DNA from: Bacteroidota bacterium
GTDB taxonomy: Bacteria; Bacteroidota; Bacteroidia; Sphingobacteriales; Sphingobacteriaceae
Reading direction: 5' to 3'
NCBI GenBank assembly: GCA_018828585.1
Contig: JAHJVW010000020.1
Coordinates: forward strand, 1 to 64,000
DNA: 64,000 bases
In this document: positions 1 through 64,000 of the stretch, piece after piece
Layout: every line of letters begins with the position of its first letter
Position numbering within the stretch: the stretch's first letter is position 1
Made by a program: the position numbers and the translations under genes
Notes under the pieces: generated by a model
The model's database searches: none
What the model was told of the DNA's origin: nothing
What the model saw: the letters and a program-made list of their open reading frames with translations, nothing else

Positions 1-282
1 ATTTTGGTTTTGAAGTTAAATCTTTTATAAATTAGATGTTAAATAACCAATTAAAACAAATTTTTTCTTTTAACTAAAGATAAATTTGAATTGTGAACCC
101 GGAACAACCTAATATATATTCCTATTTACAAGTTTTTTTATACAAAAAAATAATTTCAACTACTGCTTAGAGTGAGTTTTTCTTTAAGCTATAAAATGAG
201 TATGTCTGTTAATATTAAGCGAAAAAATCACAATTTATAAATAAACTAAACAAACCAAATTTTAACCAATTAATCAAACACT
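1..282. other. Intergenic leader upstream of susC-like gene
   Basis: A+T-rich stretch with no convincing reading frame. A TAAATTTG string at 81-88 fits the Bacteroidota -7 consensus TAnnTTTG, but I see no good -33 TTG element at the right distance, so a promoter there is only a suggestion. It would leave a leader of nearly 190 nt before the susC-like start. The gene upstream of the window is not visible. Confidence 0.4.
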
Positions 283-3200
283 ATGGTCTATTCATTACTC
301 AAACAAAAAAGGAAGATCTGCTTCTTCATTTTGTGTATTGTAGCGTCATTATCCGTTCAAGCACAAATGCGAATTACTGGAAAAGTTATTTCCAGTGACG
401 ACAAATTACCTGTTATCAGCGCTGCTGTTAAAATCAAAGGCTCTAACATTGGCGTGGTAACAGATTTAAGTGGTAATTATTCAATTACCGCAAAAAAAGG
501 AGATGTTTTGGTATTCTCTTATTTAGGTTATGCCAATCAGGAGAAAACCGTTACCGCTGCGACAACCTACGATGTTGTCTTAGTTCCTTCGCTTAGTACG
601 CTGAATGAAGTAGTCGTAACGGGATATACTACTGAAAAGAAAAAGGACATTACTGGTTCTGTTTCTGTGGTAAACGTAGGGGAAATGAAAAACATCCCTA
701 CAGGTAGTCCTGAGCAAATGTTACAAGGAAGAGCTTCAGGCTTAAACATTGTCACTTCAGGTGAACCTGGTTCTGGTAGTAGTATTAAGATACGTGGTAT
801 TACTTCCTTAGGAAACAATACTCCTCTAGTAATGATAGATGGTGTACAAGGAAGTTTGCAAAACATCAATGCAGAAGACATCGCCTCCATTCAAGTATTA
901 AAAGATGCCGGAGCTGCCGCCGTTTATGGCGTAAGGGGCTCTAACGGAGTAATTGTAGTGACTACTAAAAGAGGATCAGGTAAACCAAAAATCAGTTACG
1001 ATGGTTATACCGGAACTCAAAATCCTTTGAAAGGAAATGTTTTCAATTTATTGAACACGCAGCAAATGGCCGATTTAACTTGGAAGGCTTTAAGAAACTC
1101 TGGACAGGTAGGAAGTAATGGAAATCCAACTCATCCACAATATGGTAACGGGACCAATCCAGTAATTCCAGATTATCTTTTGATTGGCAATGCCAATGGA
1201 GTAAGCAGACAACCTACTGCTGCTGAGCTGGCCAAATATAATGTAGACTACAGCAAGGGCGATATTTATCAGATTATCCCTGCTAATAAACAAGGAACAG
1301 ACTGGTTTCATGAAGTTTTTAAAACTGCACCCATCAACAGCCATACGGTTACTGCCTCTGGCGGACAGGATAAATCAAACTACCTGTTTTCTTTAAATGC
1401 ATTTGATCAACAGGGAACATTGACCAATACTTATTTGAAAAGATATAGTATGAGGGCTAATACCACCTATAACATTAAAGATAAAATTAGAGTGGGCGAG
1501 AATGCTTACATCTTCTACAGAGATGCAAGAGGTACTCCTGCAGGAAACCAAAGCGAGGGAAATCCTATTTCATTTGCTTACAGACAGCAACCTATCATCC
1601 CTGTTTTTGACATTAACAATAATTATGCAGGAACTAGAGCTCAAGGACTTGGAAATGCGCAAAATCCTTTTGCAATAGCAGATCGCCAAACGGGAAACAA
1701 GTATAATATTTGGGATATACAAGGAAATGTTTTTGCCGAAGTAGATTTCTTAAAGCATTTTACTGCTCGTAGTTCTTTTGGAGGTACTTTGGATAATCAA
1801 TATGGTTACAACTATACCTACCATACTTATGAAAACGCAGAGAACAATGCTTCTAATGGCTACGGCGAAAATTCTCAATATAACAGAACTTGGACTTTTA
1901 CCAATACGGTAGCTTACAATCAGTTATTTGGCAAGCACAGCCTAAAAGGTTTATTAGGTGTGGAAGCTGTTGAAAACTATGGTAGAGGAGTTGGAGGGAA
2001 TGCTTTAGGCTACTTTACTGATAATCCTAATTTCCGGACTTTATCTAACGGTTCTAGCGGATTTACCAATTACAGTTATGTGTATCAAGAAGCTTTGTAT
2101 TCTCAATTTGCAAAAGTAGATTATGCATATGATGGCAAATATTTATTAAGTGCTACCGTACGTAGAGACGGATCCTCCCGATTTGGACCTGACAAAAGAT
2201 ATGGCGTTTTCCCTGCATTTTCTGCAGGCTGGAGAATTTCCCAAGAAAACTTTTTGAAATCTGTAACTTGGCTGGATAACCTTTTACTTAAAGGAAGTTA
2301 TGGTATTTTGGGTAGCCAATTAAACGTTAACCCAACCAATGCTTTTAATCAGTATGGTGGTGGCCCCGGCAGTGCTTATTACGATATTAATGGTACGAGT
2401 AACAGTTCTCTACAAGGCTTTATTGCTACCCGAATCGGTAATCCAAGAACTGGATGGGAAGAGGATAAAATTACAAATATTGGTATAGATGCCACGCTTT
2501 TCAATAGCAGTTTAGATTTCTCCGTAGAATATTTTAAAAAGGGGGTAAACGGTTTGTTATTTTCTGATCAATCTCCTGCAACCGTTGGAGGTGCAGCTTT
2601 ACCATCTGTCAATATTGGTAATATCGAAAACAAAGGGGTTGACGTTTCTGCCACTTACAGAGGCAAAGCAGGTGCAGTAAATTTTGACATCGGCCTTACA
2701 GCTGGCACCTATAAGAGTAACATTACCAACATACCTGGCAATTTCTTTGATGCAGGTGGTTCACGTATTGGTAATTTCGTAAGAAATCAAGTAGGACATC
2801 CTATTGGAGCTTTCTATGGCTACCAGGTGGTTGGCTTCTTTAAAGATGCTGCCGATGTAACCAGCTCTCCTACTCAGGATGCTGCAGCTCCAGGGCGTTT
2901 CAAATATGCCGACACCAATAAGGATGGAAAGATTACTGCGGATGACCGTACTTTCTTTGGAAATCCAAATCCTGATTTTACTTATGGTTTAAATTTAGGT
3001 GCTAGTTATAAAGGTTTCGATATTTCTACCTTCTTTTATGGTTCACAGGGTAACCAAGCTATAAATTATGTACGTTATTGGACTGATTTTTATCCTTCTT
3101 TCCAAGGTGCTAAAAGCAATGATTTGCTAAATAATTCTTGGACACCACAAAATCTAAATCCGAAAACTCCAATAGCAGAAAATGCTTCTAACTTTAGCAA

Positions 3201-3492
3201 TAACTCTGTTCCTAATTCTTATTATTTGGAAAATGCTTCTTTCTTAAAATTGAAGTCTTTACTCATAGGCTATACTATACCGTCTACAAAATTAAAGACC
3301 TTAGGAATAGATCGCTTTAGAGTATATTTACAAGGTGCTAACTTATTCACCATTACCAAGTACACAGGCTTAGATCCTGAATTGGTGGGCATAAGACAAA
3401 ATGGGGTAGAGGTAGCAGCTTTTGGTATTGATTACGGTAACTACCCAAATAACCAAAAGAATTATAACCTAGGTGTACAACTTACTTTTTAA
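283..3492 (+). CDS. SusC-like TonB-dependent outer-membrane receptor
   Basis: A 1069-residue outer-membrane transporter that, with the SusD partner 20 nt downstream, should import an oligosaccharide or other complex nutrient using TonB energy. An N-terminal signal peptide ends near SVQAQ. It is followed by a carboxypeptidase-D regulatory-like domain (about 30-105), a TonB-box-like stretch LNEVVVTGY, a plug domain (about 115-230) with VYGVRGSNGVIVVTTK, and a beta-barrel ending in an aromatic residue (LGVQLTF). The length is normal for SusC proteins. No glycoside hydrolase sits in this operon, so the substrate cannot be inferred; the neighbours are an FG-GAP lipoprotein and a haloperoxidase-like protein. 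The family call is secure and the substrate unknown. Confidence 0.95.
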   Translation: MVYSLLKQKRKICFFILCIVASLSVQAQMRITGKVISSDDKLPVISAAVKIKGSNIGVVTDLSGNYSITAKKGDVLVFSYLGYANQEKTVTAATTYDVVLVPSLSTLNEVVVTGYTTEKKKDITGSVSVVNVGEMKNIPTGSPEQMLQGRASGLNIVTSGEPGSGSSIKIRGITSLGNNTPLVMIDGVQGSLQNINAEDIASIQVLKDAGAAAVYGVRGSNGVIVVTTKRGSGKPKISYDGYTGTQNPLKGNVFNLLNTQQMADLTWKALRNSGQVGSNGNPTHPQYGNGTNPVIPDYLLIGNANGVSRQPTAAELAKYNVDYSKGDIYQIIPANKQGTDWFHEVFKTAPINSHTVTASGGQDKSNYLFSLNAFDQQGTLTNTYLKRYSMRANTTYNIKDKIRVGENAYIFYRDARGTPAGNQSEGNPISFAYRQQPIIPVFDINNNYAGTRAQGLGNAQNPFAIADRQTGNKYNIWDIQGNVFAEVDFLKHFTARSSFGGTLDNQYGYNYTYHTYENAENNASNGYGENSQYNRTWTFTNTVAYNQLFGKHSLKGLLGVEAVENYGRGVGGNALGYFTDNPNFRTLSNGSSGFTNYSYVYQEALYSQFAKVDYAYDGKYLLSATVRRDGSSRFGPDKRYGVFPAFSAGWRISQENFLKSVTWLDNLLLKGSYGILGSQLNVNPTNAFNQYGGGPGSAYYDINGTSNSSLQGFIATRIGNPRTGWEEDKITNIGIDATLFNSSLDFSVEYFKKGVNGLLFSDQSPATVGGAALPSVNIGNIENKGVDVSATYRGKAGAVNFDIGLTAGTYKSNITNIPGNFFDAGGSRIGNFVRNQVGHPIGAFYGYQVVGFFKDAADVTSSPTQDAAAPGRFKYADTNKDGKITADDRTFFGNPNPDFTYGLNLGASYKGFDISTFFYGSQGNQAINYVRYWTDFYPSFQGAKSNDLLNNSWTPQNLNPKTPIAENASNFSNNSVPNSYYLENASFLKLKSLLIGYTIPSTKLKTLGIDRFRVYLQGANLFTITKYTGLDPELVGIRQNGVEVAAFGIDYGNYPNNQKNYNLGVQLTF

Positions 3493-3512
3493 TTAATTTA
3501 ATCTTTATAAAA

Positions 3513-5267
3513 ATGAAAAGAACTTTAAAAATATTTCTGGCAATGAGCCTCTCCTTAGGAGTCCTCATCCTTGCCTGTAAGAGAGATTTTCTGGAGCGAG
3601 CCCCACTGGGTTCCTTAGATCAAGGAAACCTTGCCAATTCAGCAGGTGTCTCGAAACTATTAATAGGTGCCTATTCTCTTTTGAATGGACAAGGTGGTGC
3701 TGGAGCAGGCTTTGGTACAGGACCATCTAACTGGGTTTTTGGCGGTGTTGCCTCTGACGATGCTTATAAAGGCTCAGATCCGGGAGATCAGGCAGATATT
3801 GTTTCTATAGAAACCTACACAGAGAATGCCTCTAATGGTTATTTCGATGGTAAGTGGCGTTTATTATACGACGCAGTACAAAGAAGTAATGAGGTAATAA
3901 GAGTGGTTGCCCTTGCAAAGGATATGACAGACGCAGAGAAAAAGACTACTCTTGGAGAAGCAAGATTTTTGAGAGCGTACTACCATTTTGAGCTAAAAAG
4001 GATTTTTAACAATATCCCTTACGTTGATGAAACCATTAGCTATGCCAATAACAATCTTTTGGTTCCTAATGATAAAGACGTTTGGCCAATGATAGAAGCG
4101 GATATGAAATTTGCTGCAGACAACCTGCCAGCTACTCAACCAGCAATAGGTAGAGCAAACAGCTGGGCAGCAAAAGCTTTCTTAGGTAAAATTTATTTAT
4201 ATGAGCGTAAGTTTTCAGCCGCTAAACCTTTGTTTGATGAGGTGATTGCAAACGGGGTAACAGCTAGTGGTAAAAAGTATGATTTGGTACCATTTCAGAA
4301 TAATTTTAATGCAGAAACAAAAAACAGTGCAGAAGCGGTATTTTCTGCACAATATTCTGTGAATGATAATTCGGGCGGAAACAACGGAAGCCGATCTGAT
4401 GTGTTAAACTACCCTTACAATGGCGGCCCTGGTGGTTGCTGTGGTTTTTATCAGCCTTCACAAAGTTTAGTGAATTCTTATCAAGTAGATGCCAACGGTT
4501 TACCTTTATTAGATACTTGGAACGATACAAATTTAAAAAGTGATCAGGGACTAAAATCAAGTGACCCATATACTCCAGATACTACTACTCCTGTAGATCC
4601 TCGTTTGGATGAAACAGTAGGAAGAAGAGGCATTCCTTATTTAGATTGGGGATTACACCCAGGTAGCAACTGGATCCGTGACCAAAACAATGGCGGTCCT
4701 TATGCTCCTATTAAAAATGTGTACTATAAGAAACAACAGGGTGCCTTAACAGATAAATCGTTCTGGTCATCAGGCGTTAACGCAAATAATTATACCATTA
4801 TGCGTTTTGCTGATGTATTATTAATGTCTGCAGAAGTTGAAGCGGAAGCGGGTAATTTAGCAGGTGCGATGGCTCTGGTAAACAGAGTTCGCCAAAGATC
4901 TGCTGATCCTACAGGCTGGGTTAAGACTTACAAAGATAACGCAGCTCCTGAAAAAGGATATACAGATAATAATGCAGCAAATTATAAGATAGGATTATAT
5001 ACTGTTTTCCCTTCTAAAGACTATGCGATTAAGGCGGTTCGTTTTGAAAGAAAGTTAGAATTGGCTATGGAAGGACAACGTTTCTTTGATTTGGTAAGAT
5101 ACGGAATTGCTGCAGAGGTTTTGAATGCTTACATTGCCAAAGAAAAAAACGATAGAGTTTACTTAAAAAATGCTTCATTCACAAAAGGCAAAAGCGAGTA
5201 TTATCCTATTCCACGTAACCAAATAGATTTAAGCAAAGGTACCCTGAAACAAAATCCAGGGTACTAA
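3513..5267 (+). CDS. SusD/RagB-like nutrient-binding surface lipoprotein
   Basis: A 584-residue partner of the preceding SusC-like receptor, expected to cap its barrel on the cell surface and capture ligand. The lipoprotein signal ends at LILACKRDF, giving a lipidated cysteine at about residue 22. The N-terminal RDFLERAPLG stretch, TPR-like helices with FLRAYYHFELKR, and the C-terminal FERKLELAMEGQRFFDLVR and YYPIPRNQIDLSKG motifs are classic SusD signatures, and it ends in LKQNPGY. It is followed by a pair of strong hairpins and then the FG-GAP gene. The ligand is unknown. Confidence 0.95.
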   Translation: MKRTLKIFLAMSLSLGVLILACKRDFLERAPLGSLDQGNLANSAGVSKLLIGAYSLLNGQGGAGAGFGTGPSNWVFGGVASDDAYKGSDPGDQADIVSIETYTENASNGYFDGKWRLLYDAVQRSNEVIRVVALAKDMTDAEKKTTLGEARFLRAYYHFELKRIFNNIPYVDETISYANNNLLVPNDKDVWPMIEADMKFAADNLPATQPAIGRANSWAAKAFLGKIYLYERKFSAAKPLFDEVIANGVTASGKKYDLVPFQNNFNAETKNSAEAVFSAQYSVNDNSGGNNGSRSDVLNYPYNGGPGGCCGFYQPSQSLVNSYQVDANGLPLLDTWNDTNLKSDQGLKSSDPYTPDTTTPVDPRLDETVGRRGIPYLDWGLHPGSNWIRDQNNGGPYAPIKNVYYKKQQGALTDKSFWSSGVNANNYTIMRFADVLLMSAEVEAEAGNLAGAMALVNRVRQRSADPTGWVKTYKDNAAPEKGYTDNNAANYKIGLYTVFPSKDYAIKAVRFERKLELAMEGQRFFDLVRYGIAAEVLNAYIAKEKNDRVYLKNASFTKGKSEYYPIPRNQIDLSKGTLKQNPGY

Positions 5268-5276
5268 ATAAAAATG

Positions 5277-5359
5277 AAGAGAAGCATTAATAACACATTA
5301 ATCTTCTCTTTCAAATCCTTAAAACATAAATTTAAACCATTTATGTTTTAAGGATTTTT
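5277..5359 (+). terminator. Tandem hairpins downstream of susD-like gene
   Basis: Two successive inverted repeats. The first (5277-5310) pairs AAGAGAAGcATTAAT with ATTAATCTTCTCTT with one bulged base. The second has perfect 18-bp arms, AAATCCTTAAAACATAAA (5313-5330) and its complement at 5340-5357, followed by a short T run. They probably terminate or attenuate SusCD transcription, or protect its 3' end, ahead of the gene at 5425. Confidence 0.8.
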
Positions 5360-5424
5360 AATTTATGTTAAATTTGAAATCATCCTACCTTTAAAAATCA
5401 AGCTGTATTTTTTAAATTAACTTC

Positions 5425-8400
5425 ATGATAAGAGCTGCTATATATTCTTTATTTCTATTTCTTTTTGTGTCTTGCAAAGACGGAGCTCTGTTCCATCAGA
5501 TATCTTCTAAAGAAAGTGGGATCACTTTTAACAATAAAATAGTAGAAACAGACTCGGTAAATATTCTCGATTTTTCTAACGTGTACAACGGTGGGGGTGT
5601 TGGTATTGGAGATTTCAACAAAGACGGACTTCCCGATATTTACTTTGTAGGTAATCAGGTAAGTAACAAATTATACCTAAACAAAGGCCAATTTAAATTT
5701 GATGATGTTACTAAAGAAGCCAAAGTTTCTGGAGAAGGACGATGGGGAAGAGGGGTCACCGTAGTGGATATCAATAATGACGGCTGGGATGATATTTATG
5801 TTTGTGAAACCATTAAAAGTAATCCGAAGGAAAGAGAGAATTTACTGTACGTAAACCAAGGCTTAGATAAAAATGGTATCCCAGTTTTTAAAGAAATGGC
5901 CGCAGCTTATGGTTTAAATGATAACAGCCACTCTACTATGGCTGTCTTTTTTGATTATGATAAGGATGGAGATCTTGATTGTTTTATAGCAGTTAATGAG
6001 ATTGTGGATGGCGATTATCCAAACCGTTTCCGCCCTAGGTTGGTGAATGGCGAGCATGCCAGTACAGATCGGCTTTATAGAAATGATGGTGACCAAGGTC
6101 AGGGTCATCCGGTATTTACAAACGTTTCAAAAGAGGCCGGTATCCTGATAGAGGGATATAGCCATCAAGCCTCTGTGGCGGACATTAATCAGGATGGTTA
6201 TCCTGATATTTTTATCTCCAACGATTACCTTTCTGATGACATCCTTTATATCAATAATGGAAACGGGACATTCACAGACCAGAGTAAAACTTATTTTAAA
6301 CATACCGCTGCAAACGCTATGGGAGCAGATATTGCAGACATTAATAATGACGGTTTGCCAGATGTTATCGAGTTGGATATGAATCCAGAAGATAACTTTC
6401 GCAAAAAAATGATGATGAATGCCAATAGTTATCAAACTTATCAAAATATTGAGTCCTATAATTATCAATACCAATATGTAAGAAACATGCTTCATATTAA
6501 TCAAGGACCAAGAGTAGCATCAAATGATTCTTTGGGTCCACCAGCATTTAGCGAGCTTTCTTTTTTTGCGGGCATGGCCCAAACAGACTGGAGTTGGGCA
6601 CCCATGGTCATGGATTTTGATAATGATGGCTTTAAAGATATCATAGTGACCAATGGATTTCCTAAAGATATTACCGACCATGATTTTGGAACTTTCAGAA
6701 ATCAGGCTTATGCGTTGGTGGGTAAAAAAGAACTTCTAGCAGAGATCCCAGAAGTAAAGATTCATAACTATTCATTCAAAAATAATGGCAACCTCACCTT
6801 TAATAATACGTCAGAAAATTGGGGATTAGATGCCATTTCCTTTTCTAATGGCGCTGCCTATGCAGATTTAGATAACGATGGGGATATGGATTTGATTATT
6901 AATAATATCAATGACCCTGCTTTTATCTACCAGAATAAATTACGCGAAAACCGACCAGATTCTTCCAACTATATCCAAGTTTCCTTGGAGGGTAGTCCCA
7001 AAAATAAAAAAGGTTTAGGTGCATTGGTAGAGGTTTATGTACAAAAAAAGAAACAAGTTTGGGAAAATTATCCGTTCAGAGGTTATTTAACCTCCGTACA
7101 GGATATTGGTCATTTCGGTCTTGGAAAAACAAAGCTGGTAGATTCTATCAAAATTACTTGGCCAGAAGGCAAAGTGCAGACACTAAAACAAGTGAAAGCT
7201 AATCAAAAATTAGTTGTTAAATATTCAGATGCGAAAAACGTAGTTCTACCTAAAAAAGAAATTTTTGCCAAGAATACGCTTTTTACAGAGGTTACCCCAA
7301 ATGTAAACATCAACTATATTCATCCAGAAAAAGATTTTATAGATTTTAATATCCAAAAATTATTGCCTCATAAACTTTCAGATTATGGCCCAGCATTGGC
7401 TGTTGGAGATTTGAATGGAGATGGTTTAGATGATTTTGTTAGCGGGGCTTCTTCATCTTACAGCGCCCAGCTATTTTTTCAAACTAAAGATGGAAAATTT
7501 GTAAGAAAAGCCTTGCTGAGCGCAAAAGATCAACGAAACAAGCCTGAGAACGATACTGGCATTCTATTATTTGATGCAGATGCAGATGGAGATTTGGACT
7601 TGTATATTGCCAGCGGTGGCTATGAAAATAAAAGAAACACTCCTGTTTATGAAGATCGACTTTTTCTTAATGATGGAAAAGGAAATTTTAGCCGAGCAAT
7701 TGGTGCTTTACCTAAAAATTTTAATAGTAAATTTTGTGTAAGAGCCGCCGACATTGATCATGATGGAGATTTAGACTTATTTGTATCTAGCCGAGTAGAT
7801 CCATGGTTTTATCCTAGACCTGTCTCTAGTTTTATTTTTAGAAATGATAGCGCTAATGGGATAGTAAAATTTACAGATGTCACCAAAACTATTGCAAAAG
7901 ACTTGATCAATGTAGGGTTAGTTTCTGATGCCGTTTTTAGTGACTTTGATAATGATGGATGGCCGGATCTTATTTTAGCTGGTGAATGGATGCCCATTAC
8001 TTTTATGAAAAATGATAAGGGTACATTTAGAAATATCAGCAAAAATACTGGTATCAATAATCTAACAGGGGGCTGGAATAGTATTGCTTCCGGCGACTTT
8101 GATAATGACGGAGACATGGATTATATTGTGGGAAACATGGGGACCAATACTTTCTATCAAGCCAGTAAAAAATACCCCATCTCTATAACCGCTGCAGATT
8201 TTGATCATAATGGAAGTTATGATGCATTTCCATCACTTTATCTAAAAGATCAAAAAGGAGAAATGAAAAATTTTCCTGCACAGACCCGAGACGACTTAGT
8301 AAAGCAAATGATTAGTTTACGAACTGTTTATCAGAATTATCGTTCCTTCGCCAATGCCACAATGGATGAAATTTTATCCACTTTCAAAAATAAAAATCCT

Positions 8401-8985
8401 CTTAAATTACAAATTAATGATTCTCATTCTTCTTACATCAGAAATGATGGAGATGGTAAATTTTCAATCAGTCCCTTACCTGGTGCTGCGCAAATTTCAG
8501 TTTTAAACGGGATTGCTGTAGGCGATTGGGATGGAGATCAAAACTTGGACGTGGCCATTAACGGGAATGATTATGGATCAGAGGTTTCTGTTGGAAGATA
8601 TGATGCATTAAACGGATTGGTGTTAAAAGGTGATGGTAAGGGATCTTTTACTCCCCTTTCTATCCTTCAAAGTGGATTATACATCCCAGAAAATGGAAAA
8701 GCTTTGGTAAAATTAAGAAATCCAAAGGGTGGTCTTTTGTTAGCCGCAAGCCAAAACCGCGGACCATTTAAAGTCTTTGAACAAAAGTATGGATTAAAGA
8801 ATATTAATATTTTACCTGATGATGTCAGCGCATTGATTACCTTTAAAAACGGTAAAAAGAGAAAACAGGAATTTTATTACGGATCTTCTTTTCTTTCACA
8901 ATCGGGAAGATTCCTCACCATACCTGAGCAGACTAGTGTTATATATATTACCAATTCTAAAGGAATAAAAAGAAAAGTTTTATAA
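5425..8985 (+). CDS. FG-GAP/VCBS repeat lipoprotein with ASPIC/UnbV domains (CRTAC1-like)
   Basis: An 1186-residue predicted lipoprotein (signal ending LFVSCKDG) that should sit on the outer membrane. It contains many calcium-loop FG-GAP/VCBS repeats, for example GDFNKDGLPDIYFVG, DINNDGWDDIYV, DFDNDGFKDIIV and DFDNDGDMDYIVG, which form integrin-like beta-propellers. Between two propeller blocks lies an ASPIC/UnbV-type segment (about 510-610) with IGHFGLGKTKLVDSIKITW. These proteins often accompany SusCD pairs in Bacteroidota, but their role is unproven; binding of ligand or extracellular protein is likely. The next gene begins only about 30 nt after its stop, so the two are probably cotranscribed. 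Confidence 0.9.
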   Translation: MIRAAIYSLFLFLFVSCKDGALFHQISSKESGITFNNKIVETDSVNILDFSNVYNGGGVGIGDFNKDGLPDIYFVGNQVSNKLYLNKGQFKFDDVTKEAKVSGEGRWGRGVTVVDINNDGWDDIYVCETIKSNPKERENLLYVNQGLDKNGIPVFKEMAAAYGLNDNSHSTMAVFFDYDKDGDLDCFIAVNEIVDGDYPNRFRPRLVNGEHASTDRLYRNDGDQGQGHPVFTNVSKEAGILIEGYSHQASVADINQDGYPDIFISNDYLSDDILYINNGNGTFTDQSKTYFKHTAANAMGADIADINNDGLPDVIELDMNPEDNFRKKMMMNANSYQTYQNIESYNYQYQYVRNMLHINQGPRVASNDSLGPPAFSELSFFAGMAQTDWSWAPMVMDFDNDGFKDIIVTNGFPKDITDHDFGTFRNQAYALVGKKELLAEIPEVKIHNYSFKNNGNLTFNNTSENWGLDAISFSNGAAYADLDNDGDMDLIINNINDPAFIYQNKLRENRPDSSNYIQVSLEGSPKNKKGLGALVEVYVQKKKQVWENYPFRGYLTSVQDIGHFGLGKTKLVDSIKITWPEGKVQTLKQVKANQKLVVKYSDAKNVVLPKKEIFAKNTLFTEVTPNVNINYIHPEKDFIDFNIQKLLPHKLSDYGPALAVGDLNGDGLDDFVSGASSSYSAQLFFQTKDGKFVRKALLSAKDQRNKPENDTGILLFDADADGDLDLYIASGGYENKRNTPVYEDRLFLNDGKGNFSRAIGALPKNFNSKFCVRAADIDHDGDLDLFVSSRVDPWFYPRPVSSFIFRNDSANGIVKFTDVTKTIAKDLINVGLVSDAVFSDFDNDGWPDLILAGEWMPITFMKNDKGTFRNISKNTGINNLTGGWNSIASGDFDNDGDMDYIVGNMGTNTFYQASKKYPISITAADFDHNGSYDAFPSLYLKDQKGEMKNFPAQTRDDLVKQMISLRTVYQNYRSFANATMDEILSTFKNKNPLKLQINDSHSSYIRNDGDGKFSISPLPGAAQISVLNGIAVGDWDGDQNLDVAINGNDYGSEVSVGRYDALNGLVLKGDGKGSFTPLSILQSGLYIPENGKALVKLRNPKGGLLLAASQNRGPFKVFEQKYGLKNINILPDDVSALITFKNGKKRKQEFYYGSSFLSQSGRFLTIPEQTSVIYITNSKGIKRKVL

Positions 8986-9015
8986 ATTAAAACCGAATTG
9001 AAAAAAAAGCTTAAA

Positions 9016-10356
9016 ATGAAAAAAAAATCTAGAATAAACCTAACGCGATATATTTTCTCAGTAAGTATTGTTTTTGTCACTGTATTTTCTTCTTGTCAGC
9101 AGAAAAGCAATAAAACAGTGATGAAGGATGTGGATATACTACATCAAAATGAAGATGAACTCACGAAAGTGATTATCTATGATGTTTTTTCACCGCCTGT
9201 TGCCAGCAGAATCTATGTATATTCATCCATTGCAGCCTATGAAGCTATACGCTTTGCACAACCAGGTTCAGAATCACTTGCTGTAAAACTACGCGGTTTT
9301 AATAAAATACCTCAGCCAGAGGCAGGTAAAACCTATAACTATACTTTAGCTGCTACCAAAGCTTTTTTTACAGTGGTACATAAAATGGTATTCTCTTTGG
9401 ATTCCTTAAAAGGTTACGAAGCTAAAATTGATGCGCAATATAAACAGGAACTTAGCCCTGAAGTTTATGCTCGTTCTGTTTCGTTTGGAGAAAGTGTTGG
9501 AAAAACTATTTTAACCAGAGCAAATGCAGATGGCTATATCAAAAGCCGAGGTAAGGCCCGATATATCGGCAGCCAGGAACCTGGGAAATGGAGACCTACA
9601 GCACCAGATTATTCTGATGCAGTAGAATGGTGCTGGAATACGATGAAGACCTTGGCTATTGATCATGATGTATTAGAAAAGGATTTACTGCGTCCCACTC
9701 CATATAGTCTTGACCCTAAAAGTCCTTACTTTCAGCAATTAGAGGCGGAATATACCCTTACCAATCATCTTACTAGTGACCAAAAACAAATTGCAAAATA
9801 TTGGGATGATAATCCTTTTGTGGTAGAACACTCTGGCCACATGATGTTTGGAAATAAGAAAATAACGCCAGGCGGTCATTGGATAGGAATAACGAGAATT
9901 GCCTGTAAAAAGACCAATGCGAGTCCAGTTAAAACGGCAAAAGCCTATGCTGCAACTTCTATCGCTTTATTTGATGGCTTTATCAGTTGCTGGAATTTAA
10001 AATACAAATTTAGCACCATCAGACCTATCAGTGTTATCAATGATCATATAGATAAAAATTGGCAACCGCTATTGCAAACGCCTCCGTTTCCAGAATATCC
10101 CAGCGCACATAGCACAATTACAAGGGCGGCAGCTATCGTACTTACAAAAATGTTTGGAGATAATTTTGCTTTTGAAGACACTAGCGAAATGAAATATATA
10201 GGGATGAAAAGAAGTTTCAGTTCTTTCGTAGCGGCGGCAAATGAAGCTTCCATCAGCCGTGTTTATGGTGGCATACATTATCAGTTAAGTGTAGATGAGG
10301 GGGCAGAAGAAGGAAAAAAAGTTGGTAATTTAGTCGTTGAAAAGTTAGGGATTTAA
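9016..10356 (+). CDS. Vanadium-dependent haloperoxidase / PAP2-family lipoprotein
   Basis: A protein of about 446 residues in the PAP2/vanadium haloperoxidase superfamily. The active-site signature is complete: K-x6-RP in KYKFSTIRP, PSAH in PEYPSAHST, and SR-x5-H in SRVYGGIH. The signal peptide ends near VFSSCQQKS, indicating a lipoprotein outside the cytoplasm. A TTG at 8998 would add six lysine-rich residues; I prefer the ATG at 9016. Haloperoxidases oxidise halides with peroxide, while relatives are acid phosphatases, and sequence alone does not decide which applies here. It lies directly behind the FG-GAP gene, a recurrent pairing in Bacteroidota. Confidence 0.85.
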   Translation: MKKKSRINLTRYIFSVSIVFVTVFSSCQQKSNKTVMKDVDILHQNEDELTKVIIYDVFSPPVASRIYVYSSIAAYEAIRFAQPGSESLAVKLRGFNKIPQPEAGKTYNYTLAATKAFFTVVHKMVFSLDSLKGYEAKIDAQYKQELSPEVYARSVSFGESVGKTILTRANADGYIKSRGKARYIGSQEPGKWRPTAPDYSDAVEWCWNTMKTLAIDHDVLEKDLLRPTPYSLDPKSPYFQQLEAEYTLTNHLTSDQKQIAKYWDDNPFVVEHSGHMMFGNKKITPGGHWIGITRIACKKTNASPVKTAKAYAATSIALFDGFISCWNLKYKFSTIRPISVINDHIDKNWQPLLQTPPFPEYPSAHSTITRAAAIVLTKMFGDNFAFEDTSEMKYIGMKRSFSSFVAAANEASISRVYGGIHYQLSVDEGAEEGKKVGNLVVEKLGI

Positions 10357-10371
10357 GTTCAGTTTTAAAAG

Positions 10372-10401
10372 AAAAGCCCACTGCTAAAGCAAGTGGGTTT
10401 T
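10372..10401. terminator. Bidirectional rho-independent terminator
   Basis: A hairpin AAAGCCCACT - loop - AGTGGGTTTT with an A run before and a T run after sits between two convergent genes (ends at 10356 and 10422), so it can end transcription from both sides. Confidence 0.85.
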
Positions 10402-10421
10402 AACTAACCTAAAACAAATTT

Positions 10422-11204
10422 TTAATTTCTTTTATGCGAGAATAGCCAAGGCAATAAATCTTTTTCGGCAAAAGCCGAATCCCAACTGTTATGGTTAGCA
10501 TTCGGATAAATATTTAATTTTACTTCATCGCCCCTATTTTCTAACTCCACCGCTATATTTTTGGTGAATTGTGGATCAACAATATCATCTTTTCCGCCAT
10601 GGAATAACCATAAAGGTATTTGATCATATTTTTTAACATTCTTTACATTATCACCACCACAAATAGCAAAAGCAGCTGCAAAAGTACGGCGTTCTCTTCT
10701 TAGCAATTCATAAGTCCCCATGCCACCCATAGATAGTCCTCCAACATAAAATCGATCATGATCTAAATAATTCAAATCTTCCAATTGCTCTAAATAACCT
10801 AGTAATAGTTTCATAGCTACGGTAGGTTTTCCTCCCTTTTGAAATGAGAAGCTTCTCTTACCCTTATCATCTGTAGTAATGTGTACATTACTCCAATAGC
10901 TATCGTTTCCACATTGAGGAAATACGACTACTGCTTGATATTTCTTTCTAAACGCTGGATCTAAAAACATTTTAGAACCATGAACAAGCTGCTTCTCGTT
11001 GTCATTTCCGCTCTCTCCTCTGCCATGCAAAAACAACATCAAAGGATATTTTTTTGCTGGATCAAAATTCTCTGGATATAAAATTCTAACCGGTAATGTA
11101 TCTCCATTCATCACAAATGATGTCTTCACGAAGTCACTTTTAACTTGTCCCTTTAAGCTGATGAAACCAATACTGAGCAAGAAAAAAAAGACTAATTTCT
11201 TCAT
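10422..11204 (-). CDS. Secreted alpha/beta-hydrolase esterase (CE1/dienelactone-hydrolase-like)
   Basis: A 260-residue exported esterase that is the last gene of the glucan utilisation operon. The signal peptide ends at about SLKGQ. The alpha/beta-hydrolase triad is visible: nucleophile Ser in GLSMGGMGTYE, Asp in HGGKDDIVDPQ and His in NANHNSWD, with an oxyanion-side FLHGRGESG. Its start codon overlaps the stop of the upstream GH3 gene by 4 bp, so the two are translationally coupled. Removal of acyl substituents from the glycan is a plausible role; a peptidase activity is less likely. The exact substrate is inferred from context only. Confidence 0.85.
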   Translation of the reverse strand: MKKLVFFFLLSIGFISLKGQVKSDFVKTSFVMNGDTLPVRILYPENFDPAKKYPLMLFLHGRGESGNDNEKQLVHGSKMFLDPAFRKKYQAVVVFPQCGNDSYWSNVHITTDDKGKRSFSFQKGGKPTVAMKLLLGYLEQLEDLNYLDHDRFYVGGLSMGGMGTYELLRRERRTFAAAFAICGGDNVKNVKKYDQIPLWLFHGGKDDIVDPQFTKNIAVELENRGDEVKLNIYPNANHNSWDSAFAEKDLLPWLFSHKRN

Positions 11205-13519
11205 TTTACTAATTTAAAATCAGCCTCTTTTACATTTGTCGAACTATTTCCTACAAATACTTTAAAATCTCCAGGTTCAGCAATAAAATCTAAATTGGCA
11301 TTGTAGAATTTCAGATCATTCTCACTTAAAGTAAAACTAACTTGTTTACTTTCCCCTGCTTTTAAATAGATTTTCTGGAAACCTTTCAACTCTTTAACTG
11401 GACGTGTGATAGAACCCACTAAATCTCTGATGTATAACTGAACTACCTCTGCTCCATCTCTTGTGCCTGTATTTTTTACGGTTGTAGAAATGATGATATT
11501 TCCACCAGCATTCATAGTGGTTTTATTTAAATTAGGTGCTGATATGTCAAAAGTGGTATAGCTTAATCCAAAACCAAAAGGATATAAAGGGTCGTTGCTC
11601 ACATCTAAATAATTAGACCTGAACTTGCTGAACCATTTACCTTCTTCTAACGGACGTCCTGTATTTTTATGACTGTAGTAAATTGGAATTTGTCCCACAT
11701 TTTGAGGGAAAGTAGCACTCAGTTTCCCTGATGGATTTACATCGCCAAATAAAACATCAGCAATGGCATGACCCGTTTCTGTACCGCCAAACCAAACATT
11801 TAAAATAGCTGGAACATTTTTACTCTCCGAGGAAAGGTCGAGCGGACGACCATCAAAAACCAACAACACAACCGGCTTGCCAGTTGCTAACAATGCTTTA
11901 AGCAATCTTTGTTGTATGGCTGGAATTTGGATATCGGTTCTACTAGAACTTTCGCCGCTCATCTCCGAACTTTCACCTAAAGCCGCTACAACTACATCTG
12001 CTTTATTAGCAGCATTAACTGCTTCTTTAATGATTACTTCTTCTGGTCGGTTATCTCTTACCATATCACGTCCAAACATGGTTGCTCTTTTTTGATATGC
12101 AGCATCTTCTAACAAATTAGAACCAATTGCATAAATAATTTTAGCTTGATTGCCTACGGCGTCTTCTAAACCTTGTTTTACAGAAATCGCTTTGCTTAAA
12201 TCGGTAGAAACGGCCCAAGTCCCAGGCATATTCACTTTGCTATCTGCCAATGGACCAATCAGGGCAATTGTTCCTAATTTCTTAATCGGTAGTAGATGGT
12301 TATCGTTCTTCAGCAACACAAAACTTTTAGCAGCGGCATCACGAGCAATTTTAAGATTTTCTAAAGTGAAGATTTTTGTTTTTGCTCTTTCGTCATTACA
12401 ATATTTGTAAGGATCATCAAACAAGCCGAGTTTATATTTAGCTTCCAATACATAACGGCAAGCACTGTTGATTTCTTCAATAGATACCTTACCCTCGTCT
12501 AATGATTTTTTTAATGTAGTTAAAAACCCTTCACCAACCATGTCCATATCTACCCCAGCGTTTAAAGCTAAGGCAGATACTTGTTGTAAATCTCCCAAAC
12601 CATGAGCGGTCATTTCATTAATTCCGGTATAATCCGTCACCACAAAACCTTTAAAACCCCATTGATTTCTTAATAAATCTGTCACTAACCATTTATTGGC
12701 TGTAGCCGGAGTTCCATTGATATCGTTAAAAGAAGTCATAATACTTCCTGCACCTGCATCCACCGCAGCCTTGTAAGGAGGCAAATATTCGTTGTACATT
12801 TTGTTCAAACTCATATCGGTAGAGTTATAATCTCTTCCGGCTTCCGCAGCACCATACAAAGCGAAATGCTTTACACAAGCCATTATGGTGTTCATTTTTG
12901 ATAAGTCGTCTCCCTGATAACCTTGAACCATGGCTTTGGCAATTGCTGATCCCAAAAATGGATCTTCTCCACTACCTTCAGAAAAACGACCCCAACGTGG
13001 GTCACGAGAAATATCTACCATTGGCGAGAAAGTCCAATTTATCCCATCGGCAGAAGCTTCCTCTGCAGCAATTTGAGCAGAATGCTTAATCAAATCCATG
13101 TCCCAAGTTGCCGACAATCCTAAAGGGATAGGAAAAGCAGTTTTGTAACCGTGAATCACATCCATCCCAAAAATTAAAGGAATTTTTAAACGAGTATTGT
13201 TGACAGCTAACTCTTGTGCAGTACGAATTTTTTGGGGAGTACTTAAACTAAAGAACCCTCCAACTTGGCCAGCTTTAACTTTCTTTTCGATATCCGAATT
13301 TCCGGTTGAACCTGTAATCGCCTCTCCACCTGTTAATAAATTCAGCTGTCCAATTTTCTCTTCTACTGTCATTTTTGACATTAAATTCGAAATAAAACCA
13401 TCCATTTTAGAAGATGATGCAGCTGTATTTGTAGTGCTTTTAACCACTGGCTTTTGTTGTGCACATGCAGTTACCGCTGTAAATATGCCTACAGCAACTA
13501 TATATTTAAGTGATCTCAT
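11201..13519 (-). CDS. bglX: GH3 beta-glucosidase (BglX-type lipoprotein)
   Basis: A 772-residue GH3 enzyme, probably periplasmic, releasing glucose from short beta-glucans. It has a lipoprotein-like signal (AVTACAQQ), the N-terminal TIM barrel with the catalytic nucleophile Asp296 in GFVVTDYTG, the alpha/beta sandwich with ALGESSEMSGES carrying the likely acid/base Glu, and a C-terminal fibronectin-III-like domain. KHFALYGAAEAGRDYN and FSEGSGEDPFLG are family signatures. In Bacteroides thetaiotaomicron a GH3 beside a similar locus (BT_3567) cleaves beta-1,2-glucooligosaccharides, which matches the GH144 neighbours here. The family is certain; linkage preference is inferred from the locus. 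Confidence 0.93.
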   Translation of the reverse strand: MRSLKYIVAVGIFTAVTACAQQKPVVKSTTNTAASSSKMDGFISNLMSKMTVEEKIGQLNLLTGGEAITGSTGNSDIEKKVKAGQVGGFFSLSTPQKIRTAQELAVNNTRLKIPLIFGMDVIHGYKTAFPIPLGLSATWDMDLIKHSAQIAAEEASADGINWTFSPMVDISRDPRWGRFSEGSGEDPFLGSAIAKAMVQGYQGDDLSKMNTIMACVKHFALYGAAEAGRDYNSTDMSLNKMYNEYLPPYKAAVDAGAGSIMTSFNDINGTPATANKWLVTDLLRNQWGFKGFVVTDYTGINEMTAHGLGDLQQVSALALNAGVDMDMVGEGFLTTLKKSLDEGKVSIEEINSACRYVLEAKYKLGLFDDPYKYCNDERAKTKIFTLENLKIARDAAAKSFVLLKNDNHLLPIKKLGTIALIGPLADSKVNMPGTWAVSTDLSKAISVKQGLEDAVGNQAKIIYAIGSNLLEDAAYQKRATMFGRDMVRDNRPEEVIIKEAVNAANKADVVVAALGESSEMSGESSSRTDIQIPAIQQRLLKALLATGKPVVLLVFDGRPLDLSSESKNVPAILNVWFGGTETGHAIADVLFGDVNPSGKLSATFPQNVGQIPIYYSHKNTGRPLEEGKWFSKFRSNYLDVSNDPLYPFGFGLSYTTFDISAPNLNKTTMNAGGNIIISTTVKNTGTRDGAEVVQLYIRDLVGSITRPVKELKGFQKIYLKAGESKQVSFTLSENDLKFYNANLDFIAEPGDFKVFVGNSSTNVKEADFKLVK

Positions 13520-13525
13520 GATTGA

Positions 13526-14185
13526 TTATTTTGTTTTAATTAAGTAAGGAGTGATGGCTTTTATCCAGATATCGTATCCTTTTTGGTTCATATGTAAATT
13601 ATCATCTAAGAAAATATCATCCATAGGTCTCCCATTATCTTTGAGCATTAGTGGATAAACATTGATGAAACTAGTATTGTCTTGCGCCGATAAAAATGTT
13701 TTAATTAATTCGTTTGTATAAACCATTTCAGGCATCATTTTTTCTCGACTGATGCTTGGCTTTATAGCTATAAAACTAATTGAAACTTGAGGTTTTTTTT
13801 TTCGAATTAATTCGAAAAGTATTTTAAATCTATCGAAAGTAACTTCTGGACTTGCACCTTCTGCAATGTCATTTTCACCGCTATAAATCACAATCTGACG
13901 AGCTTCATAAGGAAAAATGACATCATCAGCGTAATAAATAGCATTGGCTAAAGTTGAACCTCCAAAGCCTCTGTTAATGGCTCCGTAGTTTTTATAAACT
14001 TTTTCTAAATCTGCCCATTTTCTTAGAGAAGAACTACCAACAAAAAGAATCCCATTTTTATTGGGCATTTTTAAGCTATCTAATTTTTTAAACGCTTGTA
14101 TTTCATCATAAAAAGGCGCCTTCTGTTGAGCAAATGCACCAAAGGAAATCAGAAAAGCAATAAATATTAAACTAATTTTTTTCAT
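13526..14185 (-). CDS. Secreted SGNH/GDSL-family hydrolase
   Basis: A 219-residue exported hydrolase with the SGNH blocks in order: nucleophile Ser in FVGSSSLRKW, Gly in NRGFGGSTL, Asn in YSGENDIAEG, and the Asp/His pair in LDDNLHMNQKGYD. The signal peptide ends at AFAQQ. It directly abuts the GH43 gene with no spacer, so it is cotranscribed. The likely job is deacylation of a substituted glycan (acetyl- or succinyl-esterase activity), but SGNH enzymes are diverse and the acyl group cannot be read from sequence. Confidence 0.88.
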   Translation of the reverse strand: MKKISLIFIAFLISFGAFAQQKAPFYDEIQAFKKLDSLKMPNKNGILFVGSSSLRKWADLEKVYKNYGAINRGFGGSTLANAIYYADDVIFPYEARQIVIYSGENDIAEGASPEVTFDRFKILFELIRKKKPQVSISFIAIKPSISREKMMPEMVYTNELIKTFLSAQDNTSFINVYPLMLKDNGRPMDDIFLDDNLHMNQKGYDIWIKAITPYLIKTK

Positions 14186-15913
14186 TTATTCTGCTTTTGA
14201 AGGTTTTAAAGATTTAGAAATCCCATTTTCATTGAATGCTTCGATACTAAAATAATAAATTTGATCATCATTTAAACTTTTTAAATCCAGATGATTTTCA
14301 CCGTAAATTAACCAAGAATTATATAACTTATCTGGCGCTATCCCCCATTTAATATTATAACCCTGAGCATCTTTTGCTTTATCCCAAGTAACCATGGCAT
14401 CACGCTTATCCGTTTGTCTATTCACTTTAAAATTTCTCACATTAACAGGTAATTTACCTTCGCCTCTTCCAAAAACCCTTAATCCAGAAATTGCCAAATT
14501 TGCAGTAGGAACATGGATATTATTGTACCTAATGTACCTTGCTTTCTGTGGTGCTTCTAAAGCTACATAATCGTTAGGGACATCTCTAAAACTATTTTTT
14601 CTATCCACTAACTTAAACCATGTTTTATCATCTAAAGACCCTTCTAAGATGTATCTGTGGTACATGTTATCAGGCCTTCCATAAAGGTTCGATTGGTAAT
14701 CATGATAATTTATCTGGATGGCATAAACATTTGAATTTTGTTGCAAATCAATTTTTATCCATTGTTGGTCATCATTTTTATTTGCTAGCCAAAAAGATTT
14801 TACATTTTCATCTGTAACGTGGCTCGCTCTAAAAGTGTCAACTTCTGAAGATGCGGTGACTGGTTTTTTATAGGATAAAAGCATCCAGCCTGTGAATGCA
14901 CCTTGCTTGCTAGGAAGAGAAGGAGCATAATGTGGGTAGTCTCCGAAAGCAGTATTGCTGTACATCAAGCCATCTTTATCAAACCAAGCGGGGAAAGCAC
15001 ATAGCCTACGTTCCCAGTTTACATTGACCGAAACTGCCATAGAGGCAAAATGCCAATATTGACCCCCCGGGCCAACTACCGTACTGCCATGTCCAGCTCC
15101 ATTGATGTAGCCTCCTGGCTTATAAAAAATAGGATTGTTAGGCATATATTTATAAGGGCCTAAAGGTTTATCAGCAATATAAACGCCATCACCATAAACA
15201 TTAAATTCTGTGCCGGGTGCAGCATATTGCATATAATATTTTCCATTGTGTTTGGTAAGCCAGGGTCCCTCTATGTACCCTTCCATTTTAGAAGTATGGT
15301 TTTCGCCAAAACGTTCCCAACCATGGTGCGCTTCATCCAAATTAAAAAGTTCTACTCTTTTTCCTATCGGATTAAAACGTTGATTTTTATCTAATTCTAT
15401 CCCATAAATCGGATACAAGTTGGATGATCCCCAAAACATATAGGCTTTCCCATCATCATCCATAAAAAAATCAGGGTCTTGTAGATTATTTAAGATGGAC
15501 GGGGTTGCTTTCCAATCTCCCTTTTTGGGATTATCTGTATATAAAATACTCATAGATCCAGAAGGATCCCCGGTTACATACAAAACTGAATCTTTATAGT
15601 TATGAGCTGCAGGAGCGTTGGAACCCTGAAAATACCATTTTTCTGGTTTAATAAAATCCCAATTGGATAAATCGGATGAGTGCCAGTAACCCAATGAGCG
15701 GGTAACAAATAGATAATACTCCCCACGAAATTTCACCACCGCGGGGTCAGCTCCAGAACGGTAAGAAATGTTTCTATCCGAATTATAAATCATATACGTA
15801 TAATCCAAGTTGATAGGATTACAATAGGTTTGCATTTGAGCTTCCTGAGCCTCTACAGAACTCAGATAGCTACAAAAAAACAGTCCTACAACAATGTATT
15901 TCAACCACTTCAT
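14186..15913 (-). CDS. GH43-like glycosidase with F5/8-type C and fibronectin-III modules
   Basis: A 575-residue exported multidomain enzyme. After a signal peptide (ending SVEAQ) comes a five-bladed GH43-type propeller (about 35-345) with the catalytic Asp context RSGADPAVVKFRGEYYLF, a second acid in LQDPDFFMDDDGKAYMFWG, and Glu in MEGYIEGPWL. A discoidin/F5-8C carbohydrate-binding domain follows (about 350-485, ending LRVFGRGEG), then an Fn3 domain (about 490-570). GH43 enzymes normally cut alpha-arabinosides or beta-xylosides or galactosides. Its presence among GH144/GH3 glucan enzymes is unexpected and may mean a side-chain-bearing substrate. Confidence 0.88.
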   Translation of the reverse strand: MKWLKYIVVGLFFCSYLSSVEAQEAQMQTYCNPINLDYTYMIYNSDRNISYRSGADPAVVKFRGEYYLFVTRSLGYWHSSDLSNWDFIKPEKWYFQGSNAPAAHNYKDSVLYVTGDPSGSMSILYTDNPKKGDWKATPSILNNLQDPDFFMDDDGKAYMFWGSSNLYPIYGIELDKNQRFNPIGKRVELFNLDEAHHGWERFGENHTSKMEGYIEGPWLTKHNGKYYMQYAAPGTEFNVYGDGVYIADKPLGPYKYMPNNPIFYKPGGYINGAGHGSTVVGPGGQYWHFASMAVSVNVNWERRLCAFPAWFDKDGLMYSNTAFGDYPHYAPSLPSKQGAFTGWMLLSYKKPVTASSEVDTFRASHVTDENVKSFWLANKNDDQQWIKIDLQQNSNVYAIQINYHDYQSNLYGRPDNMYHRYILEGSLDDKTWFKLVDRKNSFRDVPNDYVALEAPQKARYIRYNNIHVPTANLAISGLRVFGRGEGKLPVNVRNFKVNRQTDKRDAMVTWDKAKDAQGYNIKWGIAPDKLYNSWLIYGENHLDLKSLNDDQIYYFSIEAFNENGISKSLKPSKAE

Positions 15914-15916
15914 ATT

Positions 15917-17254
15917 TTAATTCTTTAAATATGGACTTTGAAAATCAAGTTTCTTTAATCCTGCCTGTACATCTTCATAATTCATAAATAATTTCCACAG
16001 CAAACCACTGCGGTAATTTTCAATCATCACCACTTCCGGTCCTTGGTCAATCCCTAAATATCTTGGAGTATACCAGTTGGCAGTTTCACTAAAAGCATCA
16101 TAAAAACCATATTTACCCCAAACCTGAGCTTTCCTATCTACATACCAATAGCGCATTGCTGCAATAGATTCTTTAGGTGTATAAACGATAGAAGAAATTG
16201 CCGCCGTTGGGGCTATCACTCCTAAATCTCTATCCTTCTGTGGCGCATGACCAGCATATCCATTGATAGAATAACTAGAAGTTAAACCCCAAGAGTTTTT
16301 TCCATACCCCTTATAATTTAGAGAATTATCTACACACCACCGATAGTTGATCAAAGCCATGTTTTTGGTCTCTGTTCCATAATCTCCGTATGTATCTTTT
16401 AATCCTTTTGGGTCGAGGCCTAAAAATGAATAATGAGACCAGAATAAAGGTCCGCCGTGAGGTGCATCTCCTTGATGAAAGAACTGAAGTGAAATGTTAT
16501 CATAACTTCTTGGAGATTTAATTTTTCCATTCATTGCCCAACCTTCGTCGTAAACTTTTTTATCAATTCCATGAGTGGGAGAAGCAGCTGCGGTAACATA
16601 CATGATTAAACATTCGTTAAAACCATGAACAGGGAAATTCATTTTCCATTGATTGTTAGGGCTCCAATGCCAATATAAAACATTCTTTCCATTTCGGTAC
16701 CAATCGTAATCTATGCCTTTCCAAAGTTCGTCTGCCAATGTAGATAATTCCTTTTCTTTTGAATTCCCATTTTTAAAATATTGCTTCACACAGATGAGGC
16801 TTTGTGCCACAAAAGAGGTTTCTACTAAATCGCCCCCATCGTCAAATTTGGAAAAAGGTTTGACTTTTCCGGTTTCTCCGTACATCCAATGCGGCCATGC
16901 TCCGTGGAAACGCTCAGCATTTTTAAGAAAAGTTAAGACTTTACTCAGTCTTTGAACACCTTCGGTTCTAGTCACAAACTTTCTATCGATACCGGCAATA
17001 ATACCCATAATCCCAAAACCTGTTGCACCTGTAGCTACAATATTTGTTTCATAGTCAGGCTGATCTAAGTGAATTCTTTCTCTAGCCGCACCTGAATTCT
17101 TTTCGGCTCCATCCCAGAAATATTGGAAAGTATGGTATTGAACGGTGTCGAGTAATTGATATTCTGTGAGCATTTCTGAAGAAGCAACTTTTTTATGAGT
17201 AGTGCCACAAGAGACTATTAACAAGGCAACTAATATAAATAGTGAATTTTTCAT
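15917..17254 (-). CDS. GH144 endo-beta-1,2-glucanase-like lipoprotein
   Basis: A 445-residue protein of the glycoamylase-like family (PF10091), assigned to GH144. The lipoprotein signal ends LLIVSCGTT. The acidic cluster in FDDGGDLVETSF gives Asp138, Asp142 and Glu145, and a further Glu214 lies in GFNECLIMY. As I recall the characterised Chitinophaga pinensis endo-beta-1,2-glucanase, its key acids are D135, D139, E142 and E211, exactly the same spacing shifted by three. Aromatic-rich WHWSPNNQW and the C-terminal IDQGPEVVMIENYRSG are shared with the paralogue upstream. It probably cuts beta-1,2-glucan at the cell surface or in the periplasm. Confidence 0.9.
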   Translation of the reverse strand: MKNSLFILVALLIVSCGTTHKKVASSEMLTEYQLLDTVQYHTFQYFWDGAEKNSGAARERIHLDQPDYETNIVATGATGFGIMGIIAGIDRKFVTRTEGVQRLSKVLTFLKNAERFHGAWPHWMYGETGKVKPFSKFDDGGDLVETSFVAQSLICVKQYFKNGNSKEKELSTLADELWKGIDYDWYRNGKNVLYWHWSPNNQWKMNFPVHGFNECLIMYVTAAASPTHGIDKKVYDEGWAMNGKIKSPRSYDNISLQFFHQGDAPHGGPLFWSHYSFLGLDPKGLKDTYGDYGTETKNMALINYRWCVDNSLNYKGYGKNSWGLTSSYSINGYAGHAPQKDRDLGVIAPTAAISSIVYTPKESIAAMRYWYVDRKAQVWGKYGFYDAFSETANWYTPRYLGIDQGPEVVMIENYRSGLLWKLFMNYEDVQAGLKKLDFQSPYLKN

Positions 17255-17261
17255 TGTCAGA

Positions 17262-18902
17262 TTAAATTTTAGGGCTTTGAAAGCCGAGTTTAGTAAGACC
17301 AGATTTAACTTCGGGACATGACATAAATAAGTCCCAAATCAATCCGGTACGATAGTTTTCAATCATCACAATTTGAGGACCTTGATCTATCGCTAAATAG
17401 GAACTGGCAAACCAGGGATCGTTTAAAGAAAAAGCATCTTTGAACCCGTAATCTCCCCAAACCTTATCACCTAATTTATAATAGAAAAAACGAATAGCTT
17501 TTAATGATTCTTCGGGCGTGTAAGGAATAGAGGAAACAGCCGCTGTTGGGGCAATATATCCTTTATCATTATTGGGCGAACTAGCTGTATATCCTCCGTT
17601 GATATCGCTAGCTGTTAAACCCCAGCAATCGGCAGAATATCCTGCAAAATTTAGGGGATTGGCTACACAATAGTTATAGTTAATTTTAGAATGTGCCTTT
17701 GCTTGAGTTTCATAATTTGCATAAGCATCTGTTAAACCATTTGGGTTAATCGCCATAAGCGAATAGTGTTCGAAAAACAAAGGACCACCGTTTGCGGAAC
17801 CTAAAGGCAAAGTGACCCCGTAATAAGTGTTGCCATTTTTCATACTTCCGTTTGCTGCCCAGCCCATTTCATAAACTGATTTAGGAATGGTATGAGTAGT
17901 TGATGAAGCGGCTAAAACATAAACCATCAATGCTTCATTCCACCCTTTAACTTGGAGATTGATATCCCAATTATAATCAGGGCTCCAATGCCATATCAGT
18001 TTTTCTTGACCTCCATTTCTAAACCAATCCCATTCTACATTGCCGTACAATTGATTGATGTCATTTCTCAGAGCAAATTCTGCAGCATCATTTCCATTAA
18101 AATACTGGCGAGCCACTAAAAGTCCTTCCATTAGGAAAGAAGTTTCCACCAAATCAGCACCGTTGTCTTTGGTACTAAAGGGTTGTACTTTACCCGTATT
18201 TCCATTGAGCCAATGAGGAAAAACTCCATGAAATTTATCGGCAGTTTTTAGAAAAGTCACTATTTTTTGTAGCCTAGCTAAACCTTCGGCTTTGGTAATG
18301 AAGCTTCTATTGATAGCCACAACTATACCCATGAGACCAAACCCAGTTCCTCCTGTAGTGACCACATCGCCCGAAGTGTTTCGCTCACGAGCCATTCCAG
18401 AGTTAGGATGTCCAAAATCCCAGAAATAGGCAAAAGTTTGCTTCTGAATTTTAGTGAGTAACTCGTCATCAGTGATCCGAGCAAACTTATCTGTAGAATC
18501 AATCCCTGTATTTAAGTTGATGGTAATTGGGTTTAATAAAACTCCTCCTGAGGTAGTCTTTAAGATTGGATTAATAGCTAACTGATAAGAAGCTAAACCC
18601 ATCAAGTTATTTTTAGGGGTAAGGTCTAAATGCAATTTATCTGTACTTAACTGAAAATTTAAAGGAGTGGTAATTCCATTACTTACGAGTTTAATGGCTT
18701 GAGAAAAAGAAGTAGAATCAACTGCCTCACTAAAGTTGAGCTGTATTTTCGGTTTTAAATTAAGTCCTTTATAATTTAAACTCCCATTGTAATTGCCATT
18801 TACAGTAAATGCGACAGAAGTATCTGTTATTGGCGCACTATTTTTTTTACAAGCACCTAATACTCCACAAAAGAAAATCAAGAAAAATCCAATTCGGTTC
18901 AT
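17262..18902 (-). CDS. GH144-like glucanase with N-terminal Ig-like domain
   Basis: A 546-residue lipoprotein (signal VLGACKKN) paralogous to the next gene in the operon. Residues about 30-135 form a bacterial Ig-like (SbsA/Big_5-type) domain absent from the paralogue; residues 140-546 are the glycoamylase-like GH144 barrel. The acidic quartet is conserved: Asp246, Asp250 and Glu253 in KDNGADLVETSF and Glu323 in GWNEALMVY. The Ig-like spacer may hold the enzyme away from the outer membrane, making it the surface endo-enzyme. A terminator-like hairpin lies just upstream at 18935-18955, separating it from the LamG gene. Confidence 0.9.
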   Translation of the reverse strand: MNRIGFFLIFFCGVLGACKKNSAPITDTSVAFTVNGNYNGSLNYKGLNLKPKIQLNFSEAVDSTSFSQAIKLVSNGITTPLNFQLSTDKLHLDLTPKNNLMGLASYQLAINPILKTTSGGVLLNPITINLNTGIDSTDKFARITDDELLTKIQKQTFAYFWDFGHPNSGMARERNTSGDVVTTGGTGFGLMGIVVAINRSFITKAEGLARLQKIVTFLKTADKFHGVFPHWLNGNTGKVQPFSTKDNGADLVETSFLMEGLLVARQYFNGNDAAEFALRNDINQLYGNVEWDWFRNGGQEKLIWHWSPDYNWDINLQVKGWNEALMVYVLAASSTTHTIPKSVYEMGWAANGSMKNGNTYYGVTLPLGSANGGPLFFEHYSLMAINPNGLTDAYANYETQAKAHSKINYNYCVANPLNFAGYSADCWGLTASDINGGYTASSPNNDKGYIAPTAAVSSIPYTPEESLKAIRFFYYKLGDKVWGDYGFKDAFSLNDPWFASSYLAIDQGPQIVMIENYRTGLIWDLFMSCPEVKSGLTKLGFQSPKI

Positions 18903-18934
18903 TCAATTAAAGTTTTTCATAAAAGGAGAAAAAA

Positions 18935-18955
18935 GGGATGCCTTGATGACATCCC
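18935..18955 (-). terminator. Intra-operon terminator/attenuator
   Basis: On the minus strand GGGATG and CATCCC pair around a 9-nt loop and are followed directly by TTTTTT, a compact rho-independent terminator. It falls between the LamG gene and the first GH144 gene, so it should lower expression of the enzymes relative to susCD-LamG. Confidence 0.7.
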
Positions 18956-18977
18956 CCTAACCAATTCTCTAACTTAT

Positions 18978-19877
18978 TTATTTACCTGCTAAACCTAAAT
19001 TAAATAAGGCCTTTATGTGTGCGTCTGGTAACGCTTTGTTAAATATTCTGATTTCATCAATGTTACCTTTCATGGCTGCAAAGGAGGCATCGCTATTTAC
19101 CGATTTACCTGGAATTACGTTATAGTTACCTCCGATGATTACCTCATTAGGCTCCCAAGACTTAAACAAGTTTTTACCCGTTCCTCTATTTGGATAGTTA
19201 CCCATTTTTACGCCATCAGCCCAAATGTTAAACACCCCACTAGAACCATCATAAGTCAATAGGATATTAGTCCATTTAGCTGCACCAATTTTTGGAGATA
19301 AATTTATCGCTCCGTAATTATTGATGTTATCTTGACGACCGCCTCCGGCAGTGGTGAAATAAGGGTGAATACTAATCCTATCCGTATTAGACGTCGCATT
19401 AGCATTGGTCTCGAGAATAAAGTCGAGATTTCCATTCATCATCCCTGGTCTGGAAATTTGAAATAACATGGTTTTTGTAGCCCCGTTATTTAAAATCTGA
19501 ACCCAAGTACTAATGGTGAAACTTGTAAAAGCAGCCGCTTTAAAAGCACTAAATTGTGTTGCATAATATAGATATCCTCCATTTAGGCTTAAGGCTTTTC
19601 CTCTAACACCTCCATCTATCAACGTATTATTTGCCATAGAAGTTGGTGCTGATCCGCTTTTAATCTCTTTGGTGTCTGTATCAAAAGACCAAAAAGCGAC
19701 TAAATTATTAGGAAAAATTTCATCAGAGCTTTTATACCCATCAATTGTACCCGCATAAGCCGCCGTTGAGACTGAAGGTAATTTATTGGGATTCCCATCT
19801 TTCTTACACGATGATATTGCAGCAATTGCTAATGTTATCATCATTAACTGATTAATATTTAATATTTTACTTTTCAT
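18978..19877 (-). CDS. LamG-domain surface lipoprotein (SusE/F-position glycan binder)
   Basis: A 299-residue lipoprotein (signal AAISSCKKDG) with a concanavalin A-like LamG/Laminin_G_3 fold over about 60-295: LVAFWSFDTD, the GKALSLNGGYLYY strand, FTISTWVQI, WTNILLTYDG and IDEIRIFNKALPDAHI. It occupies the place immediately after susD where surface glycan-binding proteins usually lie. No glycosidase catalytic motif is evident, so a binding role is most likely. It is cotranscribed with susD (11-nt gap) and followed by a terminator-like hairpin. Confidence 0.85.
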   Translation of the reverse strand: MKSKILNINQLMMITLAIAAISSCKKDGNPNKLPSVSTAAYAGTIDGYKSSDEIFPNNLVAFWSFDTDTKEIKSGSAPTSMANNTLIDGGVRGKALSLNGGYLYYATQFSAFKAAAFTSFTISTWVQILNNGATKTMLFQISRPGMMNGNLDFILETNANATSNTDRISIHPYFTTAGGGRQDNINNYGAINLSPKIGAAKWTNILLTYDGSSGVFNIWADGVKMGNYPNRGTGKNLFKSWEPNEVIIGGNYNVIPGKSVNSDASFAAMKGNIDEIRIFNKALPDAHIKALFNLGLAGK

Positions 19878-19888
19878 AATTTCAGAAA

Positions 19889-21412
19889 TTAATAGCCAGG
19901 ATTTTGGGTTAACACTCCTTTACTTAAATCTATTTGATTTTGTGGAATAGGTAATAATTCGTTTTTACCTACAATGAAAGTTTTGCCTTGTGCTTGTAAT
20001 ACATCAGCAGCGATGCCCCATCTTACAATATCAAAGAAACGTTCGTGTTCCATTCCCAATTCAACTCTTCTTTCATGACGAATTGCATCACGAAGAGCAG
20101 TTTGATCTGTTGTAGTTACATCAGGAAGGATGGCATTATTACCTCCTCTAGCTCTAGCCCTCACACTATTTAATGCAGCTAATGCATTGGTTTTATTTGC
20201 TGTTCCACCTAATTCATTAGCAGCTTCTGCATACATTAATACTACATCAGCATAACGTAAAAGACGTACATTATTCCACCATCCAAAACGATTGCCTATT
20301 TGAGCTCTTCTGGCAGGATCAGTATAAACTTTATTATTATACCTCGGATTAGGTAAGCCTGCTGGAATAGCTTCTCCATAAATAGATGTGCCACCAGCAT
20401 ACAAAATGGTTCTCGCTTTTCTTGGATCATTAGGTTCAAAAGCTGCTTCTAATGCAGTACTAGGAACATTGAATCCCCATCCTAAATCCCATTGCCCAGT
20501 TCCTCTAACTCCCTGAACGTTGCTGTACTGAGAGCCGTAAGCTGTAGGATTTGACGCGGTAGCAGTAGCTTGTACCTCAAAAACTGACTCCTTAGAGTTT
20601 TCGCCACTTTCATTAAAGATTTGAGCATAAGGGGTAGAAAGATCATATTGACCTGAAGTCATCACCTTATTAGCTGCATCCATAGCTTGAGCCCATTTTT
20701 TCTCGTATAAATAAACCTTAGCCAATAAGCCATTTGCGGCACCACTAGTGGCTCGGCCTACAAATTTCGGATCATAGCTAGCAGGTAAATTAGTTGCTGC
20801 AAATGTTAAATCATTCTCAATAAACTGATAAATAGCAGCTGGTTGACTTTGTGGAATGTTAGCTTCAGCAGCTGACTTGGTAATCACGGTATCTACTAAA
20901 GGCACTCTTCCATAACTCCTGACTAACATAAAATAGGCGTATCCACGTAAGAATCTAGCCTCTGCCTGAGCAGCAATTTTTAAATTATCGGGAGTATTTG
21001 GGTTTGGATCCTTTGCCACACGTTCTAAAACGAAATTACATTTGTTGATTAAATCATAATGACCGGTCCAAAAGGCATCTACTAAACCATTACTTGCTGT
21101 AACGCCTAAATTATCCATTTGAATTTGATCTCCACTATCGGCAGGGGTACTCCCTTTGTCGGCATCATCACTTCTGATACTTACGATGCCTATAAACGGC
21201 CAAACGGTAACATTAAAACTTCTTAAAACAGAATAAGCTCCGTTTATAAATTGGTCATAAGGACCAGCACCTTGTGGATAAGGATAATTGTTTTGATTGT
21301 AAGATCCTTGAGCCTCCCTGTTTAGAAAGTCTTTTCTACATCCTGCCGAAACAGAAAGAATAGAGACCACAATAATTGCGATGATGCTCTTTTTATAATT
21401 AAATATTTTCAT
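19889..21412 (-). CDS. SusD/RagB-like glycan-binding lipoprotein
   Basis: A 507-residue surface lipoprotein pairing with the SusC-like receptor whose gene ends 23 nt upstream. The lipobox is VSAGCRKDF; the mature start RKDFLNREAQG, the helix AEARFLRGYAYFMLVR, and the C-terminal RHERRVELGMEHERFFDIVR and LLPIPQNQIDLSKG are typical SusD features, ending LTQNPGY. Given the GH144/GH3 enzymes downstream, it probably binds beta-1,2-glucan chains or cyclic glucans at the cell surface. Confidence 0.95.
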   Translation of the reverse strand: MKIFNYKKSIIAIIVVSILSVSAGCRKDFLNREAQGSYNQNNYPYPQGAGPYDQFINGAYSVLRSFNVTVWPFIGIVSIRSDDADKGSTPADSGDQIQMDNLGVTASNGLVDAFWTGHYDLINKCNFVLERVAKDPNPNTPDNLKIAAQAEARFLRGYAYFMLVRSYGRVPLVDTVITKSAAEANIPQSQPAAIYQFIENDLTFAATNLPASYDPKFVGRATSGAANGLLAKVYLYEKKWAQAMDAANKVMTSGQYDLSTPYAQIFNESGENSKESVFEVQATATASNPTAYGSQYSNVQGVRGTGQWDLGWGFNVPSTALEAAFEPNDPRKARTILYAGGTSIYGEAIPAGLPNPRYNNKVYTDPARRAQIGNRFGWWNNVRLLRYADVVLMYAEAANELGGTANKTNALAALNSVRARARGGNNAILPDVTTTDQTALRDAIRHERRVELGMEHERFFDIVRWGIAADVLQAQGKTFIVGKNELLPIPQNQIDLSKGVLTQNPGY

Positions 21413-21435
21413 TGCTATATTTTTTAAAATGATCT

Positions 21436-24400
21436 TTAGAAAGTTAAGTTAAGTCCAAAAGTGTATATAGATGGAATAGGGTAAATACCGTTATCCGCAC
21501 CTGCACCTATTACATTATCTAATGGAGCTTCTGGCGTATAGCCTGTAGTCTTGCTCCAAGTTTTTAGGTTTTGTCCACTTAAGTAAACCCTTACCGATTG
21601 TAAGCCAACTTTTTGTATCAGCTGCTTAGTAAAGGTATATCCCAACTGAACGGTACGTAACCTGAAATAATCACCTGGCTCTAAATAATAGCTGCTCATC
21701 AAATAATTATTAGAGCGAGTATTGTCTAATATCGGTTCAATATTATTTGTTCCGGGAGCAGTCCAAGCATTTAACCTGTTGGTTTCATAATTTAGGGTTG
21801 CAAAATTAGATGTACGTCTTTGGGTATAAACATAATTACCCGCCACACCTTGACCTTCTAAAACCACATCGAAGTTTTTATATCCTAAAGAAAGGTTCAA
21901 TCCATAATTATAATCTGGGAAAGGAGAGCCTAAATAAGTCCTATCCGCATCGGTAATTTTTCCATCACCATTAATATCAGCATAAGCAATATCTCCTGGC
22001 AAGGAACTATTAAAGGCTGGCATTTTATCTAAATCTGCTGTAGACTGATAAACCCCTGTTTGTTTATATCCGTAAAAATACCCTATAGATTGTCCGGAAT
22101 TGGTACGGTTAGCCCCTCCGTTTCCGCTAATTTGGAAATTAAAGTTGTCTCCAATAGACTCTACATTATTTTTATTGTAACTAAAATTAGGAGTGAAACT
22201 GTAAGTAAAGTCTCCTATTTTATCTCTCCAACCTAAGCTTATCTCAATTCCTTTGTTACTAATAGTTCCCAAATTTGTAAGTAAGTAGCTACTTACGGCA
22301 GGCAAAGGAACTCTGGTTAATATATCTTTAGTGGTTCTATTGTAATAGGTAACATCCCCATTTAATCTGGATTTAAATGCTTGGAATTCCATACCTACAT
22401 CTAAACCTCTGATGACTTCCCAATGTAAATTAGGATCAGATACGTAAGCTGGACTAACAGATGGATAAACGTTATTTCCGAAAACACCCACATCGGTAAC
22501 GTTTAATCCAGGAAGGTATAAGTTTTCGCCAAAGCCTTGAGCATTTCCTAAAGTACCCCAAGAACCTCTTAGTTTTAAAAAGTCTAAACCTTTCACATGA
22601 TCTTTAAAGAATTGCTCTTCACTAATTACCCAACCTAAACCAACACTTCCAAAAGTTCCCCATCTATTTTCAGGAGCAAATTTTGAAATTCCATCTCTTC
22701 TGATAGAAGCATTTAAAAGGTATCTATTTTTAAAAGAGTAATTCACACGACTGAAATAAGATTCCTGAGCGGACTCGCTACCTCCGCCACCATAGTTACC
22801 TGGATTAGCCGTATTTGCAATATTCAAATACCAGAAGTCAGGATTATTAGGAATATTAAGAGTAGTATCTCTTCTATTTCCATTGATACTTTGATCGGCT
22901 GTGTATAAAGTGGTGAAACCAGCCAAAGCAGTTAGCTTATGATCCTTATTAATGGTGGTTTCATAAGTTAAAGTTTGATCTTGCTGGAATTTTCTATAAT
23001 TAGCTTCACTTTGGTTTACAGAAGTTTTAATGCTATTATCTATAGTAGTGGTAGTTGGAATAGTTCCTTCTCCTAAATTAATAAAGCTAAAAGGCAAAGG
23101 CGAATATCCTCTGGATTCGTTAAAGCTTAAATCTGTATAGAAAGAAGACCTAAAAGTAAATTTCTTTAAGAACTTAATCTCAGCAAAAATATTTCCAACT
23201 ACTCTATATCCTTTATTGATGGAAGTCTTATCATTTCTATTTAAAGCCGCAATTGGATTACCTACCTGAGCCCTTTGGAATGAAGGCATGCTGTAATAGG
23301 TATTGGCATCTTGTCTTACCCCAACAATTGGTGCAGCCCAAAGTGCATTATTTAAAGTGACATCAGCAGGGTTAGAGATATAATGGAATCCATTCAAATC
23401 TCCACCCACCTTAATATTATCATTAAACTTAATTTCTTCATTTAACCTAAAGGTGTATTTCTCGAATTTACTATTTCTTAATACTCCATCCTGATTACTG
23501 TAACCTACATTAACCAGTGTGGTTGATTTATCACCACTATTAGAAATGCTCAGGTTGTTGTTAGTCATTGAGGCAGTTTTAAAAATTAAATCTTGCCAAT
23601 TGGTATTAGCCGTATAATTAGTAAAATCAAAAGGTGCTGCATTTAAATTGGTCAATTGTGCTGAATACAATTTCTTGAAACCGGCAGCATCTACTACATC
23701 AATTTGATTAGGCACTTTTTGCACACCCGCTGAGCTTTGGAAAGATATTCTTGTACTTCCTTTTTCAGCTCTTTTTGTTGTAATCACAATTACACCGTTT
23801 CCTCCTTGAATACCAAAAATCGCAGTTGATGATGGATCTTTAAGCACCTCCACACTTTGAATATCTGAGGAATTCAGATAATCTATGTTAGTTTGAATTA
23901 CTCCATCAACCACATAGATAGGATTTGCAGAATTAGTACTATTTACTCCTCTAATTCTTACGGTTGGTGCAGCACCCGGAGTTCCGTTATTTACAATGGT
24001 TAAACCAGCAACTTTTCCCTGTAAAGAAGAAATAGGGTTGGTGTTGGGAGACTTGGCAATATCTTCTCCTTTTACAGAACTAATAGATCCTGTTAAGTCT
24101 CTCTTTCTTTGAGAGCCGTAACCAATTACCACTACTTGATTAAGTTGTTGGTTAGATGAAGCTAATTGAGCATTAATCACATTTTGCCCATTAACCCTAA
24201 TTTCTTGAGCAACATAGCCCAAGTACGTGAAAACTAACACTCCATTTGATGGAACATTAATGGCATAGCTACCATTCAAATCTGTTTGCGTAGCAGCAGT
24301 TGAACCTTTCACAGTAATGCTTACTCCTATTAGTGTTTCATTGCTATTAGCATCTATTACCTTTCCGGTAACTTTAATGCTTTGTGCAAAAACATAATTA

Positions 24401-24444
24401 ATGGAGAAAAGACATAGTAATACTAGTAGAACTTTTCGTTTCAT
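21436..24444 (-). CDS. SusC-like TonB-dependent receptor of the glucan locus
   Basis: A 1002-residue outer-membrane importer, first gene of the enzyme operon. It has a signal peptide ending NYVFAQ, a carboxypeptidase-D regulatory-like domain (about 23-100), a TonB-box-like NQVVVIGYGSQRKRDLTGS, a plug with ALQGKVAGLTI-type and FGIQGGNGVIVITTKR motifs, and a barrel ending FGLNLTF. The roughly 250 nt upstream carry repeated 13-bp motifs likely to bind the regulator encoded just beyond. Import of beta-1,2-glucooligosaccharides is inferred from the downstream hydrolases. Confidence 0.95.
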   Translation of the reverse strand: MKRKVLLVLLCLFSINYVFAQSIKVTGKVIDANSNETLIGVSITVKGSTAATQTDLNGSYAINVPSNGVLVFTYLGYVAQEIRVNGQNVINAQLASSNQQLNQVVVIGYGSQRKRDLTGSISSVKGEDIAKSPNTNPISSLQGKVAGLTIVNNGTPGAAPTVRIRGVNSTNSANPIYVVDGVIQTNIDYLNSSDIQSVEVLKDPSSTAIFGIQGGNGVIVITTKRAEKGSTRISFQSSAGVQKVPNQIDVVDAAGFKKLYSAQLTNLNAAPFDFTNYTANTNWQDLIFKTASMTNNNLSISNSGDKSTTLVNVGYSNQDGVLRNSKFEKYTFRLNEEIKFNDNIKVGGDLNGFHYISNPADVTLNNALWAAPIVGVRQDANTYYSMPSFQRAQVGNPIAALNRNDKTSINKGYRVVGNIFAEIKFLKKFTFRSSFYTDLSFNESRGYSPLPFSFINLGEGTIPTTTTIDNSIKTSVNQSEANYRKFQQDQTLTYETTINKDHKLTALAGFTTLYTADQSINGNRRDTTLNIPNNPDFWYLNIANTANPGNYGGGGSESAQESYFSRVNYSFKNRYLLNASIRRDGISKFAPENRWGTFGSVGLGWVISEEQFFKDHVKGLDFLKLRGSWGTLGNAQGFGENLYLPGLNVTDVGVFGNNVYPSVSPAYVSDPNLHWEVIRGLDVGMEFQAFKSRLNGDVTYYNRTTKDILTRVPLPAVSSYLLTNLGTISNKGIEISLGWRDKIGDFTYSFTPNFSYNKNNVESIGDNFNFQISGNGGANRTNSGQSIGYFYGYKQTGVYQSTADLDKMPAFNSSLPGDIAYADINGDGKITDADRTYLGSPFPDYNYGLNLSLGYKNFDVVLEGQGVAGNYVYTQRRTSNFATLNYETNRLNAWTAPGTNNIEPILDNTRSNNYLMSSYYLEPGDYFRLRTVQLGYTFTKQLIQKVGLQSVRVYLSGQNLKTWSKTTGYTPEAPLDNVIGAGADNGIYPIPSIYTFGLNLTF

Positions 24445-24523
24445 AATTTGGTCTTATATTTTTTAATTGGTAATATAAATCTCAGTTAATTTTAAACTTA
24501 CACCAAAAAAAACACCTCAACAT

Positions 24524-24696
24524 CACTACATCATTAGAAATAAGTTATAACATCAAAGAGGATAAAAAACATGTATCATCGAGCATAATAGGTGTTTAAA
24601 GGTTTCATAACATGGTTTTACACTACATCAAATGAGCTAAAAGAATTAGCAGAATTAAAGAACTTATTTTACACTATGAGAGGTAATGATGTAATG
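24524..24696 (-). promoter_or_regulatory. Repeated 13-bp motif and direct repeats upstream of susC
   Basis: The gap between regulator and susC holds CACTACATCATTA at 24524-24536, CACTACATCAAAT at 24621-24633 (11 of 13 identical), and TAATGATGTAATG at 24684-24696, whose complement CATTACATCATTA matches 12 of 13. TTTTACACTA occurs exactly twice, at 24616-24625 and 24667-24676, 51 bp apart. Such clustered sites in the only long gap of the locus look like binding sites for the adjacent regulator. I could not place a convincing TAnnTTTG box. Confidence 0.55.
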
Positions 24697-27579
24697 CTAT
24701 AGTTCTATTAAAAACTCAACTAGATTTTTATCATGATCTAAGTCTAATTTCTTTCTTAACCTGTATCTTCTAATCTCAATCCCCCTTACACTAATATTTA
24801 GAAGTGAGGCCATTTCTTTACTGCTCATGTTCATTCTAAGGTAAGCGCAAAGTTTTAAATCATTGGGCACCAAATCGGGGTGATTCATTTTTAGTTTTTT
24901 GAAAAAGTTTTCATGAGTTTCATTAAAACTGATTTCAAATAAATTCCAATCCCGTTCATCGTTCATCCCATCGTCAATAATTTTTCTGATGCGTTTTAAC
25001 TGATCATCTTTTAGTTTATTTCCTCTTTCATCACTAAGGTGAGTAAGTTCATCTGTTATTTTTTGTAGCAACTCGTTTTTATAAACAATATTCATGGCCG
25101 AGTTAGTAATCTCTCTGCTCTTACTGTCTAGTTCCGCTTGTAGCTTTTCATTTTTAAGTTGAATGAGCTTTTGCTCATTGATGAGTGCTTCTTCCTTTAG
25201 ATGTTCTTGTTTCTCCAGCTCCATTTGTTCTTTAATTTCTAACTGATGTTTCTCCAGCTTTCTGAAATAAGAGACCCTGAGATAATAAATTAATAACAAG
25301 GCAATGAAGATATAGATCATCCATGCCCAAATTGTAAGATAAAAAGGCGGTAAAATGGTGAAAGAAAAAATACTTATATCAGAAATCTCCTTACCATTAA
25401 GTCTTGCCCTTACTTTAAAAGTGTAATCGCCATAAGGCAAATTGGTAAAATCCTTTTGGCTTTGTTTAGACCAATCTGACCATCTATCAGAGTAGCCCTC
25501 CAGATTATATTGATACTCCTTCTTTGCTTGCCGATAATAAGGCAAAGCGTAATTAATTCTGATACTATTCTGGCTGTTTTTAATTTTAATATTTTGAGCC
25601 CTTGATCCACTTTCTGTAAGAAGAACATTTCCATTGGTGATGTTTTCTACCCTACCTATGAATAAAGACGGAAGCTTGGCCCGCGAAGTATGATTGTTTG
25701 TATCATAGATTACAAAACCATCATCCACGCTAATCAAAAAGAGATGATTATTGATTTGTGATACATTCTCATAATCCTGCACCATACGGCCATTCAGGAT
25801 ACTGAACTGATTAGAATCTACCTTCACCTGACCTGGCTGCCTGAAATCTACCCAAGCCACTCTTCCATGATCTATAAACCAATACTGATGTTCATCTGCC
25901 CTAATTACTTTATTTGATTTGGCAAATGCTCCCAACTTTTGATTAAGCGCTGCAAAAGGAGTAAATCGATCGTTGATATCGTCATAGGAGTAAAAGCCTC
26001 GATCGGTACTGAAAATCATTCGACTATCTAGGTTAAATACGTTCACAGAATAGGTAGTAGGCAAACCGTCCTTTTCACTATATTCTCGTTCAGTTTTAAC
26101 TTTGGTTAAGTCATCGCTCAATACGAGTTTAAAAATCCCCTTATAGGGATGACTCACCCATATATTCCCTTTGACATCTTGTTCCACATATCTCGCTGGG
26201 TCTCTAAATCCCTCTACTTTATGAGAAAACTGATATTGATCTCCCACCTTTTTATAAACTGCTAAACCAGTATAAGTACCTTGAATCAATTGGTTTTGAC
26301 TAAGATTTAAGCGATGTAAAGTCCATCCTCCGCTGAGATTAGATATCCGTTGAATTTGCGTTCCTACTACTTTAAATGTACCCGTATTATGACCACAAAA
26401 TAATTCCCCATCAATTTCTGCTAACTCCCAAACCTGCCCCTGCGAGTTAGGTATTAACTTAAAATCAAAACTCTGACGGTTAGCTTGCTCATCATTCCAT
26501 GTACTGTAATACAAACCCTGGTTGGTACCTAAATAAATATATCCTTTGTAAATAATACTTGAATAAACGGTACCAAAAGAGCCAGTTTTATCAAAGTAGA
26601 AATATAAAGGCGAGTTAAGCTCTATTCGGTCGATTCCATTATCTAAACCTTCCCACAAATTTTGATCATCATCTGTGAAGAGACTTAAAACAGTATTATT
26701 TTGTAATCCGCTAGATTTATTGAGCTGCTGTACTGTATGTCCATTTTTATCAATAATGATTACACCATTTAAAATAGTACCGAAAGCATAATGATCTTGG
26801 AACAAACGAACACCATTATTTAACTGATAAGTGCTTAGAAAATTAGATGCAGGGATTTTCCATGGCTTAAAACCTTGACCATCATAAATAAACAAACCGT
26901 CTTTGGCAGTGCCGATGAGGTATTCATGTTCTTGAAATGGTAAAATGGAGAGAACTCCAGAAACTCCTAAAACCTCACTACCTGGTAAATGTGTTAATTG
27001 ATTTCCTTTAAGCTCAAATAAACCAGAATTATGCACCTCGACAAAAAACCTCTTCCCTACTTTAAACAGGAAAAGAAAAGAGGCGCTACTCCTTACTACC
27101 TCTATTTTTCCATTTTCATAAATGAATATGGCAGCAAATGATTGAAAAATTACCCGATTCCCATCCACATAGATTTTCCAGATCTCATCATGCAATAAAG
27201 TAGAATCTTTAACCAGCGTAGTGAGTGAATGATATTTTAAAATAGCGTTGGCATCATAAGCCCAATAGCCAAACTCACCGAAAGCACCAGTATAAATTCT
27301 TCCTTTTTTATCAGCTACGACTGACCTTACGATTAAATGATGAGGAATCTGATGCGTTTGCCAGAATTTACCATCGAAAGAAAGTAATCCTTCAGAATTT
27401 CCAAAATAAAAAATCCCATACTCATCCTGAGTAATCGACCAGTTTTGGTTCCCGGCCTGATAAACTGCTTTGGTGTAATTCTCTACATAAGGAACTCCAA
27501 CGTTTTGGATACTTTGCCCTTGTGCATCAAAAAAAATAAATAGGATGCAGAGTGATGCTAAAAAAGCTTTGAACCTCAT
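24697..27579 (-). CDS. Membrane-spanning sensor-regulator: propeller, Y_Y_Y domain, TM, LuxR-type HTH
   Basis: A 960-residue likely regulator of the downstream glucan locus. A signal peptide (ending FFDAQGQ) leads to a large periplasmic region of two-component-regulator propeller repeats (for example LFTDDDQNLWEGLDNGI). A Y_Y_Y domain (about 665-740; YQYNLEGYSDRWSDW) follows, then one transmembrane helix (about 746-768), a coiled coil with long Glu/Lys helices, and a C-terminal GerE/LuxR-like HTH (about 905-955; SSKEMASLLNISVRGIEIRR). Unlike hybrid two-component PUL sensors it has no histidine kinase or receiver domain, so signalling should be direct, like a one-component system. The same strand and position just upstream of susC support control of this locus. 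Confidence 0.88.
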   Translation of the reverse strand: MRFKAFLASLCILFIFFDAQGQSIQNVGVPYVENYTKAVYQAGNQNWSITQDEYGIFYFGNSEGLLSFDGKFWQTHQIPHHLIVRSVVADKKGRIYTGAFGEFGYWAYDANAILKYHSLTTLVKDSTLLHDEIWKIYVDGNRVIFQSFAAIFIYENGKIEVVRSSASFLFLFKVGKRFFVEVHNSGLFELKGNQLTHLPGSEVLGVSGVLSILPFQEHEYLIGTAKDGLFIYDGQGFKPWKIPASNFLSTYQLNNGVRLFQDHYAFGTILNGVIIIDKNGHTVQQLNKSSGLQNNTVLSLFTDDDQNLWEGLDNGIDRIELNSPLYFYFDKTGSFGTVYSSIIYKGYIYLGTNQGLYYSTWNDEQANRQSFDFKLIPNSQGQVWELAEIDGELFCGHNTGTFKVVGTQIQRISNLSGGWTLHRLNLSQNQLIQGTYTGLAVYKKVGDQYQFSHKVEGFRDPARYVEQDVKGNIWVSHPYKGIFKLVLSDDLTKVKTEREYSEKDGLPTTYSVNVFNLDSRMIFSTDRGFYSYDDINDRFTPFAALNQKLGAFAKSNKVIRADEHQYWFIDHGRVAWVDFRQPGQVKVDSNQFSILNGRMVQDYENVSQINNHLFLISVDDGFVIYDTNNHTSRAKLPSLFIGRVENITNGNVLLTESGSRAQNIKIKNSQNSIRINYALPYYRQAKKEYQYNLEGYSDRWSDWSKQSQKDFTNLPYGDYTFKVRARLNGKEISDISIFSFTILPPFYLTIWAWMIYIFIALLLIYYLRVSYFRKLEKHQLEIKEQMELEKQEHLKEEALINEQKLIQLKNEKLQAELDSKSREITNSAMNIVYKNELLQKITDELTHLSDERGNKLKDDQLKRIRKIIDDGMNDERDWNLFEISFNETHENFFKKLKMNHPDLVPNDLKLCAYLRMNMSSKEMASLLNISVRGIEIRRYRLRKKLDLDHDKNLVEFLIEL

Positions 27580-27671
27580 GGATGACTAATCATAAAAAAC
27601 TGAAACAGCGTAATTTAATTTTTATATTACAAATTGGTATGACTCTAAGTTAAATTAAATTTCAATAATCT

Positions 27672-28346
27672 TTAAAGTGTTGGTTTTAATACTTTCCATA
27701 CATTTTCAGCCAATACCTTAGCTCCTTCCTTATTGGGATGGATACCATCATTCTGATTCAATTTTGGCACACCTCCTACTCCGTCCAATAAAAATGGGAC
27801 AAAAAGCATATTGTTCTTTTTCGCTAAATCGTAAAATAATTCTCTGAAATCACTGGTATATTTATCGCCCATATTTGGTGGCATTTGCATACCCTCCATC
27901 ACTAATTTAGCGTCTGGATATTTGGCTTTCACCTTATCAATAATAGCCTGTAAGTTAGAAGTGGTTTCTTTCACAGAGATCCCTCTTAAACCATCATTAG
28001 CCCCCAATTCTAAAATAAAAATATGAACAGGTTGTTTTAAAATCCAATCGATACGGCTTAACCCACCAGCGGAAGTTTCTCCACTTAAGCCTCCATTAAT
28101 GATATGATAAGGCAAATTCAAAGAATCAATTTTATTTTGGATGAGTGCAGGGTAAGCTTGAGAGGCGTCTTCCAATCCATAACCAGCGGTGAGACTTGTT
28201 CCAAAAAACAGAATGTTCTGTTTAGCAGTTTGTGGCTGATTAAATGAACTATCGGCTTCTTGCTGCTCTTTAGCTTGCTTATTGTTGTTACCACAAGCGG
28301 CCATAAAGAGTGAAATGATTAAAAGTACTGATGAAACACGTAACAT
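27672..28346 (-). CDS. tesA: TesA-like arylesterase / lysophospholipase (SGNH)
   Basis: A 224-residue exported SGNH hydrolase. The signal ends with a lipobox, MAACGNNN, so the mature form is probably a lipoprotein. The motifs are FFGTSLTAGYG (nucleophile Ser), GGLSGETSAGG, ELGANDGLRG and the Asp/His pair in DGIHPNKEGAKV. This matches TesA-type thioesterase/protease I/lysophospholipase L1. It is transcribed divergently from an ABC ATPase-permease pair resembling YbbA-YbbP, the same arrangement as tesA-ybbAP in Escherichia coli. Substrate range is not deducible. Confidence 0.88.
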   Translation of the reverse strand: MLRVSSVLLIISLFMAACGNNNKQAKEQQEADSSFNQPQTAKQNILFFGTSLTAGYGLEDASQAYPALIQNKIDSLNLPYHIINGGLSGETSAGGLSRIDWILKQPVHIFILELGANDGLRGISVKETTSNLQAIIDKVKAKYPDAKLVMEGMQMPPNMGDKYTSDFRELFYDLAKKNNMLFVPFLLDGVGGVPKLNQNDGIHPNKEGAKVLAENVWKVLKPTL

Positions 28347-28453
28347 ATAGGTGTAAAATAAATCTAAAATGAATTTAAACTGTTAGAACGATAAATCTAA
28401 CAGATATTTTATAGTTAAGTTTAATCAATAGGTATTTAATCTAAATATACACG

Positions 28454-29158
28454 ATGCAAGATCAGGCTATTCTTGAAATAAAAAACGTAGGCAAAGTCTA
28501 TAAAAGTGCTGGAAAATCTTTGGCAGTTTTAAAAGATATTAGTTTTACAGTAAATAAAGGTTCCTCCGTTGCCATCACAGGTGCATCCGGAAGTGGTAAA
28601 ACCACTTTATTAGGTCTGTGTGCAGGCTTAGATAAAGCAAGCTCTGGTGAAGTCATCTTGAACAACATCCATCTCAATCACTTAAGCGAAGATGAATTGG
28701 CCGCAACCAGAAATCAAAATATTGGTTTCATTTTCCAGAATTTTCAGTTAATGCCCACCTTAACAGCTTTAGAGAATGTGATGGTACCAATGGAATTGAG
28801 AGGAGAAAAAAATATTAGACATGCAGCTTTAGAATTATTAGACAAAGTAGGATTAGCTGATCGTTCACATCATTATCCTATACAGCTTTCTGGAGGCGAG
28901 CAGCAACGTGTTTCTTTAGCCAGAGCATTTTCTAATCGTCCGGCTATTTTATTTGCCGATGAACCTACTGGGAATTTAGATGGAGAAACCAGTATAAAAA
29001 TTGAAAAACTGCTGTTTGATTTAAATACCAAAGCTGGTACCACACTGGTCATCGTCACTCATGATTTGGAGTTGGCATCAAGAACTCACCGAATTATTAA
29101 ACTAAAGAGTGGCGAATTAATTAGTGATGAATCAGTTGCCCATACTCAACCAGTCTAG
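28454..29158 (+). CDS. ybbA: YbbA-like ABC transporter ATP-binding protein
   Basis: A 234-residue ATPase of the LolD/MacB/YbbA group. The Walker A is GASGSGKTT, the Q-loop FIFQNFQLM, the ABC signature LSGGEQQRVSLARAF, Walker B ILFADEPTGNLD, and the H-loop TLVIVTHD. It should power the permease encoded 17 nt downstream. The divergent tesA-like neighbour reproduces the enterobacterial tesA-ybbA-ybbP layout, suggesting a linked role in the envelope, although the substrate of YbbAP-type systems is not established. Confidence 0.92.
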   Translation: MQDQAILEIKNVGKVYKSAGKSLAVLKDISFTVNKGSSVAITGASGSGKTTLLGLCAGLDKASSGEVILNNIHLNHLSEDELAATRNQNIGFIFQNFQLMPTLTALENVMVPMELRGEKNIRHAALELLDKVGLADRSHHYPIQLSGGEQQRVSLARAFSNRPAILFADEPTGNLDGETSIKIEKLLFDLNTKAGTTLVIVTHDLELASRTHRIIKLKSGELISDESVAHTQPV

Positions 29159-29175
29159 TCTCTAAATAGCTACAA

Positions 29176-31767
29176 ATGCCCAATCAAAATAAAGGAGTCA
29201 GTTTCAATTGGATTTTAAAAATGGCTTGGCGAGATAGTCGCAAAAACAGATCTCGCTTATTGCTGTTTATTTCTTCCATAGTTTTAGGAATAGCTGCTTT
29301 AGTAGCCGTTTATTCTTTTAGAGATAATTTAGAAAAAGACATTGATAACCAGGCAAAATCTCTGGCCGGAGCGGATTTAATTCTGGATAGCCGAAAAATG
29401 CCAGAAAAGGAAATGCAAGCCTTATTAGATACTTTGGGCGAAGAGCGGAGTACCGAAAGGAGCTTCGCTTCTATGATTTATTTTATAAAAAATCAAGGCA
29501 GTCGTTTGGTTCAGGTTAGGGCACTGGAAGGTAAATATCCATACTACGGAACGCTGGAAACCAAACCCTTAAATGCAGGTAAAGATTTTCAAAATGGTAG
29601 AACGGCTTTGGTGGATAAAACCCTCATGCTGCAGTACGAAGCAAATGTTGGAGACTCCATAAAAATAGGTGCGCTTAACTTTAAAATTGAAGGTGCATTA
29701 ATAGAAGCACCAGGGCAAACTGGCATTACTTCTTCTATTGCTCCGGTAGTTTACATTCCCTTAAAGTATCTTGAAGAAACAGGTCTTACTAAAATTGGTA
29801 GCCGAATTCAGTATAAATATTATTACAAGTTTAGTCGAACCTCAATAGTTGACCAACTCGTTAAAAAGATAGAGCCTCAGCTAAAAAAAGCTGATTACGG
29901 CTACGAAACAATCGCATCTACCAAAGAAAACACTGGACGATCCTTTAGAGATTTAAGTCGTTTTTTAGCTTTAGCGGGTTTCATTGCTCTATTGTTGGGC
30001 TGTATAGGTGTAGGTAGCGCCATTAATGTTTATATAAAAGAGAAATTAAGCGCCATCGCTACATTGCGTTGTTTGGGTGTAAAAGCAAAAGATGCCTTCT
30101 TAATATTTTTAGTGCAGATTTTCTTTTTAGGATTGATTGGCGCAATCTTAGGAACAGCTCTGGGAACTGCAGTTCAATTTATACTTCCGGCAGTTCTTAA
30201 AGATTTTTTACCCGTTGCAATAACCATTCAGCTTTCCTGGCCTGCAATTTTACAAGGGATAAGTTTAGGGGTCATTATCTCCGTATTATTTGCCTTGCCT
30301 TCGTTGTTAAGCGTTCGCAAGATATCCCCATTAAATGCTTTAAGAGCCTCTTACGAAGCTCCTGAGAATGCGGTTGATCCTTTAAAATGGTTGGTTTATG
30401 GATTAATTGTTTTATTCATTTTCGGATTTACTTATTTGCAAATGAACCGCTGGACACAAGCCATAGCTTTTACCGGAAGTATTGTCATTGCTTTCCTATT
30501 GCTTTTTGCAATTTCTAGATTATTGATGTGGCTAGTCAGAAAATCAATTCCCAGTTCCATGGGTTATTTATGGCGACAAGGTTTTGCCAATCTTTATCGG
30601 CCACAGAATCAAACCTTGATGTTAACTGTATCCATTGGCTTATCTACTGCTTTCATCGGTACCTTATTTTTTATTCAAGGTATTTTAATCAAATCCGTCA
30701 CCTTATCATCTGGTAAAAACCAACCCAATATGGTTTTATTTGATATCCAAAGTAATCAAGAAGCAGCCGTTGCAAAGCTCACTAAAGACTATCATTTACC
30801 TGTAATGGCGCAAGTTCCTGTGGTTACTGTAAGGATAGCATCCATTAATGGTAAATCTGCAGAAGACTTGGCTAAAGCCGATAGTTTATTGAATGCCAAA
30901 AATGGAAACAAAGAAAAAACAGAAACCAAAGGACCTTCCCAAAGTGCTTTTCGAAACGAATTAAGAGTGACTTTTCAGGATACTTTAACATCCGCAGAAA
31001 AAATTACCGAAGGTAAATGGGAAGGAAAGGTGGCTAAACCTAACGACCCTGTTTATGTTTCTATTGAAGAAAATTATGCCGCAAGATTAGGCGTTAAAAT
31101 TGGAGATAAAATCACTTTTGATGTTCAAGGAGTACCAATTTCTACAGTTGTGGGGAGTTTTAGAGCTGTGAACTGGAATAGAATGCAAACTAATTTTAGG
31201 ATAGTTTTCCCAACTGGAGTGTTAGAAGAAGCGCCACAGTTTCATGTGTTGATGACGCATGTGCCCAACCAACAAGTTTCTGCAAAATATCAGGGAGCAG
31301 TAGTGCGTACTTTCCCCAATGTTTCCTTGATTGATTTAGGCTTAATCTTAAAAGTATTAGATCAACTCCTATCTAAAATTGGATTTGTGATCCGTTTTAT
31401 GGCAGCATTTAGCATGGCAACAGGTTGGATCGTTTTAATTGCATCCGTTCTTACCAGTAAAAATCAACGGCTAAAAGAAAGTATCCTTTTGAGAACGCTT
31501 GGAGCAAGTAGAAAACAAATACTTACCATCAATGCCTTAGAGTATCTATTTCTAGGTGCAATTGCTAGTGGAACAGGTTTAATTTTGGCTTTAGCAGGAA
31601 GTTGGGCATTGGCTCAATTTAGCTTCGAAAGTGCTTTTTCACCAACTCTATTACCAATTTTACTACTATTTGTCATCATCACCCTATTGGTAACCGCCAC
31701 AGGAGTTTTTAGTAGTCGAAAAGTATTGAACAGACCACCATTAGAAATTTTGAGGGAAGAAACGTAA
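29176..31767 (+). CDS. ybbP: YbbP-like FtsX-family ABC permease
   Basis: An 863-residue inner-membrane permease cotranscribed with the ATPase upstream. It begins with an N-terminal MAWRDSRKNRSRLLLF segment and first TM helix, a large periplasmic domain, then an FtsX block of three helices near residues 260-390 containing KLSAIATLRCLGVKAKD. A second pair of helices near 405-455 and a C-terminal FtsX block (about 735-860) with ILLRTLGASRKQI follow. The duplicated FtsX architecture and about 860-residue length fit the YbbP group rather than MacB. It probably acts in lipid or lipoprotein handling, inferred from the family only. Confidence 0.9.
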   Translation: MPNQNKGVSFNWILKMAWRDSRKNRSRLLLFISSIVLGIAALVAVYSFRDNLEKDIDNQAKSLAGADLILDSRKMPEKEMQALLDTLGEERSTERSFASMIYFIKNQGSRLVQVRALEGKYPYYGTLETKPLNAGKDFQNGRTALVDKTLMLQYEANVGDSIKIGALNFKIEGALIEAPGQTGITSSIAPVVYIPLKYLEETGLTKIGSRIQYKYYYKFSRTSIVDQLVKKIEPQLKKADYGYETIASTKENTGRSFRDLSRFLALAGFIALLLGCIGVGSAINVYIKEKLSAIATLRCLGVKAKDAFLIFLVQIFFLGLIGAILGTALGTAVQFILPAVLKDFLPVAITIQLSWPAILQGISLGVIISVLFALPSLLSVRKISPLNALRASYEAPENAVDPLKWLVYGLIVLFIFGFTYLQMNRWTQAIAFTGSIVIAFLLLFAISRLLMWLVRKSIPSSMGYLWRQGFANLYRPQNQTLMLTVSIGLSTAFIGTLFFIQGILIKSVTLSSGKNQPNMVLFDIQSNQEAAVAKLTKDYHLPVMAQVPVVTVRIASINGKSAEDLAKADSLLNAKNGNKEKTETKGPSQSAFRNELRVTFQDTLTSAEKITEGKWEGKVAKPNDPVYVSIEENYAARLGVKIGDKITFDVQGVPISTVVGSFRAVNWNRMQTNFRIVFPTGVLEEAPQFHVLMTHVPNQQVSAKYQGAVVRTFPNVSLIDLGLILKVLDQLLSKIGFVIRFMAAFSMATGWIVLIASVLTSKNQRLKESILLRTLGASRKQILTINALEYLFLGAIASGTGLILALAGSWALAQFSFESAFSPTLLPILLLFVIITLLVTATGVFSSRKVLNRPPLEILREET

Positions 31768-31771
31768 TGGG

Positions 31772-31848
31772 AGATGGCAAAATAGCACATGGATCATAGT
31801 TCATGGAAATAGCAGATGGCAAAATAGCTTATGGATCATAGTTCATGG
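31772..31848. repeat. Two 35-bp direct repeats in a tatgaaccat-type tract
   Basis: Positions 31772-31806 and 31814-31848 are identical at 33 of 35 bases (a two-base difference in the middle) and separated by 7 bp. They contain ATGGATCATAGTTCATGG. The tract continues to 31978 with variants of ATGGTTCAT and its complement ATGAACCAT, giving many small inverted repeats. It flanks one side of a broken four-helix-bundle gene. Confidence 0.85.
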
Positions 31849-31978
31849 TCTGGTCGTAGATGGATGATGGCTTATGGTTAATAGTACATGGTCTTATCGT
31901 AATACATAATATCTATGAACAATATACTATGAACCATGATTAATCCACTACGAACCATCATCTATGAACCATAAGCCA

Positions 31979-32331
31979 TCATCCAATCGAATTTCTTAAA
32001 GCTGTGATTTTCTTACAAAGGACTTCATAATCTGAATAAAATTTTTGGAAATCCGATTCTTGAATATAATTTCTGGTTCTGGCAATAAATAAACAACTCA
32101 CCACTTCAATTCCAGATCTCAATGCTATACCCAGATACCTTTTGAATTCTGGTTTTGAAGCTCCCGTACAACCTTCCGCAATATTAAGCACTACAGAATC
32201 AGCGGCTCTTTTAATTTGACTGCATAAGCTAAATCTTTCTCTATCTGGAAACTTTTGAGCCAATAATCTATTTCATTACTCAATTTTAAGGCTATGTGCC
32301 AAACTTCTAGTTGTTCAAATCGGAAGGCCAT
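31979..32331 (-). pseudogene. Four-helix-bundle protein (S23/bIVP family), frameshifted
   Basis: Reading from ATG at 32331 gives an N-terminus MAFRFEQLEVWHIALKLSNE that is typical of the four-helix-bundle (23S rRNA intervening-sequence / Avd-like) family. The continuation AQKFPDRERFSLCSQIKRAA...NIAEGC lies in a different frame that begins around 32263. One base seems to be missing near 32263-32270. The remaining frame runs 94 codons to TGA at 31979-31981 and keeps the NIAEGCTGASKPEFKRYL signature. Either a recent inactivation or a sequencing error could explain it. Both flanks are tatgaaccat-type repeats, so this is a discrete module inserted between ybbP and trhO. Confidence 0.8.
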
Positions 32332-32515
32332 TGTTAGAGTGGTTGATGATTATTAGTTCATTGATCATAGTATCTCAAATATACTATCATTTTGGGATCA
32401 AAATAGTTACCATCAATTTATTCCCCATTAACTATGAACCATTTGCCATGATCTATAGGCTATTACCCATAAGCCATCTGCTATGAACCATAACCCATCA
32501 TTCATTCTCCATTAA
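32332..32515. repeat. tatgaaccat-type repeat tract
   Basis: This gap repeats short words such as CTATGAACCAT, ATAAGCCATCTGC, CCATTAACTATC and CATGATCTATAGG. They are the complement of words in the tract at 31768-31978. It lies on the other side of the broken four-helix-bundle gene, so the pair brackets it. No coding potential is seen. Confidence 0.7.
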
Positions 32516-33448
32516 CTATCTAATCGCAACAGGTTGCGGAACCTTCACATAATATCCCGTCCCATCATAAGGTCGCTTTCGAGGATGCTCTTGACAAGCC
32601 ACAGAACAAGCGCCATCTAGTGCTTCACCACAATCATCACACTGGTTAAAATGCACATTACATTCGGGATTGGCACAGTTGATCATTTTAGTTGTCGTTT
32701 TACCACAATTCCCACAAACAGAAATCACTTTCGGGTTCACCTTATTCACATCCACCGATAAACGGTTATCAAAAACATAACATTTGCCTTCAAAATCTTT
32801 TCCGTCTGCTTCTTTACCGTATTTAATGATGCCCCCATGTAATTGGTAAACGTCTCTAAAACCCTCTTTTAACAATAAAGCAGTTGCTTTTTCACACTTA
32901 ATTCCACCAGTACAATAAGTCAGCACTTTTTTGTCTTTGTACTGTGCCAACTCATTAATCATAGCCGGGAAATCCCTGAAATTTTCAATATCTAAGGTCA
33001 CGGCATTTTTAAATTTGCCCATGCGGTGCTCATAATTAGAGCGGACATCTAAAATCACCACATCTTCTTGGTCAATCATTTCTGCAAATTCCTTCGGCTC
33101 CAAATGTTTCCCAGTTTCTTTAGTAGGGTCAATAAAAGAAGGATCCTTTAATCCGGAATACACAATCTCCGTTTTGTAACGGCAGTGAATTTTTATGAAA
33201 GACGGCTTATCCACCTCGTCAATTTTAAACTCGGTAGCATTAAAACGACCATCGGCATAAATATAATCCATATAGGCTTTACAAGCTTCTGGCGTACCAG
33301 ATACCGTCCCGTTAATCCCCTCATCGGCAATAATAATCCGACCAGTTAATTTCAACGATTTACAAAATTTTAGATGATCTGTGGCGTATTGCTCCGCATC
33401 CTGGATGTGGCTATAGCAATAATAAAGAAGTGTTTGAAAAGCTTTCAT
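32516..33448 (-). CDS. trhO: tRNA uridine(34) hydroxylase TrhO (YceA-type rhodanese)
   Basis: A 310-residue cytoplasmic enzyme that oxygen-dependently hydroxylates U34 of certain tRNAs, the first step to 5-(carboxy)methoxyuridine. It has an N-terminal ferredoxin-like domain (MKAFQTLLYYCYSHI, then DEGINGTVSG), a central rhodanese domain with catalytic Cys179 in LTYCTGGIKCEKA, and a C-terminal Cys-rich segment (VCGNCGK, CANPECNVHFNQCDDCG) that could bind zinc. Size and domain order are normal for the family. It appears monocistronic and sits between two repeat-rich gaps. Confidence 0.93.
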   Translation of the reverse strand: MKAFQTLLYYCYSHIQDAEQYATDHLKFCKSLKLTGRIIIADEGINGTVSGTPEACKAYMDYIYADGRFNATEFKIDEVDKPSFIKIHCRYKTEIVYSGLKDPSFIDPTKETGKHLEPKEFAEMIDQEDVVILDVRSNYEHRMGKFKNAVTLDIENFRDFPAMINELAQYKDKKVLTYCTGGIKCEKATALLLKEGFRDVYQLHGGIIKYGKEADGKDFEGKCYVFDNRLSVDVNKVNPKVISVCGNCGKTTTKMINCANPECNVHFNQCDDCGEALDGACSVACQEHPRKRPYDGTGYYVKVPQPVAIR

Positions 33449-33640
33449 AATTCATTGATACTGCTGTAAACAGTGTGAAATGAACCGCAAAGATATGAAA
33501 TTTTAATGTTTTGAGAAGTAAGGTTTGGTACTTTGCGGGTTAGGATAGTCTGGTCCATATAGCTATCGTGATCCTCGCTTCGCTGTGGGCTTTTCATTGC
33601 AATCCAGTTTAGGTTACTTGGGCTATTGCAAGAAACTTGG

Positions 33641-33670
33641 GTTTCGATCTGTGTGGGACACAGAATGTAG
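33641..33670. repeat. Degenerate REP hairpin near HEPN-like gene
   Basis: GTTTCGATCTGTGTGGGACACAGAATGTAG has a perfect TCTGTGT/ACACAGA stem and resembles the REP consensus seen around the transposase at 35191-35745. It lies about 20 bp beyond the 3' end of the gene at 33687. The remainder of the gap 33449-33686 shows no coding signal. Confidence 0.6.
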
Positions 33671-33686
33671 TCAAATTAAAGTATTT

Positions 33687-34853
33687 CTAATCTTCATTAA
33701 GATAAAGTTCATTTAATAATTCATATAATTCTTTCAATACTAATAAATATTGATTAAGCAGTAGCAACCAAGCCTGCTCATAGTTGACAATAGGATAAGG
33801 AAGTTTAAAAAAACCTAGTGATTTGGTAATTCCTGTATTGTCCGAATGGATTGGATAGCCTTGCCTTATTCTACCAATATGTTTTAGTATCTCAGTGACT
33901 TTAGTAGAATCCTTTTCATTCTGTATAAAAAAAGAATCTAATAGTTGAAGAGATTTAACTTGAGAGTCACTTATCTGCGTGATCTTCCTTAATATATCAA
34001 TATTGAAGTTTCTTGACACATCTCCAAGTGACGATATTCTATGAGAAAATTCTTCTTCACTTATCGCAGTTTTAAAGAAATCAAGAAGATTACGCTCGTT
34101 GTTTAATAGTAAAAGCTTCGATTTGTATTTGTTATAAAAAATGGCATTTATTAAATCTCTAATTTCAATGATTGAGGCGGCTAGTTTATTTTCATTAATC
34201 TCCTCGCCAATATTTTTATGCCCAATCTCAACCCAAAACTCAGCATTTTTTACATCTACTAAATTATCAGGATTATCATAAGGACATATGTCTGGATGAG
34301 TAGTTGTAAGTAAAACTATCTCTTCGTGTGCGTTTAGCGTTCCTTCTTTAATTTTTTCGACAACTTTGTCTTTAGCAAATTGTAGTAATATTTTCGCTAA
34401 ATTTTTATAGTCAATTTCTGGGGTTTGGCTCCATAAAGGAAACCCCCAATTCATTCCTAAAACATCTGATATAATTGCAACTATAGAATTTTGACTTTCA
34501 ATCCCAGTATCATTTAGAACATTGTAATAGAATAATATTCTGGTAACTGCTCTACTGTCACTTTGGAGATATCTATGTTCTAGAAATTTTATTGTAACGC
34601 CATTAATATTTTCAAACTGTTTCTCCGATTCATCAATTCCTAACGCTGTTAAGTAGATATTAAAGTCTGACTTATTTTTCCCTAATTCAATTAGCCCCTT
34701 AGATTTAAGGTAGTTTTCAATATTTCGTAACTGTTCTAAACTCAAATTAGTAAGTTGAGAAATTATATATTTATCGTAACCATTAATAATGTCATTCTTA
34801 GACTTTATATACAGATTTTTTAACAGGAGATTACTTAATTGCGATAGAGTCAT
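33687..34853 (-). CDS. Unrecognised protein with possible wHTH and HEPN-like C-terminus
   Basis: A 388-residue protein from ATG 34853; a TTG at 34901 would add 16 residues. I do not recognise the family. The N-terminal segment SLEQLRNIENYLKSKGLIEL followed by a short hairpin and ALGIDESEK looks like a winged helix. The rest is helical. Near the C-terminus RQGYPIHSD fits the R-x(4-6)-H motif of HEPN ribonucleases, followed by two long helices (YEQAWLLLLNQYLLVL). There is no signal peptide or TM. It looks A+T-richer than its neighbours and is bracketed by REP-like hairpins (33641 and 34931), suggesting acquired DNA. A defence or toxin role is conjecture. Confidence 0.6.
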   Translation of the reverse strand: MTLSQLSNLLLKNLYIKSKNDIINGYDKYIISQLTNLSLEQLRNIENYLKSKGLIELGKNKSDFNIYLTALGIDESEKQFENINGVTIKFLEHRYLQSDSRAVTRILFYYNVLNDTGIESQNSIVAIISDVLGMNWGFPLWSQTPEIDYKNLAKILLQFAKDKVVEKIKEGTLNAHEEIVLLTTTHPDICPYDNPDNLVDVKNAEFWVEIGHKNIGEEINENKLAASIIEIRDLINAIFYNKYKSKLLLLNNERNLLDFFKTAISEEEFSHRISSLGDVSRNFNIDILRKITQISDSQVKSLQLLDSFFIQNEKDSTKVTEILKHIGRIRQGYPIHSDNTGITKSLGFFKLPYPIVNYEQAWLLLLNQYLLVLKELYELLNELYLNED

Positions 34854-34930
34854 ATTTAAAAATTCTTGATTTGTATAAAGATTAGCAAATGATTTTCTCA
34901 AACAAAGAAATGTTTAAAAATAGACCTCTC

Positions 34931-34965
34931 CACCTCGGTCTATATCGACAAAGACCGAAATCACC
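34931..34965 (+). repeat. Degenerate REP hairpin
   Basis: CACCTCGGTCTATATCGACA followed by AAGACCGAAATCACC is a decayed copy of the REP at 35119-35152. The similarity continues into the flank (accAAATnCAAAATT) beyond the hairpin, so the duplicated unit is longer than the stem. Confidence 0.65.
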
Positions 34966-34986
34966 AAATACAAAATTTAACACTTC

Positions 34987-35067
34987 TTGTCATGCTGAAT
35001 TTATTTCAGCATCTTTCGGTTAGTTCTGAACTACCAGAGATTCCGAAATAAATTCGGAATGACAAAA
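34987..35067. repeat. Paired palindromic interspersed element
   Basis: Two hairpins, TGCTGAATTTATTTCAGCA and TTCCGAAATAAATTCGGAA, lie in inverted orientation inside matching ends TTGTCAT and ATGACAA. This forms an imperfect inverted repeat of about 80 bp, a REP/inverse-REP mosaic. Similar motifs are commonly scattered between genes in this group of bacteria, by my recollection. Confidence 0.75.
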
Positions 35068-35118
35068 GAAAAATACCAATAAACAAATCCATCTGCCAAA
35101 AAATAATAGACATCTGTT

Positions 35119-35152
35119 TCCTCGGTCTGTGTCCCCACAGACCGAAACCACC
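35119..35152 (+). repeat. REP hairpin upstream of RAYT gene
   Basis: CTCGGTCTGTGTCCCCACAG then ACCGAAACCACC forms a stem CGGTCTGTG/CACAGACCG with a short C-rich loop. It lies about 40 bp before the transposase start and is matched in inverse orientation by the copy at 35752-35780, the standard REP arrangement around a RAYT. Confidence 0.85.
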
Positions 35153-35190
35153 AAATCCAAAATTAATCCCCAAATTCTTTATCTTTAATT

Positions 35191-35745
35191 ATGGATATGT
35201 TCAAAGCACAAAGAAATTCCATCATGCTTTTAGATGAGGTTTACTTTTGGACAGCCACTTTAAAAGATTGGAAAACATTATTAGGTGATGATGAATACAA
35301 AATTATCATCCTTGATACTTTAAAAGAGTTAGTTTCCAGAGAAAAAATCATTGTTTACGCTTTTGTCATCATGCCCAATCACATTCATTTAGTTTGGGAA
35401 ATGAAAGCTTTAAATGGTAAGGAAATGCCACACGCTAGTTTCAATAAATTTACCGCACATCAATTTCAAAAAACACTCAAATTAAATGATCCTGAATTAT
35501 TGAATCATTTTAAAGTAGAAGAAACAGAAAGAAAATATAGATTTTGGAAAAGAGACTCTTTAGCTATTTTAATGGATTCAAAAGAAAAAGTATTTCAAAA
35601 AATAGATTATGTTCATAACAATCCTTTGCAAGAAAAATGGAACTTAGCCGAAACTCCTGAAAGCTATAAGTGGTCATCAGCAAAATTTTATGAGATTGGA
35701 AAAGATGATTTTAATTTCTTGACAAATATTGCAGAGATATTTTAA
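35191..35745 (+). CDS. REP-associated tyrosine transposase (RAYT, Y1/HUH family)
   Basis: A 184-residue single-domain transposase related to IS200/IS605 TnpA. The HUH metal-binding motif appears as MPNHIHLVWE, and the RAYT-type YVHNNPLQEKW block follows at about residues 147-157, with WKRDSLAILMDS between. RAYTs cut and move small REP palindromes and are usually domesticated single-copy genes. Inverted REP hairpins on both sides (35119-35152 and 35752-35780) share the CGGTCTGTG stem, so this is a complete REPtron-like unit. No accessory tnpB or resolvase is present. Confidence 0.9.
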   Translation: MDMFKAQRNSIMLLDEVYFWTATLKDWKTLLGDDEYKIIILDTLKELVSREKIIVYAFVIMPNHIHLVWEMKALNGKEMPHASFNKFTAHQFQKTLKLNDPELLNHFKVEETERKYRFWKRDSLAILMDSKEKVFQKIDYVHNNPLQEKWNLAETPESYKWSSAKFYEIGKDDFNFLTNIAEIF

Positions 35746-35751
35746 AGCTCA

Positions 35752-35780
35752 TTTCGGTCTGTGAGGACACAGACCGAGGT
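35752..35780 (-). repeat. REP hairpin downstream of RAYT gene
   Basis: TTTCGGTCTGTGAGGACACA followed by GACCGAGGT is the reverse complement of the REP consensus cctCGGTCTGTGTCCtCACAGACCGaaa. It starts 6 bp after the transposase stop and is the inverted partner of the copy at 35119-35152. Confidence 0.85.
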
Positions 35781-35781
35781 G

Positions 35782-35847
35782 ATGGATCATTTTGAAAAAG
35801 CCATCAAAATAAAAGAAATGGTCATTACAGAGATAGATAAAGCTTAA
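35782..35847 (+). pseudogene. Possible gene tail cut off by REP/RAYT insertion
   Basis: A 21-codon frame (MDHFEKAIKIKEMVITEIDK, then Ala and stop) begins inside the edge of the REP and ends 18 nt before the cupin gene. Its amphipathic, lysine/glutamate-rich composition looks coding. It could be the last helix of a protein whose body was lost, or chance. No family is recognised. Confidence 0.25.
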
Positions 35848-35865
35848 ACCAAAAATAATCATCCA

Positions 35866-36207
35866 ATGGAAAAAATCCCATTTCAAACCATCGATTGGTC
35901 AGCAGTTGAGAAAACAGAACATAAAGGAGAAAAAGGAACTTCTTTTTGGCAAACCATCCAGATTGGAGGTTTACGTGTCCGTATCGTAGAATATTCTGCA
36001 AATTACCTCGCCGACCATTGGTGCCAGAAAGGGCATATCATTTATTGTTTAGAAGGTGAATTCGAAAGTGAACTACAAAATGCCGAAACTGTAAAATTAA
36101 CCAAAGGCATGTCTTATATCGTTTCGGATAACGAGAGTTCACACCGTTCTACCTCTATCAATGGAACAAAACTATTGATCATTGATGGAGATTTTTTGAA
36201 CTTATAA
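35866..36207 (+). CDS. DHCW-motif cupin-fold protein
   Basis: A 113-residue cytoplasmic single-domain cupin. The motif ADHWCQKGHIIYCLEGEFES carries the conserved D-H-W-C variant and the first cupin box; the second box is the SYIVSDNESSHRS region. Small proteins of this kind are widespread but uncharacterised; metal or small-ligand binding is expected from the fold. It lies 34 nt before the VOC-family gene and the two are probably cotranscribed. Confidence 0.8.
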   Translation: MEKIPFQTIDWSAVEKTEHKGEKGTSFWQTIQIGGLRVRIVEYSANYLADHWCQKGHIIYCLEGEFESELQNAETVKLTKGMSYIVSDNESSHRSTSINGTKLLIIDGDFLNL

Positions 36208-36241
36208 ATTCATCCAACAAAAAAACCTAACTTTATCCTTT

Positions 36242-36604
36242 ATGAAATCTCAAATCAAATCTCTTCGTCCATTTATTGGCGCCAAAAACTTTGAAGAATC
36301 CCGAAATTTCTATCAGGATTTAGGCTTTCAGGAAACTGTTTTGGCTCATAATTTATCTGTTTTTAAATTACACGATTTGGCATTTTATTTACAAGATGCT
36401 TATGTAAAAGATTGGGTAGATAACACCATGATTTTTTTAGAAGTGGATGATGTAGATGATTATTGGAAACAGCTTCAGAAATTAGATTTAATGTCCAAAT
36501 ATGCTGATGTAAAATTAGTTCCCGTTAAATCTTACGATTGGGGTAACGAATGTTTTATTCATGATCCATCCGGAATTCTTTGGCATATTGGCACATTCAA
36601 TTAA
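36242..36604 (+). CDS. VOC/glyoxalase-bleomycin-resistance-like protein
   Basis: A 120-residue protein with the paired beta-alpha-beta-beta-beta modules of the vicinal-oxygen-chelate superfamily: RPFIGAKNFEESRNFYQDLG at the start, then DLAFYLQDAYVKDW, MIFLEVDDVDDYW and a final GNECFIHDPSGILWHIG. It may bind metal or a small molecule. Family members range from glyoxalases to antibiotic-binding proteins, so no specific activity is assigned. Confidence 0.85.
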   Translation: MKSQIKSLRPFIGAKNFEESRNFYQDLGFQETVLAHNLSVFKLHDLAFYLQDAYVKDWVDNTMIFLEVDDVDDYWKQLQKLDLMSKYADVKLVPVKSYDWGNECFIHDPSGILWHIGTFN

Positions 36605-36721
36605 AATTATCTTTAACTATAATCTTTTATCTGCGTCTCAACACACCCAAAGATGAAAAATTCCAACTATCTATAAAACAAATCAACTTTTTAGGAGTTA
36701 AATTTTTAAACAAACTTGATC

Positions 36722-36946
36722 ATGAATAAGAATATTTTAAAACTAAGTTTTGCATTTGTTTCTGTTATTTTATTAGTTGCTTCCTGCACTACAGATCCTA
36801 ACTCGGGAATTTTTGAAGACAAAAGTGCGTCAGAACCTTCTCCTTACGCCTCTACACAACCCGCTATTTATACTACGCCAAACAGCTATTCTTTAAAAGA
36901 CACCTTAGCTAAATACAATTCTCCCGTACAAGACAGTACTAAGTAA
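36722..36946 (+). CDS. Small hypothetical lipoprotein
   Basis: A 74-residue protein from ATG 36722 (an upstream TTG at 36716 is less likely). A signal peptide ends VILLVASCTTDPN with a lipobox Cys at about residue 22. The mature part of about 50 residues is rich in Ser, Pro and Thr and has no recognisable domain; it may be an envelope peptide of unknown role. It lies about 70 nt before the DsrE-family gene. Confidence 0.7.
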   Translation: MNKNILKLSFAFVSVILLVASCTTDPNSGIFEDKSASEPSPYASTQPAIYTTPNSYSLKDTLAKYNSPVQDSTK

Positions 36947-37014
36947 TACTTAAATTACAACCTAATTTCCAACCAATCTTTTTTATTTTCTACTTTTATT
37001 AAAAAAATAGAGCT

Positions 37015-37548
37015 ATGAAAAAGATTGGCTTATTGCTTTCGCTGTTTTGTTTATTGGGTTTATATTCTAAAGCACAAACGGTAAATCCTGTAATTAAAGA
37101 TTACGGAAAAGTATTCGAAATTCCTTTTGCGGTCGAAAATCCTGACCCAAAAATCGACTATAAAATTGCTATAGAAGTTGGCGAAAAAATGGCTAGTGAT
37201 AGCACTGTCGATCAACAATTGGATGTCATAGCCAGACTGTATAATTCTTTAATTTACGGTGGAGTACCCAGAGATCATGTTCATATTGCGGTGGTTATTT
37301 ATCATACTGCCTCTTGGATTACCTTAGATGATTTTGCCTTCAACAAAAAGTTTGGAAAAGACAATCCAAATACAAAAGCTATCGCCGAAATGGCTGACGC
37401 TGGTATAGATTTTTTTCTTTGCGGACAATCGGTAATGGCCGCTAAAATTGATCATGATCATATTAACCCAAGAATTAAAATCGTTTTATCTCGTCTCACT
37501 AAAATGAGTACTTTAGAAATGCAGGGCTATATCAATTTCCAACTTTAA
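37015..37548 (+). CDS. Exported DsrE-family protein
   Basis: A 177-residue protein with a signal peptide (ending YSKAQTVNP) and a DsrE/DsrF-like domain (about 45-175): DVIARLYNSLIYGGVP, HVHIAVVIYHTAS and the conserved single cysteine in FFLCGQSVMAAKI. DsrE-family cysteines can carry sulfur as persulfide, but periplasmic members in this phylum are uncharacterised. Only 6 nt separate it from the amidohydrolase, implying one operon. Confidence 0.85.
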   Translation: MKKIGLLLSLFCLLGLYSKAQTVNPVIKDYGKVFEIPFAVENPDPKIDYKIAIEVGEKMASDSTVDQQLDVIARLYNSLIYGGVPRDHVHIAVVIYHTASWITLDDFAFNKKFGKDNPNTKAIAEMADAGIDFFLCGQSVMAAKIDHDHINPRIKIVLSRLTKMSTLEMQGYINFQL

Positions 37549-37554
37549 TTTAGT

Positions 37555-38955
37555 ATGAAAAAAATCGCTTCTCTTTTATTACTTGTTTTGGCTTTAACCG
37601 CTTGGAAAAATCCAGTAGCAAAAAAATATGATGTCCTCATTACCCATGCCAATATTGTAAATGTAGTTACAGGAAAAATACAACCTAATCAGTTTATTGC
37701 TATATCTAAAGGTATTATTCAGCAAACTGGCAATATGTCTACTTCCATATCTATAACAGCTTTAAAAATAATAAATGTTCAAAATAAATATGTCATGCCC
37801 GGTCTTTGGGATAATCATGTACACTTTAGAGGGGGTGAAGATTTAGCTCAGGAAAATAAAAATTTCCTGCCTTTATACTTGGCTTATGGGGTTACTACGG
37901 TAAGAGATTGTGGTGGCGATATTACTAATCATTTATTACAATGGCGGAAAGAAATTACTGATGGCACCTTAGCAGGACCAACTATTTTTACCTCAGGGCC
38001 AAAATTAGATGGCGACAAACCTGCTTGGGCAGGCTCTATAGCTGTTCTAAATCAAAAAGATGTGATTAAAGCATTAGACTCTTTGCAATCTATCCCATCT
38101 GACTTTGTGAAGATTTATGATGGCAGCATACAGCCCGATGCTTACTATGCGATTTTAAAAGAAGCCCATCAAAGAGGAATGAAAACAACCGGACATATGC
38201 CGCTAACTGCAAATATTTTAGATGCTGCAAATCTTGGCTTAAACGGGTCTGAACATTTATATTATGTTTTAAAATCTTGCTCGCCCAAAGCTGATAGCTT
38301 AAGCAAGCTAAATATGGGTTATGGTGTGATGAGCGAAATTGCCGAAAGTTATGACCCGGCTTTGGCCGAAAAGGTCTACAAGCAATTAGCTAAAAAAGAA
38401 TTTTTCGTAACCCCAACACTTTATATTGGGCAAATTTTGGCACATGTAGCAACTGATGACCACAGTCAAGATCAATTATTACCCTATATCGGAAAAGGAA
38501 TTAAAGCGACTTATGCGGGCAGAGTAGCGAGTGCAAAAAGAGCCGCGAAAAGTGCGTCTGGTGATTTTCACAATAAAACGGAAGAGGTTTTTAGTGAAAT
38601 GGTAAAACCGATGTATGATGCTGGAATAAATATATTAGCGGGCTCTGATTGTGGCGCTTTTAATTCATATACCTATCCTGGCGAAGCCATACATGGTGAA
38701 TTAAAAAGATTGGTGAAAGCTGGCTTAACACCTACTGAAGCATTAAAAACCTCATTTGTCAACGGTCCTAAATTCTTCGATAAATCTGCTACTTACGGTA
38801 GCATAACTAAAGGGAAAATAGCAGATCTTTTAATTTTGGATGCCAATCCACTGGTTAAGATTGAAAATATAGATCAGGTGAATACCGTAATTGCTAAAGG
38901 AAAAGTTTATCCAAAAAGCAAATTAGATAAGATGTTAGCAGCTGTAAAAAATTAG
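37555..38955 (+). CDS. Exported amidohydrolase (imidazolonepropionase-like)
   Basis: A 466-residue metal-dependent hydrolase of the amidohydrolase superfamily. After a signal peptide (MKKIASLLLLVLALTAW) the composite beta-sandwich starts with VLITHANIVNVVTGKI. The metal ligands are seen in DNHVHFRGG (HxH), a Lys in DFVKIYDG, His in TTGHMPL and GSEHLYYV, and Asp in AGSDCGAFNSY. The C-terminal GSITKGKIADLLILDANPL is typical. Relatives include prolidases and cytosine deaminases; the substrate is unknown. It is cotranscribed with the DsrE gene and followed by a decayed peptidase gene. Confidence 0.88.
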   Translation: MKKIASLLLLVLALTAWKNPVAKKYDVLITHANIVNVVTGKIQPNQFIAISKGIIQQTGNMSTSISITALKIINVQNKYVMPGLWDNHVHFRGGEDLAQENKNFLPLYLAYGVTTVRDCGGDITNHLLQWRKEITDGTLAGPTIFTSGPKLDGDKPAWAGSIAVLNQKDVIKALDSLQSIPSDFVKIYDGSIQPDAYYAILKEAHQRGMKTTGHMPLTANILDAANLGLNGSEHLYYVLKSCSPKADSLSKLNMGYGVMSEIAESYDPALAEKVYKQLAKKEFFVTPTLYIGQILAHVATDDHSQDQLLPYIGKGIKATYAGRVASAKRAAKSASGDFHNKTEEVFSEMVKPMYDAGINILAGSDCGAFNSYTYPGEAIHGELKRLVKAGLTPTEALKTSFVNGPKFFDKSATYGSITKGKIADLLILDANPLVKIENIDQVNTVIAKGKVYPKSKLDKMLAAVKN

Positions 38956-39009
38956 TTTTTTAATTAAATGAGAATTTCAATTTAAAATATCTAAAACCAT
39001 ACTTAAAAA

Positions 39010-39631
39010 ATGCGCAAAATTGTCATCAGCCTAATACTCGCTACTTTTTCTACCCTAACATTTGCACAATACAACACGCAACAAATGTTATCGGTTGTAC
39101 AATCTTTTTCTAAAACGAGTTCAGTAACTGGGCGTGAACAAGAGGTATCTTAATTTCTAAAATCTTTATTTGCAAATGGAACTTTTAAAGAGGACCGCCT
39201 TGGTAACTTGGTGCTCACGTTGGGAAGTGGGGCTCCAAAAAGATTATTTACAGTCCCGCTTGATGAACCTGGTTATGTGATTAGTAGCATAACCAATGAT
39301 GGCTATCTACGCATTACACCTGTTGGCTATGGACAAATTGGAACCATGTATGCGCAGTTTATGCAGGGCAATGAAATAAAAATTAATACAGACAATGGTC
39401 CAGTTTATGGGGTTGACATTGTCCCGTCATCTCACTTCGAGGGTTTAATACGGGATAACAGCCGGAGGTACAGATGGACAAGGATTCTTGAAATATGATA
39501 TTCCATCAACACCTTTATCATGGCCAGGTAGATACTCACATTCCCCAATTGAAGTCATGGATTTTAGAGATATGGATAATTTAGTTAAACTTATCAAAAC
39601 TTTGATGATGGATAGCAACAAAGTCTATTGA
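39010..39631 (+). pseudogene. M42-type glutamyl aminopeptidase, stop codon and large internal deletion
   Basis: The frame from ATG 39010 encodes a signal peptide (SLILATFSTLTFAQ) and the N-terminus of an M42/M20-like aminopeptidase. A TAA interrupts it at about 39151 after REQEVS. The same frame resumes with RLGNLVLTLGSG and VPLDEPGYVISSITNDGYLR, then near 39450 the middle of the protein is missing. Sequence restarts in another frame at ITAGGTDGQGFLKYD and runs through PGRYSHSPIEVMDFRD to TGA 39629-39631. The lost part includes most metal-binding residues, so the gene is dead. It follows the amidohydrolase and may once have been in its operon. Confidence 0.88.
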
Positions 39632-39742
39632 TATATTTTTTAAATATAATTAACTTTAGATACAATTTTACTAACTAAATTTTAGAGTAATTTATAAATA
39701 GTTGATATATTTAATAGATTTTACGACGTATAATAGTTTTAA

Positions 39743-40420
39743 ATGGAAAATCCTCTAGCTAAAAATCCTAAACTTCATTTAGCTATCATTAGCCTTTTAG
39801 GTTGGTTTGCGCTTATCATTCAATTTTATATTAATCTTCAAAATAAAGATATTTCATCTGCCGAAGTTGTAATTCGATATTTTAGCTTTTTTACGATTTT
39901 AACAAATTTGATGGTAGCAGTTTGCTGCACAAGTCTTTTATTTTCTAATAAAAGTAGACTGTCTACTTTTTTTGCAAAGACAGGTATTTTTACCGCAATT
40001 ACCGTCTACATTTTAATTGTTGGAATGATATATAACGTAATATTACGATCAACTTGGCATCCAGAAGGTTTACAAAGAATAGTTGACGAACTTTTGCATG
40101 TTGTAGTACCGTTATATTATTTAATCATTTGGATTTTCTTTGTCCCGAAAGCAAAACTGAAGATAAGAGGAGTGGCTTTATGGCTAATTTATCCATTGGT
40201 TTATTTTATATTTATTTTGATTCGGGGCAACTTCTCAGGTTATTATCCTTATCCTTTTTTAAATGTGACAAAATTTGGCATCAATCAGATTTTAATTAAT
40301 GCTATAGCAATTATGGCTGTTTTTATTTTGGTCTCGGTGATTTTAATAGCCATAGGTAATGCGCTTTATAAGAAAAACGAGGCTTTCTACAAAGATTCTA
40401 AAATCCATAAGCAATCTTAA
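39743..40420 (+). CDS. Pr6Pr family integral membrane protein
   Basis: A 225-residue protein with about six hydrophobic helices, for example LHLAIISLLGWFALIIQFYI, FFTILTNLMVAVCCTSLLF, TAITVYILIVGMIYNVIL, HVVVPLYYLIIWIFFVP and a long C-terminal helix. The conserved stretch R-x-T-W-x-P-x-G (LRSTWHPEGLQ) and FVPKAKL match the Pr6Pr family of unknown function. Its last 23 bp overlap the 3' end of the convergent DUF5686 gene. Confidence 0.85.
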   Translation: MENPLAKNPKLHLAIISLLGWFALIIQFYINLQNKDISSAEVVIRYFSFFTILTNLMVAVCCTSLLFSNKSRLSTFFAKTGIFTAITVYILIVGMIYNVILRSTWHPEGLQRIVDELLHVVVPLYYLIIWIFFVPKAKLKIRGVALWLIYPLVYFIFILIRGNFSGYYPYPFLNVTKFGINQILINAIAIMAVFILVSVILIAIGNALYKKNEAFYKDSKIHKQS

Positions 40421-42734
40421 AGCCCGAGTTTATTTGTTTGTTTCCTTCAAAAGCAAAGCCATAATATACTTTAATACCAATGTATGAAAGCCCAAAATAT
40501 AGCTCTTTGAAGTTTTTATAGGTTGATGTACTTAGGTAATTTGCCCCAACTAATTCTTGCAACTTCAGTTTCCTTAAAAGCGGAATTTTATTGGTGAAAA
40601 ATCCAGAAAAATTATGTTCAGCATGCAATTCAAGATACTCGTTTGAAGTACTTTGTAAATAATAACTTAAAAATAAAAATTGGTTTTGAGACGGCGTAAA
40701 GCTCAAGGCTTGATTACCAGTAAAATGTTTAAAATCTGGATAAGAAATATTTTTTGAACTCAGGAATTTACCTGCTTCCACATTAAAACTAAAGTTCCCA
40801 TAAAAGCCTAATTTGACATCCGATTTCCTAATCCCCAAACTCATAAAATCATAATTAGCGTCAGATCCAAATAATCCTGGAATAGCCTTTTCATAACGTA
40901 AATTTAAAACTGGCCATTTAGAAGGTAGATAATATTTACCAGTTGGATAGGTGACGTATTTATTGCTAAAATTATAGCTCAACCCTATTCGAAGATTAAA
41001 ATTTTGATAGGTTGCAAATAATGGGATTTCAACATTTGGCGAAAACGGATTATTTGAAGTGAAAGCCCGATTATCATAATCTTTAAAAGTATAATTAGAA
41101 CTGTTCGGCAACCATTTGTTCGATTGAAAAGCCAGTCCAAAACTTCCGCTCAAACCGCCGCCAATAGCTGAGGAAATAGTGGCCTCACCAAATTTTTTCT
41201 GATAAAATTTAGAGAAATTCCTCTCGTAGAATAATGAATTAATGGTATTTCCAAAAACACTTAAACTTCCTTTATCATTAATATCTACAATATTAGAACC
41301 TAAAGAAAAACTTACCGTTTGCTTTTTAAGAACTGGTAAAACAAGCTTGGTATTAGCACTAAACAATTTATTTGCAAAACCATATCTCAATTTACCACTC
41401 CAAAATAAATTTCTATTATTTATAGTATCTACTATTTTATTATAGCTAACCCCATAATTAACCACAAAACCTTCTACCGTATTGTAAGACATGGCATTTA
41501 ACAAGCCATCAAAATGATAATATTCTTTTTTATATCTAACTCTTGGATTATACCCTCCAAATATTAATTTGAAAGGTTTTAGTTTATTGTTAACATGGTC
41601 TAAACTATCTAAATAAGGTTTAGATTCACGCCTATGGGCGATACTATCTTTTAATTGATAATTGGCAATTTCTTCCTGTGTAAGTGGGATTGGTCTAGCA
41701 TTTTTCCAAAAAGTAGAGTCCTTTTTATTAACCTCTTTTGTAATTTTTAATACCTCTTTAAAATTAGTTCCACTCTGTGGAGGATTCAATTCGTAATTAC
41801 TGTAAACACCAACCGCATAACCTCCAAACTTAAACATCAGAAACCCACCTTTAAATTCAAATTTTAATATGGAAGGCATCCAAACTTGTCGGCTAACCGG
41901 AATAAACTGTTGATTGATTTTTAAGCTATCTAAAATAGCAATATTAGATTCTTTGCTCATTAAAAAATCGGTCGCGTAAATACACCAGCTATCTTCTATG
42001 ATGTAAATATATCCGCGATAAGCAGGATCATAATTTCTTTTGGGTAATACTTGAATTTTATTGATGAGTTCTCCGTTTTCGACAGTACTCCCTATCAACT
42101 TGTAATCGTAATAAAACAAGGCATTATCCGCAATCGGAGATACGAAAGGTCTATTGCTAATGCCTTCCCAATCTTGATAATTATTGTAAAAATTCACAAT
42201 TAAGTCAGTAGCTCTATTAAAACTAAAAGACTGCTTTGATCCAGCCACTTTTGAAGAAATCATCTCTTCATGATAGTGATCTGGCGGCATAAAACTCAGC
42301 ACAGATTGCGATTCTGACTGATAAATAATTCCGGTTCTATTAGAGTCTAGTCCAGATTCTTGGGCTGCCTTTTTTATATCTGTACCTAAAAATTTCTCAG
42401 GAGCTTTTAATAATTTCGTCACCCCTTTAATATAGACCTGACAGTTGTATGCAGGTGTTTCTTTTAAATGAGCCTTTCTTTCACGTATTGCTTTCCGGAT
42501 AATGGCATAAGCTGGGTCTTCCCCCTTATTTGTGACTACCACATCTTTCAAAATATAAGCCTCTATTGGCAAAATTGCATCTAAAGTAATATCGCTATTT
42601 ACATCTGCTAATTTTAGTACAGATTTAAACCCAACAGCGCTAAAATTAATCTCATACTTCCCGCCCTTAACCTTTAGCGTATATTGGCCATTTCCATTTG
42701 CCGAAGTACCGATACTTGTTCCTTTTATAAACAC
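40398..42734 (-). CDS. DUF5686-family outer-membrane protein (N-terminus frameshifted)
   Basis: A 778-residue open part of a larger gene. The start shown lies inside a carboxypeptidase-D regulatory-like domain (FIKGTSIGTSANGNGQYTLK), and the signal peptide is encoded in another frame upstream (42735-42853). Residues from about 110 on form the DUF5686 region with periplasmic and beta-barrel parts, ending in FKIAYGF, an outer-membrane C-terminal signature. The function of the family is unknown. A paralogue follows upstream on the same strand (42922-45048). A single missing base around 42767 would restore a normal full-length protein, so sequencing error remains possible. Its 3' end overlaps the convergent Pr6Pr gene. 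Confidence 0.85.
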   Translation of the reverse strand: MFIKGTSIGTSANGNGQYTLKVKGGKYEINFSAVGFKSVLKLADVNSDITLDAILPIEAYILKDVVVTNKGEDPAYAIIRKAIRERKAHLKETPAYNCQVYIKGVTKLLKAPEKFLGTDIKKAAQESGLDSNRTGIIYQSESQSVLSFMPPDHYHEEMISSKVAGSKQSFSFNRATDLIVNFYNNYQDWEGISNRPFVSPIADNALFYYDYKLIGSTVENGELINKIQVLPKRNYDPAYRGYIYIIEDSWCIYATDFLMSKESNIAILDSLKINQQFIPVSRQVWMPSILKFEFKGGFLMFKFGGYAVGVYSNYELNPPQSGTNFKEVLKITKEVNKKDSTFWKNARPIPLTQEEIANYQLKDSIAHRRESKPYLDSLDHVNNKLKPFKLIFGGYNPRVRYKKEYYHFDGLLNAMSYNTVEGFVVNYGVSYNKIVDTINNRNLFWSGKLRYGFANKLFSANTKLVLPVLKKQTVSFSLGSNIVDINDKGSLSVFGNTINSLFYERNFSKFYQKKFGEATISSAIGGGLSGSFGLAFQSNKWLPNSSNYTFKDYDNRAFTSNNPFSPNVEIPLFATYQNFNLRIGLSYNFSNKYVTYPTGKYYLPSKWPVLNLRYEKAIPGLFGSDANYDFMSLGIRKSDVKLGFYGNFSFNVEAGKFLSSKNISYPDFKHFTGNQALSFTPSQNQFLFLSYYLQSTSNEYLELHAEHNFSGFFTNKIPLLRKLKLQELVGANYLSTSTYKNFKELYFGLSYIGIKVYYGFAFEGNKQINSGFKIAYGF

Positions 42735-42853
42735 AGTTGCAAAAGGTACAGATTGATTTTCCTCGTCTTAACAGAACCATTTATAACAAACGTTTGGGCG
42801 AAGCTGATGGTTGAGAAGAAAAGAAATAAAATGCTTAGGTAGCGATTTTTCAT
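42735..42853 (-). pseudogene. Out-of-frame signal peptide and start of the DUF5686 gene
   Basis: From ATG 42853 the frame gives a good signal peptide MKNRYLSILFLFFSTISFAQ and TFVINGSVK, then runs into a stop. Adding one base near 42767 restores DEENQSVPFATVFIKG, which joins the downstream frame perfectly and completes the carboxypeptidase-D regulatory-like domain. This is the lost 5' end of the gene at 40398-42734. Confidence 0.85.
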
Positions 42854-42921
42854 GCAGATAAAGTTTCACCTAAGATAAAAATTTGAATGAAACGTTACAG
42901 CTAAGAGCATGTTAACTTTTG

Positions 42922-45048
42922 TTAAAAATCATAGGAAAGCTTAAATCCTTGATTTAGTTTGCCGAACGAGTCAAATGACATTGCATAATCAATCCTGAAC
43001 ATGAGCTTTGTAAATCCTCCGTAGACTTCAAAATAATTGCCTTTTTGCGGTTGGTACAAATAAGCTCCGCCTATTAACTCTTGTACCTTTAGATTTCTAA
43101 TCAATGGTATTCGCGAAGTAAATTTCATGTTGAAATTATGTTCAACATGTGCTTCAGCAAAATACTCATTGGTACTATAAGTGTAAAAATTCAAAAGATG
43201 GAAATTTTTTAAACCCGGATTAAAAACCAAAGCTAGGTTTCCAATAAAATGCTTCCACTCGGGAAAGTAAACATTTTTGGCCTGAAAAAATCTACCGGTA
43301 CTTATTGAATATGAACCATATCCCCATAAGCCACAATCTAGCTTTTCCTGTTGTAATTCTATTTCTGCAAATTGATAGTCAGATGCAGAATTGAATACTT
43401 TAGGAATCCCCTTTCTATAATTTAAAATCAATCTTGGCCCTTTTGGTAAAAAGAAAATCTTCTCTCCGTTACGGTTTTCATAATCCTGATTAAAGGAATA
43501 AATTAAAGAGCTATTTACAAATAGAGCTTCATGATCTGGGAAAAGTTTAGTTTGTTGATCGGGATTTAATGGGTTGTTTGAGCTAAAGTTCCTTGTTTTG
43601 ATATCTCTGAAAGAATAATCAAACTGGTTATCAACCGAAAGGTTTCGAGAAAGCTCCATTCCTACCGACCAGTATAAACCCTTTAAAATTTCAGCCCCAA
43701 TGCTAGTACTAACATATTCTTTACGATACAATTTCATAAAATTTTGTTCAAAAAGTAAGGTATTGATACTGTTTTGAAGTGAGTTTAAACTTCCATTTGG
43801 ATTTAAATCCTGATAGGTACTTCCAAAACTAATATTAAATAAGCCTCTTTTTTTTGGGTCAAATAACCTAGACAAAGAAATATCAGAATTTAACTCCTTA
43901 TTACTAAAGCCGTATCTAATACGTGGATTCACCGACCAATATTTATTTGATTTGCTGTATTGAATAAAATTTATTCCATAATTTATACCCAGCCCTTCAA
44001 TTGTATTAAAGAAAAACGCAGGTACAATTGGATCAAAAATAATGTTCCGATGTCTTTGCTCACTACTCCATATCTTTTCATCAAATAATAATGGAAAAAG
44101 TTGCGGTTTTTGAACTAGTTTTTGATCGGCTTTTTTTTCAGAAACCTCTTGATGCTGATACTCATAACTCAATCTTTCCTGTAGCGTAAGTGGTATCGCT
44201 CTTTCCTTATTGGTAAACTTTGTTAAGTTTTTCTGATCTTCAATTAGTACTTCATGTTTATTAAATATGAAATCTTCAGGTATGCTACTTTTATATCCTG
44301 AAAAGTAAGCTTCTGCTTTACCCGAGAATTTAAACTTCAGAAAGTTTCCTTTAAAGCCCACTTCCGAAAAAGTCAACCTATTTGTGGCGTCAAACTCTTG
44401 CTTAATATTTAACGAATCAATAAAATTAATTCCTTGTGATCCACTAAGTTTGAAATCAAGCTGTTTCAGTTGATAACTCATTGTATCCAAAACAAAAGTT
44501 CCTCTAAATAACGGTCCATATTGATGTTTAGGAATAATTTGAATTAAAGCATGACCATTTTTAATTCCACGCAATTCAAAGTCATAATATTTTTGTGCAT
44601 TCCTCCCAAATGGCGAGATAAAATATTTATCACTAATGGCATCAATCTTTATCAGTTGATCATCAAAATTAATATATAATTTCTTTGCGGCATCGAAATC
44701 ATAAGAAGGGTATCTACCAAAAGTCTGATCTCTTATTATCTCTTCCTTAAACCCTTTACTTTTATCAAAATAAAATTTAGACCCTACCTCAGAAAGCCAC
44801 AACAATTCTCCATTTCTAAGCCTGATACATTCTTCGGTATTTTTTCCAAGAAATCTTGCTGGTTTATGATTCAAATTAAGATCATTTTTTAGGTAGCTGT
44901 TTACCGAAAAAGAAATTCGACTGCTATTTTGCACAGCTCTAATGCTATCTATTAAATCCTTTTGATTAATAATGCCGTTATATATGATTTGAGCAAACCC
45001 ATCATTCATCAATAAAATCAAACAAAACAACAGTGAAACTCTTTTCAT
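42922..45048 (-). CDS. DUF5686-family outer-membrane protein lacking the N-terminal CarboxypepD_reg domain
   Basis: A 708-residue paralogue of the next gene on the strand. A signal peptide ends NDGFAQ, but unlike the neighbour there is no carboxypeptidase-D regulatory-like domain before the DUF5686 region. Shared features include the RGTFVLDTMSYQLKQLDF versus RGYIYIIEDSW segment, RAIPLTLQERLSYE, NTIEGLGINYGI and VEHNFNMKFTSRIPLIRNLK. It ends in KLSYDF with a terminal aromatic as in outer-membrane barrels. The role is unknown. The two genes are separated by 68 nt plus the frameshifted start. Confidence 0.82.
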   Translation of the reverse strand: MKRVSLLFCLILLMNDGFAQIIYNGIINQKDLIDSIRAVQNSSRISFSVNSYLKNDLNLNHKPARFLGKNTEECIRLRNGELLWLSEVGSKFYFDKSKGFKEEIIRDQTFGRYPSYDFDAAKKLYINFDDQLIKIDAISDKYFISPFGRNAQKYYDFELRGIKNGHALIQIIPKHQYGPLFRGTFVLDTMSYQLKQLDFKLSGSQGINFIDSLNIKQEFDATNRLTFSEVGFKGNFLKFKFSGKAEAYFSGYKSSIPEDFIFNKHEVLIEDQKNLTKFTNKERAIPLTLQERLSYEYQHQEVSEKKADQKLVQKPQLFPLLFDEKIWSSEQRHRNIIFDPIVPAFFFNTIEGLGINYGINFIQYSKSNKYWSVNPRIRYGFSNKELNSDISLSRLFDPKKRGLFNISFGSTYQDLNPNGSLNSLQNSINTLLFEQNFMKLYRKEYVSTSIGAEILKGLYWSVGMELSRNLSVDNQFDYSFRDIKTRNFSSNNPLNPDQQTKLFPDHEALFVNSSLIYSFNQDYENRNGEKIFFLPKGPRLILNYRKGIPKVFNSASDYQFAEIELQQEKLDCGLWGYGSYSISTGRFFQAKNVYFPEWKHFIGNLALVFNPGLKNFHLLNFYTYSTNEYFAEAHVEHNFNMKFTSRIPLIRNLKVQELIGGAYLYQPQKGNYFEVYGGFTKLMFRIDYAMSFDSFGKLNQGFKLSYDF

Positions 45049-45135
45049 TTAAACATAAATAGCAAAAGCTATGCAGCTTTTTATTTTGCACCCAAAAATG
45101 ATTCCTTATTTTAGCGTTCTTAAAATCCAATTATT

Positions 45136-46326
45136 ATGTATCAAACATTAAAACCAGTTCTTGAGAAAGAAATTGAAGATATTAAATCTGCCGGACTGTA
45201 TAAAAAAGAAAGAATAATTATTACTCCGCAAGGTGCAGATATTAAAGTGAATGATGGTAAAGAAGTAATAAATTTTTGTGCTAACAATTATTTAGGTCTT
45301 TCCTCACATCCAAAGGTAATTGAGGCAGCAAAAGCTGCGATCGATTCGCATGGTTACGGCATGTCTTCGGTACGTTTTATTTGCGGAACACAAGACATTC
45401 ATAAAGAGCTAGAAAAAAAGCTTTCTGAGTTTTTAGGAACAGAAGACACCATCTTATATGCAGCTGCTTTTGATGCAAATGGTGGGGTTTTTGAGCCTTT
45501 ATTTAATGCAGAGGATGCTATTATATCCGATGAATTAAACCATGCTTCTATTATTGACGGCGTACGTTTATGTAAAGCACAACGCTACCGATATAAGCAT
45601 GATGACATGGCCGATTTAGAAAAACAATTGCAAGAAACTCAAAACCTACGCCATAGAATTGTGGTAACGGACGGTGCCTTTTCTATGGATGGAACCATTG
45701 CACAGTTAGATAAAATTTGTGATTTAGCCGATAAATACAATGCTTTAGTGATGATTGATGAATGCCATTGCAGCGGTTTTATGGGTAAAACCGGAAGAGG
45801 AACACATGAACATCATAACGTTATGGGCCGTGTAGATATCATTACCGGAACTTTAGGAAAAGCTTTAGGTGGCGCATCTGGTGGTTTTACCGCAGGCCCA
45901 AAAGAAGTAATCGAAATTTTGCGTCAACGTTCAAGACCTTATTTATTTTCTAATACTTTGGCGCCTAGTATTGTAGGCGCAAGTATTGCTGTGTTAGACA
46001 TGCTTACTGAAACCACTGAATTACGCGATAAACTAGAAAGTAATACAAAATATTTCCGTGAAAAAATGACGGAGGCTGGCTTTGATATCAAGACTGGCAT
46101 TCATCCAATTGTTCCAGTAATGTTGTATGATGCGCAGCTTTCTCAAGATTTTGCAGCAAGAATGTTAGAAGAAGGAATTTATGTGATTGGATTTTACTAT
46201 CCTGTAGTACCACAAGGTAAGGCAAGAATCCGTGTTCAAATGTCTGCAGCGCATGATCAACATCATTTAGATAAGGCTATTTCAGCTTTTATTAAAGTTG
46301 GAAAAGAATTGGGAGTGACTAAATAA
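45136..46326 (+). CDS. kbl: Glycine C-acetyltransferase (2-amino-3-ketobutyrate CoA ligase)
   Basis: A 396-residue cytoplasmic PLP enzyme that converts 2-amino-3-ketobutyrate and CoA into glycine and acetyl-CoA in threonine breakdown. Typical alpha-oxoamine synthase motifs are present: [30 protein letters not shown], the [10 protein letters not shown] acid for PLP, and the Schiff-base Lys in [13 protein letters not shown]. Length equals the Escherichia coli enzyme's, roughly. No threonine dehydrogenase gene lies beside it. Closely related oxoamine synthases (sphingolipid or biotin pathway) were considered, but the sequence fits KBL best. Confidence 0.93.
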
Positions 46327-46360
46327 TTGTAAATTATTCATCACATTTTAAATAAGATAG

Positions 46361-46389
46361 AAAGTCCCGAATTATCGGGACTTTTTTTT
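46361..46389 (+). terminator. Rho-independent terminator after kbl
   Basis: AAAGTCCCGA - atta - TCGGGACTTT is a strong stem with an A run before and an eight-T tail after. It ends kbl transcription and lies immediately before the pheS promoter box. Confidence 0.93.
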
Positions 46390-46391
46390 GT

Positions 46392-46399
46392 TAAATTTG
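46392..46399 (+). promoter_or_regulatory. -7 box (TAAATTTG) of pheS
   Basis: TAAATTTG followed by C matches the Bacteroidota -7 consensus TAnnTTTG. It lies just 6 bp before the ATG at 46406, so the transcript would be nearly leaderless. The -33 element is not obvious because the kbl terminator occupies that space. Confidence 0.55.
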
Positions 46400-46405
46400 C
46401 ACCTT

Positions 46406-47461
46406 ATGCAGTCTAAAATCACTCAATATACTAGCGAAATCGAAACTTTTGAACCCAAATCGGCAGAAGAGTTAGAGACCTATCGCATCAAGTTTTTAGG
46501 AACAAAAGGAATTATCAAAGATTTGTTTGACGAATTTAAAGCGGTGTCTCCAGAAGAGAAACGCATTTTAGGTAAGGTGTTGAATCAGTTTAAGCAATTA
46601 GCTGAAGCTAAATTCAATGACAATAAAGACAAATTCATAGGCGAAAGTATAAGTAAAGAAGCTGGTGAAGATTTAACACTTCCGGGCGAAGGCTTTGAAA
46701 TTGGCGGTCGTCATCCACTTTCTTTGGTGAGAAAGGAAATCGTAGAAATTTTTAAACGCCTTGGTTTCGTTGTAGCTGAAGGTCCTGAAATTGAAGACGA
46801 TTGGCATAACTTCTCGGCTTTAAATTTCCCGGAGGAGCATCCAGCAAGAGATATGCAAGATACTTTTTTCGTGGCACCAATTCCTGGTGAAAATGTAGAT
46901 ACCGAGAAAAAAGGCGAATATGCCTTAAGAACGCATACTTCTTCTGTTCAGGTTCGTTTGATGGAAGCTGGGAAACCTCCTTTTAGAGCTTTAATGCCAG
47001 GCCGTGTCTATCGAAACGAAGCGATCTCAGCCAGAGCGCATTGTTTCTTTCACCAGGTGGAAGGTTTATATGTAGACGAAAATGTTTCATTTGCTGATTT
47101 AAAGCAGACCTTATATTATTTCGTTCAAGAGCTTTATGGCGAAGGAACAAAGGTTCGTTTCCGTCCCTCTTATTTTCCTTTTACTGAGCCATCTGCAGAA
47201 ATGGATATTTCATGTACGATTTGCGGTGGAAGTGGTTGCCAAATGTGTAAACAAAGTGGTTGGGTAGAAATTTTAGGTTGCGGAATGATTGATCCAAACG
47301 TATTGGATAATGTGAATATTGATTCTAAAAAATATACAGGTTTCGCTTTTGGAATGGGAATAGAAAGAATTACTAATCTGAAATATCAGATAAAAGATTT
47401 GCGTTTATTCTCTGAAAATGATGTGCGCTTTTTAAAGCAATTTCAAACTGAGGTCGTTTAA
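46406..47461 (+). CDS. pheS: Phenylalanine--tRNA ligase alpha subunit
   Basis: A 351-residue class II aminoacyl-tRNA synthetase subunit, taking ATG 46406 rather than the TTG at 46388. It has an N-terminal coiled-coil tRNA-binding region, the catalytic core starting GGRHPLSLVRKEI, motif 2 in YRNEAISARAHCFFHQVEG, and motif 3 in GFAFGMGIERI. A CTICGGSGCQMCKQSG insertion looks like a zinc knuckle. The beta subunit is not in this window. The next gene starts 1 nt after the stop, so pheS, the Rieske-like lipoprotein and TetR probably share a transcript. Confidence 0.96.
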   Translation: MQSKITQYTSEIETFEPKSAEELETYRIKFLGTKGIIKDLFDEFKAVSPEEKRILGKVLNQFKQLAEAKFNDNKDKFIGESISKEAGEDLTLPGEGFEIGGRHPLSLVRKEIVEIFKRLGFVVAEGPEIEDDWHNFSALNFPEEHPARDMQDTFFVAPIPGENVDTEKKGEYALRTHTSSVQVRLMEAGKPPFRALMPGRVYRNEAISARAHCFFHQVEGLYVDENVSFADLKQTLYYFVQELYGEGTKVRFRPSYFPFTEPSAEMDISCTICGGSGCQMCKQSGWVEILGCGMIDPNVLDNVNIDSKKYTGFAFGMGIERITNLKYQIKDLRLFSENDVRFLKQFQTEVV

Positions 47462-47462
47462 A

Positions 47463-47882
47463 ATGAGAAAATTATTTATAGGCTTATTCATCATTGCAAA
47501 TATAAGTTTGCTGTCTTGTACAAAAGAAGGCAATTATATTCCTGATGTTCCTGTAAATTTTAATGTCCCCATAAACGATCCTAGAGTTAGCAGGCTGCAA
47601 AGTCCGGGTGGCGCAGTAGCTATTGGTGGCTATGGCGTTTCTGGATTAATACTTTACCGCAAATCAGATGGAGAAATAGTAGCTTATGACCGCTGTAGTA
47701 GTGTAAACCCGCAAAGTAAATGTGCTGTTAATTTAGACGATCCTACAATTACCGCAACTGACCCATGCAGCGGCGCTATATTTTTATTGAATGATGGCTC
47801 ACCAGCCAAAGCACCAGCAACAAAACCATTAAGAAAGTATCTAGTGACTGTAACCAGTTCTCAAATCTCTGTAATCAATTAA
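47463..47882 (+). CDS. Rieske-fold lipoprotein lacking most cluster ligands
   Basis: A 139-residue lipoprotein (lipobox SLLSCTKEG). The pattern around residues 70-125, with an AYDRCSS segment, DPCSGAIFLLNDGSPAKAPA and PLRKYLVTV, matches the Rieske fold. In true Rieske proteins the motifs are CxH and C-P-C-H-G-S. Here the first His is Ser80, the CPCH block reads DPCS so both its first Cys and its His are gone, and only a possible disulfide pair (Cys87 and Cys102) persists. It should therefore not bind a 2Fe-2S cluster. Its position between pheS and a TetR gene gives no functional hint. Confidence 0.72.
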   Translation: MRKLFIGLFIIANISLLSCTKEGNYIPDVPVNFNVPINDPRVSRLQSPGGAVAIGGYGVSGLILYRKSDGEIVAYDRCSSVNPQSKCAVNLDDPTITATDPCSGAIFLLNDGSPAKAPATKPLRKYLVTVTSSQISVIN

Positions 47883-47883
47883 C

Positions 47884-48459
47884 ATGGAAGTAGATAAAAT
47901 CAAAGAAAGTATCAAGAAAGCAGCGCAGGATCTCTTCCGTAAATATGGTTATCATAAAACCAGCGTCAACGAGATTGCTAAAAAGGCAAAAATTGCAAAA
48001 GCAACTATCTATAAATACTTCGAAAGTAAAGAGCTGGTTTTACATGCTATTTTAATGGATTATTTAAAAGTGAGTTTAAATGAAGTCATCCATAAGGACA
48101 GTAAAAATATCAGCAAAGAAGAGCATTTGAAGACACTTATTTTAAAAGTGAGTAAGCTTTCTTATACCGTTTGTAATGAGTTTATTGGTTGGGATTTTAT
48201 TCGTGAATCTACCAACGCACAAGGATTCTTAAAAGACCTTTCTGATGAACTAGAAAATCTGCTTTATGCCGAGTTTATGAGTATTGAAGAATTAAATGAT
48301 GATGAAACTTACCCCGAAAGGTTAAGATTTTTAATCAAAGCCAGCAAAAGCATCATCTTCTCTTTCGCATTTACCTCAGTTTCTGATGCCGATGTGAGAA
48401 AGAATTTTGTTTCCTTCCAAAAAGAGATTTTACCTTATTTGGTGAAGGCGGCATTGTAA
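47884..48459 (+). CDS. TetR/AcrR family transcriptional regulator
   Basis: A 191-residue repressor-type protein. Residues 4-50 form the TetR HTH (AAQDLFRKYGYHKTSVNEIA then KKAKIAKATIYKYFESKELV). The C-terminal ligand domain is all-helical and unlike any specific named regulator I recognise. The gap to the upstream lipoprotein gene is 1 nt, so it is probably part of the pheS transcript. Its targets are not evident. Confidence 0.9.
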   Translation: MEVDKIKESIKKAAQDLFRKYGYHKTSVNEIAKKAKIAKATIYKYFESKELVLHAILMDYLKVSLNEVIHKDSKNISKEEHLKTLILKVSKLSYTVCNEFIGWDFIRESTNAQGFLKDLSDELENLLYAEFMSIEELNDDETYPERLRFLIKASKSIIFSFAFTSVSDADVRKNFVSFQKEILPYLVKAAL

Positions 48460-48493
48460 AAAATATGTGAATGATCATCATTTTTCTATTTTT

Positions 48494-48523
48494 TGTACAT
48501 ATATTTGTACATCAAAAAGTACA
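48494..48523 (+). promoter_or_regulatory. Phased TGTACA operator overlapping the toxin-antitoxin promoter
   Basis: TGTACA at 48494-48499, TGTACA at 48506-48511 and AGTACA at 48518-48523 are spaced exactly 12 bp start to start, ending 3 bp before the antitoxin ATG. A perfect TAnnTTTG box (TATATTTG, 48500-48507) is embedded between the first two sites. This is a self-evident autoregulatory operator for the YefM-YoeB-type complex. Confidence 0.8.
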
Positions 48524-48526
48524 AGT

Positions 48527-48781
48527 ATGTTAACTACAACCATATCAGACTTTAGGAAAGACATCAAAAGTTATTTTGATAAAGTTTCTAAAAACTTTGA
48601 AACGCTGATTATTAATCGTGGAAAGGACAATGGCGTTGTGATTATGTCATTAGATGAATACAACTCTCTTTTAGCTACCAACCATGAGTTAAGCTCCTTG
48701 AAAAACGAAAGAAGATTAGATGCTGCAATCGAAAAGATTAATAATAAAGTAACTTTCGAAAAAGATTTGATAGAACCATGA
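48527..48781 (+). CDS. yefM: Type II antitoxin, Phd/YefM family
   Basis: An 84-residue antitoxin, with the start at ATG 48527 chosen because the operator-promoter lies directly upstream. The N-terminal DNA-binding Phd/YefM fold is recognisable in TTTISDFRKDIKSYFDKV, ETLIINRGKDNGVVIMSLDE and YNSLLATNHELSS, followed by a charged C-terminal tail that would wrap the toxin. Its stop overlaps the toxin start (ATGA). It should repress its own operon together with the toxin. Confidence 0.92.
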   Translation: MLTTTISDFRKDIKSYFDKVSKNFETLIINRGKDNGVVIMSLDEYNSLLATNHELSSLKNERRLDAAIEKINNKVTFEKDLIEP

Positions 48782-49035
48782 GATTTATCTTTGTCGAAGA
48801 TTCTTGGGAAGACTACCTCTATTGGCAAAAATCAGATAAAAAGATTTTAGCTAAAATCAATGAATTATTAAAAGATATTTCTAGAACTCCTTTTTCTGGA
48901 ATAGGAAAACCAGAACCACTCAAACATAAATATAAAGGATATTGGTCAAGGAGAATAAATGATGAGCATCGTTTAATATACAAAATCCAAGATGATGAAA
49001 TTATCATTGCCAAATGCCGGTTTCATTACGATTGA
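48778..49035 (+). CDS. yoeB: YoeB-type mRNA interferase toxin
   Basis: An 85-residue ribosome-dependent endoribonuclease of the Txe/YoeB family. The residues known from Escherichia coli YoeB fall at identical positions: Glu46 (GKPEPLKH), Arg65 (DEHRLIYK), His83 and Tyr84 (RFHYD). WSRRINDEHRLIYKI is the family hallmark. Translation is coupled to the antitoxin by a 4-bp overlap. All catalytic residues are intact, so it should be active when freed. Confidence 0.95.
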   Translation: MRFIFVEDSWEDYLYWQKSDKKILAKINELLKDISRTPFSGIGKPEPLKHKYKGYWSRRINDEHRLIYKIQDDEIIIAKCRFHYD

Positions 49036-49101
49036 TCTTTTCTTTTTACAAATCTCAAACAACAAAATCTTCAATAATTTATTACTAGTGAGCTTATTAT
49101 T

Positions 49102-49109
49102 TAAATTTG
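49102..49109 (+). promoter_or_regulatory. -7 box (TAAATTTG) of cysE
   Basis: TAAATTTG followed by C matches TAnnTTTG and lies 9 bp before the ATG at 49119, so the mRNA leader would be very short. No clear -33 box is seen. Confidence 0.5.
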
Positions 49110-49118
49110 CTCACTGAA

Positions 49119-49934
49119 ATGAATAAGGAATTCATACAAACACTATATAAAAGGCAAAAAAGAGCACAAGCGCTACCGCCTAACCAAGCCATTGCAGATT
49201 GGGCTTTCCAATTAATAGGTTTACTTTTTCCAGAATTAGCAGATCGCATTTTTAATGATGAAGAAGAAATTGAAGCTGAATTTAAAAAACTACAGCAATC
49301 TTTAAATCATTTATTAGATGCGACACAAGCTTGTAACGATTGCAATAACGATATCATCGCTCAAAAATTTAGCGCTCAAATTATTTCACTTTACGAAACG
49401 TTAAAAACAGATATTATCGCTTTAAATAGCGGCGACCCAGCTGCCAATAACGAGTTTGAAGTAATTAGAACTTATCCTGGATTTTGGGCCATCGCATTTT
49501 ATAGGATTGCACATGAGCTTTTAAAACTAGAAACGCCTTTAATTCCAAGGATATTAACCGAATATGCCCATTCTAAAACCGGAATTGATATTCACCCAGG
49601 AGCAACAATAGGCGAATATTTATGTATAGACCATGGAACTGGGATAGTCATAGGCGAAACAGCAATCATCGGGAAAAACGTTAAGCTTTATCAGGGAGTT
49701 ACCTTAGGTGCATTAAGCGTGAGCAAAAATTTAGCGGGTACCAAAAGACATCCAACTGTGAAAGATGGCGTAGTCATTTATAGTAATGCTACCATCTTAG
49801 GAGGCGAAACCATCATTGGCGCCAACAGTGTAATTGGCGGTAACGTTTGGCTAACTAAAAGTGTTCCTGCAAATTCCACCGTATACCATACTCCATCCAT
49901 CCGAGTTATCGAAAATTCTAACTTTCCATCCTAA
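49119..49934 (+). CDS. cysE: Serine O-acetyltransferase
   Basis: A 271-residue enzyme forming O-acetylserine from serine and acetyl-CoA, the first step of cysteine synthesis. ATG 49119 is preferred over TTG 49107, which overlaps the promoter box. The helical N-terminal part is followed by the left-handed beta-helix of hexapeptide repeats: GIDIHPGATIGEYLCIDHGT, GIVIGETAIIGKNVKLYQGV and GETIIGANSVIGGNVWLTKS. The catalytic His is in CIDHGTG. The stop codon overlaps the cysM start (TAATG), so both enzymes are made together. Confidence 0.94.
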   Translation: MNKEFIQTLYKRQKRAQALPPNQAIADWAFQLIGLLFPELADRIFNDEEEIEAEFKKLQQSLNHLLDATQACNDCNNDIIAQKFSAQIISLYETLKTDIIALNSGDPAANNEFEVIRTYPGFWAIAFYRIAHELLKLETPLIPRILTEYAHSKTGIDIHPGATIGEYLCIDHGTGIVIGETAIIGKNVKLYQGVTLGALSVSKNLAGTKRHPTVKDGVVIYSNATILGGETIIGANSVIGGNVWLTKSVPANSTVYHTPSIRVIENSNFPS

Positions 49935-50806
49935 TGGCAACCATCATAGATTTAGTCGGAAATACCCCTCTTGCTGAAATTCAATTTTTAAATACCAATC
50001 CAAACGTGAAGGTTTACGCCAAACTGGAAGGCAATAATCCGGGTGGAAGTGTAAAAGACAGGGCTGCTTTAAATATGATTAAAAGCGCAGTAGAGCGTGG
50101 CGATATTAAAGCTGGGATGAAATTAATTGAAGCTACCAGCGGAAATACTGGAATTGCTTTAGCCATGATTGCCCGTTTATTTGAATTAGAAATTGAATTG
50201 ATTTTACCTGCAAATTCTACTAGAGAGCGCACACAAACCATGGAAGCTTTTGGCGCAAAAGTAATTTTGTTAGATGGTATTGAAAAATGTCGAGATTATG
50301 CCGATGAAAAAGGTACAAGCGACGAATATTTTCAATTAGACCAGTTTGCTAACACCGATAATTACTTAGCACATTATAAAACTACCGGACCAGAAGTTTG
50401 GAAAGATACTGATCAAAAAGTCACGCATTTTGTAAGTTCTATGGGGACCACAGGAACCATTATGGGAACTTCCATGTTTTTAAAAGAACAAAACCCAACC
50501 ATTCAAATTGTGGGTTGCCAACCTACGGAAGGATCTTCTATCCCAGGAATCCGTCGCTGGCCCAAAGCCTATTTACCAAAAATATTTGATGCATCTAAAG
50601 TAGATCGAGTGATAGATGTTTCTGAAGAAGATGCTACTATTATGGCAAGAAAACTAGCCAAAACTGAGGGGATTTTTGCTGGGGCGAGCAGTGGTGGCGC
50701 CTGTCATGCAGCTTTACAATTAGCCGCTGAATTAGAAATTGGCGTGATTGTGTTTATTGCTTGCGATAGAGGTGATCGGTATTTGAGTAGTGATTTATTT
50801 GGATAA
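49934..50806 (+). CDS. cysM: Cysteine synthase B (O-acetylserine sulfhydrylase)
   Basis: A 290-residue PLP enzyme turning O-acetylserine plus sulfide (or thiosulfate for CysM types) into cysteine. The PLP Lys lies in NNPGGSVKDRAALNM, the substrate loop in EATSGNTGIALAMIA, the phosphate-binding loop in SSMGTTGTIMGTS, and the C-terminal GIFAGASSGGACHAA is typical. The short length and sequence favour CysM over CysK. Overlap with cysE is one base. Confidence 0.94.
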   Translation: MATIIDLVGNTPLAEIQFLNTNPNVKVYAKLEGNNPGGSVKDRAALNMIKSAVERGDIKAGMKLIEATSGNTGIALAMIARLFELEIELILPANSTRERTQTMEAFGAKVILLDGIEKCRDYADEKGTSDEYFQLDQFANTDNYLAHYKTTGPEVWKDTDQKVTHFVSSMGTTGTIMGTSMFLKEQNPTIQIVGCQPTEGSSIPGIRRWPKAYLPKIFDASKVDRVIDVSEEDATIMARKLAKTEGIFAGASSGGACHAALQLAAELEIGVIVFIACDRGDRYLSSDLFG

Positions 50807-51202
50807 AATTCTATCTCAATAAAAATCAAATAAATTTCTTGTGTTAACAAATTATTATATTTTATACCGATTTGGTTTTTGGTTCAATTATTGTTATTTT
50901 AGCCTAAATGATAATAAAAAATCAAAATTTATGAGCCCAGAAATAAGAGATTTCTCTTTTATGATTGATGAGCAATTTGAACTAGTGGATCACAATAACC
51001 AAGGATTTTGGGGATATATACTCAGCTTTTTCAAATAAATTAAGCTTATCCTTAATCCAAGCAGTTTAATCCTAAACTGAATGGAACTTCTTTGCATTGA
51101 TTTTATTCTATCCATTATTATTTTTCCAGCCAATACAAATAACTTTAAACTTTTAACCCTCAACTTTAAAGGCTAAATTTGCAATCTTATTGATTTTACA
51201 TT
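50807..51202. other. Intergenic gap between cysM and rlmD
   Basis: This gap of almost 400 nt is A+T-rich. The only frame of note is 35 codons at 50931-51038 (MSPEIRDFSFMIDEQFELVD...), which has a clean ATG but no recognisable family; I do not annotate it as a gene. The rlmD promoter box lies near the right end. Confidence 0.5.
51174..51181 (+). promoter_or_regulatory. -7 box (TAAATTTG) of rlmD
   Basis: TAAATTTG followed by C fits TAnnTTTG and lies 21 bp before the TTG start at 51203. It supports that unusual start codon. Confidence 0.5.
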
Positions 51203-52600
51203 TTGAGAGAGCAAAAAATTTTAACAGCGTTAGACGTATTCGATATAGCCGAAGAAGGCAAAGGTGTGGCAAGAGCCGATGATTTAGTAATTTTTATAGA
51301 GAAAGCAATCCCAGGTGATGTAGTTGACGCAGCGGTTTATAAAAAGAAAAAGAAATTTGCAGAAGCAAGGATTGAAACCTTAATCACTCCTTCTGTAGAT
51401 AGAGTTGTTCCATTTTGTGAACATTTTGGTATTTGCGGCGGCTGTAAATGGCAACACATGGATTATGCCGCTCAACTGAAGTACAAAAATAAATCTGTAT
51501 TGGATGCGCTGCAAAGATTAGCAGGCTTAGAAACTTCACACGCTGAACCTATTTTGCCTTCTGCTCAGGATAAATATTACCGCAACAAATTAGAATATAC
51601 ATTTTCAAATAAACGCTGGCTAACAGATTTAGACGGAGAAATTACCGATGAGAAAGAAAGGCTAGCTTTGGGTTTTCATGTTCCATTGCGTTTTGATAAG
51701 ATTTTAGAAATCAATCATTGTTATTTACAAGCAGATCCATCAAACGATTTAAGAAATTCTATCTCGGCTTTTGCCAAAGAAAATGATATTTCATTTTACG
51801 ATCTAAGAGCGCATGAAGGCGCTTTAAGAAACTTGGTTATCCGTACTTCTTCTACTGGAGAATTAATGGTGATTGTGATTTTTGCTTATCCGGAAGAAGG
51901 TCAGGTAGCGTTGATGATGGAATTTGTGAAAGCAAAATTCTCACAAATCACTTCGCTTTTATACATCATCAATCAAAAGAAAAATGATACATTTTCTGAT
52001 CAGGAAGTTTTACTATACAGCGGTCGTGAATTCATTAATGAAGAAATGGAAGGCTTGAAATTCCGTATCGGACCCAAATCTTTTTATCAAACCAACTCAC
52101 TTCAAGCTTACGAATTATATAAAATCACGCGTGATTTCGCCGATTTAAAAGGTGATGAATTGGTGTACGATTTATATACCGGAACTGGAACTATTGCAAA
52201 CTTCATTGCAAAAAAAGCGAAGAAAGTTGTCGGTGTAGAATATGTGCCAGATGCCATTGAAGACGCAAAAATCAATTCAAAAGTCAATGGAATTGATAAT
52301 ACCGTTTTCTACGCTGGCGATATGAAAGATATTTTAAGTAACGATTTTATCAATCAAAATGGCAAACCTAATGTGGTGATTACCGACCCACCAAGAGCCG
52401 GAATGCACCCAGATGTAGTAGAGCGTTTGATGGAACTAGAAGCAGAAAAAATTGTTTATGTAAGTTGTAATGCAGCCACTCAAGCCCGCGATTTAATCCG
52501 TTTGAAAGAGAAGTACGAGTTGGTTCGCATTAAACCAGTTGATATGTTTCCACATACGCAACATGTAGAAAATGTGGTTTTATTAAAATTGAAGAAATGA
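51203..52600 (+). CDS. rlmD: 23S rRNA (uracil-C5)-methyltransferase RlmD/RumA-type
   Basis: A 465-residue SAM-dependent methyltransferase modifying 23S rRNA uridine (m5U1939 in Escherichia coli RlmD). It has an N-terminal TRAM domain, a 4Fe-4S motif in PFCEHFGICGGCKWQH, the SAM-binding VYDLYTGTGTIANFI, and the catalytic Cys in YVSCNAATQARDL. The start is TTG, because an in-frame TGA lies just upstream and the first ATG is far inside the conserved region. The TAnnTTTG box upstream agrees. The stop overlaps the following gene by 4 bp. Confidence 0.92.
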   Translation: MREQKILTALDVFDIAEEGKGVARADDLVIFIEKAIPGDVVDAAVYKKKKKFAEARIETLITPSVDRVVPFCEHFGICGGCKWQHMDYAAQLKYKNKSVLDALQRLAGLETSHAEPILPSAQDKYYRNKLEYTFSNKRWLTDLDGEITDEKERLALGFHVPLRFDKILEINHCYLQADPSNDLRNSISAFAKENDISFYDLRAHEGALRNLVIRTSSTGELMVIVIFAYPEEGQVALMMEFVKAKFSQITSLLYIINQKKNDTFSDQEVLLYSGREFINEEMEGLKFRIGPKSFYQTNSLQAYELYKITRDFADLKGDELVYDLYTGTGTIANFIAKKAKKVVGVEYVPDAIEDAKINSKVNGIDNTVFYAGDMKDILSNDFINQNGKPNVVITDPPRAGMHPDVVERLMELEAEKIVYVSCNAATQARDLIRLKEKYELVRIKPVDMFPHTQHVENVVLLKLKK

Positions 52601-52986
52601 ATCCTGAAGAATTATTAGGACAAAATGATGGGCAACAGGCACCACAAGAAAGTCCGCTTATTAGCTTAAAGAAGGATTTAGAGTTTTATAAAGACACTAT
52701 TAAGGAAGTAGCCGTAGAAATCATGGTCGAAGGATTGTCTGCCTATCCCATTTTCATTGCACATCAACACGAAATCGCTTTGGGAGAGCTCATCCTAGAC
52801 CATAAAGAGTTGGGTACGAACTGGACTATTCAAGCTTCAACACTTGAAGAATTTCAAGAAAAAGGAATTGTTCAATCCAACAAAAAAGATGCTTTTCTAC
52901 AGAGCTATAAACCAGCGGATGACTTTATGTGCGTTTTTGTAGTAGTTCCAGAAGGAGCGAATTTTGTGTATTTTCCATATAAATAA
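52597..52986 (+). CDS. Hypothetical protein coupled to rlmD
   Basis: A 129-residue cytoplasmic protein of unknown function, translationally coupled to rlmD (ATGA overlap). There is no signal peptide or TM segment. It contains alternating beta-strand-like blocks (AYPIFIAHQHEIALGELILD, NWTIQASTLEEFQEK, DFMCVFVVVPEGANFVYFPY), suggesting one small alpha/beta domain. No catalytic motif stands out. I do not recognise a named family. Confidence 0.75.
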   Translation: MNPEELLGQNDGQQAPQESPLISLKKDLEFYKDTIKEVAVEIMVEGLSAYPIFIAHQHEIALGELILDHKELGTNWTIQASTLEEFQEKGIVQSNKKDAFLQSYKPADDFMCVFVVVPEGANFVYFPYK

Positions 52987-52993
52987 AATGATT

Positions 52994-53071
52994 TGGACGT
53001 TCGGACAGGCTTTTCACTCATACTACTCAGGGCATTAATCACAGGCCGGTATACGCTACAATCCCTAACGC
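52994..53071. repeat. Probable interspersed repeat remnant
   Basis: The gap between the hypothetical gene and the acetyltransferase begins TGGACGTTCGGACAGGC and ends CTACAATCCCTAACGC. From memory, elements with these two ends recur between genes in many Bacteroidota genomes. No coding frame crosses it. Confidence 0.4.
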
Positions 53072-53077
53072 AAAACC

Positions 53078-53581
53078 ATGCATCTACAAACTGAAAGACT
53101 ACAATTAAGAGAATTCACCTTAAACGACTGTGACTTTTTAATTGCGCTCTTAAACTCCGAAGGTTGGCTTAAATTTATTGGAGAAAGAAACGTAAGAACA
53201 ATTGATCAAGCAAAAAAATATTTAAAAGATCGAATCATTAAAAGCTACAAAGATTTTGGTTTTGGTTTCTATTTGGTGGAGTTAAAAGACTCGAAAATCC
53301 CAATAGGCATGTGTGGTTTGGTGAAAAGAGATTTTTTAAAACATCTTGATTTAGGTTTTGCATTCCTATCTCAATACGAAGGTTATGGTTATGGTTTTGA
53401 AGCGTCTAAAGAGGTTATTCAATTTGCTGAAGAAGAACTGAGTCATAAAAAATTACTGGCTATAACTGATCCTGAGAATCAAAAGTCTATTGGACTACTT
53501 ATAAAGTTAAGTTTCAAGTTTGATCAACTCATCAATCCAGATAAAAAGGATTTGAACTTATATAGTTTAGAAACAATTTAG
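53078..53581 (+). CDS. GNAT family N-acetyltransferase (RimJ/RimL-like)
   Basis: A 167-residue acetyltransferase. The start LQTERLQLREFTLNDCDFL is typical of the RimJ/RimL-type group, followed by FGFGFYLVELKDSKIPIGMC, LDLGFAFLSQYEGYGYGFEA (acetyl-CoA-binding region) and a closing LAITDPENQKSIGLLIKLSF. The acceptor could be a protein N-terminus or a small molecule. It has its own gap on both sides. Confidence 0.88.
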   Translation: MHLQTERLQLREFTLNDCDFLIALLNSEGWLKFIGERNVRTIDQAKKYLKDRIIKSYKDFGFGFYLVELKDSKIPIGMCGLVKRDFLKHLDLGFAFLSQYEGYGYGFEASKEVIQFAEEELSHKKLLAITDPENQKSIGLLIKLSFKFDQLINPDKKDLNLYSLETI

Positions 53582-53733
53582 CTCGTAATTTCACTTGGTT
53601 TTAATCTTTAATCCAAATTAAGAAAATTATTATACGCAACTTTTAATTACATTTATTAGAATTTTATCTCTACTTTGAGGTTGACTAAAAAGGCTTCTTG
53701 GCAGTCAAAATTCATTAAAAAGCTAAAAACCGC

Positions 53734-54741
53734 ATGACTAAAACAACCACCATGAAGGACATTGATGAAGTGTTGGGTTTATCCACTTCAACGGTTTCCA
53801 GAGCATTAAGTGATAGTCATGAAATTAACATAGAGACTAAAAAACGTGTTTTAGCTTATGCAGAATCTGTCAATTTTCAACAAAATCCAATGGCTGTTTC
53901 TCTTAAAAAAGGGAAAAGCAATTCTATAGGACTCATTGTTTGTGATGTGGCAAATTACTTTTTCTCTCAAGTAATCGATGGTGTAGATTCTATCGCTTAT
54001 GATAATGGCTATCATTTGATCATCACTCAAAGTCATGATATTTACCAAAGGGAAATTGAAAATGTAAATCATTTAGCAAAAAGACACATCGACGGTCTAT
54101 TGGTGGCCGTTGCTTCATCTACTTTTAATTACGATCATTTTAGTCAATTGCATGATAAAGGAATTCCAATGGTTTTCTTTGACCGAGATAATCCCCTGGG
54201 AGATATCCCAAGCATGACGATACAAACCTATCAAAGTAGTTTTACTGCAACTGAGTATCTCATTAAAAAAGGAGCGAAAAAAGTTGCCTTTTTAGGTCAT
54301 GCCGAGCATCTCTCGACTACTCAAGAAAGACGAAAGGCTTATTTAGATGCTTTAGAAAAGTATGGCTTAAATGCCGATGCTTCTTTAATGAAATATTTCA
54401 ACTATGGTAATAGCACTTCTAAAGATTTAGAAGGTTTAATTACGAATTTATTTTCAGCCGATAATAAACCAGATGCAGTTTTTATAGCTAGCGATAGGCT
54501 GAGTAATGCTTGCCTTTTGTTTCTGAAGAAATTTCAGGAGAACAATAATATTATGCTGTCTGGATTTAACAATTCTGATATGGCCGAGCTATTTTCGCCC
54601 TCCTTCTCTTTTATTAGACAACCTGCTTTTGAGTTGGGCCAAAGTGCGACTAAAAAATTAATTAATTTGATTGCTCAAAAGACAAAATTTGACGAGGATA
54701 ATCTTCAAGATCTTGTCAGCACATTTCACCCCTATAAATAG
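53734..54741 (+). CDS. LacI family transcriptional regulator of uxuA
   Basis: A 335-residue repressor: HTH MKDIDEVLGLSTSTVSRALS followed by the hinge NFQQNPMAVSLKKGKSNSIG and a periplasmic-binding-protein-like effector domain (GLIVCDVANYFFSQVIDGVD, DGLLVAVASS, DAVFIASDRLSNACLLF, LSGFNNSDMAELFSPSF). The likely effector is a hexuronate or its catabolite, inferred from the adjacent mannonate dehydratase gene. The palindrome TTTGCGCAAA 15 nt after its stop is a candidate operator for that gene. Confidence 0.92.
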   Translation: MTKTTTMKDIDEVLGLSTSTVSRALSDSHEINIETKKRVLAYAESVNFQQNPMAVSLKKGKSNSIGLIVCDVANYFFSQVIDGVDSIAYDNGYHLIITQSHDIYQREIENVNHLAKRHIDGLLVAVASSTFNYDHFSQLHDKGIPMVFFDRDNPLGDIPSMTIQTYQSSFTATEYLIKKGAKKVAFLGHAEHLSTTQERRKAYLDALEKYGLNADASLMKYFNYGNSTSKDLEGLITNLFSADNKPDAVFIASDRLSNACLLFLKKFQENNNIMLSGFNNSDMAELFSPSFSFIRQPAFELGQSATKKLINLIAQKTKFDEDNLQDLVSTFHPYK

Positions 54742-54755
54742 CATTATTGATAACG

Positions 54756-54765
54756 TTTGCGCAAA
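54756..54765. promoter_or_regulatory. Palindromic LacI-type operator TTTGCGCAAA
   Basis: TTTGCGCAAA is a perfect 10-bp palindrome with the central CG step typical of LacI-family operators. It lies between the LacI gene (ends 54741) and uxuA (starts 54825), about 60 bp before the uxuA start codon. Confidence 0.7.
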
Positions 54766-54824
54766 TAAATACACTTTGTATTGATCCTTTATAGACCTAA
54801 CATTGTATAACCCAATTAAAGCAA

Positions 54825-56000
54825 ATGAAATCTAAAATTTCAATGACTCAAACCATGCGTTGGTATGGTCCTCAAGATCCGGTAAAACTTTCTGATTTAA
54901 AACAAGCGGGCTGTACTGGCGTGGTAAGTGCCTTACATCATATTAAAAATGGTGAAGTTTGGACCATCGAAGAAATAGAGAAAAGAAAACAAATTATTGA
55001 AGCTGCGAGATTGGAATGGACGGTTGTAGAAAGTGTTCCTGTTTCTGAAGATATAAAAACCAAAAGTGTCAATTATTTACAACACCTAGAAAACTATAAA
55101 GAAAGTATCAAAAATCTCGCTAAATGCGGAATTTTTATCGTCACTTATAACTTTATGCCCGTTTTAGATTGGACTAGAACCGATTTAAATTTTGAAGTTG
55201 AAGACGGTTCAAAAGCACTAAAGTTTGAAAAAGCTGCTTTCATCGCATTTGATTTATACATCCTAAAAAGAAAAGGTGCTAGAGCCGATTATACAAGCGA
55301 AGAAATCATAAGAGCCGAAAAAAGATTTGCAGAAATGTCTGCTGAAGACAAAACCATTTTAGAGAAGAATATAATTGCCGGTTTACCAGGCAGCGAAGAA
55401 AGCTTTACCGTAGAGAAATTTCAGGAAGCTTTAAATAAGTATCAAGGTATTGACGAAGTTAAGCTAAGAGTTCATTTAATTGACTTTTTAAAAGAAGTTA
55501 CTCCTGTAGCTGATGAAAAAAATGTGAAATTAGTGATCCATCCGGATGATCCTCCTTATGCCATATTAGGTTTGCCCAGAATAATGAAATGTGCTGCCGA
55601 TTTTGAGGCTATTATTACAGCAGTTCCTAATTTGAGCAATGGTTTATGCTTTTGCACTGGTTCTTTTGGTGTAAGAGCAGATAATGATCTACCTGCAATG
55701 GTGAAGCAATTTGGAGAACGTATCAACTTTATCCATTTAAGAAGCACCAAAAGAAATGATTTTGGTGATTTTTATGAAGACAACCACTTAGAAGGTGATG
55801 TAGACATGTTTGCCGTAGTAAAAGAGCTAGTTGATTTAATGCAAAAAAGAAATTTTTCTATTCCAATGCGACCAGATCACGGCCATCAAATGTTAGATGA
55901 TTTACATAAAAAAACAAACCCAGGTTATTCAGGTATTGGCAGGTTAAGAGGTTTGGCTGAATTAAGAGGCTTAGAAATGGCAATAACTAGAATGCTTTAA
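54825..56000 (+). CDS. uxuA: Mannonate dehydratase
   Basis: A 391-residue enzyme that dehydrates D-mannonate to 2-keto-3-deoxygluconate in glucuronate degradation. It is a TIM-barrel protein; family segments include [92 protein letters not shown] and [10 protein letters not shown]. The metal site (His/Cys/His/Asp type) is consistent with those motifs. Length is close to the Escherichia coli enzyme. Other pathway genes are absent, but a GH88 remnant lies just downstream. Confidence 0.96.
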
Positions 56001-56040
56001 AAGATAAATTTGCTTCCTTATTCCGAAAATATCTTTTTAT

Positions 56041-56223
56041 TTATTCTACCACTACTTCCTTATTTTTTAACCGTTTTGCCCTGGCAATTGCCTCCAAATA
56101 ATAATAATCAGCATAAGAAATTGGAACGTCAACTTCGCTATTTTGGGGCTTTGAACCAGTATTATGATCTAAAATAAACCTCTTAGTTATTTTGTCTACC
56201 CTAAGATAGAAACTCCATATACC
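56041..56223 (-). pseudogene. GH88 unsaturated glucuronyl hydrolase C-terminal remnant
   Basis: On the minus strand the frame ending at TAA 56041-56043 encodes NTGSKPQNSEVDVPISYADY then YYLEAIARAKRL, which matches the C-terminus of GH88 unsaturated glucuronyl hydrolases (typical pattern GS.P..SEVDVPL.YADYYFLEAL.R). Upstream of about 56223 the similarity stops. Only some 50-60 codons survive. Its position beside uxuA fits a former uronic-acid degradation cluster. Confidence 0.72.
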
Positions 56224-56239
56224 TGAAACAGCTGTCAGG

Positions 56240-56369
56240 AATACTTACAATAAATTTTCTTCTAATAATAAAAAAGTTAAAGAAATGATTGAGCTATCCT
56301 TTTTGAATCCTGAAAATAAAGATTTATACCTTGAAATTTGGAATAAGAAACAACTGATATTCAATTAAT
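56240..56369 (+). pseudogene. Coding-like remnant of unknown origin
   Basis: An open stretch with no convincing start encodes RNTYNKFSSNNKK, then KEMIELSFLNPENKDLYLEI and WNKKQLIFN followed by TAA 56367-56369. Composition looks protein-like, perhaps the C-terminus of a lost gene. No family recognised. The stretch lies between the GH88 remnant and the tRNA-like scar. Confidence 0.3.
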
Positions 56370-56412
56370 AAGTTACTTTTAAGAATCGAGTAGAATTCCT
56401 TTTAAACAAAAA

Positions 56413-56440
56413 ATCCCCAGATTATAAATCTGAGGACTTT
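56413..56440 (-). terminator. Terminator hairpin next to tRNA-like scar
   Basis: On the minus strand GTCCTCAGATT - tata - AATCTGGGGATTTTTT forms a stem with one mismatch and a T tail. It directly follows the tRNA-like 3' end at 56441-56470, as a normal tRNA gene terminator would. Confidence 0.7.
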
Positions 56441-56470
56441 TGCGGAATGGACGGGACATGAACCTATCCA
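56441..56470 (-). other. tRNA 3'-end fragment, possible attachment-site scar
   Basis: Read on the minus strand the segment is GGATAGGTTCATGTCCCGTC followed by CATTCCGCA. This resembles the T-arm and acceptor 3' strand of a tRNA (compare GGGTTCgAgTCCCGTCCATTCCGCA), with a mutated T-loop. The rest of a tRNA cannot be folded from the adjacent sequence. A 3' tRNA fragment plus terminator is what integrative elements leave or carry at their ends. The remaining gap to 56742 is A+T-rich with no gene. Confidence 0.5.
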
Positions 56471-56742
56471 TTTAATTGCTTTACTTTCAGTATATTATGA
56501 TTATTATGATCTGGAAATTCCCGAATTTCCCACATAAACATCGCAACAAATTAACTTCTCGTGACTAAGTAAAAATACGAAATTATAATAAATTTTGCAA
56601 TAGCTTTTGATTTCTTATTACATACTATTTGAACGGATTAAGCTGTTAAATTATGGTTTGAATTTTTTCATGAATCAAAAAAAATAGATTTTTGTGACCT
56701 TTTTTGCTCTCCAGTTTGGCAATTTTCTCTGAGCTTTTTTGT

Positions 56743-58077
56743 TTAAAAAACCAATAAGAAAGCTGTTCCCTCGCCAATTTTACTTCTTACCTGAATATTA
56801 CCTTTATGCAACAACATAATTTGTCTACTTAAACTTAATCCAATCCCACTTCCATTTTTTCGAGTGCTAAAAAACGGGATGAAAATCTGGTCTAAAACTT
56901 CATGGGGAATTCCGGTACCATTATCTGCAACTTTTAAAATGGTCTTATTTAATTCTATATGGGCAGAAAGTGAAATTCTTGGCTCGGGGATGTCTTTTAC
57001 TGCTTCGGCAGCATTCAATACTAAATTAATTAACACCTGTTCTACCAAATGCATATCAGCTTCAATGGTGATATTGGGATCTTTTAAAATGATATCCAAT
57101 TCAATGGCTTTCTTTTCAAAAGTTGGTTCCATTAGTTGGTGAAGATTCTCAAATAAATCTCGTACCAAAATTCTTTTAAGATTGGGCTGTGTGATTTTAT
57201 TTAGATTTCGGTAAGTCTCTGCAAATTTTAATAAACCATCGCTTCTGCGTTGAATGGTTTCTATACCTATTTCTAAGTCGTCTAATTGACCATCATTATT
57301 TGCTTCTTTTGATACCTTACTTAATCTTTCTTTTAAGGTAGAGGCTAATGATGAAATTGGTGCAATAGAATTCATAATTTCATGTGTCATCACACTTAAT
57401 AACCTTTGCCATGCTTTTGCCTCGGTTTCATCCAAAGCTTCGTTCACATTTTGAAATGCGATGAGTTTAAAAACTTCTCCTTCTGTTTGAAAAGCAGTGG
57501 CAGATATCACCACTTTGATACTGGCATTTTCTTTATTGATGGTGATGATTCTGTTCTCTCCAGTTTTAATAGAGATGCATTCATTAAATACATCCGCTGC
57601 TCTTTTTTGTAAAGAATTGATGGTTTTCAAATAAGGAACACCAAGTAAGTTTTTCAATGATTCATTCAACCAAACCACTTCACCAGAGCTAATTTTATAA
57701 GACAGAATGCCTGTATCCACGAGTTCTAAAATCTTTTGCAGGTAAACATATTGCGTCTCACGCTCGCGACTAATAACTTTAAAAGTACTATTGATTTCAT
57801 TGAACCCTTTACGCAAAGGCTGCAGTTCTCGCGGTGCCTGCTTAACATTAAAATACCTAGAAAAATCACGGTAATGGACACTTTCTACAAATTGATCCAC
57901 TTCCTCTTGTGCTTTTTGATGGAAACGAAAGAAATCTACTAATTGGTAAATCAGGATTGGGACAAGAATGATTAAATAAATATACCATCCCTTTACTAAA
58001 AGGAAAGCCGCAGCACTTAAAGTCACCAACTGCAACAATACACGGATGAGGATCCTCCACTGATAGTTTTTTAGCAT
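56743..58077 (-). CDS. NtrY/NtrB-like sensor histidine kinase
   Basis: A 444-residue inner-membrane kinase, partner of the sigma-54 regulator encoded just upstream on the strand. There are two close TM helices (about 12-28 and 31-48), a HAMP-like linker, a PAS domain (about 107-215), HisKA with phosphoacceptor His232 in SVMTHEIMNSIAP, and HATPase_c with N-box NLVLNAAEAV, DNGTGIP and GSGIGLSL. There is almost no periplasmic loop, so the signal is probably intramembrane or cytoplasmic. It is separated from the response regulator gene by 91 nt. Confidence 0.92.
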   Translation of the reverse strand: MLKNYQWRILIRVLLQLVTLSAAAFLLVKGWYIYLIILVPILIYQLVDFFRFHQKAQEEVDQFVESVHYRDFSRYFNVKQAPRELQPLRKGFNEINSTFKVISRERETQYVYLQKILELVDTGILSYKISSGEVVWLNESLKNLLGVPYLKTINSLQKRAADVFNECISIKTGENRIITINKENASIKVVISATAFQTEGEVFKLIAFQNVNEALDETEAKAWQRLLSVMTHEIMNSIAPISSLASTLKERLSKVSKEANNDGQLDDLEIGIETIQRRSDGLLKFAETYRNLNKITQPNLKRILVRDLFENLHQLMEPTFEKKAIELDIILKDPNITIEADMHLVEQVLINLVLNAAEAVKDIPEPRISLSAHIELNKTILKVADNGTGIPHEVLDQIFIPFFSTRKNGSGIGLSLSRQIMLLHKGNIQVRSKIGEGTAFLLVF

Positions 58078-58168
58078 ATTTTAATTTTGAAATATAAGAA
58101 GTTGGCTGTCAGAAATGAGCGATTTGCAAATACTTTAAACTTTGTACTTCTCACTTTTAACTTTAAAA

Positions 58169-59524
58169 TTATATATCGTATTTACTCAATCTTCTGTACA
58201 AAGCAGTTCGGGTAAGTCCTAATTCCTTAGCTGCCTTTGTAATATTGCCATGATGCTTCTCAATCGCATTGATGATGGTGCTCTTCTCCACATTACTCAA
58301 GTTCATATCATCAGATTCTTGAATGAGTTCTTTTTTTTCTATTGGAGAAAATATCAAATCTTCGGCAGATAAGCGGTTATCATCAGCCATAATCACTGCT
58401 CTTTCGATGATATATTGTAACTCTCGAACATTACCAGGGAAAGTATGTGTCATTAATTTATCAACCGCAGTTTTATCAAAAATCAGTTTCGGTTTAAAGT
58501 ATTTATTCGTATAAATCTCTGTATAATGATTGGCCAATAGCAGGATATCCTCTTTACGTTTTTTTAGAGGAGGAACCATCACCTCCACTGTGTTGATCCT
58601 ATACACCAAATCTTTGCGGAATTTATCTTCGTTAGCCAACTCCTGCAAAGGCATATTGGTGGCGCAAATTAAGCGAATATCAATCTTCACTGGCTCATTA
58701 CTACCTAATTTCATCACTTGTCGGTTTTGTAATACCGAAAGTAATTTCGCTTGTTGTTGTAAAGAGATATTACCAATCTCATCTAAAAAAATCGTCCCAC
58801 CGTTGGCAGCTTCAAAACGACCAATCCTATCTTCTCTGGCATCCGTAAATGCACCTTTTTTATGTCCGAATAATTCACTTTCAAAAAGTGATTCAGTTAA
58901 AGCACCAGCATCCACTTTTACAAAAGGTTTGTTTTTTCTTAATGATTTTTGATGGATGGCTTGAGCGATTAAATCTTTCCCAGTTCCGTTTTCACCTAAA
59001 ATTAATACGTTGGCATCTGTTGGAGCAATTTTATCAATCTTTAAAAAGATATCTTTCATGGATTCACTTTCGCCTAAAAGCTGATTTCCAATAATAGACT
59101 CTTTATGATCATCGTTTTTATTTTTTGACTTTAACTTTTTGCCTTCAACAGCTTCTGATAAAACCTCTAATAACTTTTCGTTGTGCCAAGGCTTAATCAT
59201 AAAATCATTAGCACCTTCTTTTAAGGAGCGAACGGCCAAATCAATATCACCATAAGCCGTAATCATGATGACGGCAATACTGGGTTTTAGCTCCTTGATT
59301 TTTTTCAACCAAAAAATCCCTTCATTTCCTGTGTTGATACTGCTATTGAAATTCATATCGAGTAACATCAAGTCAAAATTATTACGTGTGATGAGGTTGG
59401 TGATGTTCTCAGGATTTTTTTCTGTCACCACTTCCTTCACCTCTGTTTTTAACAAAAGCCTTACAGCAGTCAAAACATCTGTGTCATCATCAATCACTAA
59501 AACTCGGGCATTTTTTAAACTCAT
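58169..59524 (-). CDS. NtrC-type sigma-54-dependent response regulator
   Basis: A 451-residue activator. The receiver domain (1-125) has Asp56 in LMLLDMNF and the Lys in MIKPWH. The AAA+ domain (about 145-375) has Walker A GENGTGKD (177-184), Walker B GGTIFLDEIG, and an arginine-finger region. The C-terminal Fis HTH lies at about 405-450 (GNITKAAKELGLTRTALYRR). The sigma-54 contact loop reads GAFTDA (224-229) in place of GAFTGA. It is divergent from the HlyD-ABC-FtsX operon at 59837, its probable target. Confidence 0.94.
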   Translation of the reverse strand: MSLKNARVLVIDDDTDVLTAVRLLLKTEVKEVVTEKNPENITNLITRNNFDLMLLDMNFNSSINTGNEGIFWLKKIKELKPSIAVIMITAYGDIDLAVRSLKEGANDFMIKPWHNEKLLEVLSEAVEGKKLKSKNKNDDHKESIIGNQLLGESESMKDIFLKIDKIAPTDANVLILGENGTGKDLIAQAIHQKSLRKNKPFVKVDAGALTESLFESELFGHKKGAFTDAREDRIGRFEAANGGTIFLDEIGNISLQQQAKLLSVLQNRQVMKLGSNEPVKIDIRLICATNMPLQELANEDKFRKDLVYRINTVEVMVPPLKKRKEDILLLANHYTEIYTNKYFKPKLIFDKTAVDKLMTHTFPGNVRELQYIIERAVIMADDNRLSAEDLIFSPIEKKELIQESDDMNLSNVEKSTIINAIEKHHGNITKAAKELGLTRTALYRRLSKYDI

Positions 59525-59657
59525 ATTTTTTACAAAAAGGACAAAAAGCTATTTTAAATAATTCAAAGTAAATGTTTTAAAACGAAAAAATATATGCATT
59601 ACAAGTTTACTATATTCATTAAGTTATATCAATTAATTTTATAGAAAAAAGCTGTAA

Positions 59658-59687
59658 CGGTAGCGAACAGTATTTGTATCGAAACCG
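59658..59687. promoter_or_regulatory. Inverted repeat, candidate enhancer site for the NtrC-type regulator
   Basis: CGGTAGCGA (59658-59666) and TCGAAACCG (59679-59687) are inverted half-sites matching at 7 of 9 positions, 12 bp apart. It is the most prominent dyad in the 312-bp divergent gap and lies at an enhancer-like distance (about 150 bp) from the export operon start. Confidence 0.5.
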
Positions 59688-59744
59688 AACACCACTATAA
59701 TTGACTAAAAATATAAGTAACAGATAATCAGAATAATAAAGGTG

Positions 59745-59760
59745 TGGCATAAATATGAAG
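59745..59760 (+). promoter_or_regulatory. Weak sigma-54 (-24/-12) promoter candidate
   Basis: TGGCATAAATATGAAG has a good -24 half (TGGCA) but a poor -12 half (ATGAA versus TTGCA). It is 77 bp before the adaptor gene start and about 60 bp downstream of the inverted repeat. The call rests on context more than on match quality. Confidence 0.3.
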
Positions 59761-59836
59761 TAGAGTTTGTGGAATTCTTTCTCAATAAATTAGAAATTCT
59801 TATAAAGAGTATTTAGATACTCAATATTTAAAATAA

Positions 59837-61090
59837 ATGGACAGACAGATACAACAGAAAAAGTGGAATAGGAAGCGGATTTTAACCGTTGCTGGAATTA
59901 CAGCATTGGTTTTACTGATAGGTGGAAGTTATTACTTTACTTCTGGTAAATCGAGGTTAAATGTGGATACCGAAAGAACCACGATTAGCGAAATAAAAAA
60001 AGGAAGCTTTCAGGAATTTATACCTGTGAATGGTGTGGTTTTGCCAGTAACCACCATTTATTTAGATGCCATGGAAGGTGGCCGTGTGGAAGAGAAATTT
60101 GTGGAGGATGGCGCTATGATGAAAAAGGGACAACCAATCCTAAGACTTTCTAATACGGATTTAGAATTACAACTCGCCAATCAAGAGACGCAAGTTTTTA
60201 ATGTGCTTACGCAGATGCAAATCAGTAAGAATAATGCGGAACAAAACTCTATTAACCGTCAAAATCAAGATGCGGAAGTTGATAATGCTTTAAAGGAAGC
60301 GGAACGTGTTTACAACCTAAATAAGAAGCTTTATGCAGATAGAGTGATTGGCTCACAAGAATTTAATAGCAGCAAGAACTTATATGAATACCAAGTTAGA
60401 AGAAAAAAACTGACTGAAGACATTATGAAAACGGATGCTACTTCCATGAAGCAACAGGTAAGTCAAATGGGTGAATCTTATGAACAAATGAAAAAGACGC
60501 TTGCTTTAATGCGTAAAAAAGTGGGTGATTTAGTGGTTCGGGCTCCGGTTGACGGGCAATTGACTTCATTAGATGCCGAAATCGGCGAAAGTAAAAATAA
60601 AGGTCAGCGTTTGGGACAATTGGATGTAATGAGCGGTTTCAAAGTTCGTGTGGATGTTGATGAGCATTACATCAGCAGAATTTTTACTGGTCTTAAAGGG
60701 GATGCAGATATAGCCGGTAAAAATTATCCTTTAGAGATTAAAAAAGTTTATACGCAGGTCACGAATGGTCGTTTTCAAGTGGATATGGAATTTGTGGGTG
60801 CTGCACCTAAAAATATCAGAAGAGGTCAAACTGTACAAATCCATTTAACACTCAGTGATGAAACTCAGGCAGTATTATTACCTAAAGGTGGTTTTTACCA
60901 ACAAACTGGAGGTAACTGGATTTTTAAAGTCGGAGAGAATGGAAATGTAGCCTATAAAGTGGATATCCAATTAGGGCGTCAAAATCCTGATTATTATGAA
61001 GTATTGCAAGGTTTAAAACCGGGCGATAAAGTCATCACCAATAGTTACGAGAATTATGGTGATATGCAAGAATTAATATTGAAGAAATAA
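59837..61090 (+). CDS. HlyD/RND-type periplasmic adaptor protein
   Basis: A 417-residue membrane-fusion protein anchored by one N-terminal TM helix (RILTVAGITALVLLIGGSYY). It has the lipoyl/barrel-sandwich halves (MEGGRVEEKFVEDGAMMKKG and VRAPVDGQLTSLDAEIGE) separated by a coiled-coil hairpin (about 110-230), and a beta-barrel and membrane-proximal C-terminal part (QTGGNWIFKVGENGNVAYKV). It should connect the MacB-like ABC transporter encoded next to an outer-membrane channel. First gene of an operon divergent from the sigma-54 regulator. Confidence 0.92.
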   Translation: MDRQIQQKKWNRKRILTVAGITALVLLIGGSYYFTSGKSRLNVDTERTTISEIKKGSFQEFIPVNGVVLPVTTIYLDAMEGGRVEEKFVEDGAMMKKGQPILRLSNTDLELQLANQETQVFNVLTQMQISKNNAEQNSINRQNQDAEVDNALKEAERVYNLNKKLYADRVIGSQEFNSSKNLYEYQVRRKKLTEDIMKTDATSMKQQVSQMGESYEQMKKTLALMRKKVGDLVVRAPVDGQLTSLDAEIGESKNKGQRLGQLDVMSGFKVRVDVDEHYISRIFTGLKGDADIAGKNYPLEIKKVYTQVTNGRFQVDMEFVGAAPKNIRRGQTVQIHLTLSDETQAVLLPKGGFYQQTGGNWIFKVGENGNVAYKVDIQLGRQNPDYYEVLQGLKPGDKVITNSYENYGDMQELILKK

Positions 61091-61100
61091 CTCATATAAA

Positions 61101-61778
61101 ATGATAAAAATTACAAACCTCGAGAAGTACTACCGCACCGAAGAAGTAGAAACCGTTGCATTAAATAAGCTCTCTTTTGAAGTGAGAGAAGGTGAATTTG
61201 TTGCCGTGATGGGGCCATCTGGTTGTGGTAAATCTACTTTATTAAACATTGTGGGCTTATTGGACGATCCTGATGGTGGAAGCTTTTTATTTAATGGGGA
61301 AGAAGTAGCTGGTTACAACGAAAGACAAAGGGCGAATCTGCGTAAGCACAACATTGGTTTCGTGTTCCAAAGCTTTAACTTGATTGATGAATTAACCGTT
61401 TTTGAAAATGTTGAATTGCCATTAATCTATACAAAAGTGAATGCCGCGGAACGTAAAAAGCGTGTGGAAGTAGTATTGGACAAAATGCAGATCATGCACA
61501 GGAGAAACCATTTTCCACAGCAATTGAGCGGAGGGCAACAACAACGTGTGGCTGTCGCCAGAGCCGTGGTGAACAACCCGAAATTGATTTTGGCCGATGA
61601 ACCTACTGGTAATCTAGATTCAAGCAACGGTAATGAAGTGATGCAGATGCTCACCGATTTAAACGAGCAAGGCACAACTGTAATTATGGTTACACACAGT
61701 GAGCATGATGCCAAATACAGCCACCGTATCATCCGGATGTTGGATGGGCAAAGTGTGACGGAGAATATTTTAGTGTAA
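61101..61778 (+). CDS. MacB/LolD-type ABC transporter ATP-binding protein
   Basis: A 225-residue ATPase with Walker A GPSGCGKST, Q-loop FVFQSFNLI, signature LSGGQQQRVAVARA, Walker B LILADEPTGNLD and H-loop TVIMVTHS. It lies 10 nt after the adaptor gene and upstream of an FtsX-type permease, so it powers a tripartite export system. The substrate (drug, peptide or lipid) is unknown. Confidence 0.93.
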   Translation: MIKITNLEKYYRTEEVETVALNKLSFEVREGEFVAVMGPSGCGKSTLLNIVGLLDDPDGGSFLFNGEEVAGYNERQRANLRKHNIGFVFQSFNLIDELTVFENVELPLIYTKVNAAERKKRVEVVLDKMQIMHRRNHFPQQLSGGQQQRVAVARAVVNNPKLILADEPTGNLDSSNGNEVMQMLTDLNEQGTTVIMVTHSEHDAKYSHRIIRMLDGQSVTENILV

Positions 61779-61840
61779 ATGAGCTATCAGAAGTTATTGA
61801 AAATTATAAGCTGATTTCATGCTCCTATAAAGAGATAAAA

Positions 61841-64000
61841 ATGATTAAAAACTATTTTAAAATCGCCATTCGAAGTTTTGTAAAAGATAGAACTTACGCC
61901 ATTATTAATTTAATTGGTCTGGCGATCTCTTTAACTGGTGTATTGATAATCTTAGCGTATGTTAAATATGAGCTTTCTTTCGATCATTATTACAGTCATT
62001 CACCTAGAATTTATCGGATTGCAGTTGAGCAAAAGAAAGACAGTATTGTCGAAAAAACACTTACCTTTCCTGATCCACTTGCTTATACATTAAAAAATGA
62101 ATTTCCAGAAATAGAATCTGTAAGTAAGTTAATTCCTCGTGAAGTTGATTTCGTGATTAATAATAAAATATCACATGTTGATCTCATAAAAGTGGATAGC
62201 AATTTTCTAAACATTTTCGATCTGCCTTTCCTATACGGAGATCGGAAAACGGCACTTATAAAAAAAGGCAACATAGTTCTCACAGAAAGTACTGCTAAAA
62301 AACTATTTCCCAAACAAAATGTAATTGGAAAAGAACTCAAATATAGGGATCACCAAGGCGTCTTTCAAACTTACATTGTTAGCGGAGTTATAAAAGATAT
62401 TCCACCCAACACGCATTTTCATACAGAAGCTATTGTATCTGAAAGTGTTGCCCAGGAAACATTAAACTGGAGTAGCTACAGTACCACAGGATTTAAGTAT
62501 ATAATGCTGAAGAAGGAGGCGGATATAAGAGCACTTCAAAAAAAAGTTCTATCAATTTACAAGAAATATGAATTTCCTAAAAGTGTAAATATTCTATTTC
62601 AACCTGTCACGTCTATTCACTTACATTCGAATATAGAAGGAGAATATTATAAAAATAGCAGTATTAAAAATATTTATATATTTTCTTTTGTTGCTTTCTT
62701 AATTCTATTTATTGCTTGTATTAATTATATAAACCTAACTATAGCCCGGTCTTTACAAAGAGTGAAAGAGGTGGGTATGCGAAAAGTGATGGGTGCTGAC
62801 AAGAATCAACTTGCTGTTCAATTTATTTCAGAATCTATTATATTTTTTTGTATTGCTTTACCGGTGTCATTTTTCATTGCTTATCTGTTTTGGCCTTTGT
62901 TTACGGATATAGCGGGTATAAAAGCAGATAGGGTTTATTTACTAAACTATGAATTTATTGCGCTTGTGATTCTTTTAAGTTTTATAATTGGCATACTTTC
63001 AGGTGCATATCCTGCTTTTTTTCTATCTAAGCTTGAACCCAGTTCCATACTTAAAAACGGTCAAAAAAGCTTTAGGGTAAATTTAAATATCAGAAAAGCA
63101 CTAATTGTATTTCAGTTTGTTATTTCTATAGCTCTCATAGTTTCTACAATAATTGTGCATAGGCAATATTCTTTACTCACCAATATGCCATTAGGCTTTA
63201 GTAAAAATGACTTAATCATATTACCCAAACAGAATTTCAACGGTAAGGCCGGATCTTTTAAAAATGAACTGAAAACCAGTAAAGATATTCTTGATGTTTC
63301 TTTTTCAAGTTGGAAACTAAGTCAAACGTATGCGGGGTCTGCCAGTATGACGCACCCTTCCGATTCCACTAAAGAGTGGGATTTCGGGTTTGTAGCTGCA
63401 GATTTGGATTTTTTAAAAACACTGCAAATAAAGTTAATTGAAGGCAATGATTTCTCCACTTCTCCTATTTCAGCTTCCCTGGATATGGATTCACTTTTAA
63501 ATCCTCAGGGTAAACGACTAAGTAGAAAAGAGTTTATAGATTTTGTTAATAAAAGACCAATCATAGTTACTAAAAGCACTACTGAAGGCTTAGGACTTAA
63601 AAGGCCTGTTGTTGGGCAGGTTTTAACATTTAGTGCTTTACAAGGTACAGTGATTGGAGAAATAGCAGATTTTAATGGGATTTCTTTATTAGAAAAAAGT
63701 CCGATGGTAGTGATTCAGGCAGATGTTAATCCTGATTTTGGCAACACTTACTTAAGAATTAATTCAAAGAATATTCCTCAAACCCTAGATTTTATTAAGA
63801 AAAAATGGGAGATTTTTTTTCCCGAGAGCAATTTCGAATATTCATTTATGGAGGATCAAATTGCTGAATTATACAAAGAGCAACAGCGGTTAGCAACCTT
63901 ATTTACTACTTTCGCCATCCTTGCTATTGTCATCTCACTTATGGGGCTTTTTAGCCTTGTTGCACTTATTGCTCAACAAAAAACGAAAGAGATAGGGATC
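61841..64000 (+). CDS. FtsX/MacB-like ABC permease, cut by the window end
   Basis: A frame open from ATG 61841 to the last base (720 codons, no stop), so the C-terminus lies outside. The N-terminus MIKNYFKIAIRSFVKDRTYA then INLIGLAISL is typical of Bacteroidota MacB-type permeases. A MacB_PCD-like periplasmic domain follows (about 45-260), then an FtsX block of three TM helices (about 283-405) with RVKEVGMRKVMGADK. A central linker helix (KALIVFQFVISIALI), a second periplasmic domain, and the start of the second FtsX block (AILAIVISLMGLFSLVALIA, then QQKTKEIGI) complete the visible part. It is expected to partner with the ATPase and adaptor just upstream. Confidence 0.9.
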   Translation, partial: MIKNYFKIAIRSFVKDRTYAIINLIGLAISLTGVLIILAYVKYELSFDHYYSHSPRIYRIAVEQKKDSIVEKTLTFPDPLAYTLKNEFPEIESVSKLIPREVDFVINNKISHVDLIKVDSNFLNIFDLPFLYGDRKTALIKKGNIVLTESTAKKLFPKQNVIGKELKYRDHQGVFQTYIVSGVIKDIPPNTHFHTEAIVSESVAQETLNWSSYSTTGFKYIMLKKEADIRALQKKVLSIYKKYEFPKSVNILFQPVTSIHLHSNIEGEYYKNSSIKNIYIFSFVAFLILFIACINYINLTIARSLQRVKEVGMRKVMGADKNQLAVQFISESIIFFCIALPVSFFIAYLFWPLFTDIAGIKADRVYLLNYEFIALVILLSFIIGILSGAYPAFFLSKLEPSSILKNGQKSFRVNLNIRKALIVFQFVISIALIVSTIIVHRQYSLLTNMPLGFSKNDLIILPKQNFNGKAGSFKNELKTSKDILDVSFSSWKLSQTYAGSASMTHPSDSTKEWDFGFVAADLDFLKTLQIKLIEGNDFSTSPISASLDMDSLLNPQGKRLSRKEFIDFVNKRPIIVTKSTTEGLGLKRPVVGQVLTFSALQGTVIGEIADFNGISLLEKSPMVVIQADVNPDFGNTYLRINSKNIPQTLDFIKKKWEIFFPESNFEYSFMEDQIAELYKEQQRLATLFTTFAILAIVISLMGLFSLVALIAQQKTKEIGI

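Follow-up and report, generated by a model that had tools for sequence, protein, structure and literature searches.

The yefM-yoeB operon

The window, that is, the whole 64 000-nucleotide stretch of DNA that was analysed, carries an antitoxin gene followed by a toxin gene, with the start of yoeB overlapping the stop of yefM (ATGA) and a gene for a TetR-family regulator directly upstream of the pair (Table 1). The toxin belongs to the Txe/YoeB family according to both PF06769 and TIGR02116 (127.2 bits against a cut-off of 51.8 for the latter). It aligns without gaps to Escherichia coli YoeB over residues 1-84, and the YoeB catalytic residues E46, R65, H83 and Y84 are all kept. The antitoxin is assigned to the Phd/YefM family by PF02604, scores 20.7 bits against the subfamily model TIGR01552 (cut-off 20.8) and reaches 44.9 bits against the NCBI YefM equivalog NF008499, for which the cut-off is 121; it is therefore classed as a divergent YefM and not as an NF008499 equivalog. 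Its residues R10 and R31 align with arginines of E. coli YefM (2a6q), and these two positions are described as important for operator contact (PMC3303803). The preliminary description of this DNA had spoken of a toxin-antitoxin promoter, which is borne out by the family profile matches of both genes: the pair is a chromosomal YefM-YoeB (Axe-Txe) type II toxin-antitoxin operon.

Table 1 Features of the yefM-yoeB locus (positions in the window)
Feature	Position	Strand	Remarks
TetR-family regulator	47884-48459		Directly upstream of the pair; TetR_N 57.4 bits (cut-off 24)
Three-site operator	48494-48523	+	GTAC cores at exact 12-bp steps; read from sequence, phase kept in homologs
Site 1, TGTACA	48494-48499	+	Upstream site, about -18 to -13 relative to the predicted transcription start
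-7 box, TATATTTG (TAnnTTTG)	48500-48507	+	Sole exact + strand copy in the window
Site 2, TGTACA	48506-48511	+	Overlaps the -7 box; about -6 to -1 from the predicted transcription start
Predicted transcription start	48512	+	Placed from the box position
Site 3, AGTACA	48518-48523	+	In the leader, imperfect hexamer; about +7 to +12
yefM antitoxin, 84 aa	48527-48781	+	PF02604, 62.7 bits (cut-off 29.8)
yoeB toxin, 85 aa	48778-49035	+	PF06769, 137.8 bits (cut-off 27)

The antitoxin ATG (48527-48529) lies 3 bp past the last site, as had been noted before, and the start codon proposed there agrees with the N-terminus that is common to the homologs. A methionine stands a few residues before a common S-x-F-R (or S-x-A-R) motif in 79 of 80 named loci, the exception being L073, and the residues preceding this methionine vary among the loci, which makes ATG 48527 the likely start. 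A rival in-frame GTG at 48467, which would extend the antitoxin through the operator, does not fit this common N-terminus.

The promoter element has the form TAnnTTTG, which in Flavobacterium psychrophilum is described as the -7 box of sigma-A promoters and is placed at -12 to -5 (PMC9723704). Setting the box at those positions places the predicted transcription start and gives a predicted leader of 15 nt. The box had been pictured as nested between sites 1 and 2; it does adjoin site 1, but its last two bases (TG, 48506-48507) are at the same time the first two of site 2, so that box and site overlap. No clear upstream promoter element was seen near -33 at this promoter.

The operator array

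The three GTACA sites proposed across this promoter are present letter for letter and in exact 12-bp phase, the palindrome of site 3 being limited to its GTAC core. The array contains the paired-palindrome arrangement of GTAC-core sites 12 bp apart on a promoter, and the third site exceeds that pair. The pattern WGTACA-N6-WGTACA has three matches on both strands of the window, all at the operator, against an expected mean of 0.05, and none of 100 shuffles of the window reaches three. Single TGTACA hexamers are not enriched in the window (15 against a mean of 11.72, with 21 of 100 shuffles reaching 15). In the 3.58-Mb genome the triple GTAC-N8-GTAC-N8-GTAC occurs at one place, which is this operator; about 0.03 would be expected from the GTAC frequency of the window. 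The genome-wide rarity of the triple is nevertheless weak evidence, because a reversed-pattern control also gives one place, and the strong evidence for the array is its conservation in homologs.

A YefM regulon elsewhere in this genome is not claimed. TGTAC-N8-GTACA is found at five places in all, compared with three for the reversed control. Three places lie away from the operator: two fall within long open frames, and at the third (L282) the pattern is not spanned by any open frame of 100 codons. When one mismatch is allowed, the box-plus-two-sites pattern occurs at four places in all, against seven for the control, the three other places being imperfect. The genome does encode a second, divergent YefM/YoeB-like pair (L082 and L263, contig C81, approximately 11.6-12.1 kb, minus strand), the promoter of which has two sites, TGTACA and TGTACT, 12 bp apart. 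Cross-binding between this pair and the antitoxin of the window is possible.

Homologous loci

The loci compared were collected for their resemblance to this toxin or to members of its family, and the fractions given below are accordingly not estimates of prevalence. They comprise a named set of 80 loci, a family draw of 30 loci from 151 genomes, 29 new loci from a draw of 120 genomes from the phylum of the L073 genome (Billgrantia, Pseudomonadota), 28 new loci from a phylum draw of 296 genomes, and further loci from 100 chosen places and a few others. With the stretch of the window added to the 276 gathered loci, 277 were scanned, antitoxins being found by profile. Forty of the 277 were dropped because no antitoxin was recognised next to the toxin, and a further 28 because they exactly duplicated a kept promoter or had no start codon near the expected place. 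The final set consists of 210 promoter rows from 209 loci, 177 of them Bacteroidota-side (the window included) and 33 from Pseudomonadota. 'Bacteroidota-side' denotes every row outside the Pseudomonadota set and thus includes contigs of metagenome-assembled genomes labelled Ignavibacteriales, Melioribacteraceae and Chlorobiota, one labelled Thermodesulfobacteriales, and loci titled only 'bacterium'. The Thermodesulfobacteriales contig (L035) is short and carries a Bacteroidota-type three-site yefM-yoeB, which could reflect mis-binning or transfer.

Conservation of the 12-bp phase

Conservation of the spacing among homologs had been set beforehand as the test of the array, and the 12-bp phase is indeed kept. 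In each of the sets, neighbouring GTAC cores are most often 12 bp apart (120 cases in the named, 54 in the family, 25 in the phylum and 16 in the Pseudomonadota set), followed by 13 bp, with ten in the phylum set and eight in Pseudomonadota. Three or more cores at 12-bp steps are found in 61 of the 177 Bacteroidota-side rows (42/80 in the named set, made up of 79 loci plus L156, 13/49 in the family set, 5/47 in the phylum set and the window itself) versus none of the 33 Pseudomonadota rows, among which 15 have any 12-bp pair, eight a 13-bp pair and ten neither. Restricted to rows with at least two such sites, the comparison is 61/139 versus 0/15. The corresponding Fisher p values, which ignore relatedness, are 4.7e-6 for all rows and 4.4e-4 for rows with at least two sites.

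The fairest test was anchored on the box: 89 loci were picked solely by the sequence TAnnTTTGTAC, which covers the box and site 2 (three of them had more than one box, in which case the last was taken). Of these loci, 73/89 have a GTAC exactly 12 bp upstream and 56/86 have one exactly 12 bp downstream, whereas at most one GTAC occurs at each other offset from -20 to +30; both flanking cores are present in 42 loci and neither in two. After thinning to antitoxins less than 80% identical the counts are 10/18 upstream, 11/18 downstream and 4/18 for both. Nine of the 30 anchored loci that lack an exact site 3 have a one-mismatch core at +12, compared with zero to three such cores at other offsets from +6 to +21, where one exact core each is also found at +6 and +11; eight of the nine are AATACA, and the loci that carry them include many close relatives. 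A chance origin of the triple is rejected on account of this conservation of phase. A further candidate regularity, that the outer bases of the array are stricter than the inner ones, seemed clear in the 42 box-anchored three-site loci; after thinning to 17 it is weak (left T in 12/17, right A in 11/17), and it is therefore not put forward.

Site 3 is 3 nt from the ATG and within an A-rich stretch, and Bacteroidetes are described as lacking Shine-Dalgarno sequences and using Kozak-like ones (PMC6847099), so it might be read as the A-rich translation start context of Bacteroidota and not as an operator site at all. In the 61 rows that have at least three sites, however, the distance from the last core to the ATG ranges from 2 to 38 nt while the 12-bp phase holds, which ties site 3 to the array and not to the start codon; nor does A-richness predict a GTAC. 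An origin of site 3 in translation context is thus very improbable.

It is equally hard to credit the TetR-family regulator as the protein that binds the array, a role for which the adjoining position of its gene and a clear TetR_N match could be cited. A tblastn match to this regulator was obtained in six of 110 loci, namely the copy in the window, those in three relatives and a second copy for two of these, in flanks of at most about 1.5 kb and sometimes shorter, so that copies farther away or missing would escape notice. Even so, many YefM-YoeB loci have the array without this regulator, and its core is that described for YefM. The regulator is syntenic in at least three relatives.

Variation in the number of sites and the position of the box

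Conservation of the phase does not extend to the number of sites. At L001, L002 and L003 all three sites are present, whereas at L026 and L043 (both titled Pedobacter) and at L096, which have in common a neighbourhood of TetR, then yefM-yoeB, then cysE, sites 2 and 3 are present and site 1 is absent. At loci from Empedobacter, Faecalibacter and Flavobacterium, and at some others, just sites 1 and 2 are present. The proposal of three-site phasing is supported as regards the phase, which homologs keep, and the varying number of sites, with syntenic orthologs that have sites 2 and 3 alone, speaks against a strict version of it. A quick tree of 111 loci, thinned from 137 that have a good antitoxin and two or more sites, requires at least 13 changes between two and three or more sites; on the evidence of this tree and of the syntenic loci, site number is labile. 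The left base of site 3 is T in 25 of the 60 rows with exactly three sites and the hexamer is often imperfect, on which grounds site 3 may be weak.

Three-site arrays occur mainly in two groups of the tree, that of the window (33/64 rows) and another that is well separated from it (13/14 rows). Most three-site members of the window clade have a box that continues into the site (TAnnTTTGTAC), while in 11 of the 13 three-site rows of the second clade the TAC of the site itself begins the -7 box (GTACnTTTG); the latter form is also found at L003, a near relative of the window.

These observations bear on a simpler reading, in which the operator is a canonical two-site YefM-YoeB operator and the third GTAC has no separate role, being either a relic or a weak auxiliary site. 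Such a reading would accord with the two sites described for the E. coli and Enterococcus operators, with the Pedobacter orthologs that have only sites 2 and 3 in the same neighbourhood, with the loci that have only sites 1 and 2, and with the frequent imperfection of site 3. It does not account for the recurrence of both flanking sites at exact phase, far above other offsets, or for three-site arrays filling a second, separate clade with the box placed differently, and is considered rather unlikely.

Comparison with known operators

Both the core motif and its 12-bp step are known from the YefM-YoeB operator of E. coli, and the third site is the new part. In E. coli, YefM is reported to bind two TGTACA palindromes 12 bp apart, with the antitoxin as repressor and the toxin as a co-repressor that enhances binding; YefM-YoeB binds cooperatively, and its binding to the short repeat is disrupted when the spacing is changed (PMC3920265, PMC7730913). 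The E. coli operator resembles the present one in its TGTACA cores, 12 bp centre to centre, and in its overlap with the promoter (PMC7730913, PMC3920265), but has two sites, a long and a short palindrome, instead of three and a -10/-35 promoter instead of the Bacteroidota -7 box. Enterococcus axe-txe likewise has two TGTACA repeats 12 bp apart (PMC3760812, PMC7730913); it differs in having two sites, of which the long repeat is placed between -35 and -10 and the short repeat overlaps -10 only in part (PMC7730913). In Streptomyces yefM-yoeB a GTAC-centred pair at 12 bp, the first member of which overlaps the putative -10, is described, again with two sites (PMC3303803). The earlier remark that the phasing goes beyond the usual two palindromes thus agrees with the accounts of all three operators. 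The GTAC core is not universal to YefM-type operators, as Staphylococcus aureus SavRS is described with other palindromes (PMC5913840). Among other type II systems, CcdAB, Caulobacter HipBA and PaaR2 are similar in that the toxin-antitoxin promoter carries at least three repressor sites or an extended nucleoprotein array, although their repressors are unrelated or differently built and recognize other sites, so that the likeness is one of layout only. No three-site YefM operator was found in the open-licence literature searched, and older primary papers might show one. The array is a genuine extension to three sites, conserved in homologs, of the YefM-YoeB operator already known, and its proposed mechanism is modelled on that of E. 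coli.

Proposed mechanism and implications

The gene identities, the site positions, the conserved 12-bp phase and the overlap with the box are all read from the sequences, and what follows extends them by analogy. The array is probably an autoregulatory three-site operator at which three YefM dimers, helped by YoeB, repress the operon. One dimer would bind each GTAC-centred site through its N-terminal domain (R10 and R31), the 12-bp step would bring neighbouring dimers into interaction, and YoeB bound to the YefM tails would strengthen binding; dimer binding, cooperativity and the co-repressor role of YoeB are taken over here from E. coli. With site 2 built into the -7 box, site 1 just upstream and site 3 in the leader, full occupancy would cover approximately -18 to +12, including the box, the start and the leader, which would block RNA polymerase and switch the operon off. 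On degradation of YefM the array would empty and the operon be re-expressed. All three sites may be occupied at once, and the toxin:antitoxin ratio may set the outcome, both points being inferences; under conditional cooperativity, repression would peak at a certain ratio and be lifted by excess toxin.

More tentatively, many Bacteroidota YefM-YoeB operons might form a distinct operator class, with a continuous three-dimer array at 12-bp steps in which one site is fused to the sigma-A -7 box and the odd third dimer leads to a different, more graded response to the ratio; the case for this is nearly balanced, with the odds leaning slightly against it. A graded response would be expected from an odd third dimer because the S. 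aureus hexamer reportedly pairs two dimers; a hexamer of composition YoeB-YefM2-YefM2-YoeB and a tetramer are reported for that system (Xue 2020, cited in PMC7957083).

The steepness with which a toxin-antitoxin operon reacts when antitoxin is lost or toxin is in excess should depend on how many repressor sites its promoter has. A set of promoters of orthologs with a natural difference of one site, the 12-bp phase being constant, would provide a clean system for testing this, and the natural two-site orthologs in the same neighbourhood make the three-dimer operator class directly testable. The locus also illustrates the merging of the Bacteroidota promoter, which has an unusual -7 box, with a repressor site of the kind described in E. 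coli.

Other operator layouts

Three further arrangements were observed among the gathered loci. In a two-site group (L088, L101-L107, L110, L113, L115, L117, L118 and L129), drawn mostly from the family of the window, the pair lies upstream of the likely -7 box as judged by eye, and repression would have to work differently with the pair off the box. A separate set of YefM-YoeB loci (18 rows, e.g. L212, L213, L215, L224, L176, L181, L182 and L256) has GTAC pairs spaced by 13 bp; on a quick tree of 65 loci only four changes of spacing are needed, and spacing therefore follows the antitoxin lineage; the 13-bp spacing is present in both phyla. Finally, L012 has an array of four sites at exact 12-bp steps upstream of the antitoxin ATG.
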